Assembly: GCA_958295785.1 (NCBI GenBank)
Contig: OY282377.1
Span: forward strand, 2,370,394-2,434,393
Direction of reading: 5' to 3'
Length of the DNA: 64,000 nt
Source: an uncultured Latescibacterota bacterium
GTDB taxonomy: Bacteria; Latescibacterota; UBA2968
The notes under the pieces: generated by a model
What the model saw: only the letters and a program-made list of their open reading frames with translations
What the model was told of the DNA's origin: nothing
The model's database searches: none
Made by a program: the position numbers and the translations under genes
Part shown: positions 1 through 64,000 of the stretch, piece after piece
How the letters are laid out: the number at the start of each line of letters is the position of its first letter
Position numbering within the stretch: the first letter of the stretch is position 1

Positions 1-462
1 AAAGATCGGCTTCGGATTAGTGATATTCAACTTGCTGCTGCAATTGAAGACCGAGGCCCGCACAACAGGTTCAAAAAAGGAGATGTGTGGGTTGTGCCGA
101 TGCCAACCCGGAACTACAAAGGGGCGCAGAAGGTGTACGCCTACTACGAGATTTACAACCTCGAGAAGAATGCCTTCGGTCAGACGCATTTCAAGGTGCA
201 ATACCTGGTTCGATCTGTTTCAAAACCCATCCGGGGGGCACTCGGATCAGTTGCCACTGGCCTGCGCTCGCTTTTAGGAGGCAAGAACCCCCAGGTTTCG
301 ATTGGCTACGAACACGCCGGATTGGAGCCGAACGAACAGGGATATGTGGAGATCGATCTGAGCGAGGTCAAACGCGGGGTGAATATTCTCGAGGTTAAAA
401 TTGAGGACCTCGTCGTCGGCAAGCGTGAAACCCGCGAGATTCGGTTTCAATACGGAGAGTGA
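1..462 (+). CDS. GWxTD domain-containing protein, C-terminal part (5' end outside window)
   Basis: The reading frame is open from base 1 to the TGA at 460-462, so the gene starts upstream of the window. The visible 153 residues begin with an LRISDIQLA segment, followed by a PMP/NYKGAQKVYAYYEIYNL segment. I recognise this as the beta-rich C-terminal region of GWxTD proteins, whose members carry similar SDIELA and PNPSR...YFYFEIYNL blocks. The end is a predicted beta sandwich rich in V/E/I. The GWxTD motif itself would lie upstream and is not visible. The family is common in FCB-group bacteria and its role is not established; members are usually exported. The domain match is by eye only. Confidence 0.6.
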   Translation, partial: KDRLRISDIQLAAAIEDRGPHNRFKKGDVWVVPMPTRNYKGAQKVYAYYEIYNLEKNAFGQTHFKVQYLVRSVSKPIRGALGSVATGLRSLLGGKNPQVSIGYEHAGLEPNEQGYVEIDLSEVKRGVNILEVKIEDLVVGKRETREIRFQYGE

Positions 463-533
463 TTGTGGATTGTAAGCTGGTGATTCAGGAGACCGGATTC
501 CGCTTTGCTTCTTGCGAAATTGGAATATAAGAA

Positions 534-550
534 GCCGTTAGCCACTCACT
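534..550 (+). repeat. Short repeat, copy 1 (GCCGTTAGCCACTCACT)
   Basis: These 17 bases, upstream of the ceramidase-like gene, recur exactly at 2341-2357 in the leader of the outer-membrane gene cluster. Here the inverted partner is missing; at the second site a perfect 10-bp stem is formed. Function unknown. Confidence 0.6.
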
Positions 551-590
551 CGATAGGCGGATTTTCTATTTTGAGAGGTCGGAGGATCTG

Positions 591-2021
591 ATGGGCGAAT
601 ACACTTTGCAGGCCGGGGCGGCTCGGCGAGTGATTACACCGCCGGTGGGGGTGTCCATGTCTGGGTGGAATCCCCGAGCAGCGGGGGATATTCAAGCGCG
701 CTATGTGCATGATGCGCTCTATGCCAAGGCGCTCGTTTTGCAGCGGGGAGACCGGGCATGGGCCCTGGTTGCGGTCGATCTGACGGGTGTGGATGCGGTT
801 GCTACGGCGCAGATCCGGAAAGGTGTGGCGGCAGAAATCGGGCTGGTTCCCGAAGCGATTATGATTTGCGCGACCCACACGCATTCGGGGCCTGCGTTCT
901 GCCCTGTGGCAACGACTTACACCCCGGAAGATATGGCGCGAAGGCCAATGAGGGGCGATGGGCCTGCGCCCGCGTCCATGGGCCGGGTGACAACGGTCTC
1001 GTCCTCGGCAAGTTGGGTGGGCGAGACGGCCATGGACTGGAAGGCGTGGTTTGTGACCCAAGCAGTCGAGGCGGTGGTTGAGGCGCATGGCGCACTGAGG
1101 CCGGCAGAGGTGGGGTTCGGGCAGGCAGAGGTGGAGGGGGTGGCGAGTTCGAGGCGGGTGCTGATGTCGGATGGGAGTTGGGGAGATCCGAGGCGGGACC
1201 CGGTTGCGGGGATCCGAGTGGCTGCGCGCACGAAGATCGATCCGCTGGTGCGGGTTTTCACAGTGCGGAATCAGGAGACAGAATTGCCACTGGCGGCGGT
1301 GATCAACTACGGCTCGCACCCGTGGATCTTCTGTGGATCGGGCATTTCGGCGGAGATCGCCGGCGCCACGGCTGATCGGGTGGCGACAGCGTGGGCACCC
1401 GAAGGCACCGAAGCACCGGTTGTCCTTTATACCGCCGGTCCAGAGGGAGATGTGAGCCTGATTTGGAATATCGATATCGAGCAAGTCTGGAAGACCCGAC
1501 CAGGGGAAAACCCCGAGGAAAGCCTGACCAGACGGGAGCGGGGATTTGAGCGGGAACTCGCACGCTTGAGCAAGCGGCTGGCGGACGGGGTCATGGCGGC
1601 GATTACTGGGGTCGAACGCTGGGATGCCATACCCGAGATGTGGGCCTGCCGGCGGGAAGTGGCACTGCCTTTGAAGGAGGGATACCGCCCGCCGGCCGAG
1701 GTGCTACTGGCCGACTGGCAGAAGGCGGCCCCGGAGTCCCACCACCTGACGGAGGTGCAGGTTCTAGGGGCAGGCGAAGGTGCCTTACTCGGGCTTCCGG
1801 GAGAGCCATTCGCTTCTCTTGGAAGGGCAATTCAGGCCCGATCGCAGTTCCGGTACTTGCTGATCGCCGCACTGGCGAATGAGTTCGGCGCAATCAGCTA
1901 TATCGGTGATCGGGAAGCGTACGAGTTGGGGGGATACGAGATGGCATTCACGCCAGTCGGCCCGGGGGCAGGAGAGGTGCTGGTGGACCGGGCGACGGCA
2001 CTGTTGAGCGCGGGGGCGTGA
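591..2021 (+). CDS. Neutral/alkaline non-lysosomal ceramidase-like protein
   Basis: The 476-residue protein starts with AGAARRVITPPVGVSMSGW, the hallmark N-terminus of the neutral ceramidase N-terminal domain family (PF04734). It continues with ICATHTHSGP near residues 91-100 and NYGSHPW near residue 242, histidines that coordinate the catalytic zinc in this family. No signal peptide is evident, unlike secreted ceramidases, and the C-terminal immunoglobulin-like domain of full-length enzymes (about 650-700 residues) is absent. Many environmental bacteria encode such short paralogues next to carbohydrate or sulfatase genes, and their substrates are unknown. The start is supported by GGAGG seven bases upstream of the ATG. 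Amide hydrolysis is the family reaction; true ceramidase activity is not claimed. Confidence 0.8.
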   Translation: MGEYTLQAGAARRVITPPVGVSMSGWNPRAAGDIQARYVHDALYAKALVLQRGDRAWALVAVDLTGVDAVATAQIRKGVAAEIGLVPEAIMICATHTHSGPAFCPVATTYTPEDMARRPMRGDGPAPASMGRVTTVSSSASWVGETAMDWKAWFVTQAVEAVVEAHGALRPAEVGFGQAEVEGVASSRRVLMSDGSWGDPRRDPVAGIRVAARTKIDPLVRVFTVRNQETELPLAAVINYGSHPWIFCGSGISAEIAGATADRVATAWAPEGTEAPVVLYTAGPEGDVSLIWNIDIEQVWKTRPGENPEESLTRRERGFERELARLSKRLADGVMAAITGVERWDAIPEMWACRREVALPLKEGYRPPAEVLLADWQKAAPESHHLTEVQVLGAGEGALLGLPGEPFASLGRAIQARSQFRYLLIAALANEFGAISYIGDREAYELGGYEMAFTPVGPGAGEVLVDRATALLSAGA

Positions 2022-2113
2022 AGAACGTACAATCGGCATTTTGCAACTTTTTTTCAACTTCTGACGAGCGCTACGGCCTCCCATGGGGTTGGATAAACAC
2101 CGAGCAAAAATAC

Positions 2114-2143
2114 TTGACAAGGCGAATACTTTGGTTTTATCTT
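2114..2143 (+). promoter_or_regulatory. Predicted sigma-70 promoter for the outer-membrane gene cluster
   Basis: A perfect TTGACA (-35) at 2114-2119 is followed after 18 bases by TATCTT (-10) at 2138-2143. It lies in the 540-base gap before the outer-membrane protein and TonB receptor genes. The predicted start near 2150 overlaps an inverted repeat resembling a LacI-family operator. Confidence 0.5.
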
Positions 2144-2154
2144 AGCTGAAGTTT

Positions 2155-2172
2155 TTTGTAAACGCGTACAAA
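2155..2172. promoter_or_regulatory. Candidate LacI/GalR-type operator
   Basis: The inverted repeat TTTGTA-AACGCG-TACAAA spans 18 bases with a central CG, the general form of LacI/GalR/CcpA operators. It sits immediately downstream of the predicted -10 element, where a bound repressor would block transcription. Binding is inferred from form and position. Confidence 0.45.
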
Positions 2173-2182
2173 TCCGTGGTTA

Positions 2183-2236
2183 GTGCAGAAGGCCGCTACA
2201 GTGCTGGGATACCGTCCGGATTTTCTGGCACGCAAT
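2183..2236 (+). pseudogene. Fragment of a LacI-family transcriptional regulator (helix-turn-helix tail)
   Basis: Eighteen codons encode VQKAATVLGYRPDFLARN. This closely follows the conserved end of the LacI-family DNA-binding domain, where a helix is followed by LGYRPN..AR. Nothing upstream resembles the preceding helix-turn-helix, and downstream codons do not continue into a periplasmic-binding-like domain. If real, this is a remnant left by deletion of a repressor gene beside its own operator. The match is short, so chance similarity cannot be excluded. Confidence 0.45.
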
Positions 2237-2340
2237 GACCATTCGGAAGACCGATGGACTCATCGGCAAATTGGGCACGGACAGAGAGTAAAACGCCACG
2301 GAATTTTGGAAAGCGTCACGACTTCTCAAGAAACAAAAAG

Positions 2341-2379
2341 GCCGTTAGCCACTCACTTGGCGAGGAGAAGGCTAACGGC
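2341..2379. repeat. Hairpin in the leader region; copy 2 of the GCCGTTAGCC repeat
   Basis: GCCGTTAGCC at 2341-2350 pairs perfectly with GGCTAACGGC at 2370-2379 around a 19-base loop. No T-run follows, so it is not a canonical terminator. The first 17 bases duplicate 534-550. It lies in the 5' leader (2150-2564), which otherwise holds no confident gene; a smaller stem (CACAAA...TTTGTG) is at about 2430-2450. Confidence 0.55.
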
Positions 2380-2488
2380 TTGCAACCAATGCGAAAAGCT
2401 TCGGTGTAAGCCTTGCGTATTGGAAGGTCACAAATCTATAAATTTTGTGCTCAGATGTCAAACAAAAAGAAAAGGAGGTGATAACAGA

Positions 2489-2674
2489 GTGACAAAAGTA
2501 TTATTTCGTTTAATGGCTGAGTGGATTGGAATTTTCGACATCAGACCCGAAAAGGAGGTCGAGCATGCGGGACAACATTTTTCGATTCTTCGCGTCCCTG
2601 TTGTTTTTGACCGGAACGACGTCTGCCCAAGAGATGGGATCCCACTGGGGCATCGGCGCGTTTCTGGACTATAA
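2489..2674 (+). CDS. Possible leader ORF overlapping the outer-membrane protein start
   Basis: A GTG at 2489 is preceded by AAAGGAGGTGAT (2471-2482), a twelve-base match to the anti-Shine-Dalgarno end of 16S rRNA. It opens a 61-codon frame that runs 110 bases into the next gene in another frame. The predicted peptide has no recognisable domain. It may be a translated leader that couples to or modulates the downstream gene, whose own GGAGG lies inside this frame. It could also be a strong ribosome-binding site left by a lost gene. Coding status is uncertain. Confidence 0.3.
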   Translation: MTKVLFRLMAEWIGIFDIRPEKEVEHAGQHFSILRVPVVFDRNDVCPRDGIPLGHRRVSGL

Positions 2675-3275
2675 CCGGTCTATGTTTCAGTTGAAGGACT
2701 GGTATGAGAGCGGTCGAGGGGAAGTCGGCGCGGTGTTCACCTATACGGTCAATCCTAGGCTCAGTGTAGAGGTGGAATACCATCGCTCCAAGTTCAACAA
2801 CGGCACGCTGGAAGCGCGTGCATTTACTTGGTCGGTGGATGGGAACGAGTATGTGTCTCCTCATGCAGTTAGCCAGATGCAAATAAATAGTTTTCTGGTG
2901 AATGCGATCATTCGCGGGGGGGGATCGGGCATTCTTCAGCGGGGGCGTTACGCGCCGTATCTCACGGTGGGGACGGGATTTTACGACTACAAGACAGATG
3001 TGCAGGGTCTAATTTTTCCTGGTCAGAAGTCAGAGCCTCTAGATCAGACATTACAGATCGAGCCGTTCAGCGATACGCGTACCGCCTTGGGTGCGAATAT
3101 GGGGTTGGGTGTGGAGGCGTTTGCATTTGACAACATCTCGGTGGATCTTCGGGTGCGTTACAACGTGTTGTTGGGCGAGTTGCGTCCGATGGAGGCGTGG
3201 GGGTTATCGGGTCAGACTTTTCCGCTACAGTTCTGGAATCTGCGTGGGGGCCTGCGGTTTTACTTTGAGAAATGA
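2565..3275 (+). CDS. Outer-membrane beta-barrel protein (hypothetical)
   Basis: The 236-residue product begins MRDNIFRFFASLLFLTGTTSAQ, a clear Sec signal peptide with cleavage after SAQ or nearby. The mature part alternates short beta strands (for example LSVEVEYHRSKFNN, SVDLRVRYNVLLGEL) and ends WNLRGGLRFYFEK, an aromatic-terminated last strand typical of eight-stranded outer-membrane barrels (OmpW/OprF-like porin folds). The start is chosen because AAAGGAGG precedes the ATG at 2565 and because the longer frame would bury the signal peptide. It is the first gene of a cluster continuing with a TonB-dependent receptor. Specific function unknown. Confidence 0.7.
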   Translation: MRDNIFRFFASLLFLTGTTSAQEMGSHWGIGAFLDYNRSMFQLKDWYESGRGEVGAVFTYTVNPRLSVEVEYHRSKFNNGTLEARAFTWSVDGNEYVSPHAVSQMQINSFLVNAIIRGGGSGILQRGRYAPYLTVGTGFYDYKTDVQGLIFPGQKSEPLDQTLQIEPFSDTRTALGANMGLGVEAFAFDNISVDLRVRYNVLLGELRPMEAWGLSGQTFPLQFWNLRGGLRFYFEK

Positions 3276-3331
3276 GAGGCGAGTAGGACGCGAGAGATCG
3301 CCCTGTGTTTTTATTTTCCAAAGGAGAAAAG

Positions 3332-6300
3332 ATGAGAAGGCGAAAGGTTTTGACGGGTGCTGTTTTCGCGCTCTGGGTCGTTTTTGCAACAGTTGGCGCG
3401 GCGATGGCCGGGACGACCGGAAAGGTGATGGGCAGGGTGGCAGATGAGCAGGGGACGCCGCTACCGGGGGTCAACGTGGTGCTCGAGGGCGCACATCTAG
3501 GGGCTACGACAGATGCGGACGGGTTCTACGTGATCGTTTCGGTCGATCCGGCAGTCTATAAAATAACGGCTTCAATAGTTGGCTACCATTCGGTGACCCA
3601 AGAGCAGGTTCAGGTGCGGACGGATTTCACCACGACATTGAATTTCCAGCTTCGGGAGCACGAGTTGGAGTTGGAAGAAATGGTGGTGGTGGCGGAACTT
3701 CCGCCCGTGGAGGCAGACAAGACGGAAAGCCGCTATGTGGTGACCGCCCAAGATATTCAACGCACGCCGATTCTAAGAGATATTACGGAGTTCATCGAGT
3801 TGGAAGCAGGTGTGGCGGTAGATGGTAGCGGGGGGATCCGCGGCGGTCAGGTGGAGGACAATGCGATCTTTGTGGATGGCGTGCGATTGCAAAATCAAGA
3901 TGGACGGGGAGGCCCCACCTCATCTGGAAGTCAGTGGTGGGGGGGCAACGTGAAGGCATTGCAAGAGCTCTCTGTGATCACAGGCGGAATGAACGCCGAG
4001 TACGGCAACGCGCAGGCGGGGGTGATCCAAATCGTGACCCGCGATGGCGGGGCGGACTACCGCGGCGAGACAGAGTATCGTCTTACCCCAGCGGGCAAGA
4101 AGCACTGGGGGGCGAACGTCTATGAGGCCCCCGAACACCGGGGGCACATGCAGTGGGACGATCCGGAATGGGTCGCCGAGGTGGATCCTCAGACGGGCAA
4201 GCTGTTACACCAGCGGACCAACTACACAGACCGGCGCGGTCATTACTTCGACGGGTTTTTAGGCGGTCCGTTGCTTGGGCAATCATCCTTCTTTGTCAGC
4301 GCCCGGCATTTGCGAGATGCCGCTGTTTTTCCAGGGGCTTGGTCTGTCCGGCCGTTCAATATCCGAAACACGACAAAGATCGCCTTCCGGGCTCATGACA
4401 GCGTGAAGTTGCAGTTAGGCTGGATTTATGACCGCTGGAAAGTATTCAACGACGGTACTCTGGGTGGGAGAACGCCCCCTGTTGCCAATACCCTCAGAGG
4501 CTCTGGTCGAGACATTTTTCTTCTGGAGGGGTCCCCTGCTGGAAAAACGATCAACACGGAAAATTTGCTCTACGGCGTGGTCACCCACACGCTTACCCCG
4601 CGGACCTTTTACGAACTGAGGCTGTCGCAATACCACAGCAATCAGGATACCAGCGGGGTGCCAAACACGACCTCGGACGTCGGAACCGACAAAGAGGGGT
4701 GGTTTTACTCCGGGCGGGAGAAGGTGCGTGCATATACCTTCGGCAAACAGAAGAGAACCGGCGTGAAACTGGACCTGTCCAGCCAACTCACCAAAACGCA
4801 CTTTTACAAAATTGGGATCGACTTCACGACCTATAGCAACCATTACATTAGGGAAGGCAATACCCCAGGGGAGGCACAAAAGCAGATCTTGTATATCGGG
4901 AACCCCGAACCGGGAACGCCAATAAAGCCGAAGCAGTTCGCAGCTTACGTCCAAGACAAGATGGAATTTGAGGGATTCATCGTGAACGTGGGCATTCGCT
5001 ACGACCGCTTCTGGGGCGTTGATGTCCCGGTGATGGGGGCTTTGAGGGCCTTCCAGTATTCGACGATGTCGCGCTACCTACAGGCTTCCCGATTTGAGAT
5101 GAAACCGATTGTCAACTGGAGTCCGAGATTGGGGATTTCACACCCCATTACAGACAGGTCGAGCCTCCATTTCTTTTACGGGCATTTCTACCAATTGCCG
5201 AGTTTTCACCAGATGTTTCACGACCAGTGGTTTGGTTCCGGAGGCGGGACATCCGGCATCCCGTACAGCGAGTACGGAAGTCACTATCGCCCTGCAACGT
5301 CTTCCATCACGCGGCCGATATGGGACAACACAGCGCAGACGATCAGCTTCGAGTTGGGCGCAGACTGGAACTTCATGGCCAACTACACGGTTGCTCTGGC
5401 GACCTTTTACAAAAGTGCCTCATTCCAAGAGAGCGGGGGGTGGGATGTTTTCCTTCAGCCCGAGCTGCGAGGCAACGGAACCCGCCTCCGTCAGAAGCTC
5501 ACCAGTAGCCTGTCCAACATCCGCTTGGAGGACACTCGGGGGTTCGAGTTCAGCTTGAGAAAGGACTTCAGCCACTACTTCTCGTTCCGCGCGGCTTTCA
5601 ACTTGGCCTGGGGCGATTACAGCCTGGGCGGCGGCGGTGCCGTCAGCAACGGCGCCACGGTGGTTCCAGACTCAAATTACATCGCCAGTGGCAATTATTT
5701 TGTCGAGTGGGAGGTGGTCGGTGGTGTGGAGCGTCCCGTGCCTCTTACCGAAGACCAAATTCGGTTGATCGGGCACGGCGCCAACGAAGCCTTGAGATCT
5801 GCTCAGGCAGACCGAAGGATCGCCGGAGGCTATGTCTATGACTTTGCGCCGAACAAAGACGCCATCGAGCCGACGTGGGAAGATAGCTGGCTGTCTCAGG
5901 CGGCGTCAGAGGCGGCTCAGGGCCTGTGGATTGTGCATGGACACCGAGCAAATCCCGGGCGGGACGCGGGACGCCGAAGCCAGGGCAGTCTCCAAGTGTT
6001 CTTTTCCTCGCCGAAAGACTTTGGCATAGGGCCTAAGATCGGCGGCAGTACACTCCTCGGAGGCGTCAACGCCAACCTGATCTACCGGATCTATTCCGGG
6101 ACGCAGTTCACCTATACGACTGTGAAGGGAACGAGTGATCGCGGGAGAGGGCCCCTGCACACGGTGGTGGATCTGAACGTGCAGAAGCAAATCGGGTTCG
6201 GAGGGGTGAACGCCGATTTGTTCGTAGAGGTGTTCAACCTGTTCAACCAGCAGGACGCTTTGGCCTCGGGCTCTGACTATATGTGGTGGGGGCTACATTC

Positions 6301-6409
6301 GCCCCGGCCGAATGACGCGAATTATCTGAAGTACGGGGATTTTCAGGATCGGACGCGGTTCGTTGGCGATCCCCGCACATCACATGTGGGTATCCGGTTG
6401 CGATTTTAG
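3332..6409 (+). CDS. TonB-dependent receptor with CarboxypepD_reg-like N-terminal domain
   Basis: The 1025-residue protein starts at the ATG after AAGGAG. It has a signal peptide (about 1-31), then a carboxypeptidase-regulatory-like beta sandwich (GKVMGRVADEQGTPLPGVNV through about residue 115). The plug domain follows (about 130-250, with IRGGQVEDNAIFVDGV and GGMNAEYGNAQAGVIQIVT). The rest is a large 22-strand barrel ending SHVGIRLRF with terminal Phe. This is SusC/OAR-like architecture for energised uptake of a large substrate across the outer membrane. No SusD partner follows; instead a secreted protein and a PorV-like protein lie downstream, so the cargo cannot be assigned. Confidence 0.85.
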   Translation: MRRRKVLTGAVFALWVVFATVGAAMAGTTGKVMGRVADEQGTPLPGVNVVLEGAHLGATTDADGFYVIVSVDPAVYKITASIVGYHSVTQEQVQVRTDFTTTLNFQLREHELELEEMVVVAELPPVEADKTESRYVVTAQDIQRTPILRDITEFIELEAGVAVDGSGGIRGGQVEDNAIFVDGVRLQNQDGRGGPTSSGSQWWGGNVKALQELSVITGGMNAEYGNAQAGVIQIVTRDGGADYRGETEYRLTPAGKKHWGANVYEAPEHRGHMQWDDPEWVAEVDPQTGKLLHQRTNYTDRRGHYFDGFLGGPLLGQSSFFVSARHLRDAAVFPGAWSVRPFNIRNTTKIAFRAHDSVKLQLGWIYDRWKVFNDGTLGGRTPPVANTLRGSGRDIFLLEGSPAGKTINTENLLYGVVTHTLTPRTFYELRLSQYHSNQDTSGVPNTTSDVGTDKEGWFYSGREKVRAYTFGKQKRTGVKLDLSSQLTKTHFYKIGIDFTTYSNHYIREGNTPGEAQKQILYIGNPEPGTPIKPKQFAAYVQDKMEFEGFIVNVGIRYDRFWGVDVPVMGALRAFQYSTMSRYLQASRFEMKPIVNWSPRLGISHPITDRSSLHFFYGHFYQLPSFHQMFHDQWFGSGGGTSGIPYSEYGSHYRPATSSITRPIWDNTAQTISFELGADWNFMANYTVALATFYKSASFQESGGWDVFLQPELRGNGTRLRQKLTSSLSNIRLEDTRGFEFSLRKDFSHYFSFRAAFNLAWGDYSLGGGGAVSNGATVVPDSNYIASGNYFVEWEVVGGVERPVPLTEDQIRLIGHGANEALRSAQADRRIAGGYVYDFAPNKDAIEPTWEDSWLSQAASEAAQGLWIVHGHRANPGRDAGRRSQGSLQVFFSSPKDFGIGPKIGGSTLLGGVNANLIYRIYSGTQFTYTTVKGTSDRGRGPLHTVVDLNVQKQIGFGGVNADLFVEVFNLFNQQDALASGSDYMWWGLHSPRPNDANYLKYGDFQDRTRFVGDPRTSHVGIRLRF

Positions 6410-6508
6410 AGTCGGCGAGTTCTATTGGCCCTAAACGCGATGCCCGTTACCTGCAAGCGCGAACTCCGCGTTTGTTCCAATGGGGATTCACGAGAGGAGA
6501 TTTTAAAA

Positions 6509-8815
6509 ATGAGAAAAATTCCTACATTCGAGACAGTGATCGTGCTTCTCGGCCTGCTGCTTTGGGGACTGGACCCCGCGGCGGCGGCTGAGAACCACCG
6601 GTTTCAGACCCGCGCGAAGGTGTGGGATGTGTTCTGGAACTATGGGACTCAAGGCGTCTCTGAGGATCCAGATGCGTGGTTGAGCTATTTCCGGCAGATG
6701 GGGATGCAGTATCCCGGCGTGTGGACGCGACAGTATGCCACAGAGTTTCAGGACTACTGGGGCGAGCGGAATTGGGGTTCGCTCCATCCTGCGTATGCCG
6801 CTTTATTCGAATCGACAGCCACGATGCCCGGGTTTAGCGCGTTCATTGCAACGCGCGTGCCTGGAGATCCGGAAGGAGAGTACTACGTCTCGATCTCAAA
6901 GCCGCGCGCCATTACGGACGACATCAGGATGATGTCCTACGATCCGTCTAAGGGGCCGGAAGCGAATATCGGCTACCCAAACTACTCCCCTGTCGGGCCT
7001 GCGATGGCCAATTGGTGGCCCGGGCAGCCGCCAGTAGATAGAACCCACGTCACCGAGATCCACAACTACCGGTACGGGCAGTATATGGATCCGGACAAAG
7101 ATATGTTCCCCGAAAGCATTCTCGTAATGCACTATACAACGAAGCGCGGGATTACAGTCACCAAAAAGGTCTATTCCTGGAGTTACCCCGAATACGATGA
7201 CTTTGAGATCATGGAATACGAGTTTGAGAACACGGGGGACTCCGATGGAGACGGAGAGGCGGACTTGAACGGTGGAGCGGGACTACAACTCGACGACACC
7301 TTTTTCGCCTTCTCGGTGCGTTTCTTCATCTCTCAGGCGGGGCACGGCTGGATGAACTACGACGCCTGGTATCGAAGAACGAGACCGAATGACAACGACG
7401 ACTGGTTCAAGTATACCGAGGCGTCCAACTACGACGGGCCGGCGTCGGGCCGGGGTTTGAAGATATGGTATGCCTATGACGGGGACAACCCGCTCTTGCC
7501 GGGAGACGATCTGGGCAAGCCCTACGACCCAACTGCGGCCAACCCCGCATACGCGGGGCGTCCCTCGCAGGTGCGAAAGGAGGGGGAGATAACGGCGTTC
7601 CAGTACACCGGCTTTGCCCCAATCGCGTATCTGCCGTCAACCTTCAACGATCCGAATACCTTTTCCTACGACGCGAGCGCGGATCACCGGTACGTCGCAC
7701 CCAAGGTATCTGACCAGCCATATACGGTGAGATGGTGGGAATACCGCAACCGGGGCGACTTCGACGAGCCGGATCAAGACAACCACACTTTTCAGGAGAT
7801 TTACGATTTATTGGCGGGTTCCGCCCCTTTTATCAAGGACAATCCCACTGAGGTTGGGGGATGGCACGGGTCGTTTGCCTACGGTCCTTACGACCTTGCC
7901 CTCGGAGACAAGGTCAAGATCGTTTTCGTGCTGGCTGGGGGCGCGCCGGTGGAAGAAAATATGTGGCGTTGGGCAAAGCTGGGGAGACAGGATGAAATGC
8001 GTTCGGACAATGCCTTCGACAACTTGGTCAAACACGTCAACAAAGCCAAAGAGGCGTTTCAGTGGAACTACGACCTTCCCGACGCCCCGCCGGACGTGAA
8101 AGTAGATGTGAGCGTGACGACAGATGGGTTTATCTCTCTGGTCTGGGATGATGCGGCCGATGAGGCGATCAATCCCGACTACTCGGACATTGAGGCAAAA
8201 GATGTGAAGGGCTACCGGGTCTATCGGTCGGTCTTTAAGCGAGACGATTGGGAGTTGCTCGCCGATATCCCGGTCCAGGCCTCCCCATTTTACAGCGGCA
8301 GCAATTACCAGTACGTCGATACGCAGTCTATTGCGGGCTTCGTATACGACTACAGTGTCCGCACTTACAGCGAGGCACACAGCAACTGGAATGGCACGGG
8401 GATCGCCATACCCTCCCTCGAAAGCGGCAACAGTTCGCCAGAGCAGTGGGTGAACGGGGTCAAAATTTCAACCCCTTATGTACCTTCCACAGATCAATCG
8501 GATCAGTTGGACCGCAAGGTAATCGTGACCCCCAATCCCTACAGGGATGACGGCGCCCATGCTTATGAAAATAAAGGGGCGATTCGGTTTCTCAATATCC
8601 CGCGCAAGTGCCAGATCAGAATCTACACGGTGGCCGGTGACCTGATGGCCGAGGTCAACCACGACGATCCGGGGCGGGGAGAAGCCACCTGGAGCCAGAC
8701 AACCATAGACAATATCGGTTCAGCCTCCTCTGGTGTCTATTTCTTTGTGGTCGAATCGCTGATGCCTGAAACCCAGGGGAGGATTCAACGGGGTATCTTT
8801 TTAATCAGCAAGTGA
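6509..8815 (+). CDS. Secreted protein with FnIII-like and FlgD/T9SS-type C-terminal domain
   Basis: The ATG at 6509 follows GAGGAG. It gives a 768-residue protein with a signal peptide (FETVIVLLGLLLWGLDPAAAAE). The body is rich in Asp, Tyr and Trp with no recognised catalytic domain. Around residues 530-640 is a fibronectin-III-like segment (GFISLVWDDAADEAINP, KGYRVYRS). The last 100 residues (VIVTPNPYRDD ... IRIYTVAGDLMAEV ... GVYFFVVES) match the FlgD-like/T9SS type A sorting module. It is probably a cell-surface or secreted partner of the TonB receptor just upstream, and the PorV-like gene follows. The longer frame from 6425 lacks a ribosome site and would hide the signal peptide. Confidence 0.7.
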   Translation: MRKIPTFETVIVLLGLLLWGLDPAAAAENHRFQTRAKVWDVFWNYGTQGVSEDPDAWLSYFRQMGMQYPGVWTRQYATEFQDYWGERNWGSLHPAYAALFESTATMPGFSAFIATRVPGDPEGEYYVSISKPRAITDDIRMMSYDPSKGPEANIGYPNYSPVGPAMANWWPGQPPVDRTHVTEIHNYRYGQYMDPDKDMFPESILVMHYTTKRGITVTKKVYSWSYPEYDDFEIMEYEFENTGDSDGDGEADLNGGAGLQLDDTFFAFSVRFFISQAGHGWMNYDAWYRRTRPNDNDDWFKYTEASNYDGPASGRGLKIWYAYDGDNPLLPGDDLGKPYDPTAANPAYAGRPSQVRKEGEITAFQYTGFAPIAYLPSTFNDPNTFSYDASADHRYVAPKVSDQPYTVRWWEYRNRGDFDEPDQDNHTFQEIYDLLAGSAPFIKDNPTEVGGWHGSFAYGPYDLALGDKVKIVFVLAGGAPVEENMWRWAKLGRQDEMRSDNAFDNLVKHVNKAKEAFQWNYDLPDAPPDVKVDVSVTTDGFISLVWDDAADEAINPDYSDIEAKDVKGYRVYRSVFKRDDWELLADIPVQASPFYSGSNYQYVDTQSIAGFVYDYSVRTYSEAHSNWNGTGIAIPSLESGNSSPEQWVNGVKISTPYVPSTDQSDQLDRKVIVTPNPYRDDGAHAYENKGAIRFLNIPRKCQIRIYTVAGDLMAEVNHDDPGRGEATWSQTTIDNIGSASSGVYFFVVESLMPETQGRIQRGIFLISK

Positions 8816-8880
8816 GACGGACGAATTCGAATCGAGGATTTCTGATTCGCCTTCTCGTTGCACTGTTCAAGGGAAAAAAA

Positions 8881-9834
8881 ATGAAACGGATATTCTGCAT
8901 TGGAATCACGGCGGTCGCGGTATGCGCGATGATTTTTCCCGAGACCGCAAATTCAGAGACCCAGAAGCGACTCGGACAGGCCGCGTTCCCCGTGCTCAAG
9001 ATAGACCAAGGGGCGCGTCTTGCGGGCATGGGCGGGGCGTTTACGGCCATCGCCGATGACGTCAACGCGATTTTTGTGAACCCGGCCGGTCTGACCCACA
9101 TTGAAAAGGCGGAGTACACGCTCTCCTATACTCGCTGGCTGGTCGATTCCCAATTCTACTCGGGAGCAGTCGCCTACAACACCGGTCGGGGTGTGCTCGG
9201 GGTGTCCGCGATGTCCTACGCGCTTCCAGAGGTCGAAGAGACCACGATCTTCCAGCCTTTGGGTACAGGCAGGATGCTGGATACTGGAGATTTCAGCATC
9301 GGTGCATCCTACGCCATGAAAATGACGGACAAGCTCTCGTTTGGCATTCAGGTTCGCTGGACCCAAGAGACGCTGGACGAAGATCGGATGACCGGTGTGG
9401 ATGTGAATTTGGGGACGATATTTAACACGGGCTTCCGGAGTCTGCGGCTTGGGATGGCGTTTAAGAACCTGGGTAAGGACGTGAAATCTCGGGAGACCAA
9501 CTACCAAATGCCGGTCACCTTCAATTTCGCGTTTGCCATAGAAGTGTTTGGAAAGAAAGGCAGCAGCAGGACGTATCTGACGGTGACGGGAGAGAACCAC
9601 TACGCCACAGATTTTGCCCAGCCGCAGTATCGGCTGGGCGGTGAGCTCTGGTTTCAGAATACGCTGGCGTTGCGTGCGGGTTATAAACCGAGGTACGATA
9701 CAGAGACTTACAGTTTGGGATTGGGGGTGAAGTTCCAGCCGATAGGGGGCAAAGAAGTCCGTTTGGATTTCTCATACAGCGACGGAAATGACTTTGAAGC
9801 ACCGCTGCGCTTCAGTCTGAGTGGATCGTTCTAA
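8881..9834 (+). CDS. PorV/PorQ family outer-membrane protein
   Basis: A 317-residue protein with a signal peptide (MKRIFCIGITAVAVCAMIFPETANS). It then has the family signature GARLAGMGGAFTAIADDVNAIFVNPAGL, seen in PorV/PorQ and UPF0164 barrels of the FadL-like superfamily. It ends in a Phe (SLSGSF). In Bacteroidota PorV escorts type IX cargo at the outer membrane. Here it directly follows a protein with a FlgD/T9SS-like C-terminal domain, so a role in its surface display is plausible but inferred. Last gene of the 2.5-9.8 kb cluster, followed by a strong terminator. Confidence 0.75.
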   Translation: MKRIFCIGITAVAVCAMIFPETANSETQKRLGQAAFPVLKIDQGARLAGMGGAFTAIADDVNAIFVNPAGLTHIEKAEYTLSYTRWLVDSQFYSGAVAYNTGRGVLGVSAMSYALPEVEETTIFQPLGTGRMLDTGDFSIGASYAMKMTDKLSFGIQVRWTQETLDEDRMTGVDVNLGTIFNTGFRSLRLGMAFKNLGKDVKSRETNYQMPVTFNFAFAIEVFGKKGSSRTYLTVTGENHYATDFAQPQYRLGGELWFQNTLALRAGYKPRYDTETYSLGLGVKFQPIGGKEVRLDFSYSDGNDFEAPLRFSLSGSF

Positions 9835-9854
9835 AGGGGGCCTGTTCTCCGTAG

Positions 9855-9893
9855 AAATGGCAGCCTTATCTGGGCTGCCATTTCCTTTTTTTT
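9855..9893 (+). terminator. Rho-independent terminator after the PorV-like gene
   Basis: An 11-bp perfect stem (AAATGGCAGCC / GGCTGCCATTT, 9855-9865 and 9873-9883) with a 7-base loop is followed by a run of eight T (9886-9893). It separates the outer-membrane cluster from the catabolic cluster. Confidence 0.9.
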
Positions 9894-9971
9894 CGATTGA
9901 TGATCCCCCCGAGGAACATCGAATGTTTGCCCCGCATCCGTTATCTCAAAGCTCCAAACAGGAGGTGATCT

Positions 9972-11075
9972 ATGGGCGGTTCTGTAATTTTGCGGCGCGA
10001 AGGACCTCTGGAACACTACACGTTTCGAGGAAGTCCGGCAGAGGCGGGACGGGCACAGGGCGCGCTCGGTTCGGATGCCGTGCAGGAGAGACTCGCGGCG
10101 TGGTTGTCGCGGCCACACAACTTTGAGCATCCTTACTTTCGCAAAAACATGGCGTTCATGCGGCGGGAGTTTTCCGATTTTATGGCGCAAATGGAGGCAT
10201 TCGGGGAGGCTGCGGGGTGCGAGGATTTCGATCAAACCTACTATCTGCACCTCTCCGATACGGGACGCGAGGAGGAGGGGTGTTCTGCGTTCGGGATCCT
10301 GCTGGCAGAGGATGGGCCCGCCATGCTGCGGACTTACGATCCTTCAAATCCGACATCCAACGCGGATCTGTTGAAAGACCGCTTTCTCGCGGCGTATCCC
10401 GATTTCAAGCCTCACGGGTTCGTCGGCATGAGCGGGCGGAGGCACTGCGTGGTCCATACGTCGGTCAACGATGCGGGGCTGTTGCTGGGCTGGGCTTCCG
10501 GACACCCCAAATTCAACTGGTCAGACAACCCGGAAACGATCAACATGTTGCTTGTCTATGGCTTGGTCCCCTGGCATTGTGCAGATTGTGAGGATGTTCG
10601 CCACTTTCTGTCCCAGTACCGCACGTCAGGGGTGAAGGGGGTCACGGGTGCGGCCGTCGATGCCAAGGGAAACATGGTGGGGTTGGAATTGGAGTCAGAA
10701 AATATTGCATTTCGAGAGCCGACGGATGGCATGGTGCTCGAAACCAACCACTGGCAGCACCCAGATCTACAGGCACCGGCTCGGAGGGAACAACCCGATT
10801 TCTGGATGAGTCCCTATTACTACAATTCCCAAAACCGGGCGCACTATGTGGAATACTACCGGGAGACGTTCAAAGCGATGCGTACCCTTGAGGAGTTGAT
10901 CGATTTTTCTTTTGATGTGGATGCTCCAGGGCGGATTCTCCAGAAAGAGGATACGTGCATTGCGAACTGGATGACCTCCCATGCGTTTTTCATGACTTCT
11001 CGAGATCGCAGGATGCGGGCCTACGCTTATCCGCTGGCAAAAGACCAGTACTCCGAGATTGAATACGCGGGGTGA
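9972..11075 (+). CDS. C45-family peptidase / acyl-CoA:6-APA acyltransferase-like Ntn hydrolase
   Basis: The 367-residue protein resembles the acyl-coenzyme A:6-aminopenicillanic acid acyltransferase family (PF03417/C45). It has the N-terminal FRGSPAEAGRAQG helix region and the EEEGCSAFGI block with Cys104, preceded by Gly as in the autocleavage site (the Cys becomes the N-terminal nucleophile). It also has GMSGRRHCVVHTSVNDAGLLLG and a late AVDAKGNMVGLELE strand. No signal peptide, so cytoplasmic. GGAGGTGAT precedes the start. Homologues hydrolyse or transfer amide-linked acyl groups; the substrate is unknown. First gene of a same-strand run to 19.5 kb. Confidence 0.7.
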   Translation: MGGSVILRREGPLEHYTFRGSPAEAGRAQGALGSDAVQERLAAWLSRPHNFEHPYFRKNMAFMRREFSDFMAQMEAFGEAAGCEDFDQTYYLHLSDTGREEEGCSAFGILLAEDGPAMLRTYDPSNPTSNADLLKDRFLAAYPDFKPHGFVGMSGRRHCVVHTSVNDAGLLLGWASGHPKFNWSDNPETINMLLVYGLVPWHCADCEDVRHFLSQYRTSGVKGVTGAAVDAKGNMVGLELESENIAFREPTDGMVLETNHWQHPDLQAPARREQPDFWMSPYYYNSQNRAHYVEYYRETFKAMRTLEELIDFSFDVDAPGRILQKEDTCIANWMTSHAFFMTSRDRRMRAYAYPLAKDQYSEIEYAG

Positions 11076-11112
11076 TGCGTCAGTTCTCAATGAATCTATG
11101 GAAGTGCCCAAC

Positions 11113-12165
11113 ATGACCCCTATCGCCATCCATGGGCTTACCCAACTCGTACGCGACCTTTTCACGGCTTCCGGCGTTCCGGGTGACGATGCTGAGACCA
11201 TCGCCGCGATGATCGTGGGCCAAGAAATGCGCGGGATTACCACGCACGGCACGCGCCAGATCGACTATAATCTCCGGGGATTGGTCGATGGCAGGATGAA
11301 TCCATGCCCGAACCAGCCGATCCTGAGCGACCATGGCATGACCGCCGTGATCGAAGGCGACCACGGTGTGGGCATGGTCGCGTGCATGAAGGCGATGCGC
11401 CTCGCTATTCAGAAGGCCAAAAAGGGCGGGATCGGGATCGTGCTGGTGGTCCACAATAACCATTTTCTTTCGGCGACGCCCTACTGCATAGCGGCGGCGA
11501 ACGCCGGTGCAATCGGCATTGCGTTTTCCAATACGCACGCATCCATGGGCTATCCCGGCACGCACGCACAGGTGATTGGCAACACGCCAATGGGGTTCGG
11601 GATTCCCACTGCCGCCGGGTATCCGATTCTATTCGATTCGTGTTTGACCACGTCGGGGGGCAAGCTACACCAGTGGGTACGCGAGGGCAGGCGGATTCCC
11701 CCTGACCTGCTGGGTGTGGATAGAAACGGACGACCTTCTGACGATCCCGAGGCGGTGCTTTTCGGAGGCACGCCCATGCCCATAGGTGGGCACAAGGGAG
11801 CGGGGTTGGCGATCCTGGTAGAGGTGCTCACCGGCGTACTGGGCGGCGCGGGATTTTTGCGCGGTATCGCGCCCTTGGATCAGCGGGAGGATAAATTCCA
11901 GGCCGAGAGCCAGTGCTGCATCGCGGTCGATATCGCGGCCTTTATGCCAGTGCCCGAGTTCGAATCCCGGATGGCCGCGTTTATCGCCGATCTCAAAGAC
12001 AACCCGACGCCCGACGAAATTCGCGTGCCCGGCGAACGGATGATGCGCTGCGAACGCACATGTGAGGCGCGAGGTGTCCCGCTAGAGGCGGACGTACACC
12101 AGAATCTGATGGCGTGGGCACACAGGCTGGGGGTGGATTTCTCGCATCTTGAAGCGGCGGTGTGA
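11113..12165 (+). CDS. Ldh family oxidoreductase (malate/L-lactate/ureidoglycolate dehydrogenase-like)
   Basis: This 350-residue protein matches the NAD(P)-dependent Ldh_2 family (PF02615). It has an N-terminal helical segment with GDDAETIAAMIVGQEMRGITTHG, the glycine-rich GIGIVLVVHNNHFLSATPYC block, GNTPMGFGIPT, and the conserved GGHKGAGLAILVEVLTGVLGGA near the C-terminus. Members reduce 2-oxo acids or oxidise 2-hydroxy acids. In most members the HNNHF context reads SNHF followed by G-A; here it is HNNHFLSATP, so the substrate pocket may differ. ATG at 11113 is preferred because GGAAG lies eight bases before it; ATG at 11098 is possible. Confidence 0.8.
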   Translation: MTPIAIHGLTQLVRDLFTASGVPGDDAETIAAMIVGQEMRGITTHGTRQIDYNLRGLVDGRMNPCPNQPILSDHGMTAVIEGDHGVGMVACMKAMRLAIQKAKKGGIGIVLVVHNNHFLSATPYCIAAANAGAIGIAFSNTHASMGYPGTHAQVIGNTPMGFGIPTAAGYPILFDSCLTTSGGKLHQWVREGRRIPPDLLGVDRNGRPSDDPEAVLFGGTPMPIGGHKGAGLAILVEVLTGVLGGAGFLRGIAPLDQREDKFQAESQCCIAVDIAAFMPVPEFESRMAAFIADLKDNPTPDEIRVPGERMMRCERTCEARGVPLEADVHQNLMAWAHRLGVDFSHLEAAV

Positions 12166-12215
12166 GCGAAAGGTTACTCAAGAGATGATTCGGATCTGAT
12201 GGAAAGGAGGTCTGC

Positions 12216-14264
12216 ATGCGCGACATTCGGCGTTTGGCCCATATCCATATTCCCCAGCAGTGGCAGCCGGAGGAGATCATCCGCGAGGTCAAGGCATTGG
12301 GGTTTACGGATCTCTATTTTTTTGCGAACAGGCTCGAGGCGGGGATGGATATCGGCGGGCTGTCTCCTGAACTGGCGATGGAGGTGGGGAAGATAGCCGC
12401 ACGCGAGGGGATGGGGGTGATGATCAATACCGGTTATATGAAATATCACGAGCAGGTGCTTCTCCATCATCCAGACCGCCGGATGGTGCTGCGCGCAGAG
12501 CCCGCGGCACTGGACAGCGACGGGGGCGAGTTGAACTGGCTCTGTCCGTTCAACGAGGCCAATAAGGACAATTACAAGCGGGAACTGCGGGAACTCGCGC
12601 TGATCCCCGCACTGCGATATCTCTACTTGAACGACGAGGGCTTCTTAGGTGCCAAAGGGGAGATGGCCTGCTACTGCGATTTCTGCCGCAAGCACTTTGC
12701 GAAACACTTTGGAAAAGAGCCGCCCGAAGATATCGACTGGGAAGATCCGTTGTGGCGCGACTGGATCAAGTGGCGCTTTGACGAGTGGACGGCACTGCAC
12801 GCGGAGTTCCGGGAGGCGGTGCAGGCGGTCCGCCCAGAAGTGGGCGTGGGGATGGCCTGCGCGTACATTGCCGAACTGATGGGATGGAAGCCGTGGCAAC
12901 ATGCCGTGGACTTAGGGGCGATGAGCCGCGCGCTGGATTCGATGAACACGGGGATCTACCACGGGAGCAGCGTTCACATTTCGGGCAATTACTTGCCCCG
13001 CTTCGTGTCGGTTCTAGAAGTGGCGTTGATTTTTACCGGCGCCCTACAGGGAAAGCCGCTGCGCCTGGCGGTGCAGGCGTTCTGTCCCGGCACCTCTTTG
13101 GAGATGACCCGCAAAGACGGCCACTGGATCGGGATATTGCCGTACGCGGCGGGTGTGGATTATGTGACAGCTTGGTGCTATGAGACGCTGAGGGAACTGC
13201 CGTCGGAGTACGAGGGGTTTATGGAAACGTTCAAGCTGGACCCCTATTTCAAAGAGACGGAACCCGAGGTGGCCTGTAGCCTGTTCCATTCAATCCAGAG
13301 CGAGGTGTGGCGGTACCACGACACAGACTACGACGCGGTGAGCGTACGGCCTTTCGCACAGATGCTTCGGGATTCGGGACTGCCATATAACTATGTGTGG
13401 GACAGCCGGTTGGAAGAGACAGATCTGAAGCGAAGGGGGCCGCTGGTGCTGCCGCATGTGTGCTGTCTGTCAAAGACGCAACGGAAACGGCTCACGTCCT
13501 ATCTCAAAGGAGGCGGGGCGGTTTTGGCGACCGCGGACCTGGGGCTGTACGACAAAGAGGGGACAGCCATAGAGGTCGGGTTGTCGGCACAGTGGGGCGT
13601 GACGCTTTCGGGAGAGGTACACAAAGGACAATACCGCCTTGCTTTTACGTCCGATTGTCCACTTGCAGAGCCTATCACCGATCCCGTGGTGGTCGATAAT
13701 CCCTACGAAATTACAAACACAACCGGAGAGGTGTGGGCGACACTCATAGATGGCGAGGGCGTGGATACGGGAATGCCGGCACTGGTGCACAACCGGGTGG
13801 GCCAGGGGCGGTTCATCTACCTCGCAGGCGACCCAGAGCCCGAACACCGGGAGCCGGGATACCACTTCCAGATCAAACTGCCAAACCACACGAGACGTTT
13901 AATCCGTAATCTCGTGCGGTTTCTAGGCGTCCGCCCGCCCGCGATTGAGGTGGAGAATTTTCCCCCCGAGACAGCGTATCAGCGGCTGCGCCCGTGGGAC
14001 CGGCGGGGGATCAATACGTTTCAATTTCTTCCGCAGGTAGGTCCCCGGTATGCAATGGCGATTATCGCGTCTTATCTGGGCGAAGAGGGTGCCTTCCCGA
14101 TCCGGTTTCGCATCCCCAAGGGGAAGCGGCCCGTACGGGTCTTCAACGGGCTGACGGAAAAATCGTATCTCGATGAGGCCCGGATCGACGGGGATTCCGT
14201 CCGCCTGACCGTGCATACGACCCAGCCGGACGCGGTTATTCCCGTGGTTGTAGCATGGGCCTAA
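12216..14264 (+). CDS. TIM-barrel glycoside-hydrolase-like protein with GATase-like domain
   Basis: The 682-residue cytoplasmic protein starts after GGAAAGGAGG. Residues 1-350 look like a (beta/alpha)8 barrel: strands such as GFTDLYFFAN, GVMINTGYM and RYLYLNDEGFLG, the last with an acidic pair in the place of glycosidase catalytic acids. A CYCDFCRKHF motif typical of putative GH/DUF barrels in environmental bacteria follows. Residues about 355-570 resemble the Rossmann-like beta-galactosidase trimerisation (GATase-like) domain (CSLFHSIQSEVW, LVLPHVCCLS, YLKGGGAVLATAD). A small beta domain ends the protein. It is probably a glycosidase of an uncharacterised family. Confidence 0.55.
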   Translation: MRDIRRLAHIHIPQQWQPEEIIREVKALGFTDLYFFANRLEAGMDIGGLSPELAMEVGKIAAREGMGVMINTGYMKYHEQVLLHHPDRRMVLRAEPAALDSDGGELNWLCPFNEANKDNYKRELRELALIPALRYLYLNDEGFLGAKGEMACYCDFCRKHFAKHFGKEPPEDIDWEDPLWRDWIKWRFDEWTALHAEFREAVQAVRPEVGVGMACAYIAELMGWKPWQHAVDLGAMSRALDSMNTGIYHGSSVHISGNYLPRFVSVLEVALIFTGALQGKPLRLAVQAFCPGTSLEMTRKDGHWIGILPYAAGVDYVTAWCYETLRELPSEYEGFMETFKLDPYFKETEPEVACSLFHSIQSEVWRYHDTDYDAVSVRPFAQMLRDSGLPYNYVWDSRLEETDLKRRGPLVLPHVCCLSKTQRKRLTSYLKGGGAVLATADLGLYDKEGTAIEVGLSAQWGVTLSGEVHKGQYRLAFTSDCPLAEPITDPVVVDNPYEITNTTGEVWATLIDGEGVDTGMPALVHNRVGQGRFIYLAGDPEPEHREPGYHFQIKLPNHTRRLIRNLVRFLGVRPPAIEVENFPPETAYQRLRPWDRRGINTFQFLPQVGPRYAMAIIASYLGEEGAFPIRFRIPKGKRPVRVFNGLTEKSYLDEARIDGDSVRLTVHTTQPDAVIPVVVAWA

Positions 14265-14284
14265 TGACGTTATGGAGGGAAGCG

Positions 14285-15109
14285 ATGAAGGCGAATCAGT
14301 CCTCAGAATCCAGCACTGCCCAGAACAGCAGCATTGTGTTGAACCAAACGTGGGATATGGGCCGGCTGATCGATCTGACCTGCGATTACTTCAACGGGAT
14401 GCCGATCGATATGTCGGGCACGTTGCCGTCGTTCCAGATGAGGGAACTGGACAAAGAGATGGAAGCACTCTGCCAGGGCCGCGAGTACCGCAGCTACACA
14501 CAGGAGGTGCGGATGTGTGTACAAGCTGGCAACTATCTGGAGACAGGGGCGCATCTCTACCCAGAGATGGAGTCGGTTGCGGACATTGGACTGCACCGGC
14601 TATTTGTTTCTGCGGTGGTAATGCACATCTCCAAAGGGAAGGACGAAAAGGTGACTGCCGGGGATCTGGAGGCCGAGTTGTCGCGGCTTGGAGAGACGAT
14701 CCATCCGGGGGACGCGCTCCTAGTGGCGACGGGCTACGACCGGTTTGGGCGCAACGACATCCGCTGTGAGAATACGCCGCATTTTAGCTATGACGCGATT
14801 GAATGGGCAGTGAATCGCAAGCCCTCGATTCTCGCTTCGGACATGGCGAGTTGGCACGACGGGGAGGAAAAACCGAGTTTCTGGCCGATGCTGATGAAAT
14901 CCGGCGTGCTGGTCATCGGGTCGCTGCTCAACGTTACGCAGATTACCGCGCCGCGCATCAGATTGATCGCGTTGCCGATGAAGATCCGAGGGGCATGCGC
15001 TGCGCCGTGTCGGGTGATCGCCATCCTTCCATTGGATCATCCAGGGACGAGAGCACGCACGCGCCAAAGGCATGGCGAAGCCCACCACAACGCCAGTAGT
15101 GATGCTTGA
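14285..15109 (+). CDS. Cyclase family protein (kynurenine-formamidase-like) with degenerate metal site
   Basis: The 274-residue protein aligns with the cyclase family (PF04199): MGRLIDLTCDYFNGMPID start, central ETGAHLYPEM, then LFVSAVVMHIS and HPGDALLVATGYDRF. The usual metal-binding motif HxGTHxDxPxH reads ETGAHLYPEM around residue 82, keeping only one histidine, so canonical Mn/Zn-dependent hydrolysis may be lost or altered. The gene lies in the same-strand cluster with the Ldh-like and glycosidase-like genes. The ATG at 14285 follows GGAGGGAAGCG. The last 30 residues are basic and look disordered. Confidence 0.65.
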   Translation: MKANQSSESSTAQNSSIVLNQTWDMGRLIDLTCDYFNGMPIDMSGTLPSFQMRELDKEMEALCQGREYRSYTQEVRMCVQAGNYLETGAHLYPEMESVADIGLHRLFVSAVVMHISKGKDEKVTAGDLEAELSRLGETIHPGDALLVATGYDRFGRNDIRCENTPHFSYDAIEWAVNRKPSILASDMASWHDGEEKPSFWPMLMKSGVLVIGSLLNVTQITAPRIRLIALPMKIRGACAAPCRVIAILPLDHPGTRARTRQRHGEAHHNASSDA

Positions 15110-15132
15110 AATCTACGAGTAAGGGGATGGAG

Positions 15133-16794
15133 ATGGAGGATACGGAGGCAGGGCTGGTTGGATATTGGAAGCTCGCCGGTGATTGTATGGATTATTCGGG
15201 CGCCGGCAATCACGGAAAGAACTGCGGCGCGGACCTGACCGCAGCGGGGCTGGATGGCAGGAGGGCGCGCGCGGCGGGCTTCAATGGAAGGGGCCGTTAT
15301 GTCGAGGTGCCGGACAGTCCGTCCCTCCGGTTCGGATCGACCGGGATCTCGGTTTCGGTATGGGTCCGGACAGATCGGGCACGCGACGATCTATCGGGGG
15401 ATATTCTGAGCAAATACGATCCAGAGAATCGAATGGGATTCACGTTTGGCATCCAGAACCACGCGAGCGCGGTCAATAGCCAGTCGAATTACCGCAATCT
15501 TCACTTCGGGCTGGACAACAAGCTGATCGAGCCTTCGTGGACCGATTGCGGGCGTCCGGGGAACGCCCGCTTTGTCTATGCACTGGCGGTGGGCGGCGGC
15601 GATCTGTATGCGGGGACCTATGAGGCGGGAGCAGACGAGGTCGGACATGTGTACCGATACGCCGGGGGAACGGACTGGATCGACTGTGGGATTCCGATTG
15701 CATGCAACGCCGTCCGGTCGCTTGCCTTCTACGAGGGCAAGTTGTACGCCGGGACGACCTCGCACGCGGGCAAGGGATCGCTGCAACCCGATTCACCCAA
15801 CAAGACGCCGGGTGGGAATGTCTATCGCTATGAAGGGGGTATGGAGTGGGTTGACTGCGGGAAGCCAGGAGGGGAAAATTCGGGATCAGTGCCGGGGCTG
15901 ATTATCTTCAACAACTGTCTCTATGCCCACGCAAACGGCGCGTATAGTTCCAATACCAACGGCGTTTACCGCTACGAGGGAAACGAGAAGTGGACCTACT
16001 GCGGGACACCCCGTGGGGCGTGGGCGATGTCGTCCTTCAACGGAAATCTATTCTGCGTTGGCGGATATGGGGGCGGCATGAACACACCGGTGATTGCGAT
16101 GAGCAGGTATGACGGTGACACCGGGTGGGTGCCCTGCGGAACGCTTCCCAATACGGTCCAAGTTTATGCCATCGCCATCTACGAGGGGGAGCTTTACGTT
16201 GGGACCTGGCCCACGGGCACGGTCTTCCGCTGGGATGGAGGAGAGGGATGGATGGACTGCGGGCGCCTGGGGGACGAGCTCGAGGTGATGGGCATGATGG
16301 TTTACAATGGGAAGCTATACGCCGGCACACTGCCTCTGGCTCAAGTGTACCGCTATGAGGGGGGTGGTAAGTCATGGACCTGCCTGGGACGGCTGGATAT
16401 GACGCCGGATGCGGCGTACCGGCGGGCGTGGTCAATGGCGGTTTACCGGGGCCGGCTCTACTGCGGCACGCTTCCGGCAGGGCACATCTACTCGCTGGAG
16501 GCGGGCCGGAACGTGACCCACGATTTTGAACTGGCGTTCGGATGGCGGCATCTGGCCGCGGTTAAGGACGACGATCGGCCGTGCAGGCTCAGGCTCTATG
16601 TGGATGGCGAGCAAGTGGGAACTTCTGCGCCTTTCAACGGATACGAGGCCTACATTTCCAACGATAGGCCCCTGAAGATCGGCTTCGGACCGCAGGATTA
16701 TTTTAACGGCAACATGGCGGAACTGCGGGTGTACAACCGGAATTTGACAGAGTCGCAAGTGGCCGCACTTTACCATCAGGGCAAGAGAGGATGA
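15133..16794 (+). CDS. LamG (concanavalin-like) domain split by an inserted beta-propeller
   Basis: A 553-residue protein. Residues about 5-130 form the first half of a LamG/jelly-roll domain (GLVGYWKLAGDCMDYSGAGN, GRGRYVEVPDS, ISVSVWVRTD). A repeated unit of about 45-50 residues then occurs roughly seven times (pattern VYRYEGG..W.DCG ... LYAGT), a kelch-like beta-propeller. The second half of the LamG domain resumes near the end (GWRHLAAVKDDDRPCRLRLYVDGEQVGTS ... NGNMAELRVYNRNLTESQVAALYHQG). No signal peptide is visible. AAGGGG lies six bases before ATG 15133; ATG 15127 is an alternative. It overlaps the next gene by four bases (ATGA). Binding role inferred; substrate unknown. Confidence 0.7.
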   Translation: MEDTEAGLVGYWKLAGDCMDYSGAGNHGKNCGADLTAAGLDGRRARAAGFNGRGRYVEVPDSPSLRFGSTGISVSVWVRTDRARDDLSGDILSKYDPENRMGFTFGIQNHASAVNSQSNYRNLHFGLDNKLIEPSWTDCGRPGNARFVYALAVGGGDLYAGTYEAGADEVGHVYRYAGGTDWIDCGIPIACNAVRSLAFYEGKLYAGTTSHAGKGSLQPDSPNKTPGGNVYRYEGGMEWVDCGKPGGENSGSVPGLIIFNNCLYAHANGAYSSNTNGVYRYEGNEKWTYCGTPRGAWAMSSFNGNLFCVGGYGGGMNTPVIAMSRYDGDTGWVPCGTLPNTVQVYAIAIYEGELYVGTWPTGTVFRWDGGEGWMDCGRLGDELEVMGMMVYNGKLYAGTLPLAQVYRYEGGGKSWTCLGRLDMTPDAAYRRAWSMAVYRGRLYCGTLPAGHIYSLEAGRNVTHDFELAFGWRHLAAVKDDDRPCRLRLYVDGEQVGTSAPFNGYEAYISNDRPLKIGFGPQDYFNGNMAELRVYNRNLTESQVAALYHQGKRG

Positions 16795-18770
16795 ACGGAT
16801 TTGGAAACGCACGTCAAACGGGAGAAAAGCAGGACACCAAAGACGGAGGAGGGGATTTTCGGGATGGCCTAACCCTTCGGGCATTCCTGATCGGATTTGG
16901 ACTTTGCGCCTTTCTGGGCGTGGCACTCCCCTACAATCGGATGGTCATCCAGGGCTCCTTTATGAATTATCTGTTCATAGACCGGAGCACTCTGTTCGTC
17001 TTTTTTATTTTGGTGTTGCTGGTCAATCCGCTCCTTAGTGCCCTCGCCCCTCGCCGCGCTTTGGCGCGTGGAGAACTTCTGGCCATCTATGTCATGCTTC
17101 TGTTTCTTCTGCCCGCATCGGGAATGATCAAGTACCTGATATCCTACCTGACGGGCGTTACATACTATGCTTCGCCAGAGAGACGGGATCTGGAGGCGGT
17201 GTTGCCGCATATTCTACACTGGACGGCACCGCAAAACGCCGAGGCCGTGCGGGGGCTTTACGAGGGGTTGCCGGGAGGTGTTTCGCTGCCTTGGGTCGTG
17301 TGGCTTGCGCCACTGTTGAGCTGGGGGGCCTTCTTCGCGGCCCTGTTTGTGGTGCTGATTTGCATAGCAGTGGTGATGCGGAAGCAATGGGAGGAACACG
17401 AGCGGTTCGCGTTTCCGATTATGCAGGTGCCGCTGGCGATGGCAGGGACGGAAAGGATCGGCGTGCTGTTCAAGAGCCGGCTGATGTGGGCGGGGTTCGC
17501 GGTACCGTTTGCAATCGGGTCAGTCAATGGGTTGCATGCCTATTATCCCGCGCTGCCCAAGATCAGCCTGCGGAAGACCATCTGGATTTTCCGCAGGACG
17601 ACGCCTTTGCCATTTATGCTTCACTTTGCGATCCTGGGATACTCCTATTTGGTCAACACGGATGTGAGTTTGAGCATCTGGGTGTTCAATGTGATATCTA
17701 AAGTGATCCGCGGGATAATAGCTGTCCTCGGGGTGGAATATACCGACGTGTCGGGGACCGTGGGCCGGTTCAGCTCCCGGGGATCCGCGGTTCTGGCGAT
17801 GATGGGAATGGGGTACATGCTGGTTCTGGCCGCGTACAGCCTGTGGGTGGGCCGGGGACATCTAAAGGAGGTGTGGCGCAGGGCACTGGGAAGGCCGTCT
17901 GCGCTGGACGATTCAGAGGAGGTGATGTCCTTCCGAACAGCTATGATCGGGATTGCGGGGGGCCTGCTGTATCTGGGGTGCTGGCTGTATCGGGCAGGGA
18001 TGTCACCCCTGCTGATCCCGCTGCTGTTTTTTTGCTGTTTTGTGGTGTTTCTGGCGATAGCGCGAATTGTGAGTGAGACCGGCTTTGCAGCGACGTATTC
18101 GCCGATTAATCCGGCGGAGTTCGCGGTCTGTGCGGTGGGATCTTCGGTGTTCAGCCCGACCGGCCTGGTGACGCTGGGGTTTAGCTACGCTTGGACGATG
18201 ACGCGGTGGAATAACCTGATGCCTCGCGCATCCGGAGCGCTGAGGCTGGCCCGGAAGATCGGACAGAAACGGGGACTGGTCTGGGCAATGGGGACAGCCT
18301 TGGGCGTCGGACTGGTCGCTGCGAGTTATATGACACTGGAGTTGGGTTACACGCATGGGGGACTCAACTTAGACCGGCACTTTCATGACTATGCGCGTAT
18401 CCCGTTTGATGCGTTTGTGGGACGGCGGATGCTGGCGCCGAGTCCGATCTTTATCAAGGGATTTGTATATACGGGGATGGGGATGGGGATTGCAGCCCTT
18501 CTGATGGTGCTGCGAACCCGGTTCGTGTGGTGGCCGCTACATCCGGTGGCACTGCCGTTGAGTACGATCGCGTACACGGATTACTTTTTTTTGAGCGTTT
18601 TCTTAGCTTGGGCCGTGAAGGCTGTGGTGCTAAAATTCGGTGGCGGGGAGCTATACAGAACGACCCGGCCCTTTTTTTTGGGGATTATACTGGGAGAAGT
18701 GATGTGTTCGGGTGTGTGGGTTATTGTGGATTATTTTACCGGTATGGTCGGAAATTTCAGGCTTTTCTAA
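16791..18770 (+). CDS. DUF6785/DUF6784-type polytopic membrane protein (OPT-like)
   Basis: The 659-residue protein has about 14-16 predicted membrane helices: for example AFLIGFGLCAFLGVALPY, LFVFFILVLLVNPLL, LLAIYVMLLFLLP, GAFFAALFVVLICIAVVM. It resembles the DUF6785 family, distantly related to oligopeptide transporters, which in many environmental genomes sits beside sulfatase or glycosidase genes. The start overlaps the previous stop (ATGA), which implies translational coupling with the LamG-propeller gene. A transport role for a cluster-specific compound is inference. Confidence 0.6.
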   Translation: MNGFGNARQTGEKQDTKDGGGDFRDGLTLRAFLIGFGLCAFLGVALPYNRMVIQGSFMNYLFIDRSTLFVFFILVLLVNPLLSALAPRRALARGELLAIYVMLLFLLPASGMIKYLISYLTGVTYYASPERRDLEAVLPHILHWTAPQNAEAVRGLYEGLPGGVSLPWVVWLAPLLSWGAFFAALFVVLICIAVVMRKQWEEHERFAFPIMQVPLAMAGTERIGVLFKSRLMWAGFAVPFAIGSVNGLHAYYPALPKISLRKTIWIFRRTTPLPFMLHFAILGYSYLVNTDVSLSIWVFNVISKVIRGIIAVLGVEYTDVSGTVGRFSSRGSAVLAMMGMGYMLVLAAYSLWVGRGHLKEVWRRALGRPSALDDSEEVMSFRTAMIGIAGGLLYLGCWLYRAGMSPLLIPLLFFCCFVVFLAIARIVSETGFAATYSPINPAEFAVCAVGSSVFSPTGLVTLGFSYAWTMTRWNNLMPRASGALRLARKIGQKRGLVWAMGTALGVGLVAASYMTLELGYTHGGLNLDRHFHDYARIPFDAFVGRRMLAPSPIFIKGFVYTGMGMGIAALLMVLRTRFVWWPLHPVALPLSTIAYTDYFFLSVFLAWAVKAVVLKFGGGELYRTTRPFFLGIILGEVMCSGVWVIVDYFTGMVGNFRLF

Positions 18771-18813
18771 GTGGGTAGGTTCTAAACTTGGCCCTGTGGA
18801 GGCGGTGATTGCT

Positions 18814-19521
18814 ATGTCTCGCCCAATGATCGGCATTACCACCAGCTTTGACACGCAAAACAAACAGCAATCGCTCGACCGCGACTACGTGATCGCCGTA
18901 GAACGCGCGGGTGGTTGTCCCTTGCTTCTGCCCATGACCGAGCAACACAACACACTCGCGCCGCTGTTCGGTTTGCTCGACGGCCTGATCATCACCGGCG
19001 GCCCGGGCATTGCCAAAGGCTTGATCGGCGACCTGCCCGATGATCTCCCGCCAGTTGATGAGACGCGCTATCAAAATGACATGCGCGCTTTTGAATACGC
19101 TAAAAAAAAACAGATGCCCGTGTTGGGCATCTGCTATGGCATGCAATTTATCAATGCACAATTCGGCGGCACAATCTATGCCGACATTCAAAGACAATGC
19201 GGTGTTGAACCCCATTCTCCCAAGCGCGCCGCGCGTGCTGTTCGCCACGCGATCTCGCTCACCCCCCAGTCACATCTCTCGGCGATTCTGGGCCAAACCG
19301 AATGCGAGACCAACAGTTTCCACCTCCAAGCAGTCGAAACGGTTGGCCCGAAACTCAATATCAGCGCCCGCAGTGCAGACCGCGTCATCGAGGGCATCGA
19401 AACTCCGGACGGACGCATTATGGGCGTGCAATTCCACCCAGAAAAAATGCCCCATACCCTTTTTGACCGCATTTTCGATCACCTGCTTGCCCAAGCGCAT
19501 CGCGCTGTCCAAAACGCCTGA
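18814..19521 (+). CDS. Gamma-glutamyl-gamma-aminobutyrate hydrolase family protein (peptidase C26)
   Basis: A 235-residue class-I glutamine-amidotransferase-fold hydrolase. It starts RPMIGITTSF, has LDGLIITGGPG, the nucleophile elbow GICYGMQ with Cys107, and the C-terminal VQFHPE supplying the His-Glu of the triad. Close family members include PuuD, which cleaves gamma-glutamyl-GABA in putrescine breakdown; the substrate here is unproven because no other puu genes are present. GTGGAGG lies about eleven bases before the ATG. It is the last + strand gene before a repeat-rich gap. Confidence 0.8.
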   Translation: MSRPMIGITTSFDTQNKQQSLDRDYVIAVERAGGCPLLLPMTEQHNTLAPLFGLLDGLIITGGPGIAKGLIGDLPDDLPPVDETRYQNDMRAFEYAKKKQMPVLGICYGMQFINAQFGGTIYADIQRQCGVEPHSPKRAARAVRHAISLTPQSHLSAILGQTECETNSFHLQAVETVGPKLNISARSADRVIEGIETPDGRIMGVQFHPEKMPHTLFDRIFDHLLAQAHRAVQNA

Positions 19522-19540
19522 TCCATCAGTGGTCGGTGGT

Positions 19541-20021
19541 CGGTGGTTATACCAAATTGAATTGCTGTTGTCCTGATGTGATGCGCTATGTTGCCAGCAA
19601 GCGATTCCCTTGACGTTCCGCAGTCATTCAGAGAAGCCATGGCAACCAGGCCATCCCAAAAGACCATCAGACAAACCCATCACGCACAGCGCGCAAGGCC
19701 GTCTCGCAACCCACATCCCTCTTGCAACTTCCTTCGCAGGCCAACGCATGTCGTCCTATTACAAAAGCGATTTGCGCTGTGCAAGCCCCTCGGCGTCTGA
19801 GAGCGGCATTTTTTGCTTCCTTTTTTTTGCTGTTGAAAAAAAGGAAGTCGCCGCACGCCGTAGGCACAGGCGTAGCCAACGCATCGAAGGCAACAAACGA
19901 TGCTGTAGGACCAAATGCTTGAGACAAGCAACCCATGATCCGTACAGAAGTCTGTTCCTCATTTCTCATTCCTCCCTGATGGGAGGCAGGATACGGACAA
20001 ATAAAAATCAAATTGGTATTA
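19541..20021. repeat. Non-coding segment with MITE-like ends
   Basis: The 540-base gap 19522-20065 contains no convincing gene. Its left end carries TATACCAAATTGAATTG and its right end CAAATTGGTATTAGA, imperfect inverted copies of one motif. The right part is repeated at 57866-57911. Just before it a GTGGTCGGTGGTCGGTGG tandem occurs. The layout resembles a small non-autonomous element, but no target duplication was identified. Confidence 0.4.
19816..19847. repeat. Perfect 12-bp hairpin inside the intergenic element
   Basis: CTTCCTTTTTTT (19816-19827) pairs with AAAAAAAGGAAG (19836-19847) across eight bases. It is A/T-rich and could act as a weak bidirectional terminator or be part of the repeat element. 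Confidence 0.45.
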
Positions 20022-20027
20022 GACGAC

Positions 20028-20063
20028 AAAAGCCAGACACTCTATCGCGTCTGGCTTTTTTTT
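20028..20063. terminator. Terminator between the repeat segment and the sulfatase gene
   Basis: AAAAGCCAGAC (20028-20038) and GTCTGGCTTTT (20049-20059) form an 11-bp stem, followed on the + strand by a run of T to 20063. On the - strand it lies directly after the sulfatase stop codon and ends in TTTT, so it can serve both directions. Confidence 0.8.
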
Positions 20064-20065
20064 GC

Positions 20066-21607
20066 CTATCGCGCGGGGTAATCGTCAAAATCGCGTGCGG
20101 GATCGTCGCTGATCACATGGGGCGCGTACAAGGGCGCGTCTGCCTCGACCAATTTGCCATCGCCCCGCAAAATCTGATTGGGCGTGTGCATTTTGACCCG
20201 CGCCGGATATTTGGCGCGCAACTCGGCGGTCTGTTTTTGGCGCAGGGCCTCCACTTCGTCAAAATCAAACCCCGCCATCACAGCGTCTCGCAACGCCTCC
20301 AAGTCGGCATTGTCGGGATCGGTCTTCAACAAATTGCGCTGCTCATCGGGATCGTTTTCCATATCGAATGCCAAATCTTCGCAATCTCGAAACGCGATGT
20401 ACTTGTACCGCGCTGAACGAATCATCCGAAACTCTGTGCCCGCACCCCAGCGCGGGTTTGGCGACTCGGTAATCACCCCGACGCGGTCGTCGAGCGCAGG
20501 GCCCGATCCCCCTTTCAGCACATCCGTCAAATCCACGCCGTCCAACCCATCCGGACGATCCATTCCCGCCGTGCCGCAAAGCGTGGGGAACAGATCCGCA
20601 AGGCTGACGGGCGTGCGGATTTCCCTCGCGTCTAAGCTACCATTGCGGTGTTCGGGAAGCGAAACAATCAGCGGCACATGGGTGGCGGCTTCGTGCCACG
20701 TATTTTTCCACCAAATGCCGTGTTCGCCCGCCAATTCGCCGTGATCCGACGTATAGACAATCACCGTATTGTCCAAAAACCCATCGCGGTCGAGCAAGGC
20801 GAGAAAATCGCCCAAAATTTCGTCCAAGAAATCGACCGCCGCAAAATAGGCGGCGCGCGCCTTCATCATTTCGTCTTCGGCGATTTCTTCTGTGCGAAAC
20901 CCCTCAATCGCGCCCACGGTCATCGGATGATTCGCGCTGTCGCCCGTGCGCCCCACCCAGGGCCGGGTCGCGCCTTCGGGATAATAGCGGTCGAAAAATC
21001 GCTTTGGCGCGGTCAGCGGAAAGTGCGGGCGGCTAAACGAGGTATAGACCAACCACGGCGTATCGGGCTTGGCGTGGCGGTGTTCGCGCAACCACGAAAG
21101 CGACTCGCGCGCAATCGTATTTTCTTGCAAAAGCGATTCGGGCACCTCGCTGATTCCCGCATCGACTGTGCGCGTCCGCAACCCATCGCCCGTCTTGTCC
21201 AACGGGTCGGGCTGATGCGAACACGGCCCACCAAAATCGCCGTAAGGCCGCGCGCCAAACCCGGCGTGTTGCAATGATCCGCCCAAATGCGTCTTGCCCA
21301 CTACGGCGGTCTCGTAGCCATGGGCCTGAAAATGACTGCCATAAGTCGGCAAATTCGGGTCGAGAATGGACCCATTGCTCCACGCGCCACACCGATGGGC
21401 GTGCCGCCCGGTCAGCATGGCAATGCGACTCGGCGTACACAGCGGCATCTGGCAATACGCCGCATCGAAATGGACGCCCCGCGCGATCAAATCGTCCAAC
21501 ACAGGCGTCTGACAGGGTTCGCCCCCACGCGCTCGGGATCGCGCCGACAAAAAGCGAAAACTGTGTTCATCGCTGTGCAAAATCAGGACATTCGGACGTT
21601 CGGACAT
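20066..21607 (-). CDS. Sulfatase (type I, formylglycine-dependent)
   Basis: The 513-residue protein starts ERPNVLILHSDEHSF, with metal-binding acidic residues of the alkaline-phosphatase-like fold. It has the sulfatase signature CTPSR (Cys57), whose Cys is converted to formylglycine by a maturase. The second signature region HLGG at about residue 107 and DHGE near 300 complete the metal site. No signal peptide, so cytoplasmic. GGAGGATTT precedes ATG 21607; longer starts are not supported. Similar proteins are annotated as choline sulfatase-like or arylsulfatases; the substrate is not predictable here. A second sulfatase lies at 51.7-53.1 kb. Confidence 0.85.
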   Translation of the reverse strand: MSERPNVLILHSDEHSFRFLSARSRARGGEPCQTPVLDDLIARGVHFDAAYCQMPLCTPSRIAMLTGRHAHRCGAWSNGSILDPNLPTYGSHFQAHGYETAVVGKTHLGGSLQHAGFGARPYGDFGGPCSHQPDPLDKTGDGLRTRTVDAGISEVPESLLQENTIARESLSWLREHRHAKPDTPWLVYTSFSRPHFPLTAPKRFFDRYYPEGATRPWVGRTGDSANHPMTVGAIEGFRTEEIAEDEMMKARAAYFAAVDFLDEILGDFLALLDRDGFLDNTVIVYTSDHGELAGEHGIWWKNTWHEAATHVPLIVSLPEHRNGSLDAREIRTPVSLADLFPTLCGTAGMDRPDGLDGVDLTDVLKGGSGPALDDRVGVITESPNPRWGAGTEFRMIRSARYKYIAFRDCEDLAFDMENDPDEQRNLLKTDPDNADLEALRDAVMAGFDFDEVEALRQKQTAELRAKYPARVKMHTPNQILRGDGKLVEADAPLYAPHVISDDPARDFDDYPAR

Positions 21608-21782
21608 AAATCCTCCTTCGTTCATTTTGCATGCCGCCCGCGGCTTCATTTGCAACGGGTTGCACATCCGCGTTCAAAAGCTCGAGTCCATCCACGGTCC
21701 TATAGGCTCCCAAATCCACAATAGGTAATGCCTGGCCTCCATCCAAACAACCTAATGCCCAACGCGCCGCGTGTAAAGCGGT

Positions 21783-22661
21783 TTAGACTTGCGATTTTCT
21801 CTGTTGCACAATCAGCCCGGCAATGATCAGCGTCAACCCGATATAAGTGGAAGGAAGTATGTCTTCGCCCACCAAAAAGTGGATAAAGACCAGCGACAAA
21901 AACGGGGAGAGGAAAATCAAATTGCCGATTCGCGCCGCACGGTCTGCGCGTTTCATCGCCGACAACCACAGCACAAACGCAATGCCCATTTCAAACAACC
22001 CGACATAAACCGCGCCGCACACGCCCAGCAGATCGGCCCGCACGTCTGAAAACGCGACGCAGATGGCAAAAACAACGGGCAGTGCAAAAACAAAATTCAA
22101 AAATAGCCCCACGACCGGATCTCGCGCATCCCGCTTGTTGAAAATCCAGTACAACGCCCACAACACGCTGCTGAACAGTGCCAGTGCCACGCCCAGGGGA
22201 TTGGAAAACCGAACCCCCATCACATCGCCCCGGGTGGAAATCACAAACACCCCCGCATAACTCACCGCGCCGCCCACCACATCCCACGCGGTCAATTTTT
22301 GGTTCAAAAGCGGAATGGACAACAGCGCGAGGGCAATGGCCCACGTATAATTCAACGGCTGCGCTTCCTGCGCGGGCAGCAGGTCATACGCCCGCAGCAA
22401 CACCAGATAGTACGCACACGGATTGAGCACCCCCAGGCCCAGGGATTGCAAATACTGCCGCCGCGTACACAAAAAAACCGCCGACCCTTTGCCCTGAGCA
22501 ATCAAAATGATGCCCAGAGCAATGGCCGACGTCAGGACCGCGTAGAACAACAATTGAATGGGGTCTAAAACGCGCAGCGACAGCTTAAATGCCGTCGCGG
22601 CCGTGGACCACAGGAATACGGCCAAAATGGCGTAGAGATATGCCTGCGTTTGGGAGAGCAT
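21783..22661 (-). CDS. DMT superfamily transporter (EamA family)
   Basis: A 292-residue inner-membrane protein with ten predicted helices arranged as two EamA repeats: first half from YLYAILAVFLWSTAATAFKLSL, second half from PLGVALALFSSVLWALYWIFNK. It ends in the conserved GEDILPSTYIGLTLIIAGLIV. The family includes amino-acid and metabolite exporters; the cargo is unknown. The ATG at 22661 is preferred because upstream codons encode a cysteine- and proline-rich stretch within a GC-rich intergenic repeat. Confidence 0.8.
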   Translation of the reverse strand: MLSQTQAYLYAILAVFLWSTAATAFKLSLRVLDPIQLLFYAVLTSAIALGIILIAQGKGSAVFLCTRRQYLQSLGLGVLNPCAYYLVLLRAYDLLPAQEAQPLNYTWAIALALLSIPLLNQKLTAWDVVGGAVSYAGVFVISTRGDVMGVRFSNPLGVALALFSSVLWALYWIFNKRDARDPVVGLFLNFVFALPVVFAICVAFSDVRADLLGVCGAVYVGLFEMGIAFVLWLSAMKRADRAARIGNLIFLSPFLSLVFIHFLVGEDILPSTYIGLTLIIAGLIVQQRKSQV

Positions 22662-22688
22662 AAAAGCGCGAGACGCGAGAGGAACGGA

Positions 22689-22737
22689 GGGCGCGCCCCT
22701 ACACACATCGGGCGAGCACGGGGGCATCGCCCCTGCG
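22689..22737. repeat. GC-rich palindromic repeat (REP-like), two tandem part copies
   Basis: GCGCGCCCCTACAC and GGGCGAGCACGGGGGCATCG...CCCCTGCG are copies of the dispersed repeat also found at 23987, 36983, 37180, 54785, 58428 and 62545. They lie between ftsZ and the exporter gene. Confidence 0.7.
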
Positions 22738-22738
22738 T

Positions 22739-23956
22739 TTATCCCCCTTGCATCTGCCTGCGGAGAAAGGCGGGATATTCCAGATCGTCGACAGACACCG
22801 CGTCTTTTTCCGATTTTTCGGCGGGGCTTAAATCGAGATCATCGGCATCATTACCGGATTCCATTTTCCGCATAAAAGCGGGGATATCTGCGTCGGTTTT
22901 GTCGATCTCGGCCTGCTCGGTATCGGGCGTGGAACTTGGGCTTGGATTTGGGGGATAGGCCATGTTCGCGCCATTGGAATTGACCTTGTCCGATGGATTT
23001 TTATTAAACCCGGTGGCAATCACGGTCACGCGCAACTCGTCCTCCATGCTGTCATTGAGCACCGTGCCCCAAATAATATTGGCTTCGTGGCCCACGGCAT
23101 CGGTAATGAGATTCACGGCCTTATCCATCTCGAACAACTTCAGTTCGCTGCTCGCCGAAATATTCACCAGCACCCCTTGCGCGCCCGCAACCGACACATT
23201 GTCGAGCAAGGGGCTGTTCAGTGCTTTTTCGGCTGCGGTCACGGCTCGGTTTTCGCCCGTCGCCTCGGCCGTTCCCATCAGGGCGTCGCCCCCGGATTGC
23301 ATCACGGTACGCACGTCATTAAAGTCGAGATTCACCTCGCCGGGAATGGTGATCAAGTCGGAAATCCCCCGCGTGGCCTGCAACAACACATCATCGGCGA
23401 TCAAAAACGCATCTCGAAGCGTGGTGTCTTCGGAACTGATTTCCAAAAGCCGCTGATTGGGAATGATGATCGTGGTATCCGCGGCTTTCTTCAGGGCGTC
23501 AATGCCCGATTGGGCGTTTCGCATGCGCGGCATGCCCTCCATCTTAAACGGCGTCGTGACAATCCCCACGGCGAGCGCGCCGGCATTGCGGACAATTTCG
23601 GCCACAATGGGCGCGGCCCCGGTACCGGTGCCGCCGCCCATGCCAGCGGTCACAAAAACCATATCGGAGCCATTGAGGGCCTCGGCGACCTCTTCGCGAT
23701 CTTCTTCAATGGCCTGCGCGCCAGTTTCCGGATTGGCGCCTGCACCCAAACCGCGCGTCACATTGCGCCCGATTTGGATGCACCGAGATGCCTGTGAAAG
23801 TTCGAGGTCTTGTTCATCGGTGTTGATGGCAATAAACTCCACGCCTTGCAAATCCGACTCGATCATGCGATTGATCGCATTGCCACCCGACCCCCCAACG
23901 CCCACGACGCGGATTTTGGCATGGCTATCGGCATTCAAAATAGAAAATGTCACCAC
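22739..23956 (-). CDS. ftsZ: Cell division protein FtsZ
   Basis: The 405-residue tubulin homologue has the GTP-binding motif GGGTGTG at residues 107-113, the N-terminal VVGVGGSGGNAINRM and the T7-loop region NLDFNDVRTVM. A variable acidic linker of about 70 residues is followed by the conserved C-terminal peptide DLEYPAFLRRQ, which binds FtsA and other anchors. It polymerises into the cytokinetic ring. Translation starts at GTG 23956 (or the adjacent GTG 23953), preceded by AGGAGG. It is the last gene of the dcw cluster, 80 bases downstream of ftsA, with a repeat in the gap. Confidence 0.98.
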   Translation of the reverse strand: MVTFSILNADSHAKIRVVGVGGSGGNAINRMIESDLQGVEFIAINTDEQDLELSQASRCIQIGRNVTRGLGAGANPETGAQAIEEDREEVAEALNGSDMVFVTAGMGGGTGTGAAPIVAEIVRNAGALAVGIVTTPFKMEGMPRMRNAQSGIDALKKAADTTIIIPNQRLLEISSEDTTLRDAFLIADDVLLQATRGISDLITIPGEVNLDFNDVRTVMQSGGDALMGTAEATGENRAVTAAEKALNSPLLDNVSVAGAQGVLVNISASSELKLFEMDKAVNLITDAVGHEANIIWGTVLNDSMEDELRVTVIATGFNKNPSDKVNSNGANMAYPPNPSPSSTPDTEQAEIDKTDADIPAFMRKMESGNDADDLDLSPAEKSEKDAVSVDDLEYPAFLRRQMQGG

Positions 23957-23986
23957 GAGATACCTCCTGTTTGGTGGTTAGCGATG

Positions 23987-24013
23987 GGGCGAGCACGGGG
24001 GCCGCGCCCCTAC
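23987..24013. repeat. GC-rich palindromic repeat between ftsA and ftsZ
   Basis: GGGCGAGCACGGGGGCCGCG followed by CCCCTAC, a copy of the dispersed repeat. It sits inside the dcw operon and could form a hairpin that affects ftsA/ftsZ mRNA processing. Confidence 0.75.
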
Positions 24014-24036
24014 AACACCCGTTTTTCATCTGCGGA

Positions 24037-25263
24037 TCAAAAAAAATTGCGAACCCAGTTTTTCATGCGGCCAAAAACCGAATCCAAAAAATCGCCTTCA
24101 TCCGACATAAACCCGTGACTTTGGTTGTACAGCCCAAAGTACAACAGCCCAACGCCGGTGGAATAGAGCGGTTTTTTTATGGCATTGACCCGGCCCGTGA
24201 CTCCTTGGTGGGGGCTGCGAACAATTGCGGGCAAGCCAAAAACTTCTTGGGCCAGTTCGGCACAGCCTTCGATCATGGCCCCGCCGCCGGTGAGCACAAT
24301 GCCCGCACCGAGCAAATTCGCGTACTCGGTGCGCCGAATCTCTTGGTTCACATAGCCAAAAATTTCTTCCATGCGCGCCTCGATAATCGAGGTCATTTTC
24401 ATCCGAGACACCTGGCGATCGGGCCGCCCGGCAACGCCCGGCACATCCACTAAATCGTTGAGATCCACCAGCGATTTCGCCGCGCAACCGCATTTGTGCT
24501 TGAGCTCCTCGGCTTGTTTCCAGGGCGTACGCAAACCAATCGCCATATCTTGAGTCACATTTGTACTCCCCAACCCCACAACAGCGGTGTGGCGAATGGC
24601 GCCGTCGTAAAACACCGCCAAATCACTCGTGCCCCCCCCGATATCGACCAGTGCCACGCCCATTTCTTCTTCGTCCGGCGTTAAAACCGCATAACTCGAC
24701 GCAATGGGCTCGAGCACCAAATCCGCCACTTCCAACCCCGCGCGGCGAATGCTTTTGCAAATATTTTGCGCGGACGTGACCGCCCCTGTCACGATGTGTA
24801 CATCGACTTCGAGCCTCACACCCGCCATGCCAATGGGGGCTTTAACGCCGGGCTGATCGTCAACCACATAAGACTGCGGCAACACATGGATAATTTCCTG
24901 ATCCATGGGAATGGGCACGCCCTTTTCCGCTGCTTCGACCACGCGCTGCGTGTCATTGTGCGTAATCTCATTGTCCGGCCCGGACACGGCCACCACCGCG
25001 CGCGTATTTACGCTGCGGATGTGCTCGCCGGCAATGCCCGCATAAACCGCGCCGATGCGCGTGCCCGACATTTCCTGCGCTTTTTCAATTGCCGTGCGAA
25101 TCGACTGCACGGTCTGTTCCACATTGACCACCACCCCGCGCTTGAGGCCATCGGAGGGGCTGCTGCCCAATCCCGTAATTTTGAGCGCGTTATCCTCTTC
25201 CACTTCGGCCACTATCGCGCAGATCTTGGTGGTGCCAATATCGAGTCCAACGATTCGATCCAT
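24037..25263 (-). CDS. ftsA: Cell division protein FtsA
   Basis: A 408-residue actin-like ATPase. It begins MDRIVGLDIGTTKICAIVAE (phosphate-1 loop) and has the SHS2/1C region (VNVEQTVQSIRTAIEKAQEMSG), phosphate-2 LVDIGGGTSDLAVF and GIVLTGGGAMIEG (adenosine motif). The C-terminal region ends GRMKNWVRNFF, an amphipathic membrane-targeting helix. It tethers FtsZ to the membrane. ATG 25263 is chosen because AAAGGA lies eight bases upstream; an ATG at 25284 overlaps the ftsQ stop and would add seven residues. Confidence 0.97.
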   Translation of the reverse strand: MDRIVGLDIGTTKICAIVAEVEEDNALKITGLGSSPSDGLKRGVVVNVEQTVQSIRTAIEKAQEMSGTRIGAVYAGIAGEHIRSVNTRAVVAVSGPDNEITHNDTQRVVEAAEKGVPIPMDQEIIHVLPQSYVVDDQPGVKAPIGMAGVRLEVDVHIVTGAVTSAQNICKSIRRAGLEVADLVLEPIASSYAVLTPDEEEMGVALVDIGGGTSDLAVFYDGAIRHTAVVGLGSTNVTQDMAIGLRTPWKQAEELKHKCGCAAKSLVDLNDLVDVPGVAGRPDRQVSRMKMTSIIEARMEEIFGYVNQEIRRTEYANLLGAGIVLTGGGAMIEGCAELAQEVFGLPAIVRSPHQGVTGRVNAIKKPLYSTGVGLLYFGLYNQSHGFMSDEGDFLDSVFGRMKNWVRNFF

Positions 25264-25280
25264 CGTGCGGGTCCTTTCAC

Positions 25281-26078
25281 TCATTCGCGCTTGCCCACAA
25301 CCACTTGATCCCGATAGCGCAAGTCAATATACGCGAGGGCTTGCCCAGGAAGAAATGCGGCCTGGGTATAGGCGCGGAAATTCCGAATCTGCTGTTCGGG
25401 GTTTTCAAAACGCATTTTGAGGGCCAAATCATCGGCCACCAAATAAACCGTCGCGGAGTGGGGATCATCCGTGCGGATTTCCGAAACTTCGCGCCAAAAC
25501 GCCGGCGTGCGGATTTGCAACTCCGTCACAAACCCGGCCAGTGCGCGCGCCCATGTATCCCGTTGCAAGCCCACCCCGGTCAGGATGGGCACATCCACCT
25601 GCGCGGAGGGAGACAGGGGAAAAATTTTGCCAGACGCATCCAGGCCCATCAACCCCTCGGGGGTATTCAACAGGCCCACGGGACGGCGTTCTTCGAGAAC
25701 GATGACCAGCGTTTCGGGCGGTTCTCGAAGCAGCAATGCCTTTTTGATCATCGGCTGTTGCGCGAGGCGTTCGGTTGCAGAGACCATGTCGTAGGCAAAC
25801 AGGTTCGCGCCCACCTGCAACTGCGACCACGCGATCACATCGGCGTCAGACATCAGGGTATTGCCGCGCACCTTGATGCGCGCCATGCGAAAAAACTCTG
25901 AATCTGCCAGCGAGGAATAGGCATTTTGAATGCCCACGACCAGCAGGCCCAACACGGTTGCGACCATCACCCAGCGCGCGAACCTGCGCGGCCGCTTCTG
26001 CATTGGGCGCGTGTGCAGGGGCATCCCCCGCGTCTTTGCAGACCTGTAAGACGTGTAAACCAGTGTCTGTCTCGGCAT
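25281..26078 (-). CDS. ftsQ: Cell division protein FtsQ
   Basis: The 265-residue bitopic protein has a basic cytoplasmic N-terminus and one membrane helix (WVMVATVLGLLVVGIQNAYSSL). A POTRA domain follows (FFRMARIKVRGNTLMSDADVIAWSQL), then the FtsQ beta domain with REPPETLVIVLEERRPVG. It bridges early and late divisome proteins. AGGAGG precedes the ATG. Downstream ftsA overlaps or abuts it. Confidence 0.93.
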   Translation of the reverse strand: MPRQTLVYTSYRSAKTRGMPLHTRPMQKRPRRFARWVMVATVLGLLVVGIQNAYSSLADSEFFRMARIKVRGNTLMSDADVIAWSQLQVGANLFAYDMVSATERLAQQPMIKKALLLREPPETLVIVLEERRPVGLLNTPEGLMGLDASGKIFPLSPSAQVDVPILTGVGLQRDTWARALAGFVTELQIRTPAFWREVSEIRTDDPHSATVYLVADDLALKMRFENPEQQIRNFRAYTQAAFLPGQALAYIDLRYRDQVVVGKRE

Positions 26079-26099
26079 AAAAACCTCCTAAAAAAAAGT

Positions 26100-27020
26100 T
26101 TATGGATCGCCCACGATTCTGACTTCTGCCTCTAGCTCGATATTGTGAACCCGAAAAACGCGATCTCGAACCCGCGCGATCAGCGCGAGCACATCATCGG
26201 CGCAATGCCCGCCGAGGTTGACCATAAAATTGGCGTGTATATCCGAAACTTCAACCGCGCCGACCGCCATGCCTTTACACCCTGCACTGTCGATGAGCGC
26301 GCCGGCAGAATGGCCCGGCGGATTCTTAAAAATGCACCCGGAACTGCGGTTCGACAGGGGTTGTGCGTGCTTGCGCTCTGCCAACATGCGATCCATGGTC
26401 GCGGCAATGACTTGGGGATCGCCTTCTCGGACGCGAAACCCGGCTTCGACAATGAGCAGATCCGCGGGCAAGTCCGCGTGCCGATAGCCAAAAGCAATGT
26501 CGGATTGCGCGAGAGAAATTTCCTCGCCCGTTTTGAGATCAATGCCGCGCAACCCCGTCAGATGATCCAGCGTTTCGCCGCCCCACGCGCCCGCATTGCC
26601 CCGAATCGCGCCGCCGATGCTGCCGGGAATCCCGCATCCAAATTCCAAACCGGTTTTGCCCGCGCGCTGGCATTGCCGCGCCACCCTTTGCGTGCTCGCG
26701 CCGGCTTGTGCGATGACCTCGTCATCCCCAATGTCAATTTGCCGCGCGCCCGCGGTGAGCGAAATGACCATGCCGCGAAACCCGCCGTCTCGCACCAGCG
26801 TATTCGTTCCTCCGCCCAGGGGAAAAATCGGAAGCCCTGCGTCTTTGATCAAAGGCACGGCGCGAGACAGGTCATCCAAATCGGCCGGTGCAAAAAAGAG
26901 ATCGCCCGCGCCGCCTAGGCCAAAGGTCGTGTGTTTGCCCAACGGCTCATCGCGCCTGAGTTTTCCCCGGCATCGCGCTTCGAGTTCTCGCGCGAGCAAA
27001 TCGCGTTGTACATCGCGCAT
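26100..27020 (-). CDS. murB: UDP-N-acetylmuramate dehydrogenase MurB
   Basis: A 306-residue FAD enzyme that reduces UDP-GlcNAc-enolpyruvate to UDP-MurNAc. Visible motifs are LGKHTTFGLGG, the FAD-binding PLGGGTNTLVRDGGFRGMVI, GIPGSIGGAIRGNAGAWGGE and SSGCIFKNP. Here the catalytic-serine region reads NRSSGCIFKNP and a late glutamate follows. The length fits the short type IIa enzymes of about 300 residues. ATG 27020 lies three bases after the murC stop. The longer frame upstream only overlaps murC. Confidence 0.95.
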   Translation of the reverse strand: MRDVQRDLLARELEARCRGKLRRDEPLGKHTTFGLGGAGDLFFAPADLDDLSRAVPLIKDAGLPIFPLGGGTNTLVRDGGFRGMVISLTAGARQIDIGDDEVIAQAGASTQRVARQCQRAGKTGLEFGCGIPGSIGGAIRGNAGAWGGETLDHLTGLRGIDLKTGEEISLAQSDIAFGYRHADLPADLLIVEAGFRVREGDPQVIAATMDRMLAERKHAQPLSNRSSGCIFKNPPGHSAGALIDSAGCKGMAVGAVEVSDIHANFMVNLGGHCADDVLALIARVRDRVFRVHNIELEAEVRIVGDP

Positions 27021-27022
27021 CG

Positions 27023-28384
27023 CTACATCTCTCGCAGAGTTTGATAAACATCGCCGGCGACCGTTTCGATATCGCCCGCCCCCATCACCACCAGCAAATC
27101 GCCCGTGTGCAACTCGCCCAACAGCGCGGTTTTCAATTCGCCCAATGTGGCCGCGTACTGCGCGCCGGAAATTTGATCCGCGAGCCATTGGCCGTCAACC
27201 CCCGCGATAGGTTCTTCGCGCGCGGGATAAATCTCGGTGATCCACACGCGATCCGCCCCTTGCAAGACCCGGGCAAAATCCCGGGCAAAATCCCGCGTGC
27301 GCGTGTACAAATGCGGTTGAAATGCCGCCACAATGCGCCCGTTCCATCCGCCTTTCGCAGCGTTTAGGGCAGCGGCAATTTCCGTGGGGTGATGGGCGTA
27401 ATCATCTACCACCACAATCCCCCGCGCCTCGCCGAGCACTTCAAACCGGCGATGCACCCCGCGAAATGCCTCGAGGCCCGCGCGCATGTCTGCCCAATCC
27501 AACCCCAGACTTCTGCCGACCCCTATCGCGATCAGCGCGTTGGTCACATTGTGCTCGCCCGGCACTTGCAGGCGCGCATGCCCCAACCGCGCATCCTTTT
27601 CAACCACGTCAAACGCCATGCCAAAACCGGCTTGTTCAACACCCCTTGCGCGCAACTCGCCCCTCGTCAGGCCGCAGGTGATTTTTTCAAAGCGGTCGTG
27701 GAGATCGAGCCTGCCCATCTCTGGCGCGTCTGCACACAACACCGCGCAGCCATCGTCTGGCAGGGCATTGATAAATCGTTCAAATGTCGCGCGAATATCG
27801 TCCATATCTCGGTAGCAATCGAGGTGATCCAGTTCCAGCGCGGTCACCGCCGCAATTTGGGGTTGCAAGGTCAAAAACGAACGGTCGTACTCATCGGCCT
27901 CCACCACCCAAAGCGTTCCCTCGCCCAAGCGCAATGCGGATTTTCTGCCCTGCATCACCCCGCCTATGAGCGCTGTCGGGTCGCATCCGGCGGCGATCAA
28001 CACCGTGGCGATCATCGCGGTTGTCGTGGTCTTGCCGTGCGTGCCCGCTATGCAGATCGTCGGGTGTGCCTGCGCGAGGTGCCCGAGCAACTCCGCGCGG
28101 CGCAACAGGGGAATGCCGCGTTTTCGCGCCGCGCGTCTTTCCGGGTTTTCGGCATCTGTCGCCGAGGTGTACACGACGCAATCGGCCTGGTGTACCGCAT
28201 GGGGCGCGTGTCCAATTTGGATGGGAATGCCGAGTTGGGCCAACCGCCGGGTAATCGGCGAGGCCTGGCGGTCAGAACCCGAAATGCGGCAGCCGCGCGC
28301 GGCGAGCAATTCGGCCAGCGCGCTCATGCCAATGCCGCCAATGCCGACAAAATGCACTCGGGTTCCAGCGTCGAATACAGCCAT
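27023..28384 (-). CDS. murC: UDP-N-acetylmuramate--L-alanine ligase MurC
   Basis: A 453-residue Mur ligase that adds L-Ala to UDP-MurNAc. N-terminal Rossmann domain VHFVGIGGIGMSALAELLAARG, ATP P-loop AGTHGKTTTTAM near residue 115, LELDHLDCY, and the C-terminal domain with VVDDYAHHPTEI. The start is ATG 28384; the open frame reaches a TTG at 28399 that would overlap ftsW. It follows ftsW directly, without murG between them, which is unusual for this cluster. Confidence 0.96.
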   Translation of the reverse strand: MAVFDAGTRVHFVGIGGIGMSALAELLAARGCRISGSDRQASPITRRLAQLGIPIQIGHAPHAVHQADCVVYTSATDAENPERRAARKRGIPLLRRAELLGHLAQAHPTICIAGTHGKTTTTAMIATVLIAAGCDPTALIGGVMQGRKSALRLGEGTLWVVEADEYDRSFLTLQPQIAAVTALELDHLDCYRDMDDIRATFERFINALPDDGCAVLCADAPEMGRLDLHDRFEKITCGLTRGELRARGVEQAGFGMAFDVVEKDARLGHARLQVPGEHNVTNALIAIGVGRSLGLDWADMRAGLEAFRGVHRRFEVLGEARGIVVVDDYAHHPTEIAAALNAAKGGWNGRIVAAFQPHLYTRTRDFARDFARVLQGADRVWITEIYPAREEPIAGVDGQWLADQISGAQYAATLGELKTALLGELHTGDLLVVMGAGDIETVAGDVYQTLREM

Positions 28385-28395
28385 ATTCAAATCGT

Positions 28396-29601
28396 TCAAC
28401 GCGGGGAAATGGTGAGATGATGCCGTCTGTACACCGCGTGCCGGGGAATGGCTTGCGATGGCTGCGGCGAGCGACGGGCGCTGTTTCGAGAACTCGCCCG
28501 ACCAATGCCAATCAAGACGCCCGTTGCAGCGAGCGTGAACATCAAGGCGGAACCACCGTAGCTGATAAAGGGAAGGGGAAGTCCCGTGACAGGCAGCAGC
28601 CCAGTCGCCACACCCATGTTCATCATGGCGTAAATCAAAATCATTATCGCAATGCCCGAAGCGAGCAAAAAGCCAAACGTATCGGGCGCCTTGCGGGCAA
28701 TGCGAAAGCCCAGCCGCCCAAAAATCAAAAACAAAATCAACACGAGCATCGTGCCGAGAAAACCGAGTTCTTCGCCCACGATGCTATACACGAAATCCGT
28801 ATGCGGTTCGGGCAAAAAGAAATACTTTTGCTGGCCCTGCCCCAACCCGGTGCCCCACACCCCGCCGCTGCCCAACGCGAGCAGGGATTGCGCCAAGTGA
28901 TAGCCCGTGTTTTGCACGTCATCGCCAGGCGCGATAAACGTCATCACGCGCTCGCGGCGATAGCCCAACACGAAAACGATCACGTACAAGAAGGGCAACA
29001 ACGCCGCGCCCGTCGCCATGAGATGGCGCGTCCGCACGCCGCCTAAGTAGAGCATCAACGCGCAGGTCATCCCTATCGCCAGGGCCGTGCCCAAATCGGG
29101 TTGCATCACGATCATCGCCATTGCCGTGCCGATCACCACCGCGTGCGGCGCATAGCCCGATTTGAACTTTGCGATCACTTCTTGCCGGCGCGTGAGGGAA
29201 TCGGCCAAGTAGAGGATCAGCGCCATCCGCATCATATCGGCGGGTTGAAATTGCCCGCCCGGCAATGGGATCCAGCGATAGGCGCCGCGCACCTTGCCAA
29301 TGCCCAAGACTTTGAGCACGAGCACCACCATCAAAAGCGCGAATCCCAGCAACAGCATCACCCGCGCGTACTTGCGCCACACCCGATAGTCGATGTGGAT
29401 CAGCACGACCATCGCGCCCAAACTGATGAGCGCGCGAATGGCCCAGCGCTTGAAAAAAAAATTGCCATTGTCAAACCGCAACTGCGCCAACCCGGAACTG
29501 GCGCTATACACCATCACCAAGCCAAAGCCCACGAGCATGACCACGGTGAGCAGCAGTGAAATCCAAGTTCGGTCATCTCGTTGTTCGTTCACAAGTGCCA
29601 T
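28396..29601 (-). CDS. ftsW: Peptidoglycan glycosyltransferase FtsW (SEDS family)
   Basis: The 401-residue polytopic SEDS protein has about ten membrane helices and signature segments: VMVYSASSG, FQPADMMRMALILYLAD, MQPDLGTALAIG (catalytic Asp region), ALGSGGVWGTGLGQGQQKYFFLPEPHTDFVYSIVGEELGF and ISYGGSALM. It polymerises septal glycan together with the class B PBP encoded upstream. The C-terminus is basic and Ser-rich. In typical clusters mraY and murD precede it and murG follows it; all are missing here. Confidence 0.96.
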   Translation of the reverse strand: MALVNEQRDDRTWISLLLTVVMLVGFGLVMVYSASSGLAQLRFDNGNFFFKRWAIRALISLGAMVVLIHIDYRVWRKYARVMLLLGFALLMVVLVLKVLGIGKVRGAYRWIPLPGGQFQPADMMRMALILYLADSLTRRQEVIAKFKSGYAPHAVVIGTAMAMIVMQPDLGTALAIGMTCALMLYLGGVRTRHLMATGAALLPFLYVIVFVLGYRRERVMTFIAPGDDVQNTGYHLAQSLLALGSGGVWGTGLGQGQQKYFFLPEPHTDFVYSIVGEELGFLGTMLVLILFLIFGRLGFRIARKAPDTFGFLLASGIAIMILIYAMMNMGVATGLLPVTGLPLPFISYGGSALMFTLAATGVLIGIGRASSRNSARRSPQPSQAIPRHAVYRRHHLTISPR

Positions 29602-29693
29602 AATATAAATCAGTGGTTAGTGGTTATCTGAAAAGGTCATCGCAGGGACAGGCCCCCGTGCCTGTCTTTTCGCGTCTTTCGCAGTTTATGCGT
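29602..29693. repeat. Short gap murF-ftsW with repeat copies
   Basis: Only 92 bases separate murF from ftsW, where mraY and murD usually reside. The gap holds a variant of the GC-rich repeat (AGGGACAGGCCCCCGTGCC, 29644-29662) and a CAGTGGTTAGTGGTTAT motif that recurs in other intergenic regions. Confidence 0.6.
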
Positions 29694-31064
29694 TCATCCA
29701 AACCCCAGCGCGGAGACGATGCCTTCCATTGCAATGCCGCGCGAGCCTTTGACGAGCATGCAATCCCCGGGCTTCAAATACGCCCGCAAGGCCCCGGTCA
29801 ACGCATCCCTATCCTCATAAGCCCACGCTTGGGCCATGCCCGCTTCGCGCCCGCCTTCGACCACCAAAGATGCCATAGTGCCCAGCGCGAACAAGGCATC
29901 GATTTGCCGATAGCCCGCTTCGCGTCCCAAATCGCGGTGGGCATCGCGGGTCATCTCTCCCAATTCTCGCATATCGCCGACCACAGCGACCCGCCTGCCC
30001 AACACCTCGATGTGCGACAGGGCCTCCAGCGCGACCCGCATAGACGCGGGATTGGCATTGTACGCGTCGTTGATCATCCGAATCCCATCGCGTTCCAGCA
30101 CCTGACTTCGCAATGTGGTCGGTGTAAAATTTGCGAGCGCGTCGGCCGCCTCTGCTATGGGCACCTCGAGCGCCCAACCCGCGGCTGCGGCCATCAGCGC
30201 GTTGTACACATTGTGCATGCCCGGAATGGGCAAAGAAAAAGAATGGCCCCGCAGAGAGAAATGGCCCAAGCCCTTCCGGTCCAGTTTGAGTCCCTCCCCA
30301 CGAAACTGACATATCTGCTCGATGCCAATGCCCAGGAGTCTCCCCTTAACATTTGCTCTCTCCTTGAACAAAAACGGATCATCGAGATTCAAGATAGCCA
30401 TTGAGGACTCATCCAGATAGTCCAGAAGTTCCCCTTTGGCTTTTGCCACACCCTCTACAGAGCCAAAAAATTCAATATGTGCGGGGCCGATGTTGGTGAT
30501 CATGCCCATCGTCGGTTGTGCAATCTCGCACAAATAGCGCATGCCCCCGCGTTCGCTAATGCCCATTTCGATGACTGCCACATCGCATTGTGCGGACAAA
30601 TTGCACAGCGTGAGCGGCAAGCCGAGCCTGTTGTTGCGATTGCCCTGCGTTGCCAAAACCCGGTACCGCGTGCTCAAAACCGCCGACACCATATCCTTAG
30701 TCGTGGTCTTGCCATTGCTCCCGGTAATGCCGATTATGGGAATGTCGAACCGCCTGCGATACATCCGCGCCAAATCGCCCAAGGCCAAATCCGGCGCATT
30801 GACCGCGATCACATCGCCGGGCGATTTTCGCGCTGCAACCCACTGCTTGCCGACCACTGCCGCGCACGCGCCGGATGCCAATGCCGAGTCGATAAATTGG
30901 TGACCGTCCACCCGTTCGCCGGGCAGGGCAAAGAAAATATCCCCCGGTTTGAGCGCGCGCGTGTCGATGCCGACCCCGGTGGGCACGACACCGGCGGGAT
31001 CGCGCCTGCCCAGCCAGCGCCCTTGCACTGCATCGATCACGTCTGATAGGATTAAACCTTCCAT
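29694..31064 (-). CDS. murF: UDP-N-acetylmuramoyl-tripeptide--D-Ala-D-Ala ligase MurF
   Basis: The 456-residue ligase adds D-Ala-D-Ala to the UDP-MurNAc-tripeptide. N-terminal domain with GVGIDTRALKPGDIFFALPGERVDGHQF, ATP-binding ITGSNGKTTTKDMV near residue 110, VIEMGISERGGM, NIGPAHIEFFGS, the C-terminal domain NDAYNANPASMRVALE and VVGDMRELGE. It overlaps the end of murE by 13 bases, which indicates a shared transcript. Confidence 0.96.
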   Translation of the reverse strand: MEGLILSDVIDAVQGRWLGRRDPAGVVPTGVGIDTRALKPGDIFFALPGERVDGHQFIDSALASGACAAVVGKQWVAARKSPGDVIAVNAPDLALGDLARMYRRRFDIPIIGITGSNGKTTTKDMVSAVLSTRYRVLATQGNRNNRLGLPLTLCNLSAQCDVAVIEMGISERGGMRYLCEIAQPTMGMITNIGPAHIEFFGSVEGVAKAKGELLDYLDESSMAILNLDDPFLFKERANVKGRLLGIGIEQICQFRGEGLKLDRKGLGHFSLRGHSFSLPIPGMHNVYNALMAAAAGWALEVPIAEAADALANFTPTTLRSQVLERDGIRMINDAYNANPASMRVALEALSHIEVLGRRVAVVGDMRELGEMTRDAHRDLGREAGYRQIDALFALGTMASLVVEGGREAGMAQAWAYEDRDALTGALRAYLKPGDCMLVKGSRGIAMEGIVSALGFG

Positions 31065-32497
31065 CGCAATATTTCCCGTGCAACTTCGCGGTCGTCAAAT
31101 GGGGTCTTGACCCCGTGAACTTCCTGATAATTTTCGTGCCCCTTGCCCGCAATGAGGACGAGGTCGCCCGCCCGCGCCACGGCAATGGCCTTTTCAATGG
31201 CCCGCCGCCGGTCCGGTTCAACGAGGTGCGGCGCCTTGTCCACGCCGGGCAAAATATCGGCAATAATCGCGTCCGGGTCTTCCGTGCGCGGGTTGTCCGA
31301 CGTCACCACCGACAAATCCGCCCATTGCGCGGCCAACGCGCCCATTGTGGGGCGCTTGCCCCGGTCGCGGTCGCCGCCGCAGCCAAACACGCAAATCAAC
31401 CGCCCATCGGCATAAGCGCGCGCGGTTTGCAACACGTTTTTCAAGCCATCTGGCGCGTGGGCATAATCGACAAATACGCCAAAATCCTGACCGCAATCAA
31501 TGCCTTCAAACCGCCCCGGCACGCGAACCTCGCGCAAGGCATCCGCGATGAGCGGGGGATCGATCCCCAACGCGAGGCCCGCGCTGACGGCGGCTGCGGC
31601 ATTGTAAAACTGAAACTCGCCCCGCAGCGCGAGTTCCAAATCCATCTCGCCAACCGGCGTTTGCAAACAGAGCCGCGTGCCGCGACGCGACGTCTGCCCA
31701 TCCACAATCCGCACTGTCGCATCGCTTGATCGCCCATAACGCCACAATCGCGCCGAACATTTTTCTATCAATGCTCCGCACGCCTCATCGTCCGCATTGA
31801 CTATCGCGTAAGCCTCTGGCCGCAGATCGTCAAAAAGCCGCGCCTTGGCCGCCAAATACGCGCTCGGCGTGTCGTGATAATCCAGATGATCGCGCGTCAA
31901 ATTGGTGAACGCGGCCGCGGCGTAATCGATGCCCAACACGCGATTTTGCGAAAGCCCGTGCGAAGTCACTTCCATCACTGCCGACTGGCACCCCGCATCG
32001 ACCATTGCGCGAAACATGCGGTGCAGATCGTGCGCTTGCGGCGTGGAATTATTCGACTCCTCGCGTTCTGCGCCCAAGCGGTGTTCAATGGTGCCGATCA
32101 ACCCCGGCATAAGCTCGGCCGCGGCGAGCACTGCGTAAATGAGATACGCGGTCGACGTTTTGCCATTGGTGCCCGTCACGCCGATCATTTGCAGCGCATC
32201 GCTTGGACAGCCGTAAAACCTGCGGGCCATGTGCGCGAGTGCGCGATGCGTGTCGGTCGTTTGTACAAACGCCGCGTCGCCCGCATCGACCTCGCGCTCG
32301 GCAACAACGGCGCCCGCGCCCGCCCGAACCGCCTGCGGAACAAAGGGGTGCCTGTCCGCGAAATCCACATCGGCACTGAGCGCGACAAATACGTCACCTT
32401 CTCGCACGCGCCCCGAGTGCGTTGCAATGCCCCCGATAGCGGGATTGCCTCCGCAGGCGTGATGCGGTATATCGACCAACAAATCGCGCAGGCGCAT
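31052..32497 (-). CDS. murE: UDP-N-acetylmuramoyl-tripeptide synthetase MurE (meso-DAP type)
   Basis: The 481-residue ligase has TGTNGKTSTAYLIYAVL (P-loop), the NNSTPQAHDLHRMF substrate loop and EVTSHGLSQNRV. It also has SDNPRTEDP near residue 400; DNPR is the meso-diaminopimelate recognition motif. This suggests a Gram-negative-type stem peptide. ATG 32497 lies five bases after the ftsI stop; the frame upstream would overlap ftsI. Confidence 0.96.
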   Translation of the reverse strand: MRLRDLLVDIPHHACGGNPAIGGIATHSGRVREGDVFVALSADVDFADRHPFVPQAVRAGAGAVVAEREVDAGDAAFVQTTDTHRALAHMARRFYGCPSDALQMIGVTGTNGKTSTAYLIYAVLAAAELMPGLIGTIEHRLGAEREESNNSTPQAHDLHRMFRAMVDAGCQSAVMEVTSHGLSQNRVLGIDYAAAAFTNLTRDHLDYHDTPSAYLAAKARLFDDLRPEAYAIVNADDEACGALIEKCSARLWRYGRSSDATVRIVDGQTSRRGTRLCLQTPVGEMDLELALRGEFQFYNAAAAVSAGLALGIDPPLIADALREVRVPGRFEGIDCGQDFGVFVDYAHAPDGLKNVLQTARAYADGRLICVFGCGGDRDRGKRPTMGALAAQWADLSVVTSDNPRTEDPDAIIADILPGVDKAPHLVEPDRRRAIEKAIAVARAGDLVLIAGKGHENYQEVHGVKTPFDDREVAREILRWKV

Positions 32498-32501
32498 GGC
32501 T

Positions 32502-34574
32502 CTAACTTTCGCGTTTGCATTCAACCTCGCACACGGTTCCCATTTGCACGGGAACCCCCGGTTCGGGCGACTGCACGGTGACCCGGCCGCTGCCCGAAAT
32601 TTTGATCTGAAGCCCCAACTGCGTCAATTGTGCGACCGCTTGCCGCAAGGGCGCCCCGCGCACATCGGGCATGTAAAGCGATTTTGCATTCTCGTCGCGC
32701 CGACCGGTGGTCGCAGACGACAAAAACAGGGAAACGCTGTTTTCCGCAACATCGACGTGCTGCCCCACAACCCGGTCGCCCTCGCCCGCGATGTGATAGG
32801 CCATGCCCAAGCGTTTGAGGGCATCGGTCGCGGCTTTGCGCGATAGGCCCACCAAGTGAATATCCGCGCGCACAGGCGGCGGGGGTTGTTCTTCGACCAA
32901 GGGCGCGCTGTGGCGCAACGGGGCTTGGCGCAGGCTCAAAATTCGCTGCACAATGCGGCTAAAAACAGGGGCGGCCACCATACTCGCCCAGTGGATATCT
33001 TTGGGACTGTCTATGGCAACCAAACACAGCAATTTGGGGCGTTCAACCGGCAAAAATCCCACAAAAGACGTGATATAGCGATCCGGGTCATACCCCGGTT
33101 GCCCCTCTTTGACTTGCTGTGCGGTGCCGGTTTTTCCGGCGACCCGATAGCCGGGGATGCGCGCGTTTTTGCCCGTGCCGCGCGCGACAACGCCCTCGAG
33201 TATACCGGCGAGCGTGCGCGCTGTTTCGGGCGATATCACCCGCCTTATCGCTTTGGGCGCGCCTTCTTTGACTGTCGAGGCCCCTTCACGAGACGCTTTG
33301 ACGAAAATGCGCGGGGTCATCAACCGCCCGCCATTGGCTATCGCGCTGTATGCAGCGGCGACTTGAAGCGCGGTCGTAGCGATCTCTTGCCCGATGGCAA
33401 TGGTTTCCAGCGAGCGATTGGACCACGCATCGGGATGCCGCAATTGGCCCGCGACCTCGCCCGGCAAATCCACGCCCGTTTTGGCGCCAAAGCCAAACAA
33501 GCGCATCTGCCGAAACAAGGGGCCTTTGTCCAGTTTGCGCGCAATTTTAATCGTGCCGATGTTGCTCGATTCTTCCATCACTTCTCGCACGCTCAGCCAG
33601 CCGCTCGGGTGCGAGTCGCGGATCACCTTGCCGCCCGCGACGGGCAATTGCCCGTTTTCACAGAAAATTTTGTCTTTGGGATCGACCAGTCCCGCCTCGA
33701 GCGCGGCGGCAAAAGCCACGACCTTAAATGTGGAGCCCGGCTCGAACTGGTCGGTCACGGCGCGGTTGCGCCGCACCCAAAGCTCTGATTTTGAAAACGC
33801 ATTTGGATCGTAATAGGGCGCGTTTGCCAGGGCCAAAATATCGCCCGTCCGCGGGTCCATCACAATGGCAACACCGCTCTTGGCGTCGAACTTTTCCATC
33901 CCCTTGAGGAGCTCTTCCTCTGCAATGGCCTGATAATCCGCATCGAGGGTCAACGTCAAATCATCGCCATTTTTCGGCATCTGCCGAACCGCGCCCAAGG
34001 TGCTGATCATCTGCCCGCGCGCATCCACGCGCACGGACAACTCGCCCGCCTTGCCCCTTAAGAGCGGGTCAAACGCGCGCTCGATGCCCTCGATGCCCCG
34101 ACCATCGGTATCGGTATATCCCAACACCTGACCGGCCAAAAACCCCATGGGATAACTGCGCCGCATCTCGACAATGCGCCCAATGCCCTCTGGCAATTCT
34201 TCGGGAGACGGCGCGTCGATGACGTGGCGTGCGAGCCACACAAAAGAGCGCGAGCGGTCGATCTTTTTGAGGAGGGCTGCTTCATCCCGCCCGGATCGCT
34301 GAGAAAATTGCACGGCGATTTGGCGCATGCTGTCTCTGTCGGATATTCGATTGAGAAAGAACGATTGGGATTCGAGATTGGTCGCCAACACGCGCCCGCG
34401 CCGATCAAAAACGCGCCCTCTGATGGCTTGCAAAACCCGTTTCTTGACGTGCTGGCTACGCGCCTGATCAGCGTAAACATCGACCGACCAGACCTGCAAA
34501 GACGCCAGCCGAAACGCCAAGATCAGCGCGAAGCCCACGCCGCACAGCGCGATTATTTTTAAGCGCGTATCCAT
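32502..34574 (-). CDS. ftsI: Class B penicillin-binding protein FtsI/PBP3-like with PASTA domains
   Basis: A 690-residue bitopic transpeptidase: N-terminal membrane helix (IIALCGVGFALILAFRLASLQV) and PBP dimerisation domain (RGRVFDRRGRVLATN). The transpeptidase domain has STFK with Ser281, SSN near 340 and KTGTAQQ near 480. Two C-terminal PASTA domains follow (ending GVPVQMGTVCEVECKRES). PASTA repeats on the division PBP are usual in Gram-positives and in several FCB and other deep-branching lineages, but not in Enterobacteria. It cross-links septal peptidoglycan with FtsW. Confidence 0.93.
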   Translation of the reverse strand: MDTRLKIIALCGVGFALILAFRLASLQVWSVDVYADQARSQHVKKRVLQAIRGRVFDRRGRVLATNLESQSFFLNRISDRDSMRQIAVQFSQRSGRDEAALLKKIDRSRSFVWLARHVIDAPSPEELPEGIGRIVEMRRSYPMGFLAGQVLGYTDTDGRGIEGIERAFDPLLRGKAGELSVRVDARGQMISTLGAVRQMPKNGDDLTLTLDADYQAIAEEELLKGMEKFDAKSGVAIVMDPRTGDILALANAPYYDPNAFSKSELWVRRNRAVTDQFEPGSTFKVVAFAAALEAGLVDPKDKIFCENGQLPVAGGKVIRDSHPSGWLSVREVMEESSNIGTIKIARKLDKGPLFRQMRLFGFGAKTGVDLPGEVAGQLRHPDAWSNRSLETIAIGQEIATTALQVAAAYSAIANGGRLMTPRIFVKASREGASTVKEGAPKAIRRVISPETARTLAGILEGVVARGTGKNARIPGYRVAGKTGTAQQVKEGQPGYDPDRYITSFVGFLPVERPKLLCLVAIDSPKDIHWASMVAAPVFSRIVQRILSLRQAPLRHSAPLVEEQPPPPVRADIHLVGLSRKAATDALKRLGMAYHIAGEGDRVVGQHVDVAENSVSLFLSSATTGRRDENAKSLYMPDVRGAPLRQAVAQLTQLGLQIKISGSGRVTVQSPEPGVPVQMGTVCEVECKRES

Positions 34575-34579
34575 AAAAT

Positions 34580-34927
34580 TTACCTACTCAAATACAAATT
34601 CCTCGGCGGCTCAGTTGGAAACACCATGCCCAATTCCCGGACCGCGATATCGCGGATGCGATTGCTCTGCTTCAACCCCGCTGTGCGCGCCATGAGACGC
34701 TCTTGCCGGTGCAAAAGGGTTTTGCGCTCTGCGCGCAACCGATCGATCTCCCGGCCCTGTTTCAGGGTTTGCACATGCCCCCACATATAAATCAACAAGC
34801 CAGCAACGAGGAGAATCACGGACAAAAGTCCAGAGCGGTAAATTCCCCACGGCTGGCGCGGTTCGGGATTGGGGGACTTAGACGCGCTGTCGCGCTTTGT
34901 TTTTCGAATGGCTTTATCTGATTTCAC
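34580..34927 (-). CDS. ftsL: Cell division protein FtsL
   Basis: A 115-residue bitopic protein: basic cytoplasmic tail, one helix (GLLSVILLVAGLLIYMWGH), then a leucine-rich coiled coil (EIDRLRAERKTLLHRQERL) and NRIRDIAVRELGMVFP, the usual FtsL ending. The start is GTG 34927, overlapping the rsmH TGA by four bases, with GAGGA eight bases upstream. Longer frames overlap rsmH by up to 170 bases without a ribosome site. Its position between rsmH and ftsI supports the call. Confidence 0.88.
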   Translation of the reverse strand: MKSDKAIRKTKRDSASKSPNPEPRQPWGIYRSGLLSVILLVAGLLIYMWGHVQTLKQGREIDRLRAERKTLLHRQERLMARTAGLKQSNRIRDIAVRELGMVFPTEPPRNLYLSR

Positions 34928-35898
34928 AGCCGAGTTCCTCGATGGCATACCCATGTCTGTGCGGAAATATCGAGACGCTGTGCCACGCGAAAGGCCGCGC
35001 TGCGCGCTCGGGGGTTTTGGGCGATTTCCGCTGCGTCTGGCCGAAGGGGGCGCCGCGTTGGCACGGTCAATACGGGATGGCGGTCGCAAGCACACACGGG
35101 CAGATCAACAGGCCCAATACAATCGCGCGTGCCCCGTTCAAAAACCCGTTTGACTGCGCGGTGTTCCAATCCGTGATAAGACAAAACGCCAACGCGCCCG
35201 CCGGGTTGAAGCAAATCAACCGCTGTTTGGAGCGCGTCTTCGAGATGGGTCAATTCGTCATTGATTTCAATGCGGAGGGCCTGAAAAACCCGCGCGAGTG
35301 TTTTGCGCTTTTGAGGCCCCCAGCTGTGCCGCGCAATCACACGGGCCAAATCGCCCGTGCGGGCAAGCGGTCTGTTGTCGCAAATTGCGCGGGCAATGCG
35401 CGTTGCCGCGCGTTCTTCGCCATAAATTTTGATGATGCGGGTCAAGTCTTGTTGCGAATACGAATTGACCACGTCGCGGGCCGTGCATTTTGCATCTGGG
35501 CCCATTCGCATATCGAGCGGGCCATCTCGCTGAAAACTGAACCCGCGATCCGCATTATCGATCTGGTGAGACGAAACGCCCAAATCGAACAAAATACCCG
35601 CGATAGACGCGATGCCCTGATCGGCCAAAATACGGCGGAGATTCCAAAAAGGTGCTCGCACCACACAAACCCGACCTGCAAACGCGCTCAGGCGGTTGGT
35701 CGCAACTTCGATGGCACTGGGATCGCGGTCAATGCCGATCAATTTGCCAAACTCTCCCAACCTCTCGAGCACCCGTTCGGCGTGCCCACCCCCGCCCAAA
35801 GTGGCATCGATATATGTTCCATTGGGGTCGGTTACGAGGTGTTTTGACACGGCTGACCCCAAAATAGGGACGTGATACGCCGGAGCTTTGTGGTGCAT
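34924..35898 (-). CDS. rsmH: 16S rRNA (cytosine1402-N4)-methyltransferase RsmH
   Basis: The 324-residue SAM-dependent methyltransferase (MraW) has HVPILGSAVSKHL, TYIDATLGGGGHAERVL (SAM motif I), LFDLGVSSHQID, GPLDMRMGP and VLSYHGLEHRAVKRVF. It methylates C1402 in the ribosomal decoding centre. It is the second gene of the dcw cluster. The usual S-hydroxyl residue of LSYHSLEDR is changed to YHGLEHR, a small deviation in a conserved motif. Confidence 0.95.
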   Translation of the reverse strand: MHHKAPAYHVPILGSAVSKHLVTDPNGTYIDATLGGGGHAERVLERLGEFGKLIGIDRDPSAIEVATNRLSAFAGRVCVVRAPFWNLRRILADQGIASIAGILFDLGVSSHQIDNADRGFSFQRDGPLDMRMGPDAKCTARDVVNSYSQQDLTRIIKIYGEERAATRIARAICDNRPLARTGDLARVIARHSWGPQKRKTLARVFQALRIEINDELTHLEDALQTAVDLLQPGGRVGVLSYHGLEHRAVKRVFERGTRDCIGPVDLPVCACDRHPVLTVPTRRPLRPDAAEIAQNPRARSAAFRVAQRLDISAQTWVCHRGTRL

Positions 35899-35972
35899 AA
35901 CGCATTGTTTTTTTTAGGCTAGTCGAATATGCGAATATTTATTCTGCATATTTATTCTACATTTCGGAATAT

Positions 35973-36422
35973 TCAATACCATTCCAATTCTTCTGCGATG
36001 CCTTCGAGATCCGTGTTGTCTTGTGCTTCGTTATACCGGTCGGGATCCCAAATTTCAATTTTGTCAATCATACCTGTGAGGGTTGCGCGATCCGAAATCC
36101 CGACCGAATCCAACCGCTTTCGCGGAATCAATGCGCGGCCTTGGCGGTCGAGCTTTACTTCCGATGCACTCCCCGCCATTTTTCTGACCAATTGTCTCGT
36201 CTTAACTTGCGAATGGCCCATACTGAGCAGTTGATCGATGAGTTGCCGCCAGCCCTCGGGGTCGAACGCCGCCAAACAGCCATCGAACCACTGCGTGACG
36301 ATAATTGACGTCACGCCATTGGGCAGCGCGTTTCGCAATGGCGCGGGCACGATCAACCGGTTCTTCGCATCGATGGGAATGTTTTCAAATTCCCCGAAAA
36401 ATTGTGGGCGGTTATCGGACAT
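35973..36422 (-). CDS. mraZ: Transcriptional regulator MraZ
   Basis: A 149-residue protein with two SpoVT/AbrB-like halves: FENIPIDAKNRLIVPAPLRNAL, and EVKLDRQGRALIPRKRLDSVGI. It is a ring-forming DNA-binding protein that represses its own dcw promoter in species where it has been studied. It is the first gene of the cluster, and upstream lie three 10-base repeats that look like its operator. Confidence 0.95.
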   Translation of the reverse strand: MSDNRPQFFGEFENIPIDAKNRLIVPAPLRNALPNGVTSIIVTQWFDGCLAAFDPEGWRQLIDQLLSMGHSQVKTRQLVRKMAGSASEVKLDRQGRALIPRKRLDSVGISDRATLTGMIDKIEIWDPDRYNEAQDNTDLEGIAEELEWY

Positions 36423-36470
36423 GTGGAAAATCCAAGGGAGTAACTGATTGTTTTACAAACCGATGTGCCT

Positions 36471-36500
36471 AAAACCCCGCATCCACCACAATTCACCACA
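36471..36500 (-). promoter_or_regulatory. Candidate MraZ-binding repeats
   Basis: Read on the - strand, three consecutive 10-base blocks occur: TGTGGTGAAT, TGTGGTGGAT and GCGGGGTTTT. The 10-base spacing of a G-rich core (TGG/GGG) matches described MraZ boxes (TGGG-type cores separated by five to six bases). They lie between the predicted promoter and mraZ. Binding is inferred. Confidence 0.6.
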
Positions 36501-36516
36501 ACGTGACACCGGCTTT

Positions 36517-36545
36517 AACTTAGTAATTCGGGTTTCAAAAGTCAA
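36517..36545 (-). promoter_or_regulatory. Predicted dcw cluster promoter
   Basis: On the - strand TTGACT (36545-36540) is followed after 17 bases by TAAGTT (36522-36517). The -10 is weak. Transcription would begin just before the three candidate MraZ repeats, a sensible place for autorepression. Confidence 0.4.
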
Positions 36546-36640
36546 TCGTTTTATCTTGAAAAAACAGGCCATCTCGCGTTATTTGTAAGGACGTGTTTTA
36601 GAGGCCGTGCGAAATGCGATTTCCCCATTGGAGTCCCGCG

Positions 36641-36964
36641 ATGAAAAACCCGCTCCTCAGATGCCTCTTGCTCTGCGCGATTGGATGTGCGCCCGCCCCA
36701 TCGCCCGAGCTGTCGGACGCGAAATTCATCGATCTCCTCGCAGATGCGGAGGCACTCCACCGCCGCTACCTCCACGCGCCCGACTCGCTGATGGCAGAAC
36801 GCAAAGCCCTGTTCAAACGCCACGGCATCGTGCGGGCAGACATCGAGCGATTTCTCCAAGACCGTCGGGATCACCCGGAAAAATGGGACGCGACCATCGC
36901 CCTGATCCAGCAGCGATTTGGAGAGCGATCAGCAAGTCAGATGAGGCGGATGAACGCGGATTAA
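36641..36964 (+). CDS. Small lipoprotein, DUF4296-like
   Basis: The 107-residue product begins MKNPLLRCLLLCAIGCAPAP, a lipoprotein signal with the acceptor Cys after AIG. The helical remainder (SDAKFIDLLADAEALHRRYL ... ALFKRHGIVRADIERFLQDR) resembles the DUF4296 lipoproteins of Bacteroidota in length and pattern. The ATG at 36641 has GGAG eight bases upstream. It is divergent from the dcw cluster and precedes lptF. Role unknown. Confidence 0.6.
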   Translation: MKNPLLRCLLLCAIGCAPAPSPELSDAKFIDLLADAEALHRRYLHAPDSLMAERKALFKRHGIVRADIERFLQDRRDHPEKWDATIALIQQRFGERSASQMRRMNAD

Positions 36965-36982
36965 AGATGCGAAAATAAAAAC

Positions 36983-37010
36983 GTAGGGGCGGTGCCCCCG
37001 TGCCCGCCCG
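36983..37010. repeat. GC-rich palindromic repeat
   Basis: GTAGGGGCGGTGCCCCCGTG followed by CCCGCCCG, preceded by AAAATAAAAAC. The same 38-base combination occurs at 54772-54809, so the repeat unit includes the A-rich flank. Confidence 0.75.
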
Positions 37011-37074
37011 AAAGTGCAAAGTGCGGGGAAGGGAGGAATACGTCCTCCTCTCCTCATCTCGGGAAGGGGCCACC

Positions 37075-37104
37075 AAAAAGCCCTCACATTTTGCGAGGGC
37101 TTTT
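37075..37104 (+). terminator. Terminator after the small lipoprotein gene
   Basis: AAAAAGCCCTC (37075-37085) pairs with GAGGGCTTTT (37095-37104) around nine bases. It can act in both directions. Confidence 0.85.
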
Positions 37105-37179
37105 GGCGTTGGCCGTGCCGAACAGCAGATTCAATTTTTGATGAACAACTGTCGCAGTTGTACCCCGTTCCGTTGATTC

Positions 37180-37207
37180 GGGCGGGCACAGGGGCCGCGC
37201 CTCTACG
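37180..37207. repeat. GC-rich palindromic repeat, inverted orientation
   Basis: GGGCGGGCACAGGGGCCGCG followed by CCTCTACG, copy of the dispersed repeat in the 190-base gap before lptF. Confidence 0.7.
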
Positions 37208-37294
37208 ATTCGTTTCTCGCCTTTTGGGGCGTGGAGGGGTGGGATTCGCTGATTTGTCGATTCGTTGAACTTCTTTCTTTTGTCAAGGTTCCCC

Positions 37295-38566
37295 ATGCGC
37301 TTGCGTCGGTATGTGCTCGCCGAATTGGCGATGCCGTTTTTGCTCAGTTTTTCCGTGATCATTTTTTTGTTGATCATCGATCTCGTTTTGCAAATGCTCG
37401 ACCGCATTTTGGGCAAAGGCGTGCCCGTGCATGTGGTCGCAGAGTTGTTTTTTTTAAACACCGCGTGGATGATCGCCCTCGCCGTGCCCATGGCCGTTTT
37501 GGTGAGCGCGTTGCTGGCATTTGGTCGCCTGAGTGCTGCGGGTGAAATTGCGGGCATGCGCGCATTGGGCATTGGGGTTCACCAAGTCGTGTTGCCCGTT
37601 TTGCTCGTGGCCGCGATGTTGGGCGTCGGGCTGGTGATTTTTAATGACCGCGTTTTGCCCGAATTTAATCACCGCGCCCGCACGTTGATGATGGATATTC
37701 ACCGCAAACGCCCGGCGGTCGCGCTGGTCGATAAGGCCGGCGTGCTGATCGGCGATTTTGAGGATTACCGGATTTTGTTCAACCGTGCGCGCGGCAATGT
37801 CCTCTACGATGTGTTGGTGTACAGTTTTAAGGGCGATGGCTTTCCCGAAACCGCGGTTGCCGATTCGGGCGCGGTCACATTTGACGACGCCCGAGACGAC
37901 GCCCTGCTCTATCTTTTTGACGGGGAAATGCACCGCATCGATCCGGACGACCCCGCGGTTTACGCGCTCACGACCTTTGCCGTGGCCAAATTGCGACTGG
38001 GCGAGGCGGGCCAACACTTGTCGCGGTCTTCGTCTGCGTATCGCAATGACCGCGAAATGGACATCGCCACGATGCGGGGCCAAATTGCAGATTACGAGCG
38101 CGAACTGGCTCAGGCCCAGGGCGAGACCGCAAAATTGATGGATGCGTTTGCGCGCGAGGTGCTCCTCGATTCCACTTCTGTGTATTCAATACAAGCCGTG
38201 TTGGGCCGCATAGCAGCCGATGCGCGGATTGCGCGCCACAAGCAGCGGGCCGCGAATCGGTTGCGCGTGGAGGTCCACAAGAAATTTTCGATCCCCGCGG
38301 CCTGCATAGCCTTTGTGTTGGTGGGCGTGCCTATCGGGGTATGGGCGCGCAGCAGCAGCGCGGCCATAGGCGCGGGGATCAGCGTGGGGTTTTTCTTGGC
38401 GTGGTGGATTTTTCTCATCGCCGGTGAAAAATTGGCGGACCGCGGCGTGCTGCTACCGTGGTTGGCGATGTGGATGCCCAATGCGTTGACGCTCATCGTC
38501 GGCGCGGTTTTGTCGGCGCGGATCGTCTGCGAGTGGGGCAGAAAAAGGAGGTCGCCGTGCGGATGA
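37295..38566 (+). CDS. lptF: LPS export permease LptF
   Basis: A 423-residue LptF/LptG-family (YjgP/YjgQ) inner-membrane permease. It begins MRLRRYVLAELAMPFLLSFSVI, three N-terminal helices follow, then a periplasmic jelly-roll domain (about 120-290). Three C-terminal helices (IPAACIAFVLVGVPIGVWARSSS ...) carry the conserved loop. With LptG and LptB it extracts lipopolysaccharide from the inner membrane, which implies an LPS-like outer membrane. About 50 residues before the last helices form an extra helical insertion (EMDIATMRGQIADYERELAQ). It overlaps lptG by ten bases. Confidence 0.88.
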   Translation: MRLRRYVLAELAMPFLLSFSVIIFLLIIDLVLQMLDRILGKGVPVHVVAELFFLNTAWMIALAVPMAVLVSALLAFGRLSAAGEIAGMRALGIGVHQVVLPVLLVAAMLGVGLVIFNDRVLPEFNHRARTLMMDIHRKRPAVALVDKAGVLIGDFEDYRILFNRARGNVLYDVLVYSFKGDGFPETAVADSGAVTFDDARDDALLYLFDGEMHRIDPDDPAVYALTTFAVAKLRLGEAGQHLSRSSSAYRNDREMDIATMRGQIADYERELAQAQGETAKLMDAFAREVLLDSTSVYSIQAVLGRIAADARIARHKQRAANRLRVEVHKKFSIPAACIAFVLVGVPIGVWARSSSAAIGAGISVGFFLAWWIFLIAGEKLADRGVLLPWLAMWMPNALTLIVGAVLSARIVCEWGRKRRSPCG

Positions 38567-39618
38567 TAAGCCGCTATGTCGTCGTTCAATTCGCCGTGCC
38601 CTTTGCGGTCAGCGTGCTGGCATTTGCCGTTGTGTTTGTCGTGATCGATCTGGTGGATCGCCTCAGCGCGTTTTTGGACCGATCCGTCGGCATCGGGGCG
38701 ATTATTTCGTATTACCTCTGCTATTTGCCCCATATCGTCATTTTGGTGCTGCCAATGGCGGTCTTGCTCGCCGGGTTGTTCTGCATAGGCGGGTTGATCC
38801 AGCGCGGGGAATTGCTGGCGATGAAAGCGGCCGGCATCAGCCTTTATCAGGTGGTGATCCCGCTGCAAGTGCTCGCGCTAGGGATCAGCGTTTTGGCCGC
38901 TGTGATGACCGACCAAGTGTTGCCGCGGGCGAATCGGGCGCGGGTGAAAATCGAGCAACCGCGCCGAGCGACAGTCGGATCGATTCGCGTGCAGGTCGCG
39001 CTGCGCGATACGGGCGGGCGCGTGTTTTCAATGGGAGAATACGACGCCATTGCCATGCAGGGCAAACGGGTCGTGCTCGACAGGTATGAAGGCGGGATGC
39101 TCAAAGAGCGCGTACGCGCCGAAGATGCGGTTTGGGCGGGCGCAGAATGGCATTTTTTGGACGGGGATCGGCGCGTGTTTGGCGAGCGGGAATTTTATCG
39201 CGCCTTTCGCGTGTGGGCAGCAAAAGACGTGACGCTGACGCCCGAGGATTTTGCGCGCGATGTCGTGCCCGAAGATCAGATGACGTATTGGGAATTGACC
39301 GAGTTTATCCGCCGCAAAGCGCGCAATGGCAGTCGGACGCTTCGAGAGTCGGTTGCGCGCCACATGCGCTTGGCCTTTCCGTTTGCCAATTTTGTCATTG
39401 GCCTGTTCGGCCTGCCAATGGCGTCTCGCATGCGGCGCACGGGCCGCCCCGTTCAAATTGGCCTGTGCTTGCTGATCTGCTTTGCGTTTTACGGGTGCAT
39501 TCAACTCGGGCGTGCAATGGGATGGAACGATGTGCTGCCGCCTGTATGGGGCGCGTGGGGCGCGAATGTGATTTTCGGCGCGATGGGAATGGGCCTGCTG
39601 TTGACAACGCGAAAATAA
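38557..39618 (+). CDS. lptG: LPS export permease LptG
   Basis: The 353-residue partner of LptF has an N-terminal ISRYVVVQFAVPFAVSVLAF helix, IVILVLPMAVLLAGLFCIGGLIQRGELLAMKAAGIS (coupling region to LptB), a periplasmic domain, and C-terminal helices from FPFANFVIGLFGLPMASRMRR. GTG 38557 is chosen because AAAAGGAGG ends five bases before it; ATG 38563 overlaps the lptF stop (ATGA) and is nearly as plausible. Order lptF-lptG is typical. Confidence 0.88.
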   Translation: MRMISRYVVVQFAVPFAVSVLAFAVVFVVIDLVDRLSAFLDRSVGIGAIISYYLCYLPHIVILVLPMAVLLAGLFCIGGLIQRGELLAMKAAGISLYQVVIPLQVLALGISVLAAVMTDQVLPRANRARVKIEQPRRATVGSIRVQVALRDTGGRVFSMGEYDAIAMQGKRVVLDRYEGGMLKERVRAEDAVWAGAEWHFLDGDRRVFGEREFYRAFRVWAAKDVTLTPEDFARDVVPEDQMTYWELTEFIRRKARNGSRTLRESVARHMRLAFPFANFVIGLFGLPMASRMRRTGRPVQIGLCLLICFAFYGCIQLGRAMGWNDVLPPVWGAWGANVIFGAMGMGLLLTTRK

Positions 39619-39735
39619 CGAGATACCCGATGTATGACTTCAAAGTAGCCATAGACTATCACCTATCGGCCCCTCAGCGCAGCGAAATTCGCAGTGATTT
39701 GGGTCGGACAAAGGGCGTCTATTCGTCGATTACTG

Positions 39736-39782
39736 AAAAAAAAAGACCCCATCTGAAATCGCTTGCGCGATTCGGATGGGGC
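39736..39782 (-). terminator. Terminator of the defence operon
   Basis: On the - strand a 15-bp stem with one mismatch (GCCCCATCCGAATCGC / GCGATTTCAGATGGGG) is followed by GTC and nine T (39744-39736). It lies 80 bases after the methyltransferase stop codon. Confidence 0.85.
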
Positions 39783-39810
39783 GTGAAACATGACTTTAGG
39801 CGCGATAGGC

Positions 39811-39833
39811 AGGCACGGGGTAGCACCCCTATG
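39811..39833. repeat. Variant of the GC-rich repeat
   Basis: AGGCACGGGGTAGCACCCCTATG matches the repeat family with several changes. It lies between the terminator and the methyltransferase stop. Confidence 0.5.
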
Positions 39834-39859
39834 ATTCGTCTATTCGTCTAACCGCTATT

Positions 39860-41680
39860 CTATGCCACCTCGATGATTTCCTCGCCCAACATATCCACGA
39901 TCTTCACCGCCACTTTCGCGCCGGTGCGGGGCAGCGTTAGCGCGTACTCCCCTTTGATGAGATCGGTCTTCTTTTTTGGGAGGTCGCTTTCCGCGATGTT
40001 GAAATGCCTGCCGTTGTAATCCGTGTCGATGAGCACGCAGTCAATCTGCGCCCGAAAGTCGTCGATCTGTTCGTTAAAAATCGTTCTGTCGATTTCCATT
40101 CTCGCAAGGATAGAGGGGCTGATGTAGTCGATAATTTTGACCGTCGTCCGTTTGTCTTTTATGGCGATTTGCACATCCGCCTCTGCGGGTTGGTTGGTGA
40201 TCACGCCATCCTGATAGATGTCGCAGATGGCGATTTTATTGATCGGGTTTTTCTCTTGGGCGAGTTCGGCGATGATGCCCATTTCAGAGCCGTTGCAGAA
40301 AACGGCAATATCCCGCGTTTCGTCCGGTCTATTGTTGGCAATTTCATCTTTGATGATCTGGATATCCAGCCGGTTCAACGGCCTGTTCAGGTCGACGATT
40401 TTCGCCAACTTGCCGCCGACTGTGCCGTCGAAAAACAGATCGGCGTTGTCTTTTTGGATGCCGTACTTGGAGATGATAATTTTTTTGAGTTCGTCCTGCT
40501 TGGCGAAGTCGTAGTTGTTCACCCGATAGTGAATGAAGCCGCGGCCGTTCTCTATCAAGTCGCCGTTCTTCTCGTCGATGACGCCTTGTAACCGCTTGAT
40601 TGCGGTTTGAATCGCGCCCTTGTTCAAATCCGCCACAATCCAGCGGCGGCCCAATTTCTCGGCAACCGCGGCGGTGGTGCCGCTGCCGCAAAAGCAATCG
40701 AGGACGATGGAGCCTTTGTTGCTCGACGCTTTGATGACGCGCTCCAACAGGCGTTCGGGTTTTTGGGTGGGGTAATCCGTGCGATTCCTCGACGCCCTGT
40801 TTTCAAAATCTATATCGACAAAATAGTCCCTCGGCGGGACTCCTTCTTTTGTATCCAAATAATCTCTGTATGTCCAGTCGGGATATTTTCTTTCGTCTTC
40901 GAGCTTGAGTTGCTGCTTCCCTGTCAAATGACCACCCCTGCCGCGGATTTGATATTTCCGGTTGTCCGAGTCGTTCAAATTGTACTTCTCAAGGCTCGAA
41001 GCCGCGTACTCTAAGGCGATATCCTGCCAGTTAAAAATTCTGTCTGTTTCTTTGTTTTTGCAATAAAAAAGCAGGCAATCGTGCTTCCAATTAAAATGAC
41101 TTTTCGCGGCTTCTCTTTCGCTGTAACACCAAGATATGTCGTTCAGGAAATTACCCTCGCCAAAAACCTCATCCATTAAAAGTTTGAGATAGTGCGACTT
41201 GTTTGGGTCGCAATGCAGGTAAATACTCCCCCTTTCGCTCAACAATTCCCGCATCAAAATCAGCCGTTCATACATAAACTGCAAATAGTTGTCGTTCGCC
41301 CAGATGTCCTCGTATTGCGTCTGCTCGATGGCCGTATGTCCCTCGCCTTTGAGCATTTTGGATTGCCCGCGCAACCTGACTTTGCGGACGTAATCCGCGC
41401 CTGAATCAAACGGCGGGTCGATGTAAATGAGATCGACCTCGCCCCTGAACCCGGCGATCAAAAGGGAAGACAGAATTTCCTTGTTGTCGCCGTGGAACAG
41501 CAGGTTGTGCCCACCGCTGACGAACGCATCGTAGGATGGCTCGGCAGGCGGATTTTCAACGCCCGCGGTCTCGCACAACTGCGCCGGGAAATGCCGCACC
41601 ACATCCAACGGCTTCTTGCCGACCCAATGGAGCATCGGGCGACCTTTGACCGGGGTGATATTGAAGGCTCTCTTTTGCAT
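39860..41680 (-). CDS. Type III-like DNA methyltransferase (Mod), adenine-specific
   Basis: A 606-residue beta-class N6-adenine/N4-cytosine methyltransferase. The catalytic motif DPPF (about 88-91) precedes the SAM motif FCGSGTT (about 330), the beta-class order. The GDNKEILSSLL segment and TDYPTQKPERLLERVIKASS are typical of type III Mod subunits. The region after 370 (KIIDYISPSILARME, NGRHFNIAESDLP) is beyond the core. The partner Res gene is 3.3 kb upstream on the same strand; TIR-like and RipA-like genes lie between them. ATG 41680 is chosen; a TTG at 41701 is possible and neither has a good ribosome site. Confidence 0.85.
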   Translation of the reverse strand: MQKRAFNITPVKGRPMLHWVGKKPLDVVRHFPAQLCETAGVENPPAEPSYDAFVSGGHNLLFHGDNKEILSSLLIAGFRGEVDLIYIDPPFDSGADYVRKVRLRGQSKMLKGEGHTAIEQTQYEDIWANDNYLQFMYERLILMRELLSERGSIYLHCDPNKSHYLKLLMDEVFGEGNFLNDISWCYSEREAAKSHFNWKHDCLLFYCKNKETDRIFNWQDIALEYAASSLEKYNLNDSDNRKYQIRGRGGHLTGKQQLKLEDERKYPDWTYRDYLDTKEGVPPRDYFVDIDFENRASRNRTDYPTQKPERLLERVIKASSNKGSIVLDCFCGSGTTAAVAEKLGRRWIVADLNKGAIQTAIKRLQGVIDEKNGDLIENGRGFIHYRVNNYDFAKQDELKKIIISKYGIQKDNADLFFDGTVGGKLAKIVDLNRPLNRLDIQIIKDEIANNRPDETRDIAVFCNGSEMGIIAELAQEKNPINKIAICDIYQDGVITNQPAEADVQIAIKDKRTTVKIIDYISPSILARMEIDRTIFNEQIDDFRAQIDCVLIDTDYNGRHFNIAESDLPKKKTDLIKGEYALTLPRTGAKVAVKIVDMLGEEIIEVA

Positions 41681-41722
41681 TTTCTTTTTTTCAATCGACA
41701 ATCGGCTTGATTTTCGCCGGGC

Positions 41723-41989
41723 CTATTGTTGCCACAGAACCTGTTTTTGGGACGCCGTAGCCATCTCACATACCTGATCCGCAGGCAGTGATTCAATCGC
41801 GGAGATCGGCACAGCGACCACCGCCGTGGATTCGCCAAGCGCATTAAAAATCTCCAAAATTGCCCCTTCTTCTCCTTCGGTCGGGTGTGGGACATACTCA
41901 ACCACGACAGCGACATCGCCTCGTTTTAAGTTTTCTTCGGGTATGTTGCGCGTGAGTGCGACTTCTTCATATCGTTTGGGTTTGGTTAT
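41723..41989 (-). CDS. DUF4926-like protein with possible ATA start
   Basis: The 88-codon frame reads TKPKRYEEVALTRNIPEENL, KRGDVAVVVEYVPHP, then AVVAVPISAIESL. This matches the small DUF4926 beta-barrel family (pattern ...VAL.RDIPE.GL..GD.G.VVEVY... VV.LP.S.LR). The frame has no ATG, GTG or TTG before the domain. An ATA at 41989 lies five bases after AAGGAG, the position of a normal start. Either ATA is used, or the start was mutated and the gene is dead. DUF6883-DUF4926 pairs are common, and a DUF6883 remnant precedes it. Confidence 0.55.
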   Translation of the reverse strand: MTKPKRYEEVALTRNIPEENLKRGDVAVVVEYVPHPTEGEEGAILEIFNALGESTAVVAVPISAIESLPADQVCEMATASQKQVLWQQ

Positions 41990-41991
41990 GG

Positions 41992-42135
41992 TTACTCCTT
42001 GTCCGGTTTTAGGGTTACAAACCTGAATTTGTCATCGCCAGTAAGCACAATCCAGATCGATACAACAGATAGCGTCCCTTTTGGGCTTACCAATTCGCCC
42101 GTTACGCGATAAAATGTGCCATATCTGTTTTCGCG
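41992..42135 (-). pseudogene. DUF6883 protein remnant (C-terminal third)
   Basis: Forty-seven codons in frame with, and directly after, the stop of the RipA-like gene encode NRYGTFYRVTGELVSPKGTL, SVVSIWIVLTGDDKFRFVTL and a KPDKE end. This is the C-terminal part of DUF6883 proteins, which usually have about 100-110 residues. The N-terminal half is missing and no start is present. Its stop TAA is two bases before the DUF4926 ATA, as expected for the intact pair. Confidence 0.6.
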
Positions 42136-42585
42136 TCACAAAGAAAAAAAGATGATGATGAGCGCGAGATAGAGAATAGCAAAGACAATGGGAAGAGTGG
42201 TCTCGACAACCGAGAGTTTCCAATAGCGACTTCTACTTTTCCCTTCCTCTAACAGTTTCCATTCTCGCGTAAAAAAGGGATAGGCGAGTTTTTCTTCCAA
42301 TTCATGTAAAGCCTTAAATTTCCCCGAATTGAGTTGGCGATAGGAGCGAATAATGACGAACCACGCAGCGGCGAGGAAAATCCCAAAAACGCCAATGACT
42401 ATCACAAACGCGCCGACGGGAATGGTTTCCGCGCCATATCTGAGCAATGCGGCGAAAAAAATTAAAGTGCCCGTTAGCAGACTTACGAAAAGCCGGTTCG
42501 CTCCCTCGCGTCTCTGACTTACCCCGTCCGCGAGTTCGGCGTGGAGTTTGTAGAGTTCCAAAAGTTCCCGTCTATTCTCGTCCAT
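42136..42585 (-). CDS. RipA-family octameric membrane protein (defence-associated)
   Basis: The 149-residue protein has an amphipathic N-terminal helix (ELLELYKLHAELADGVSQRREGANRLF), two close membrane helices (LFVSLLTGTLIFFAALLRYG; VGAFVIVIGVFGIFLAAAWFVIIRSY), RQLNSGKFKALHELEEKL, and a third helix at the C-terminus. I recognise the RipA-like family from the WFVIIRSYRQLNSGKF block. Upstream of its ATG lies a decayed copy of the end of the TIR-like gene. The other copy of this junction, at 44524, shows that the two genes once overlapped as TAATG. It may be the membrane effector or sensor partner of the TIR-like protein; this is inference. Confidence 0.65.
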   Translation of the reverse strand: MDENRRELLELYKLHAELADGVSQRREGANRLFVSLLTGTLIFFAALLRYGAETIPVGAFVIVIGVFGIFLAAAWFVIIRSYRQLNSGKFKALHELEEKLAYPFFTREWKLLEEGKSRSRYWKLSVVETTLPIVFAILYLALIIIFFSL

Positions 42586-42644
42586 TACGCCAACTCCCTT
42601 ATTGCCGAGACAATGCTGTTGGTGTTCTACTTAACGATTTGGTC
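42492..42644. repeat. 153-bp direct repeat, left copy (TIR 3' end + ripA 5' end)
   Basis: This segment aligns with 44431-44583 at a constant offset of 1939 bases with about 20 differences. It contains the last 19 or so codons of the TIR-like gene (with a TAG replacing a TGG) and the first 31 codons of the RipA-like gene. Together the two copies bracket the vapBC/IS insertion. Confidence 0.85.
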
Positions 42645-42664
42645 AGATCGGGATGATCTGGTAA

Positions 42665-42860
42665 CTACGCTATATCCGAAGGTAGCTTGCGGCCCCGACG
42701 AGTTCTGTCGAAATCAGCATCAAAACTGATTATGGTCAGGTCATACTTCTCGGCGGCAACATACTGGTAAGCATCGTCAAAGTCCAAGTTGAACCGTCGG
42801 ATGGTATGCACTAAGTCAGAAACATCGTCAGGTTCGAGATGAACCAATGTTACATCTCTA
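42665..42860 (-). pseudogene. VapC-like PIN toxin, 3' fragment cut off by the IS element
   Basis: Encodes LVHLEPDDVSDLVHTIRRFN then LDFDDAYQYVAAEKYDLTII and SFDADFDRTRRGRKLP. This is the C-terminal half of a PIN-domain ribonuclease, with the conserved D-D-A-Y and S-F-D-x-D-F-D acidic residues. The 5' half is at 43948-44155 beyond the IS element. Rejoining the flanks across a single CTA leaves a frame discontinuity, so the gene carries an extra indel as well. Confidence 0.75.
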
Positions 42861-43947
42861 TGACTTACGCAATTTCCATTGGAATAAGAGGTGCTTTGAG
42901 TTGTTGTCTCAAGAAGTCAGCCACCCCCCGGTATTTGACTTGATAAATGGTTTGTCCTGTTTGATAGGCCACCTGTTCGAGTCGAATCCAAACGAACATC
43001 GCACACCCAATATGATTTCGTACCATGCGTGCCAACCGACATTGACACTTTTCAAGCCCGGTCACCTGTTTGACTTCGAGGTGAAATGGCTCAATTTTCC
43101 ATCGTTGGTGACACACCTGTTGTACCCCTGAAGAATCGTTTTGAGCATGGTCGTTGGTCACGACATACGCCGTGCGTCTGGCAGCAGACGCCACCCGGAA
43201 TAATTTCACTTTGTGGTCTTTGGGAAACCCTCTGATTTTAATTAGCTTGCCTTGTTTGCGATCCGCTTGAGTCCAAGTTAAGCTATCTACGCGCTGGTAG
43301 GGGGTTGTGCCTGCCGAATCGTCCACGCGCCGGTTCGTCTTGAGGGGACAATAATAGGTTTTTTGCATCTGCTCTCTGTGTCGCATGACTGTTTTGGTCG
43401 CATACCCACTGTCCATCAAGACCCCGGTAAAAGGGAGGCCCTTCTGATAGACCCACGCAGAGAGCATGTCCTTGAGATGATCCCATTTGGTTTTGCCATC
43501 GCCTTGCGGGTCATAAATCCGATCGTCAATCAGCCAGAACCGATCCTGTTGCGGATTGACATAGACACAGGTGACCACCCCAATGCCAGTGATGACGCCT
43601 TGGGCGTTGCCGCTCTATTGACGACGCACTCACGCGATCTTGCGTGCGTGTCGCTTGTCTAAAACCGTGTCATCAAAGATCACATAGCCTTCAGGCGTCA
43701 GCGCGATGGGGTCTTTGACGTGTTCCCACACCAAGCGGGGGGGGATACGCGCACCGGCGAGATAGCGGTTGATCATATCATGACTGAACCCTTCGCTATG
43801 GTCGGCGAAATGGGTCAGGGTATCGTTGAGGGGACGGCTAAGCAGATACTGACAGTCATCCAAACGCGTCGGGTGGCGCATTGACACCTCCTCAAAGTGA
43901 TAAATTTTACGGAATTGCACCCTTTTTTAACTCAGCATGCGTAAGTC
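42861..43947 (-). mobile_element. IS701-like insertion sequence
   Basis: The ends are inverted repeats: TGACTTACGCA on the left and TGCGTAAGTC on the right. Both are flanked by CTA (42858-42860 and 43948-43950), a candidate short target duplication. IS701 elements typically duplicate four bases of the form YTAR, so the target may read CTA plus one diverged base. The element is about 1.09 kb, holds one DDE transposase frame on the - strand and interrupts a vapC toxin gene. Confidence 0.75.
42865..43881 (-). pseudogene. IS701-family transposase, interrupted by two stop codons
   Basis: From ATG 43881, preceded by GAGGAGGTG, the frame encodes HPTRLDDCQYLLSRP, YVIFDDTVLDKRHARKIA, then TGA, VRRQ, TAG, SGNAQGVITGIGVVTCVYVN and on to KAPLIPMEIA, all in one frame. 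Conserved catalytic acidic residues (FDDTVLDK; GVLMDSGYATK; the late E region KIEPFHLEVKQVTG) are present. In intact relatives the second stop position is a Tyr (QYSGN). Two in-frame stops make active transposase unlikely. Confidence 0.8.
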
Positions 43948-44155
43948 CTACTCCATGAAAAAATATATCTTCCACAAAAATAGGTAGAACCTCCACTTTA
44001 CTGAGCCTGCCCAAAATCACGCCAATGGAGTGAAAAGCAAAGTCTGTAACGAAGAGTTGCCCAGAAGGAACCCGGTCAAAAAACTGGCTTACCTCTGCCG
44101 CTCTCGATTGATCGAGGATACGCTCAAGCCATATATTGGTATCTAATAGAAACAC
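43948..44155 (-). pseudogene. VapC-like PIN toxin, 5' fragment
   Basis: A GTG start four bases after the antitoxin stop opens FLLDTNIWLERILDQSRAAE, then FVTDFAFHSIGVILGRLSKV and EVLPIFVEDIFFHGVG, after which the IS element begins. The leading Asp (LLDTN) is the first PIN catalytic acid. The toxin is split and presumably inactive. Confidence 0.8.
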
Positions 44156-44158
44156 GCG

Positions 44159-44374
44159 CTAATCCCGCCGCCATTCCAGCGATATTTTCTCAAGTTCGAG
44201 TGCCGTATATTTATCGCCGTATTCCCTAAGTGCCCCGGCCCAATTCTGCCGCAACGTAGGGGTGGCTTTAGGCACCCGTTCTTTTTCGAGCAACTCGACC
44301 AATTCCAGTACCTCGCGCTGCTTGTCCGGGGGCAGTTTGTGCAATTTTTCTATGATGGTCTCTTCAACGGTCAT
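44159..44374 (-). CDS. VapB-like antitoxin (DUF2281-like)
   Basis: The 71-residue protein starts TVEETIIEKLHKLPPDKQRE, VLELVELLEKER, a helical pattern typical of DUF2281/VapB antitoxins paired with PIN toxins. The tail (NWAGALREYGDKYTALELEK) would wrap the toxin. GAGGTAAGAC precedes the ATG. The vapC start follows within four bases. The cognate toxin is broken by an IS. Confidence 0.75.
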   Translation of the reverse strand: MTVEETIIEKLHKLPPDKQREVLELVELLEKERVPKATPTLRQNWAGALREYGDKYTALELEKISLEWRRD

Positions 44375-44430
44375 GTCTTACCTCGCATTTAGAATCCCGA
44401 ACGGCTTTGGTGCATGAATAGGCATTGGAT

Positions 44431-44524
44431 GCCGGTTGCCGCCCTCGCGTCTCTAGCTCACCCTGTCCGCGAGTTCGGCGTGGAGTTTGTAGAGTTCCAA
44501 AAGTTCCCGTCTATTCTCGTCCAT
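44431..44524 (-). pseudogene. RipA-like gene, truncated 5' copy
   Basis: The frame from ATG 44524 reads MDENRRELLELYKLHAELAD, R, V, S, then TAG. It is identical to the start of the RipA-like gene at 42585 until the stop. Homology ends at 44431. The ATG overlaps the TIR stop by one base (TAATG), the ancestral gene junction. It forms part of the right copy of the 153-bp direct repeat (44431-44583). Confidence 0.8.
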
Positions 44525-44928
44525 TACGCCAACGCCCTTATTGCCGAGACAATGCTTTCGGTGTTCCACTTAACGACTTGGTCGGCATTATCTCGCACCG
44601 CCGGAGAAATTTCATTTGTCCATGGCCGTATGGCGAGAATGGGTTTTGGTTTTGAAAAGCCACTTTTGGCAATTTTGATTTCCTTGTCTATCCATTTGCT
44701 GTACTCGGCGTACACACCCGCCAAAACGATGACGATACCGCACGGTTGCATTTGGTCGTGAATCGCCTTGGACAATTCTTTATCGCTACTGCTATGCACG
44801 GGATCATCTTTGGGGATAGAGTAGTTGTGATAACGGAAATTTTTGGCTTGATCCAACAGATTGACCAAGTTTTTATATTCGTCGGCGTGTGTCCAAGAAT
44901 GGCTAATGAACAAATGATAGGGTTTCAT
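44524..44928 (-). CDS. TIR-like (ThsB/DUF1863-type) protein
   Basis: The 134-residue protein begins KPYHLFISHSWTHADEYKNL, followed by SSSDKELSKAIHDQM, IVIVLAGVYAEYSKWIDKEI and PILAIRPWTNEISPAVRDN. This is the MTH538/DUF1863 TIR-like fold seen in ThsB of Thoeris and related defence genes. The conserved Glu/Asp after YSKWID falls where ThsB TIRs have the catalytic region. It starts ten bases after the Res stop codon, so it is probably cotranscribed with the restriction gene. In Thoeris, TIR proteins make an NAD-derived signal; whether this one does is not shown. Confidence 0.8.
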   Translation of the reverse strand: MKPYHLFISHSWTHADEYKNLVNLLDQAKNFRYHNYSIPKDDPVHSSSDKELSKAIHDQMQPCGIVIVLAGVYAEYSKWIDKEIKIAKSGFSKPKPILAIRPWTNEISPAVRDNADQVVKWNTESIVSAIRALA

Positions 44929-44938
44929 GTTTCCCTCC

Positions 44939-47524
44939 TCACTGTGGGTTTATCCAATCGACAACCGGCCTCATTGCCGTTGCGCTTATCGAGGTTGCCG
45001 AAGCATAGACGACATGGTATCTGAACTTATCGGGTTGCATCCTCTGCAACCGCTCCACCGCCTTCCTTTTTGCCTCCACTGTTTTGTCGCCGTGCTCGCG
45101 CTCGGCTTTGACCTCGACAATATAAAACTCGCCCGTCTTTTTTACAATTACAAAGTCGGGGAAGTAGCGGTGATACCGCTTGTCCTCGCCCATGTACTCA
45201 AAGTAAAAATCGGTCTTCTTGGGGTCGGTCAGCCCGCCGGTGAATAGGAATGCCGCCACATCGTCGGGGTTTGTATTGAGCACGGATAAAATTTGCCGAA
45301 AAAAAGCGCGTTCCGGCTCGCTGTCAAAATTGTACGGCGTGTAGTGAAAACTCAAATCGCGCTCGTCGGCGTAATCCGCATGGTCGGCGAATAGACCACC
45401 TGCGTGCATCCGGTCATACGTCCGCTTTTGCAAGCGCAAGTGGTGGACATAAACGCCGTTTTCGTCCCGTTCAAAAACATCCTTTCCATCCTCATCCCGA
45501 ACCCGAATGAGTGCCAGTGCCTCAGTGACCTGTTCTTCGACAGTCTCGTAATTCGCCTGCTGATCTTCAACCTGCTGAAACAGGCCGTACAAGTGGCTAT
45601 GCGGCATTTCCCCTTGGGGATACAGACTGTTGAGCCGCTTCAAAATCGGCATGATCGGCAGGTGGTAGCGCGAGGCAATTTTATAGGCGGCGGTGTGGCA
45701 GTCTGTCGTTTTCGCTGCGGCGGGCAGTTCCTCGGTCTCACCCGTCGGCATCAGTACTTCCCTCGGCCCGCTGAAATCCGGGGTTAGAACACTGCGAAGT
45801 ACTTTCGGGGCGTCTTGCGGTTCCGGCTCGTTCAACGCGATCTCGTCGCTCGGTGTTTCGGCTCGGACGACGCGCTTGACCGTTCGGGTAATCTCCAATT
45901 TTGGCAGTTTTGTTTTCACAACGCGCAACGCCACGGTCTCTTTGTCGCTCGTTCCCGCGCTGAGCCGGTCGAGGTCCGTGTGGAAGTTGTCTTGCAGTTC
46001 CTTGTCCAAAATCCTCGCATTGCCGCAATCGAGAAATATCTTCGCCGAATGCCGGTTGCCCGGCACTTGCCGCAAACACCGGGTCGCCGCTTGCAGAACG
46101 TAGTTGTTGCTCCGCGTCTGATCCTTGATGAGCGCGCAGGCAAACAGGCTCGGGCAGTTCCAGCCTTCCACGCCCTTACCGATCAGCAAAATGACCCGCT
46201 TTTGAGTGGTGGGATTGTTGAGCCGCTTGAACTCGTCGAGCTCGGACGTGCGCGACTGTTGCGTATTGACCAATATTTGGAAAACGCTTTCGCCCATGCG
46301 CGTCAGGGCCTGCTCGATCAAGGGCCGGGATTGATCCAAGTGCTCCTGTGTGCGAAAGTAAAACGCGATTTTCGCCTTTGACCCGTCGGGAAGCGCGACA
46401 TTGCCGTAACCACTGAAAAACTTCTGGATGATGTCGTTAAAAACCTCCCCATCCGACTGTTCCCCGATGTCGTATTGGTGTATCCCGTTGTGGAGGTCTT
46501 TGAGGATATTGTCCTTGATGCCATCGCCAAGCCCATACCAGACGATGACTTCTTTGAGGTGCTGCTTTTTGTAATAAGGCGTTCCAGTCGTGTTGACCAC
46601 CGCGACGATAGGGGTTTGCTCGTGGATGTAGTTAATCGTCTCGCGCACCCGCTTCAGTTTGTCAAACGTGTTGCCGTACGTGTGGTGCGCTTCGTCTGAA
46701 AAGATGCCGAGATTGGGCAGGCTGGCGATTTTTTGAAGCCTGAGATTGGCTTGCAATTCCCTTTCCCGAAACGCGAGGGCTTTCTGATTGCTCCGCCTTC
46801 TCGCCCGCAGACTGATTTTTTCCGTGTTGGTGACGATCAAGTTGTAACTGCTCCCCGTCTGCGCCTGTATGTCTTTCCCCGCGCTTGGATACTCGATCTT
46901 TAAATTGGCGAGAAAATCGCGGTTGAGATCGGGCGGCAAAACTTTTTGGTATGGCATCCCGCTGAGTTCGCGCAGGCTTTCGACAATCGTGGTGCCGGGC
47001 GCGAATACCAGGGCGTTTTTCATAAAATTGCCGTCGGGATAACGCAGGGACATCGCAAACTCGGTGGCGACAATCGCGCCGATCAACGCGGTCTTTCCGG
47101 CCCCCATCGCCAACGCGAGGATATAGCTCGGATAGTCCAAAATCGCCGCTTCGTGCAACGCCTGAATTTTGCGCGCTTTGACCCAACCCAAGTCGCTTTT
47201 GACCTTCTCGATCACATCATCTATTTTCGCCCACTCCATAGCGTCTCTTGAGATTGGAACGCCGAGCGCGTCGAAAAGCGTCTTTTTATCCGCATAGTAG
47301 TGCTTGTACAGGTCTATGACGTGGGGCGTTTGCAGTTTGAGGCGCGCATACCAATACACCTCGAGCGCGAGGAATTGGGGCGCACGCAAAAACTTGAGGG
47401 CTGGACTATCCGCCTCCATCTGGTAGGCGAGGATTTCGGCTATGAGGGGATGCCCATGACAAACATATCCGCCCTTGCGCCATTCAAGAGCGGATTGTTT
47501 TAGGTCTTCATAAAGGAGCGGCAT
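44939..47524 (-). CDS. Type III-like restriction endonuclease, helicase subunit (Res)
   Basis: An 861-residue SF2 DEAD/DEAH translocase-nuclease. Walker A MGAGKTAL at about 140-147, DEAH at 277-280, NTTGTPYY, and motif VI region IGKGVEGWNCPSL ... QAATRCLRQVPG. The C-terminal PD-(D/E)xK nuclease is marked by PDFVIVKKTGEFYIVEVKAE near 800. The start is ATG 47524; upstream codons overlap the M23 gene. It pairs with the Mod gene at 39.9-41.7 kb, though other genes lie between. It would cleave unmethylated incoming DNA after ATP-driven translocation or switching. Confidence 0.88.
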   Translation of the reverse strand: MPLLYEDLKQSALEWRKGGYVCHGHPLIAEILAYQMEADSPALKFLRAPQFLALEVYWYARLKLQTPHVIDLYKHYYADKKTLFDALGVPISRDAMEWAKIDDVIEKVKSDLGWVKARKIQALHEAAILDYPSYILALAMGAGKTALIGAIVATEFAMSLRYPDGNFMKNALVFAPGTTIVESLRELSGMPYQKVLPPDLNRDFLANLKIEYPSAGKDIQAQTGSSYNLIVTNTEKISLRARRRSNQKALAFRERELQANLRLQKIASLPNLGIFSDEAHHTYGNTFDKLKRVRETINYIHEQTPIVAVVNTTGTPYYKKQHLKEVIVWYGLGDGIKDNILKDLHNGIHQYDIGEQSDGEVFNDIIQKFFSGYGNVALPDGSKAKIAFYFRTQEHLDQSRPLIEQALTRMGESVFQILVNTQQSRTSELDEFKRLNNPTTQKRVILLIGKGVEGWNCPSLFACALIKDQTRSNNYVLQAATRCLRQVPGNRHSAKIFLDCGNARILDKELQDNFHTDLDRLSAGTSDKETVALRVVKTKLPKLEITRTVKRVVRAETPSDEIALNEPEPQDAPKVLRSVLTPDFSGPREVLMPTGETEELPAAAKTTDCHTAAYKIASRYHLPIMPILKRLNSLYPQGEMPHSHLYGLFQQVEDQQANYETVEEQVTEALALIRVRDEDGKDVFERDENGVYVHHLRLQKRTYDRMHAGGLFADHADYADERDLSFHYTPYNFDSEPERAFFRQILSVLNTNPDDVAAFLFTGGLTDPKKTDFYFEYMGEDKRYHRYFPDFVIVKKTGEFYIVEVKAEREHGDKTVEAKRKAVERLQRMQPDKFRYHVVYASATSISATAMRPVVDWINPQ

Positions 47525-47550
47525 TGATCTGATTCCGAGACGAGTCCCAC

Positions 47551-48483
47551 TTAAAACAAAGAACCCGTTTTTTGATCGAAAATGTAATTCATGGGGTTTT
47601 CGGCTTTGCCATTTTTGACGACTGCGTAGTGAAGATGCGAGGCGGTTGCGCGTCCCGTTCTGCCCATCTCGCCAATTTTTTCCCCGCGTTTGACGCGGTC
47701 TCCCATCGCGCGGCGCGACTTTCGGTTGAGGTGTCCATACACGGTACGCAAGCCATAGCCGTGATCGATAATCACATACCACCCCAAACGATCATCGCGG
47801 CCAATTTTATCGATCACCCCATCTGCCGTAGCGACAATGGGCGTGCCCGTGCGCCCGGGATAGTCAATGCCTCGGTGCAACTGTCTGCGGCCCGTGAATG
47901 GATCGCGGCGGATGCCAAAGCCCGAGGATATTCTCGGATTTTCAGCCGAGACCGGGGTAATCGAAGGGATGTGCCGGCGCATTTTCGTGTCTTTGCCGAG
48001 CGCGGACAAGATCGTATCAAAACTCGCTTTTAAGAAACGCGCCTCGCGCAGGAGTTGGTCCATATCGGTGTGGGTCTGAAGCAGAAGATTTGAGACCTCG
48101 TCTGAAACGGCGTTTTCCCACTCTGGTGGGATGGCATCGCCGCCGCCTATGCCTATTTGACGCACACTCGGTTCTGCCAAGTCAACCCATGCGCGCATGA
48201 TGCGGTCTTTTGCGATCAACTCATCCATGTGGTGCCGCATATTTTCCACATCTTCTTTCACGACGACAAGTTGGCGTTGGAGGGCGGTGTTTTCCGTCTG
48301 AAGTTCAGCGAGCCTTTTTTCCCGCTGATCGATGGTGCCAACAGAGCCAAATGCGAGCAACAGCACCGCGCAAAAAGCGACCACCGCCGCGCTCAACACG
48401 ACGAGAAACACGGGCCGGGATAGGCGGCATTCTTTCACCTGACCGTTGTGGGAGAGGACCATAAAAGTTAGATATTTTTTCAT
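47551..48483 (-). CDS. M23 family metallopeptidase (peptidoglycan hydrolase/regulator)
   Basis: The 310-residue bitopic protein has one N-terminal helix (VFLVVLSAAVVAFCAVLLLAFG), a coiled coil (KRLAELQTENTALQRQLVVVKEDVENM) and a LytM domain with HRGIDYPG and HLHYAVV. These provide the HxxxD and HxH zinc ligands, so it is probably catalytically active. Such proteins cleave peptide cross-links or serve as divisome/elongasome regulators. ATG 48483 is chosen with AGGA eight bases upstream. Confidence 0.87.
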   Translation of the reverse strand: MKKYLTFMVLSHNGQVKECRLSRPVFLVVLSAAVVAFCAVLLLAFGSVGTIDQREKRLAELQTENTALQRQLVVVKEDVENMRHHMDELIAKDRIMRAWVDLAEPSVRQIGIGGGDAIPPEWENAVSDEVSNLLLQTHTDMDQLLREARFLKASFDTILSALGKDTKMRRHIPSITPVSAENPRISSGFGIRRDPFTGRRQLHRGIDYPGRTGTPIVATADGVIDKIGRDDRLGWYVIIDHGYGLRTVYGHLNRKSRRAMGDRVKRGEKIGEMGRTGRATASHLHYAVVKNGKAENPMNYIFDQKTGSLF

Positions 48484-48554
48484 ATCACAATCCTGAAGAG
48501 ATGATAAAGGCTTATCCATTTGAGACGGAAATATAAAATTTTCTCACTTTTTAA

Positions 48555-49910
48555 TCAAGTGATAGTGCGTTCCCAATTTTTGAGGAACGCGAGGGCCTCG
48601 GCGCACACGGCTTGGCGCAACTGGGGAATATCGTCACAGAAAATGCGTACCACTCTGGCTTGCGCCTCAAAGTTGTCGATCAGATAGTTTTTGAGCAACG
48701 AGACTTCCGGGTCGTCAAAGCTCAAGGGGGCGGGTTTATCCATGGGAATGTGGGCGCCGAAAAAGACCTTGAGATCGACTTCGGGGCTTTTGCCCAATCG
48801 GGGAATATCCAAGAGAATTTCATTGCCGCAGAGGTCGAGATTGTATTTTGAAGCGAGATGGGCGCAAAAGGCCATTTCGAGTTTGCGACGCTGGTCGGGC
48901 GCGTAGTAGAGCCGGCCAAATAAATCTAGGAGATTTTGGTCGCGTTGGTGGGGAAAGAACATGCGGGCGACTTTGAAGAGTTTGCGTCTTTTGAGGCGGC
49001 CGATCAGGCTGGTTCGGTGATCGATGCCGAGCACTGCGTGCTCTTCTTGGAGGCGGTGGAGCAGGTCGGCTTCGGTGGCGCGGTCAAAGTCGCTTTCCGT
49101 CAACGCGCACTTGGGCCGCGCCAAAAGGTCTTGGGTGCCGCGCTTGAACATCGCGCTGGCCGAGCGCACCGCGTGGTGCCAATAGACATTGCGATACATC
49201 AGGTAATTGGTAAAGATGAGGGCTTCAACCGCCGATACGCCTTTGTACGTAATGGCCGGGCGTTGGGTTGCGCGGTGGTATGTAATTGAAGACAGCAGGC
49301 GGTCTCTGTTCACGCTTTCGCCAAAGGGGACGCCGCAATAGCGCGCGTCGCGCAAAAGGTAGTCGATCTTGTCCGGGTCGAGCGTGCCGCTGAGAATGTG
49401 GGCCAAGCGGGCATCGCGGTCGGGAAGGGTGCGCGTTTGGTAATCGATGACATTTGCAACGCGCTGATAATCAATGCCCGCTTTGTGCAACGCGGCGTGG
49501 ACTTCTGTACTCGCATCTTCGATGATGTGCCGCCCTCGGGTTTCGTGTTGAATAAAAAACATCTGCATTTCTTCGAGCAGATGCGAAAAGGGATAATGCC
49601 CAATGTCGTGCAACAAACTCGCCGCGAGGAGCACGCGCGCGTCCTCAATGTCGATAGCTGGCGGTGGCTGCGATTTGAGCAACTGCTTGAGAAATTGCCC
49701 GGCAATGTGAAACACGCCCAAGGCGTGTTCAAAACGCGAATGCCTGGCCCCGGGATATACCAGCAGAACATGCCCGAGTTGCGATATGTCGCGCAGGCGT
49801 TGAAATTCTTCGGCATCGACAAGGGCAATAAAATCGGGCGGAATGTGAATATAGCCCCATATCGGGTCCCGAATTGCCTTGCCTTCTTCGAGAAATCGGA
49901 GATCGAGCAT
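48555..49910 (-). CDS. HD-domain phosphohydrolase (COG1078 / dNTPase-like)
   Basis: The 451-residue protein begins FLEEGKAIRDPIWGYIHIPP and has RHSRFEHALGVFHIA and LLHDIGHYPFSHLLE, the H...HD...D metal-binding set of HD hydrolases. The family (COG1078, related to dGTP triphosphohydrolases) includes SAMHD1-like dNTPases. Cytoplasmic, no membrane helix. The gene is divergent from the tRNA pair and upstream of the M23 gene. Confidence 0.85.
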   Translation of the reverse strand: MLDLRFLEEGKAIRDPIWGYIHIPPDFIALVDAEEFQRLRDISQLGHVLLVYPGARHSRFEHALGVFHIAGQFLKQLLKSQPPPAIDIEDARVLLAASLLHDIGHYPFSHLLEEMQMFFIQHETRGRHIIEDASTEVHAALHKAGIDYQRVANVIDYQTRTLPDRDARLAHILSGTLDPDKIDYLLRDARYCGVPFGESVNRDRLLSSITYHRATQRPAITYKGVSAVEALIFTNYLMYRNVYWHHAVRSASAMFKRGTQDLLARPKCALTESDFDRATEADLLHRLQEEHAVLGIDHRTSLIGRLKRRKLFKVARMFFPHQRDQNLLDLFGRLYYAPDQRRKLEMAFCAHLASKYNLDLCGNEILLDIPRLGKSPEVDLKVFFGAHIPMDKPAPLSFDDPEVSLLKNYLIDNFEAQARVVRIFCDDIPQLRQAVCAEALAFLKNWERTIT

Positions 49911-50248
49911 GAGCCGTGAGCTGTTTGAGGGAGGAAACAGATGATCGAGAAGCGTGGAGACGTAAGGATTTACTCATCCGTGATCGATATCCTTCTAAGA
50001 AGCCCTACCATAAAGAAATCAAGCGTCTGAAACAGAGGAGTGAACACCCGCAGGAACGCCTCAAAGTCGGCCTCTCACAAATCCATGTCAACGCTTTTTG
50101 TTAGGGACTCTAAATAGTGAGGAAATATTATGAGGCAAAGACGGGTTGTCAAGTTGAAAACGGGCATTGACCCTCACAGCCGAGCAGCAACGATGCCTCG
50201 ACGTGCATAGATCTTGCGCGAGGTCGGGGCAAAAGGCATTACTTTTGC
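49911..50248. other. Intergenic stretch without a confident gene
   Basis: The 340 bases between the HD gene and the tRNA promoter contain a + strand frame (49916-50104) with a highly charged, database-unrecognised translation and only moderate coding character. I see no structured RNA or repeat here. Confidence 0.4.
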
Positions 50249-50277
50249 TTGACACTTTTTGATCAATTTGATACTTT
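50249..50277 (+). promoter_or_regulatory. Predicted promoter of the tRNA pair
   Basis: TTGACA at 50249-50254 is followed by GATACT at 50270-50275 (15-base spacing) or TACTTT at 50272-50277 (17-base spacing). The first tRNA begins 31-33 bases downstream of the -10. Confidence 0.5.
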
Positions 50278-50307
50278 TCTTCTGCGGTATGGGACGTATA
50301 ACATTTT

Positions 50308-50381
50308 GCTCCCGTAGCTCAGGTGGATAGAGCAACTGCCTTCTAAGCAGTAGGTCGCAGGTTCGAGCCCTGCCGGGAGTG
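50308..50381 (+). tRNA. tRNA-Arg (anticodon TCT)
   Basis: Full cloverleaf: acceptor GCTCCCG paired with CGGGAGT, D-loop AGCTCAGGTGGATAGAGC, anticodon stem ACTGC/GCAGT with loop CTTCTAA (TCT at 50342-50344), variable loop AGGTC and T-loop GGTTCGAGCCC. CCA is not encoded. Confidence 0.97.
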
Positions 50382-50390
50382 TTCAGTGTG

Positions 50391-50464
50391 GTGGGTGTAG
50401 CTCAGTCGGTTAGAGCGCCTGGTTGTGGCCCAGGAGGTCGGGGGTTCAAATCCCCTCACTCACC
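50391..50464 (+). tRNA. tRNA-His (anticodon GTG)
   Basis: Cloverleaf: acceptor GTGGGTG with CACTCAC, D-arm AGCTCAGTCGGTTAGAGC, anticodon loop TTGTGGC (GTG at 50425-50427), T-arm GGGGTTCAAATCCCC. A G precedes position 1 in the DNA, as needed for the histidine-specific extra G. Nine bases separate it from tRNA-Arg. Confidence 0.97.
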
Positions 50465-50559
50465 CCATATTTTTGCAGTCCGTTGGGCTTTTAGCTTCCG
50501 GTTTGATGCGAGGGGTTAAAAGCCCTGTTTTATTTTTTGACCTATCCCCACAGAAAATA

Positions 50560-50599
50560 AAAAACAGCCGCCGAGGTTCAAGTCTCGGCGGCTGTTTTT
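50560..50599. terminator. Bidirectional terminator
   Basis: AAAAACAGCCGCCGAG pairs with CTCGGCGGCTGTTTTT across an eight-base loop, a 16-bp perfect stem. It ends the tRNA transcript on the + strand and the ArsC-like gene on the - strand; its last base abuts the gene's stop codon. Confidence 0.92.
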
Positions 50600-50949
50600 C
50601 AATCGAGGATATCGTACACGGCTTCTGCCGGGCGGGCAATCACGGCGCGGTTTCCGCGAATGCACACCGGGCGATTCATCACTTCGGGGTGTTCCAAAAG
50701 CAAATTGACGAGTGCATCGGGCGTATTGTAATCGTCGATATCGCGCCCCAAGTCTTCAAAAGAACTGGGGTGAATCAGGTCTTTGGGTTCGCAGGAAAGA
50801 AGCGAGAGAAAATTTCTCAACCTCTCTTCGTCCAGCGGTGTTTTCAGGTATTCAACCACGTCGAACTCGACGTTTTGGGCGCGCAAAATATCTATCGCGC
50901 CGTTGGATTTGCTTCAGTTGGGGTTGTGGTAGATGGTCACGTTTCCCAT
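50599..50949 (-). CDS. ArsC/Spx-family thioredoxin-fold protein, predicted selenoprotein (in-frame UGA at the catalytic Cys)
   Basis: From ATG 50949, preceded by AAAGGAGGTTGACC, the frame reads GNVTIYHNPN, then TGA (50916-50914), then SKSNGAIDILRAQN, VEYLKTPLDEERL, LIHPSSFEDL, RPVCIRGNRAVIARPAEAVY. This is the complete ArsC family of about 116 residues (HNPRCSKS motif; late RP-x(9-10)-RP). The TGA falls exactly on the catalytic Cys, residue 12. A perfect hairpin starts 16 bases downstream (50878-50901). Everything else in the protein is intact, so selenocysteine insertion is more likely than a nonsense mutation. The family reduces arsenate or other oxidised substrates using glutaredoxin/glutathione; the actual substrate is unknown. 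SelA/B/C/D genes are not in the window. Confidence 0.8.
50878..50901 (-). promoter_or_regulatory. Candidate bacterial SECIS element
   Basis: On the transcript GGCGCG and CGCGCC form a perfect six-pair GC stem around a 12-base A/U-rich loop. It begins 16 nucleotides from the U of the UGA and lies inside the reading frame. Bacterial SECIS elements occupy this position and recruit SelB. A purine-rich loop start (AUAG) is present; the fit to loop consensus needs folding software. Confidence 0.6.
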
Positions 50950-50971
50950 GGTCAACCTCCTTTGCGAGGGG

Positions 50972-51715
50972 TCAAATTCGCCAGCGTTTCCACAAGTCAG
51001 CGGGAATTTCGTCTTGGAACATTTCTTGGTCTTTGTGGGGCAGGCGGGCGAAAAGGCCATAGCGGATGTGGTTGCTGGCGTTGTGCGAGGTTTCGTGCAG
51101 GATGTTGCAGTGCCAAAAAATGACGTCGCCTGCTTTGGCGGGTACTTCAACGGGCTGAATATCTTCAACCATGGCGAGGTATTCGGGATGTTCCTTAAAA
51201 CTGCGGTCGAGGTGACCGGGGTATTTGCGAAGAAATTCCCACGATGTGATGTGGCTGCCCGGCCAGAAGACCGTGCCCCCGCCGCGCGCTTCCACGTCGT
51301 AAATGTAGGTCGCCAAACCGAGCAGAAATGGCATGGTTCGCCGCTTGCCGAGATAACCGTCGATATGCCCTCGGTCGGGCAAGTGCCATTCGCGTTGCGG
51401 TTCGGGCAAAAGCAGGCGCAAGTTGCCATCTTCGCCGCAGAATTGCCCACCGCCCAGTTGATCGACAATGGCTTTGACTTTGGGCTGTTGGGCGAGTTGT
51501 GTTTCCCTTGGCGAAAAGCGAAAGCCTCTGAGGATGGCGATGTCTGCGCGGTGTTGTGGGCGCGACCCCACGGCTTTTTGAGCACCGGACAAATCGCCGA
51601 ATTTGGCGCGAATTTGGGCGCGCCAGTTGTCCAATACGGACGCCTGGATCAGATTGCGGACAACGACATATCCCAACGCCTTAAACGCGGCGATCTGTGC
51701 GGACGTGAGGGCCAT
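50972..51715 (-). CDS. Phytanoyl-CoA dioxygenase (PhyH) family protein
   Basis: A 247-residue Fe(II)/2-oxoglutarate dioxygenase-like protein. The N-terminal LGYVVVRNLI is typical. The facial triad is visible as HIDGYLG (His and Asp) and a distal His in HCNILHETSHN, and the 2-oxoglutarate-binding Arg lies in HIRYGLFAR. Cytoplasmic. It is adjacent to the sulfatase gene in the same orientation, and the selenoprotein gene starts 22 bases after its stop. PhyH paralogues are abundant in sponge-associated and marine lineages. Substrate unknown. Confidence 0.85.
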   Translation of the reverse strand: MALTSAQIAAFKALGYVVVRNLIQASVLDNWRAQIRAKFGDLSGAQKAVGSRPQHRADIAILRGFRFSPRETQLAQQPKVKAIVDQLGGGQFCGEDGNLRLLLPEPQREWHLPDRGHIDGYLGKRRTMPFLLGLATYIYDVEARGGGTVFWPGSHITSWEFLRKYPGHLDRSFKEHPEYLAMVEDIQPVEVPAKAGDVIFWHCNILHETSHNASNHIRYGLFARLPHKDQEMFQDEIPADLWKRWRI

Positions 51716-51736
51716 AAGCGCATACCTACTGAAAAA

Positions 51737-53095
51737 TTAACCGCGTTCTTTGAGGTCGTAAATCGCGATCATATAGGGGTGGTCAAGAGAGAGATGGGTG
51801 AGCGTATCGGGGTTTTCAACGCGACCGGCAGGGCGGATGTTTGCGCCGGCGATGCCCGCGGCTTCGTCGCCGATGTCTTTGCGACAGGCGTCAATTTTCG
51901 CCATGAGCTCCCGCACCACCTCGGGATGCTGCTCGCCGATGTCGTGGGTCTCGCCGATATCGGCTTCGAGGTCGTAGAGTTCCTCAAGTTCCCGGTCGTC
52001 TTTGCGGATGTGGAGTTTCCACTTGCCGCTCCGCACGGCTTCGATGCTGTCGCGCTTGTAGTAAAAAAAGGATTCGCGGGGCGATTTCGCGCCTTCTTCG
52101 GCGAACATGAGCGCGCGGATGTCTTTGCCGTCGATGATGCGGTCTGTGGGCACTTCTGCGCCGGCGAGGGCCGCGAGGGTGGGATAGAAGTCCATGGCCA
52201 ACGCGAGTTCGCCGCAGACTTCGCCCGCGGGGATTTTGCCGGGCCAGCGCGTGATGCACGGGACGCGCTGGCCGCCTTCCCAAGTCGTGCCTTTGGTGGC
52301 GCGCAACGGGCCGTTGCTGCCGCCTTCGTCGCGGGCGCGCGACCCGTTATCGCTGGTGAAGATGACGAGGGTGTCGTCGTCAAGGCCCAGGGATTTGAGT
52401 TCGTGAAAGATGACGGCGGCTGCCCAGTCGATGCAGGCAACGGCTGCGCCATACACGCCGTTTTCGGATTCGCGCACAAAGGCTTCGGGGGGATAGTGCG
52501 GCAGGTGGACGTGCATGTGCGCGAGGTAGAGAAAGAAGGGTTGTGCCCTGTTTTCGCGCATAAACCGCACGCATTCTTCCACATAGCGTTCGGTGATCCC
52601 GCGCTGGTCGGGCTGGGCTTGAATGACTTCTTCGTCGCGCAACAAGGGCAGCGGTGGGTATGTGTCGTCTTCTTTTTGCCGGCCCATGTCGTTGCTGTAC
52701 GGAATGCCGTAATAGCTGTCGAACCCATAGCGGGTCGGCAGAAATTCTCGCTGATCGCCGCAGTGCCATTTCCCCACAATTTTGGTGGCGTAGCCTTGGG
52801 TTTTGAGGAGTTTGGCGATGGTGATTTCACTGGGGTTGAGTCCGATGCCCTGACCGGGAAAGAGCACCCAACGGCCATCGAACGCGCCAAAGCCAATGCG
52901 CGAGGGATAGCAACCGGTGAGCATGGCCCCTCGAGAGGGCGAACACACCGGAGACGCCATGTAAAAGTCGGTGAATCGCATGCCTTCTTCGGCCATTTTG
53001 TCGAGTGCTGGCGTTTTGTTGACGCGCGAGCCATAGCAGCCGAGGTCGCCATAGCCGAGGTCGTCGCAGTTGATCAAAATGATGTTGGGTTGCAT
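51737..53095 (-). CDS. Sulfatase (arylsulfatase-like, formylglycine-dependent)
   Basis: The 452-residue protein starts QPNIILINCDDLGYGDLGCYG (metal-binding DD). It has the modification motif CSPSRGAMLTG with Cys51, KWHCGD, FTSDNGSRARDEGG and a C-terminal LYDLEADIGETHDIG. ATG 53095 follows AAAGGA by five bases; a longer frame upstream is not supported. No signal peptide after this start, unlike many arylsulfatases. It differs clearly from the sulfatase at 20-21.6 kb (CTPSR). Confidence 0.87.
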   Translation of the reverse strand: MQPNIILINCDDLGYGDLGCYGSRVNKTPALDKMAEEGMRFTDFYMASPVCSPSRGAMLTGCYPSRIGFGAFDGRWVLFPGQGIGLNPSEITIAKLLKTQGYATKIVGKWHCGDQREFLPTRYGFDSYYGIPYSNDMGRQKEDDTYPPLPLLRDEEVIQAQPDQRGITERYVEECVRFMRENRAQPFFLYLAHMHVHLPHYPPEAFVRESENGVYGAAVACIDWAAAVIFHELKSLGLDDDTLVIFTSDNGSRARDEGGSNGPLRATKGTTWEGGQRVPCITRWPGKIPAGEVCGELALAMDFYPTLAALAGAEVPTDRIIDGKDIRALMFAEEGAKSPRESFFYYKRDSIEAVRSGKWKLHIRKDDRELEELYDLEADIGETHDIGEQHPEVVRELMAKIDACRKDIGDEAAGIAGANIRPAGRVENPDTLTHLSLDHPYMIAIYDLKERG

Positions 53096-53261
53096 GCGTG
53101 TCCTTTCGGTATATTTTCCACAACGGGTTTTCGAAGTTTGCCATACACTATACTCAGTTCTGTCAATGGGTGCAAGTTTCAAATAACTTGTGCTTTTTGA
53201 ACGAGGCCCCTTTCTTCAAAGAGGTAGCAAACCGTGATACTATCAAAGGGATTGGGCTATT

Positions 53262-53288
53262 GGGCAGTAAAACCCCGTGCCTGTCCCG
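53262..53288. repeat. Variant of the GC-rich repeat
   Basis: GGGCAGTAAAACCCCGTGCC followed by TGTCCCG, a degenerate member of the dispersed family in the 220-base gap before the regulator gene. Confidence 0.45.
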
Positions 53289-53318
53289 ATAATTTGATTA
53301 TGCGACTGGAGAACCAGA

Positions 53319-53918
53319 ATGGATGGCTGGCGAGAATGGACCTTCCCGACCGATTCGGCAAAGGACGCGGTAATCGTTATCGAAGATGAGCGTGCGAATG
53401 TACTCGCCGACCCACTTCGTCAGCGTCTCCTCGAAATCCTTGGAAAAGGGAAGTCCATTGCGGAATTTTCGCAGATATTGGACGTCACCGATGCGCGGGT
53501 GCTGTACCATTTGAGACAACTCGCGCAAACGGGTGTTGTACTTATGGAGAAAGATAAAATCGCCCCTCGAGAATGGCGTTGTTTGCCAGCGGCGGGTAAA
53601 ATTCGCGTTCGGGAGGTCCCCTCGGCGAAGAATCCAGTTGCCGAAGCCATACCCTCTCATGTTGTCAGCCAATTCAATCAAGCATTCCGCGAGGCTACCG
53701 AGGGCTTATACGGCTCGACATTCCAACTGTCCGTCAATCACAATCGCGCCCGCCTATCGGAAGAACAGGCAACCGAGTTTGGGCGTCGGTTATTGGCCCT
53801 TATAGAAGAGTACTTTCCTCCGGGGAAAGGCGATCCCGCGGGCATCAAATACGGTTTCTACGGGATTCTCACCCCGATTGATCTGCATCCTCTCGAGGAC
53901 TCCGAAGCCGAGGCGTGA
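53319..53918 (+). CDS. ArsR-like winged-helix transcriptional regulator
   Basis: The 199-residue protein has an ArsR-type winged helix: ANVLADPLRQRLLEILGKGK, SIAEFSQILDVTDARVLYHL, RQLAQTGVVLMEKDK. A C-terminal helical/ligand region follows (AIPSHVVSQFNQAFREATEGLY). No CxC metal motif occurs, so it is not a classical arsenic sensor. GGAG lies upstream of the ATG. It is transcribed away from the sulfatase gene; targets unknown. Confidence 0.75.
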   Translation: MDGWREWTFPTDSAKDAVIVIEDERANVLADPLRQRLLEILGKGKSIAEFSQILDVTDARVLYHLRQLAQTGVVLMEKDKIAPREWRCLPAAGKIRVREVPSAKNPVAEAIPSHVVSQFNQAFREATEGLYGSTFQLSVNHNRARLSEEQATEFGRRLLALIEEYFPPGKGDPAGIKYGFYGILTPIDLHPLEDSEAEA

Positions 53919-53948
53919 GCGTTGTTATACCAATTTGAATCGCTACCG

Positions 53949-53976
53949 GCGCGAAAGGAGGCATAAATGGCTGTTG
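53949..53976 (+). repeat. Copy A of the hydrolase 5' end (28 bases)
   Basis: GCGCGAAAGGAGGCATAAAT followed by GGCTGTTG is identical to the ribosome site and first codons of the alpha/beta hydrolase at 55476. It precedes the HigBA-like module. A 13-codon frame (MAVEHGPFF...) follows and stops. Confidence 0.85.
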
Positions 53977-54053
53977 AACACGGCCCCTTCTTCAAAGTAG
54001 CAATATAGCTCTTTTCTCGCTTGCAGTTTTGTGTCTTTAGGCCATAATCAAAA

Positions 54054-54407
54054 ATGAAAAATGAAATCTTAAAATCCGCGTATTTTATTGGCAGTGCCCG
54101 CCGTGACCTGCGAAAGTTCCCAAAGCCAGTGCGAGATGACATAGGTTTCGATCTGTATCGAGTACAGTGTGGCATGACCCCGGCAACGTCAAAACCACTC
54201 AGGGGTTTGGAGGGTGTTATGGAACTTGTCGAACGTTACAATAAAGACACTTATCGCACGGTTTATGTAGCAAATTTTGGAGACGCCATCTATGTCTTGC
54301 ACTGTTTTAAGAAAAAATCCAAACGGGGCATACGCACCTCGAAAGCAGACATGGATGTGATTCGGCAACGACTACGTCGGGCAAAGGCACATTATAGAGG
54401 AGTATAA
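54054..54407 (+). CDS. HigB/RelE-like toxin (phage Gp49-like)
   Basis: The 117-residue basic protein has IGSARRDLRKFPKPVRDDI, then TYRTVYVANFGDAIYVLHCF and KKKSKRGIRTSKADMDVIRQ, RLRRAKAHY. This is the Gp49/HigB1 branch of the RelE fold: ribosome-dependent mRNA interferases with basic and aromatic residues in the C-terminal half. Its antitoxin follows three bases later, the reverse gene order typical of HigBA. Confidence 0.85.
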   Translation: MKNEILKSAYFIGSARRDLRKFPKPVRDDIGFDLYRVQCGMTPATSKPLRGLEGVMELVERYNKDTYRTVYVANFGDAIYVLHCFKKKSKRGIRTSKADMDVIRQRLRRAKAHYRGV

Positions 54408-54410
54408 ACG

Positions 54411-54755
54411 ATGGCAAATACCATCAAAACTATCGAGACAGTAAAAAAAAGCAGTGGCAATATTTTTGCCGATCTCAATGTCGATGACTCAGATGGCATG
54501 CGAGCAAAAGCCGAACTGGCATTGGCAATTCTCAGGCTCATCGAAGATCGAAGGCTAACACAAATTGAAGCAGCCCAAATTCTCGACACGGATCAGTCTC
54601 ATATTTCAAAACTGAAACGCGGTCGTGAACTTCGACGATTTACTTTTGATCGTCTGATGGGCTGGCTCATCAAACTCGATCAAAATGTCACCCTGACGGT
54701 AAAACAGAAATCTAAAAATCAAAAAAATGGCTATATTCAAGTCGCTGTTTTCTGA
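54411..54755 (+). CDS. HigA-like antitoxin with XRE helix-turn-helix
   Basis: The 114-residue protein starts ANTIKTIETVKKSSGNIFAD. It has the XRE domain ILRLIEDRRLTQIEAAQILD, TDQSHISKLKRGRELRRFT, the typical antitoxin of Gp49-type toxins that represses its own operon. Downstream of the toxin by three bases. The C-terminus is Lys-rich. Confidence 0.87.
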   Translation: MANTIKTIETVKKSSGNIFADLNVDDSDGMRAKAELALAILRLIEDRRLTQIEAAQILDTDQSHISKLKRGRELRRFTFDRLMGWLIKLDQNVTLTVKQKSKNQKNGYIQVAVF

Positions 54756-54784
54756 TTCCAGTAGAAAGATGGAAAAATAAAAAC

Positions 54785-54809
54785 GTAGGGGCGGTGCCCC
54801 CGTGCCCGC
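54785..54809. repeat. GC-rich palindromic repeat
   Basis: GTAGGGGCGGTGCCCCCGTG followed by CCCGC, preceded by AAAATAAAAAC, as at 36983. The repeat abuts copy B of the hydrolase 5' end. Confidence 0.75.
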
Positions 54810-54896
54810 TGTTGCGCGAAAGGAGGCATAAATGGCTGTTGCGTTGAAATTTATCGCCACACGAAAAAAAGGCAAGGTGTCGGCTTTGTACGCACG
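54801..54896 (+). repeat. Copy B of the hydrolase 5' end (about 96 bases)
   Basis: Aligns with 55445-55540 with only a few changes, from CGTGCCCGCTGTTGCGCGAA through GTGTCGGCTTTGTACGC. It contains the same ribosome site and first 20 or so codons of the hydrolase. Confidence 0.88.
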
Positions 54897-54912
54897 ACTA
54901 CAAAAAAAATAA
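54832..54912 (+). pseudogene. Truncated copy of the alpha/beta hydrolase gene
   Basis: Twenty-six codons: MAVALKFIATRKKGKVSALY, ARLQKK, stop. The intact gene at 55476 begins MAVALKFIATREKGEVSALY. After residue 21 the sequence runs into A-rich unrelated DNA. It is a fossil 5' end left beside an inserted module. Confidence 0.8.
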
Positions 54913-54941
54913 ACCGTGGCAAATACAACCAGAGAGAAAAC

Positions 54942-55195
54942 TTGAAACCGATACGTCTTTCTAATCATGCTCCAGATCAACTTCGCCGCCGTGGCGGTAT
55001 GGAACGGGAAGTAATTGAGGCGATTCGCACATTCCATGGGAACCGGCAGATTGGGGAAGGTTTGCGTGTAGGAAAAATTTCCCATATTATATCGAATGGA
55101 ACAATAAAATATACGACACAAAGCAAGTCCGGCCCATATTTGTAGATGAGCCGAATGAAATCGTGGTCGTAACCGTATATACCTACTTTTTTTAG
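54942..55195 (+). pseudogene. DUF4258-like gene with a frameshift
   Basis: The first part (IRLSNHAPDQLRRRGGMERE, VIEAIRTFHG) matches DUF4258 proteins, small RelE-fold-like partners of DUF2283. After an A-rich stretch near 55108-55115 the original frame stops at 55145, but another frame continues naturally: YDTKQVRPIFVDEPNEIVVV, TVYTYFF, stop at 55195. One base change in a homopolymer region would restore an 84-residue protein. It may be real decay or a sequencing error. Confidence 0.65.
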
Positions 55196-55204
55196 GAGAT
55201 AACG

Positions 55205-55424
55205 ATGCAAATATCTTATGATCGCGAGGTGGATGCTCTATACATTCGCTTCAAGGAAACAACCGTTACAACAAAGCACCTTCAGGACGGGATCGCGCTG
55301 GACTACGATGGGGCAGATTGCCTCGCTGGCATCGAAATTCTCGACGTCAGGAAGCGACTGGATGATTCCAGAGGCGTTTAAGCATCTCATCGAAGACAGA
55401 GCACTCGGTGAAATCAATATTTAA
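55205..55424 (+). pseudogene. DUF2283 gene with a frameshift
   Basis: The ATG at 55205 follows AGGAG. The frame encodes MQISYDREVDALYIRFKETT, GIALDYDGADCLAGIEILDV, RKRLDDSRGV, stop at 55381. This is the DUF2283 family (pattern ISYD.EADALYI.F...GIEILDASKRL). If one T near 55363-55365 is removed the frame continues as DDPEAFKHLIEDRALGEINI to the stop at 55424, a natural end. Both members of this pair therefore carry single-base shifts. Confidence 0.65.
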
Positions 55425-55475
55425 TGGCTAAATAACGGGTTTAGCGTGCCCGCTGTTGCGCGAAAGGAGGCATAA

Positions 55476-56135
55476 ATGGCTGTTGCGTTGAAATTTATCG
55501 CCACACGAGAAAAGGGCGAGGTGTCGGCTTTGTACGCGCGGCCGCACGGCGCGACCGCAGTGTTGGTATTGGGTCATGGGTCGGGCACAAATATGCGCCA
55601 TCAATTCATGCAGGACTTGAGCGATGCGTTGAACGAAGTGGGCATTGCGACCTTTCGCTTCAACTATCCCTATTCCGAAAAGGGCGGCGGCATGGATGGC
55701 GAGAAGGTGCGGTTGGCAACCGTGCGCGCGGCTATCGAAACCGCGATGAAACAAGCGCGCGGATTGCCGGTCTTTGCCGGCGGGCATTCGATGAGCGGCC
55801 GGATGATCTCTATGGCGTCTGCTGAAGACCCCATAGACGGACTGAAGGGCATTGTGTTTTTCGCGTTTCCGCTGTACGCGAGCAAGCCAGATACCGCACG
55901 CGCCGAGCATTTGAAGAATGTCGCCGCGCCCATGCTGTTTTTGTCCGGACAGCGGGATAGAATGGCGGACTTAAAACTGCTGTCGCCAGTGGTGAAAGGG
56001 CTCGAGCGCGCCGCGCTCCATGTGGTGGATACAGCCGATCACGGCTTTAAGGTGCTGAAGCGGCGAAACACCGATGAACCCGTGATGGAGGAATTGGCAA
56101 GGGTCGCGGGCGCGTGGATGTCGAAAAAAAAATAG
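55476..56135 (+). CDS. Alpha/beta-fold hydrolase (KANL3/Tex30 or dienelactone-hydrolase-like)
   Basis: The 219-residue protein has TAVLVLGHGSGTNMRHQFMQ (oxyanion region), FRFNYPYSEKGGG, the nucleophile elbow FAGGHSMSGRM with Ser, LFLSGQRDRMADL with the acidic residue, and HGFKVL with the catalytic His. It belongs to the KANL3/Tex30 hydrolase-like branch. Cytoplasmic. Its ribosome site and first codons are duplicated twice upstream, around two toxin/antitoxin-like modules. Confidence 0.82.
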   Translation: MAVALKFIATREKGEVSALYARPHGATAVLVLGHGSGTNMRHQFMQDLSDALNEVGIATFRFNYPYSEKGGGMDGEKVRLATVRAAIETAMKQARGLPVFAGGHSMSGRMISMASAEDPIDGLKGIVFFAFPLYASKPDTARAEHLKNVAAPMLFLSGQRDRMADLKLLSPVVKGLERAALHVVDTADHGFKVLKRRNTDEPVMEELARVAGAWMSKKK

Positions 56136-56221
56136 CGTTCAGCCATCAGCGGTCAGCCTTCGCCCATCCCTACGGGGGTGGGAGATGGATAGCCCGCTGG
56201 CCGCACTGACTGCGGATCATC

Positions 56222-57025
56222 ATGAAAAAATCGCAAACACACGCAAAGGGGCGCGTGGCGTCTCTGTTTCTCAAATCAGAAAAGGCATCGCCCTTGTCTA
56301 AATCGCGCGACGGGACGCTCTTGTTGCGCGCTCGGTTTGGCATTGAAGGCGATGTAAATGCAGGCGGTGTCGGCCCTCGGCAGGTGCTTTTGACCTCGCT
56401 GGAGACCCTGCACCAATTCAAATTGCAACCCGGGGATTTGCGGGAAAATATCGTCGTCGCCGAGTTGCCGTTGGACGATTTGCCATCGGGTTCGGTCTTG
56501 CGACTCGGGGATTCCGCTGCTGTGCGGCTGACCTATCACTGCGAAGTCTGCAAATACATCGGCACATTGGGAGTAAGCCCGATTGCGTCATTGGAAAATC
56601 GGCGCGGGTTTTTGGGCGTGGTGTTGACCGGCGGCGCGGTTCGCACAGGCGACTCGGTGGGGGTTTTGCCCGTGCGCTTCGATCCCGTGCCCGACCGCCC
56701 GTTTGATCGGTTTTTGTGGGTGGTGAAACAGATTCCCATGGGCAAGGTGATGACGTATAAACAGATTTTAGACGTTTTGGGGGTGTCGCATTCGTATTAC
56801 CGCGTGCTACCAACCTACATGAAACGCGCAGAGGGCTATCCGCTGCATCGCATTTTGGATTCAAAAGGGCGTCTGATTCCGCATGTGGATGGGCAAAGGG
56901 CATTGCTCGAGCGCGAGGGCGTTGAGGTCCATGCGCGCGCTGACAACGAATGGGTTGATGTGTCTGTGTTTGGGTGGAATGTCGGGCATCTTTACTACCG
57001 CGCTGCCGATGGCGATCCCGCTTGA
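56222..57025 (+). CDS. Fusion of a MOSC domain and an alkyltransferase-like (ATL) domain
   Basis: The 267-residue protein has an N-terminal MOSC domain (about 10-155: SPLSKSRDGTLLLRARFGIE, GDVNAGGVGPRQVLLTSLE, CEVCKYI). The C-terminal domain (about 160-262) resembles the DNA-binding domain of O6-alkylguanine methyltransferases (VVKQIPMGKVMTYKQILDVL, GYPLHRILDSKGRLIPH). The active-site PCHR motif reads PLHR at 207-210, so the alkyl-acceptor Cys is absent, as in ATL proteins that flag lesions for excision repair. MOSC domains bind molybdenum cofactor or transfer sulfur. The fusion is unusual. Confidence 0.75.
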   Translation: MKKSQTHAKGRVASLFLKSEKASPLSKSRDGTLLLRARFGIEGDVNAGGVGPRQVLLTSLETLHQFKLQPGDLRENIVVAELPLDDLPSGSVLRLGDSAAVRLTYHCEVCKYIGTLGVSPIASLENRRGFLGVVLTGGAVRTGDSVGVLPVRFDPVPDRPFDRFLWVVKQIPMGKVMTYKQILDVLGVSHSYYRVLPTYMKRAEGYPLHRILDSKGRLIPHVDGQRALLEREGVEVHARADNEWVDVSVFGWNVGHLYYRAADGDPA

Positions 57026-57091
57026 CATCGCCCTGTATTTTTTTATTTTAGCCCCGCGATAAAATGTTCACCATCCGAGAAAGGAAAGGAA

Positions 57092-57838
57092 ATGGCAACC
57101 GAAAAACACACGCCGGTGGGGTATGACGACACGCCGATGTTGCCCGATCAACCGTGGCGCGTTCACGACAAAAATCGCCCTGCGCCCAAGGTGGTCACGC
57201 CAGGGGCCAGCGCGGGAGACGCGCCCTCTGATGCCGTGCGGTTGTTCGACGGAACGGATTTGTCCATGTGGCAAAGCCGAGACGGAGGCGCGCCCACATG
57301 GAAGGTGGAAAATGGTTATGTGGAAGTGAATCCCCGAACCGGGAATATTCAGACTAAGGATGAATTTGGAAGCGTGCAGTTGCACTTGGAATTTGCATGC
57401 CCGGCAGAAGTGCGCGGCAGCAGCCAGGGGCGCGGCAACAGCGGCGTGTTTTTGATGGGAAATTACGAAGTGCAGGTGCTGGACGGATACGACAATCCGA
57501 CGTACGCCGATGGCACGACAGGCGCGATTTACGGCCAGTTTCCGCCGCTGGTAAATGCCACGCGACCGCCGGGCGAATGGCAGGTCTATGACATTGTTTT
57601 TGAAGCGCCGCAATACAATGGCGGCGCCCTAAAAGCACCCGCGTATTTGACGGTGTTTTTGAACGGCATTGTGCTGCACAACCGCAAAGCCGCGCTCGGC
57701 CCAACAGGGCATCGGAATGCGTCATCCTACGACACGCCCCACGGACCTATTGGCCCGCTGATGTTGCAAGACCACGGCGACCCCGTGCGCTATCGCAACA
57801 TCTGGATACGTCCGCTTGGGGGCTATGACGAGGGATAG
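57092..57838 (+). CDS. DUF1080 domain protein (3-keto-disaccharide hydrolase-like)
   Basis: The 248-residue protein carries the DUF1080 jelly roll: VRLFDGTDLSMWQSRDGGAP, GNSGVFLMGNYEVQVLDGYD, WQVYDIVFEAP, GPIGPLMLQDHGDPVRYRNI WIRPL. No signal peptide is visible although many relatives are exported. The family is linked to 3-keto-glycoside hydrolysis and is abundant in planctomycetes and related groups. GGAAAGGAA precedes the ATG. Terminator follows 110 bases downstream. Confidence 0.85.
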   Translation: MATEKHTPVGYDDTPMLPDQPWRVHDKNRPAPKVVTPGASAGDAPSDAVRLFDGTDLSMWQSRDGGAPTWKVENGYVEVNPRTGNIQTKDEFGSVQLHLEFACPAEVRGSSQGRGNSGVFLMGNYEVQVLDGYDNPTYADGTTGAIYGQFPPLVNATRPPGEWQVYDIVFEAPQYNGGALKAPAYLTVFLNGIVLHNRKAALGPTGHRNASSYDTPHGPIGPLMLQDHGDPVRYRNIWIRPLGGYDEG

Positions 57839-57865
57839 GACAAGCCCCCTGCCGAATTCATTCTT

Positions 57866-57911
57866 GATGGGAGGCAGGATACGGAGAAATAAAAATCAAA
57901 TTGGTATTAGA
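57866..57911. repeat. Second copy of the TGATGGGAGG...CAAATTGGTATTAGA repeat
   Basis: From TGATGGGAGGCAGGATACGG through CAAATTGGTATTAGA this is nearly identical to 19978-20023. An inverted relative (TTATACCAATTTGAAT) lies at 53928, so the motif brackets the 53.9-57.9 kb block. Confidence 0.75.
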
Positions 57912-57950
57912 GGTGGCATAATTTGTCGTGTAACTGTGCAGTTGGAAAAC

Positions 57951-57985
57951 AAAAAGGTCCAGCCAATAGCTGGACCTTTTTGTTT
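57951..57985. terminator. Terminator between the DUF1080 gene and the small - strand gene
   Basis: AAAAAGGTCCAGC pairs with GCTGGACCTTTTT across five bases, followed by GTTTT. The A-rich left arm lets it work for both converging genes. Confidence 0.9.
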
Positions 57986-58005
57986 TGCGATACAACTGAT
58001 CACTG

Positions 58006-58272
58006 TCAATCTGCCATGACAGCATTGGCTTCTGCTTCAGCCTGACCGGTTGATGTCAAAAACTCATACGCTTTGTTCAACACCAACACAGCTTTGGGAA
58101 TGTCGTTCACCTTCAGGCTATTGGTTCTTTGCCAATTTCCCTCCTTGTCCAGATAACTCCGTTGAAATGAAACCGTCCGCATGGTGAAAGATTCGCCGCC
58201 GCGGGTGTATTCGTTTTCAAAGATCGAAGCACTGCACGGACCATGACGAAATGTGATTTCGGGTTGCGCCAT
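58006..58272 (-). CDS. Small conserved hypothetical protein
   Basis: The 88-residue protein reads EITFRHGPCSASIFENEYTR, TVSFQRSYLDKEGNWQRTNS, LKVNDIPKAVLVLNKAYEFL. The pattern of a beta hairpin pair and a C-terminal helix resembles short proteins seen beside tRNA or phage genes in planctomycetes and sponge symbionts, but I cannot name a family. GGAGGTG precedes the ATG, so translation is likely. Monocistronic between a terminator and a repeat. Confidence 0.6.
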   Translation of the reverse strand: MAQPEITFRHGPCSASIFENEYTRGGESFTMRTVSFQRSYLDKEGNWQRTNSLKVNDIPKAVLVLNKAYEFLTSTGQAEAEANAVMAD

Positions 58273-58427
58273 TTTTTCACCTCCTTTCTATGAGCTATGA
58301 GCGGTCAGCTTTCAGCTATCAGGCCCCGCCACTCCGCCTCTGAAGGCGACTTTTGCTGACTGCTGACCGGTGACTTGTCCCCGCCGCACCAATGACAACT
58401 TGAGGGTGGAGATGGCCTTCTCGCTTC

Positions 58428-58454
58428 GGGCGGGCACGGGGGCCACGCCCCTAC
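58428..58454. repeat. GC-rich palindromic repeat, inverted orientation
   Basis: GGGCGGGCACGGGGGCCACG followed by CCCCTAC, a near-consensus copy. Confidence 0.75.
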
Positions 58455-58511
58455 ATTATCATCTGCGGATCGCCTTTGGACGGGCGGGGACTAACCACTG
58501 ACTATTAAATT

Positions 58512-61418
58512 TCACCGCAGGAGTGCGACGCGCTGGGTCAGTGTCGCTTCCCGATCTTTTAGATAGACCAGATAGACCCCAGAACTCACGGCTATCCCTG
58601 AATCATTTGTGCCATCCCATATACGCTGATAATATCCGGCTGGCAAATTCTGGTGGATCAACCGGCGAACGGGTTGCCCCAAAATGTTATACACCGTCAT
58701 ATAAACGGGGCCTCCGACGGTGTAAAAACCAAACCGCGTTGCAGAATTAAAGGGATTGGGGGACGGGTAAATGACACGCTTGCGATCTGTTTGGATTGGA
58801 TCATCTGTCTCCTCCTCGCTGGATTCGGCATCATCGGGCGATGGCATGTCAACCACCTGATCGGTTTCAAAAACAATCGGTTGCCCCGGTGTGCCACCTG
58901 TATAACGCACATTGATCAGGGTGTCTGGCCCCGCGGGCGCGATCAAGAGGATGCGGTCAGATTTTGCCAAGCCATTCCCAATGCGCCCTCCGGCAGAGAA
59001 AACGCGCTCTGTGGCCACCGCTTGAATTTTGCCGACCAGTACGAGCCGATCATCAATGCCCAACACAGTGCCCGCTGGCAGGCGCGTCAAAGCCCCATCG
59101 TCATCCCCGAGCAACCACCCGGATATGTCAATGGGCCTGTCGCCAAAATTTGCGATTGTGACATACTGGTCTTCAAAAGCGTCAACCCGGCCATCGCCGT
59201 TGACATCGCGCTGTGGTTCAACGAGTACCGAATGTAATTTCAACGCGGGTTTGGGCCATACCGCAATGGACACGGGCAAAAAGAGTTCGTCGCCCTGGGC
59301 TGTGCTGAACGCGACAGTCACGGGATATTCTCCAACTTCATGGGGTTTCCACACCAGAGAGCGGTCTTTGGCGTGCCATTCGGGGCCGCCATCAACTTGA
59401 ACTTGAACGCTGAGGGGCACATCGATCTGATGCCGCCAGGTCATGGATTGGTAGATGGGGCCGATTTTGCCGAGTTGGGCGCGGAGCGAGATCGCACGCA
59501 CCGATACCCGATGCGCGACCGAATCGCGCCCATCGCTTGCCCAAATGACCACATGGACGCGGCCCGTGTCGCGTTCTGTTGCCAGACCGCTCAGATGCTC
59601 GCCTTCCCAGCGCAACCATGCGAGCGGTTCACGCACGCGCAAATCGGGTATGTCGCCATCCGGGTCGTGAACGCGCGGCATATATTGAAATGCCAATCCC
59701 ACCAATGCCAACGTATCTGTTGCGGACAGAAAATGCGGCGGTCTGTTTACTGGTTCTGGGAGTTCGCTTGCAACCGAATCGGGTTCGGCATCCGGCATGC
59801 CCGCGGTGGAATCGGGAACAGAAACCCCATTTTCTGGCTCATCGGTTGATTGATCGCCCATGTTTCCATCTATGTTTCCGTCCGTTGATTCGTCACCCGT
59901 ATCAGTTGTTTCATCGTCCGTGTTCCCATCTGATTCATCGCCTTCGCCATTATCAGATGTATCAGTAATCGGCTGAGACGCCTCGCCCGGTGAAAAAAAT
60001 CCAGTGTATAAGGTGCTGTGACCGACCCATTCTCCGTCCTTTTGAACCAGGGATTGATCTTTTGCATCTGATTCAAACGCAACGACGAGTAGCGTATCGC
60101 CCGCAGTTGGATCGATGAGCACAATGACATCGCCCGAATTGGTTAGGCCATTGCCAATGCTACCATCGTCTGTATAAATCTGCCCAGGAATACCGCTCGG
60201 TGAACCGCCGCCGAATAGGACAAGGCGTTCTCCCGGCGCGATTGTGGTGCCCTCGGGAAATTTGAACATTTTATTTAGGGCGACATCGTCATCTGAGAGC
60301 AGATAGCCGGAGAGGTCAATGGCCTCATCGTCGCGATTGACCAGTTCAATAAATTCATCCTCTCGGCTGTGGCGTATCCCATCGCCATTGGCATCGCCTT
60401 GTTCGCTCGACGCGGGGTCAGCGAGGATTTCTTCAATGTGTAGCCCTTGGATATCCCTATTTGTTTTTTTATCGGTTGATTGATCGCCCGTATCGGTTGG
60501 CTGATCGTCCGTGTTCCCATCTGTATTCCCATCCGATTCATCGCCATTATCAGGTGTATCAGTGATCGGTTGAGACATCTCGCCCGGTGAAAAAAATCCG
60601 TTGTATAAGGTGCTGTGACCGACCCAAGTTCCGTTATGCTGAACCAGGGATTGATCCTTTGCTTTTGATTCAAACACAACGGTGAGCACTGTATCCCGCG
60701 CAGTTGGATCGATCAGCACAATGACATCGCCCGAATTGGTTAGGCCATTGCCTATGCTACCATCGTCTGTATAGACCTGCCCGGGAATACCGTTCGGTGA
60801 ACCCCCGCCGAATAGGACAAGGCGTTCTCCCGGCGCGATTGTGGTGCCCTCGGGAAATTTGAACATTTTATCGAGGGCGACATCGTCATCAGAGAGCAGA
60901 TAGCCGGACAGGTCAATGGCCTCATCGCCGCGATTGACCAGTTCGATAAATTCATCCTCTCGGCTGTGGCGTATCCCATCGCCATTGGCATCGCCTTGTT
61001 CGCTCGAAGCGGGATCAGCGAGGATTTCTTCAATGTGCAATTTGTCGAAAGAAATCACGGGTGGCTCTGGGCGCAGGGCCGTATCGATCTCGCCATTGCG
61101 CCCGATAACCGGCACTTTTTCGCCTGTGCCATCTGTCGTTAGCACGTCGTCCAGTTCAAGCGAAAGAATCTGCGGATCATTTTGATCGGGGCGATAGCGG
61201 AAATGAACGGAAACCAAGGGCGCGTTATCATCTTTGAACGCTTGCTCGCCCGTGAAATCCGCGGCGACAATTCGCACGCCTTGAGCTTCGGGTTCATGGC
61301 TGAAAAGCCGCCATGGCGCGGTCGTGGATGCGCTGTCAAACGCCAGCGCGCTCGCGTGCCATCTCAGCGCGAATTGGATCGCCGAAACCGGTTTGTCGGT
61401 TGAAATATGCAAACCCAC
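58512..61418 (-). CDS. Large surface protein with three lamin-tail domains and FlgD/T9SS-type end
   Basis: The 968-residue frame starts at GTG 61418. It has a cohesin/immunoglobulin-like N-terminal sandwich (GLHISTDKPVSAIQFALRW). Two almost identical lamin-tail (LTD) domains follow (each LHIEEILADPASSEQGDANG, EFIELVNR, LSGYLLSDDD), joined by Asp/Thr/Asn-rich linkers, then a cadherin/Ig-like region and a third LTD (VNGDGRVDAFEDQYVTIANF). The C-terminal FlgD-like sorting domain is YPSPNPFNSATRFGFY ... SSGVYLVYLKD. No signal peptide is found; the frame upstream hits TGA at about 61474, and upstream bases NCDRLGTAEWLSATKVEV look coding. The 5' end is therefore probably truncated or shifted. Confidence 0.65.
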   Translation of the reverse strand: MGLHISTDKPVSAIQFALRWHASALAFDSASTTAPWRLFSHEPEAQGVRIVAADFTGEQAFKDDNAPLVSVHFRYRPDQNDPQILSLELDDVLTTDGTGEKVPVIGRNGEIDTALRPEPPVISFDKLHIEEILADPASSEQGDANGDGIRHSREDEFIELVNRGDEAIDLSGYLLSDDDVALDKMFKFPEGTTIAPGERLVLFGGGSPNGIPGQVYTDDGSIGNGLTNSGDVIVLIDPTARDTVLTVVFESKAKDQSLVQHNGTWVGHSTLYNGFFSPGEMSQPITDTPDNGDESDGNTDGNTDDQPTDTGDQSTDKKTNRDIQGLHIEEILADPASSEQGDANGDGIRHSREDEFIELVNRDDEAIDLSGYLLSDDDVALNKMFKFPEGTTIAPGERLVLFGGGSPSGIPGQIYTDDGSIGNGLTNSGDVIVLIDPTAGDTLLVVAFESDAKDQSLVQKDGEWVGHSTLYTGFFSPGEASQPITDTSDNGEGDESDGNTDDETTDTGDESTDGNIDGNMGDQSTDEPENGVSVPDSTAGMPDAEPDSVASELPEPVNRPPHFLSATDTLALVGLAFQYMPRVHDPDGDIPDLRVREPLAWLRWEGEHLSGLATERDTGRVHVVIWASDGRDSVAHRVSVRAISLRAQLGKIGPIYQSMTWRHQIDVPLSVQVQVDGGPEWHAKDRSLVWKPHEVGEYPVTVAFSTAQGDELFLPVSIAVWPKPALKLHSVLVEPQRDVNGDGRVDAFEDQYVTIANFGDRPIDISGWLLGDDDGALTRLPAGTVLGIDDRLVLVGKIQAVATERVFSAGGRIGNGLAKSDRILLIAPAGPDTLINVRYTGGTPGQPIVFETDQVVDMPSPDDAESSEEETDDPIQTDRKRVIYPSPNPFNSATRFGFYTVGGPVYMTVYNILGQPVRRLIHQNLPAGYYQRIWDGTNDSGIAVSSGVYLVYLKDREATLTQRVALLR
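59955..60441. repeat. Internal 487-bp duplication, copy 2 (LTD unit)
   Basis: Aligns with 60552-61038 at an offset of 597 bases with few substitutions. Each copy encodes one LTD domain plus an Asp/Thr-rich linker. The high identity suggests a recent duplication. Confidence 0.85.
60552..61038. repeat. Internal 487-bp duplication, copy 1 (LTD unit)
   Basis: The first LTD unit of the surface protein. The copies differ mainly in linker length, as expected for slippage in repetitive GAT/ACC-rich DNA. Confidence 0.85.
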
Positions 61419-61523
61419 CTCGACCTTTGTTGCAGACAGCCACTCGGCAGTGCCCAGCCGATCGCAATTCCCAATTCAATTGTATCCTCGTCCGCAGATC
61501 GTTTTTTTGTGCTGTGGTTTTTT

Positions 61524-61562
61524 TAACAAAAAACCCCGGCCAACACGAGTTGACCGAGGTTC
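61524..61562 (-). terminator. Imperfect hairpin with T-run upstream of the surface-protein gene
   Basis: On the - strand an interrupted stem (AACC / GGTT, CGG / CCG, AAC / GTT) is followed by six T. It precedes the surface-protein frame by 100 bases and could be a leader attenuator or a terminator for an upstream - strand transcript; no such gene is seen. Confidence 0.4.
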
Positions 61563-61633
61563 ATTTTGCTTGACGTATCGCGGAAAATATACTTATTGTT
61601 TCGCGTCATCTAACCAACAGGAGATATGAGAAC

Positions 61634-62413
61634 ATGGACTACAAATTGCCCGAAGACTTTCACGCGGTGCTCCAAATCGCCAATGCGTATGAACGCCTTG
61701 ACGAAGCCCTGCAAGTCGCCGAAAAGATCGTTGCTGCCGGCGTCAAATTGCACCCCAACATGGATCACGCGGCGATCTTTACGGACCCGCCGCACCTCGT
61801 TGCGGGACCTTTGAAAACTATGGGGTACATCGCGGGTTGGGATACCAAATGCTATCCCTCGCCCGTCGATGAACGGGATTATATCAATGTGCCCTCGGGG
61901 TTGCCCGATGGTCATCCTGCCCTTGCGCGCGGTTGGTTTCGCTACGTCGCCGTGGTTCACCCGGTTGACAAGGCCGCGCTCAATCAGATGATTCGGCAGG
62001 GCTACGGCAATCCCTTTATCCACCATCTCACCTGGGGCATTGTGCCGCCCGAGCGAAAGAGCGGGGATGATTTCGGCTATGCCTGCGAGGTGATTTCTCA
62101 CATGGTCAATGTGTGGCAACGCATTGGCGATCATCTCAAGGCAGAACCGGGTACGTTGATCATGGCCTTGCCGCCCGAGGTCACGCAACACCCGCAATTT
62201 GAAGCCACCTTGCCCGAATTGTTCGACGGGCTGGATTCGGCATCGCATCAGGTTGAAACCATGCAAGGCGGGGGATTTTTGATTCAGTTTTTCGTTCTGA
62301 CGGGCGGGCGCATTGAAGTCGCGCTTCGCATTGACACACAGCAGACCTTCAACCCGAAAAGCGTACACAAAATCTCGGAAGACGAAATCAGCACGCAACA
62401 GACGGATTCATGA
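61634..62413 (+). CDS. Conserved hypothetical protein (259 aa)
   Basis: I do not recognise a family. The product starts DYKLPEDFHAVLQIANAYER, then EALQVAEKIVAAGVKLHPNM. It has FIHHLTWGIVPPE with a paired His near residue 140, and SASHQVETMQGGGFLIQFFV near 205, so metal binding is possible. No signal peptide or membrane helix. CAGGAG lies about ten bases before the ATG. Monocistronic and divergent from the surface-protein gene. Confidence 0.65.
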   Translation: MDYKLPEDFHAVLQIANAYERLDEALQVAEKIVAAGVKLHPNMDHAAIFTDPPHLVAGPLKTMGYIAGWDTKCYPSPVDERDYINVPSGLPDGHPALARGWFRYVAVVHPVDKAALNQMIRQGYGNPFIHHLTWGIVPPERKSGDDFGYACEVISHMVNVWQRIGDHLKAEPGTLIMALPPEVTQHPQFEATLPELFDGLDSASHQVETMQGGGFLIQFFVLTGGRIEVALRIDTQQTFNPKSVHKISEDEISTQQTDS

Positions 62414-62544
62414 AAGTGGAGCGTGGTCAGCCCCCGCTCTGCCCCGCAACCCAAAGGTGAGAGGTAAGACGTAAGAAGTGAGAAAGCCACCCAACCCACC
62501 CCCAAAGGCGAATCGGGATTTACAGGAATAAAGATGAGCAGGAT

Positions 62545-62570
62545 GTAGGGACGGGTCCCGTGCCCGCCCG
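62545..62570. repeat. GC-rich palindromic repeat
   Basis: GTAGGGACGGGTCCCGTGCC followed by CGCCCG, a member of the dispersed family in the 190-base gap before the OLD-like gene. Confidence 0.6.
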
Positions 62571-62600
62571 TCAGGATTGAGATACAAAGAGGGGAATGAA

Positions 62601-64000
62601 TTGAAACTGAGACTGACCACTGTCACCGTGCGCCACTTTCGTTGCATTAGAGAACTTAGGGTGGACCTCGATGACACGACTGTTCTAATCGGCGAGAACA
62701 ACACCGGCAAGACCGCGTTTCTCGAGGCGATCCGCATCTGTTTGGACCGGTTGCGAGGGCGGAGCCGCAACGTGTTTCATGAGTACGATTACCATTTGCA
62801 GGGAGAAAAATCGACTCCAGCAGAAGCGGCCCCCATCGAGATAGAACTGTCTTTCGTAGAGCCGGATCTCGACGCATGGACGGAAGAGATTATCCAAGAA
62901 CTCGACAGTATTGCTGTATTGGGAGATGACGATCGCTACCAAGTGCTTTTTCGCCTCAGGTCGTTTTTCAACCGAGAGACAGACCATTTTGAGACGGATT
63001 GGCATTTTTTGGATGCCCGTGGAAATCCTACGAGAAATACAAGCCAACTTATGACACTCCAGCGATTGGTGCCAGTGTTCTACCTTTCCGCACTGAGAGA
63101 CGCATCAACGCACTTTGGATCACGCGGGCGCTATTGGCGTACCTTTCTTTCGGAAGCCAGTATTCCAGAAGAGGAGAGAAAAAAACTTGAGGAGGAATTT
63201 GCGAATCTGAACCGCCAACTCGTCAATGCACATCAGCCTTTGGCAGATGTGCGTTCAAGACTCGAAGATGCCAAGAAAGTAATCGATTTCGGATCGGAAG
63301 ATGTGGTCGCTGTCGATGCGTTGCCATCCAAACTGTTCTCGTTGCTGTCCCGGACGCAAGTCAGTCTAGCTTCTCGTGCTGGCGCAAAGATTCCAGTGGA
63401 ACACCAGGGCGAGGGAACGCAAAGTCTCGCAGTTCTGTTGCTATTTGGGGCGTTCTTGCGTAGCCAACTGTCGGATCTCGACCCTATCGCAGAGCCGATC
63501 ACCGCGCTCGAAGAGCCTGAGGCGCACCTACACCCTTCCGCCATTCGGTCACTGATGACCATTGTGAACGACCTGCCAGGCCAGAAGTTGTTATCGAGCC
63601 ATAGTGGCGACTTGCTCGCGAGTGTGGATCCCTGCGCGGTGAGGCGGTTTGTTCGCCGGGATGGTGGCATCCAAGTGTACCGCATCCAACCCGGGAGCCT
63701 GACCAAGGAAGATATGAGAAAGTTCGACTTCCACGTTCGTCGAAGTCGCGGCGAGTTGCTCTTCGCCAGATGCTGGTTGCTCGTCGAGGGCGAGACGGAA
63801 ACGACCTTGCTGACAGGGGCGGCGGAAGTGCTTGAACTGGAACTGGAACGTGCGGGCGTCCGATGTGTTGAGTTCAGCCAGACGGATGTTGGTATGCTTG
63901 CAAAGATCGCCAATCAGTTGGGTATCGAATGGTACTGTGTGCTTGACGACGACAGTGGACGCAAAAAATACAAGCCCAGGGTGCAAGCACAACTCGGTGT
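62601..64000 (+). CDS. OLD-family ATP-dependent endonuclease (AAA ATPase + TOPRIM), cut by window end
   Basis: A TTG start at 62601, preceded by GAGGGG, opens a frame of 466 codons that is still open at base 64000. The N-terminal ABC-like ATPase has RHFRCIRELRVDLDDTTVLI, Walker A GENNTGKTAF, the signature region EGTQSLAVLLLFGAFL, Walker B ALEEPEAHLHP, and the switch His in SSHSGDLL. It then enters a TOPRIM domain (CWLLVEGETETTLLTGAAEV ... YCVLDDDSGRKKY), the nuclease half of OLD and GajA proteins. This class serves in phage defence. A UvrD-like helicase just downstream would make it Gabija; the window ends too soon to see. Confidence 0.85.
   Translation, partial: MKLRLTTVTVRHFRCIRELRVDLDDTTVLIGENNTGKTAFLEAIRICLDRLRGRSRNVFHEYDYHLQGEKSTPAEAAPIEIELSFVEPDLDAWTEEIIQELDSIAVLGDDDRYQVLFRLRSFFNRETDHFETDWHFLDARGNPTRNTSQLMTLQRLVPVFYLSALRDASTHFGSRGRYWRTFLSEASIPEEERKKLEEEFANLNRQLVNAHQPLADVRSRLEDAKKVIDFGSEDVVAVDALPSKLFSLLSRTQVSLASRAGAKIPVEHQGEGTQSLAVLLLFGAFLRSQLSDLDPIAEPITALEEPEAHLHPSAIRSLMTIVNDLPGQKLLSSHSGDLLASVDPCAVRRFVRRDGGIQVYRIQPGSLTKEDMRKFDFHVRRSRGELLFARCWLLVEGETETTLLTGAAEVLELELERAGVRCVEFSQTDVGMLAKIANQLGIEWYCVLDDDSGRKKYKPRVQAQLG

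Follow-up and report, generated by a model that had tools for sequence, protein, structure and literature searches.

A predicted selenocysteine-containing ArsC-family gene of an uncultured Latescibacterota bacterium, with a second conserved hairpin downstream of its UGA codon

We analyzed a stretch of 64,000 nucleotides (hereafter the window) from the genome of an uncultured member of the Latescibacterota, and predict with high confidence that it carries a functional selenoprotein gene, in which a UGA at codon 12 would be decoded by SelB and tRNA-Sec with the help of a SECIS-like hairpin, yielding a 116-aa thioredoxin-fold protein of the ArsC type with a selenocysteine (Sec) nucleophile in a UxxS motif (Table 1). 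Sec-containing arsenate reductases with a UxxS motif were reported in 2005 from the Sargasso Sea (14 sequences; Zhang et al., 2005; PMC1088965) and in 2008 from GOS (77 sequences; PMC2398784), and selenoprotein ArsC also appears in a 2022 review and in a 2026 review (PMC13188914). Because such proteins have been described since 2005, the window gene, although genuine, is an expected member of a known family and not a new kind of selenoprotein, and the initial annotation put its novelty too strongly. What is new with respect to the known family is a second, strictly conserved RNA hairpin downstream.

The gene starts at an ATG (50949-50947) with AAAGGAGG located 6 nt upstream, as first noted, and begins ATGGGAAACGTGACCATCTACCACAACCCCAACTGAAGC. 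Its twelfth codon is a TGA (50916-50914) in the context YHNPN-U-SKS, after which the frame remains open up to a TGA stop at 50601-50599, with no other internal stop. Reading the internal TGA as U, the translation is MGNVTIYHNPNUSKSNGAIDILRAQNVEFDVVEYLKTPL...NRPVCIRGNRAVIARPAEAVYDILD (116 aa). The ArsC-like frame with a single TGA at the catalytic Cys was thus correctly identified at the outset, and so was the outcome of conventional gene calling: the table-11 ORF list contains only a 95-aa fragment with a TTG start 3' of the TGA (50599-50886). The terminator originally given as 16 bp is also real, and measures 18 bp, or 16 bp if the stem ends reaching into the stop codon and the T tail are not counted. 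An ORF resembling phytanoyl-CoA dioxygenase ends 22 nt before the ATG; the same neighbour is present at five of nine loci of the same genus, and it is a possible operon partner.

Table 1. Coordinates of the Sec-containing ArsC-family gene and associated features in the window
Feature	Position	Strand	Remarks
Predicted Sec-containing ArsC-family gene	50599..50949	-	116 aa, Sec at residue 12, UxxS motif; AF2 model matches ArsC structures
UGA codon 12, predicted to be read as selenocysteine at the ArsC catalytic Cys12 position	50914..50916	-	
Ribosome-binding site AAAGGAGG before the ATG	50956..50963	-	read directly from the sequence
Hairpin 1, SECIS-like, GGCGCG-N12-CGCGCC	50878..50901	-	apical loop about +21 to +24 nt after UGA
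Hairpin 2, ACGUCG-AGUU-CGACGU	50858..50873	-	codons 27-30 (GTC GAG TTC GAC) frozen
Intrinsic terminator, stop codon inside its span	50558..50601	-	18-bp stem, loop of 8, T tail
Upstream neighbour, phytanoyl-CoA-dioxygenase-like	50972..51715	-	from the ORF list; protein recognised by eye

Among 100 sampled genomes, 22 (including the source genome) possess the gene with exactly one internal stop, which is always a TGA at the same codon. The 21 relatives all come from the same class as the host, share 60-81% protein identity with the window gene, and are intact over the rest of their length. Neither TAA nor TAG replaces the codon-12 TGA in any of these 22 genomes of the class, no further stops or frameshifts occur in the 22 Latescibacterota genes, and 36 of the 116 positions are invariant across 15 of the class relatives. 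Other members of the class harbour a separate Cys paralogue, and two genomes (G012 and G020) hold both forms. TGA forms are also present in Binatota (L055, L056, plus L137-L139, whose genomes were sampled within the phylum of L056) and in genomes belonging to the phylum of an Acidimicrobiales record (L079, L151, L155, L157, L158, L163, L166). Over 149 distinct proteins, residue 12 is encoded by TGA in 34 and by TGC or TGT in 115, with no other codon. In a tree based on a short alignment, whose deep forks are weak, the Latescibacterota Sec proteins form a single clade (support 100/99) and the Sec label requires at least six changes. Viral contigs yielded no relative of the gene, and a viral origin was rejected on this basis.

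These data bear directly on the possibility that the gene is a decaying pseudogene, in which a C-to-A change turned the catalytic TGC into TGA. A single-base change would indeed suffice, and a TTG-start fragment does exist 3' of the TGA. However, in 22 genomes of the class the TGA persists despite synonymous divergence elsewhere, and neither a frameshift nor a further stop has appeared. Two other phyla also have TGA at this position, and the source genome has a full Sec machinery. Because both the frame and the TGA are conserved across genera, we exclude this explanation, to which we assign a practically negligible probability.

The source genome, a single contig of 5,660,449 bases that is 99% complete, contains all four components whose presence the initial annotation had proposed to check. 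The tRNA-Sec scores 70.1 bits, above the Rfam cut-off, and has the anticodon TCA (tRNA-Sec(UCA)) according to ARAGORN, while selA (572.7 bits) and selB (385.8 bits) are adjacent (323801-327282). A selD gene, recognised by sequence and motif without a family search, adjoins the tRNA-Sec (L001, G000, about 2160600-2161700) and has a UGA of its own within the motif SCGGUASK; downstream of it lies a UCCAGC-GGU-GCUGGA hairpin whose loop contains GG. All available signs indicate that UGA is decoded as Sec in at least one further gene of the source genome. The genomes of L055, L056 and L079 each have selB above cut-off. With the machinery present, the TGA kept in 21 relatives, and Sec and Cys homologues paired at residue 12, the reading of the UGA as Sec in an ArsC-like thioredoxin-fold protein, first proposed from the window alone, is almost certainly correct.

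Concerning the hairpin just after the UGA, the sequence starting from this codon folds at -21.7 kcal/mol (z = -2.5 versus shuffles), and the stem-loop has a G in its small apical loop, which is AG and not GG in the window gene. The perfect GGCGCG/CGCGCC pairing that had been placed 16 nt downstream is real, but starts 13 nt after the UGA, i.e. at the 16th nucleotide counted from the U, and aligned relatives favour a slightly shifted register, GCGC[A/G]AU..AUUGCGC, in which the apical GG/AG falls at about +21. A hairpin with an apical loop starting +18 to +24 nt after the UGA can form in all 34 TGA genes, and the mean energy of this region is -12.8 kcal/mol in Sec genes versus -7.6 in Cys genes of equal GC. 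The pairing register of hairpin 1 is not fixed and drifts between lineages: the stem-loop is GCGCAAU-GGAYAU-AUUGCGC in sister species, GCGCUC-N12-GAGCGC in Binatota, and GCAAUGC-CGUGC-GCAUUGC in several actinobacterial-group genes. In the GGCGCG-N12-CGCGCC register, 65.6% of cells pair and three pairs are changed on both sides; RNAalifold on the class genes alone gave no double-sided changes. An alternative register was discarded, as its covariation was no better than in shuffles.

A second hairpin, better conserved than the first and absent from the initial annotation, starts about 43-44 nt after the UGA (43 from its first base), with the sequence GTCGAGTTCGAC at about +45 and a core of CGUCG-AGUU-CGACG. 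Bacterial SECIS loops usually lie roughly 16-37 nt after the UGA, and hairpin 2 (about 44-60 nt) is located farther downstream. Codons 27-30 are identical in all 22 Latescibacterota genes, with zero synonymous changes on a gene tree built without this region, where the remaining fully conserved residues predict 13.8 (Poisson P about 1e-6; 0.0013 by column resampling). The constraint ends sharply, since codon 31, which also encodes an invariant Val, shows seven changes. Hairpin 2 recurs in Binatota, in L079 and in L163, and its 12-mer is found in 29 of 34 Sec genes and in none of 115 Cys genes. As the 14-mer occurs only once in the 5.66-Mb genome, we rejected the idea of a general genome element.

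Could hairpin 2 arise simply as a by-product of codon preference and of encoding V-E-F-D-V, without any function at the RNA level? When synonymous codons are reshuffled, most Latescibacterota genes still yield a stem of 6 bp or more (G-U pairs included) in about half of cases. A stem of 6 bp or more is also present in two Cys genes, the 12-mer is missing from five Sec genes of the actinobacterial group, and only three well-supported phylogenetically independent pairs are available for Sec and hairpin 2, too few for a test with any power. The reshuffling shows that stem formation alone is weak evidence, which we do not retain as proof, and the case rests on the frozen codons and on compensation. 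Against a by-product speak the lack of any synonymous change at codons 27-30, the GAG frozen in the loop even though these genes more often encode Glu by GAA, the absence of the 12-mer from all Cys genes, and the outer pairs of L137, in which compensatory changes (C-G to U-A and A-U to G-C) accompany V31T. On balance we regard a mere by-product as rather unlikely. The nucleotide-level constraint on codons 27-30 is well supported, and hairpin 2 is probably part of the recoding signal. We advance more tentatively, as a possibility somewhat short of even, a two-part Sec-ArsC signal common to the three phyla, in which a variable SECIS hairpin and the frozen hairpin 2 about 44-60 nt after the UGA would both contribute to SelB-dependent Sec insertion or to its efficiency. 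We also observed that L134 (G194), a Cys form close to the Sec forms, keeps the outer ACGUC/GACGU stem and not the inner AGUU part; it possibly represents a recent change from Sec to Cys.

The protein matches the Pfam ArsC family (PF03960) with 37 bits against a gathering cut-off of 24, and its AlphaFold2 model (pLDDT 86.7) has ArsC structures as best PDB matches. Together with its UxxS motif (here U-S-K-S), this places it with selenoprotein ArsC 1 (UxxS, COG1393/pfam03960), with which it shares the family, Sec at the catalytic Cys, widespread Cys homologues, and a stem-loop after the UGA. However, ArsC 1 was first known from marine metagenome fragments, while the present member comes from a whole genome, has a His in place of Arg60, and carries the second frozen hairpin, of which we found no description in the text (figures aside) of the Sec-ArsC papers searched, including PMC1088965, PMC2398784 and PMC13188914. 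From the glutaredoxin-dependent ArsC of E. coli (TIGR00014; PDB 1i9d, 1jzw), which has the same fold (TM-score 0.82-0.86 by query length), nucleophile position, His8, and equivalents of Arg94 and Arg107, it differs by Sec for Cys12, by His for Arg60, by the lack of detectable pump genes, and by a score of 93.5 bits for the NCBIfam arsC equivalog (with Cys standing in for Sec), below the cut-off of 106.05.

The naming first proposed, an arsenate reductase or a related oxidoreductase, is only partly borne out. A true arsenate reductase serving in arsenic detoxification, with the substrate triad Arg60/Arg94/Arg107, is an alternative reading. The ArsC fold and family are confirmed, His8 and the equivalents of Arg94 and Arg107 are invariant, and Arg60 is kept in the Sec forms of Binatota and of the actinobacterial group (Actinomycetota), as well as in nearly all Cys forms. 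However, every one of the 22 Latescibacterota Sec proteins has His at residue 60, leaving the triad incomplete. Cys12, Arg60, Arg94 and Arg107 are the four residues cited as needed for arsenic resistance in PMC5155266, where some ArsC-like proteins that miss one of the arginines are reported to make no contribution to it. Moreover, no match to the arsenite efflux pumps Acr3 or ArsB was found in the 99% complete genome, and no ars genes were recognised in the flanks read, where no ars operon adjoins the gene. We therefore consider arsenate reduction improbable, and, based on His60, the sub-cut-off equivalog score, the lack of detectable pump or ars genes, and the published requirement for the arginines, call the predicted product an ArsC-family selenoprotein oxidoreductase, not a proven arsenate reductase. 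Given the Arg60-to-His replacement throughout the clade and the absence of a detectable arsenite pump, the Latescibacterota Sec proteins may act on a substrate other than arsenate.

The mechanism that we favour would start with the decoding of UGA codon 12 by SelB and tRNA-Sec, aided by the SECIS-like hairpin just 3' and probably also by hairpin 2 (about 44-60 nt after the UGA), which would then belong to the recoding signal. In the resulting 116-aa protein, His8 and two conserved arginines, the counterparts of Arg94 and Arg107 in E. coli ArsC, would activate the Sec selenolate of the UxxS motif. The selenolate would attack an oxyanion or an oxidised thiol substrate and be recycled by glutathione/glutaredoxin or a similar thiol.

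The same superfamily (ArsC/Spx) includes ArsC 2 (UxxC; NF041106 in PMC13188914), which has Sec at the same place; it is a separate paralogue with its own motif and its own hairpin, and no frame of this type was detected in the source genome. Two genomes of the same genus (L204 in G006, L209 in G008) have a second ArsC/Spx-like frame with a TGA in FYTWNRUS[ST]CRK (UxxC) and a GUGAAAGC..GCUUUCAC hairpin downstream; these frames resemble the described ArsC-2-type selenoprotein. ArsC/Spx-like frames with a TGA at the catalytic position were also observed in other groups, namely L202 (G888), L203 (G1012), L205 (G962) and L206 (G094), with the motifs USTC, UGTV, UTSC and UNTC, respectively. Finally, one contig of an Acidimicrobiales genome carries two TGA-containing ArsC genes about 6 kb apart, G102:C89:23953-24258 (L208) and G102:C89:30193-30531 (L079/L147).

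A family first known from marine metagenome fragments is thereby placed in a whole-genome setting, that of an uncultured Latescibacterota with selA, selB, selC and selD, and a constraint at the nucleotide level is recognised downstream of the canonical SECIS position. Our results also suggest that at least one clade of Sec-containing ArsC proteins may not act on arsenate.
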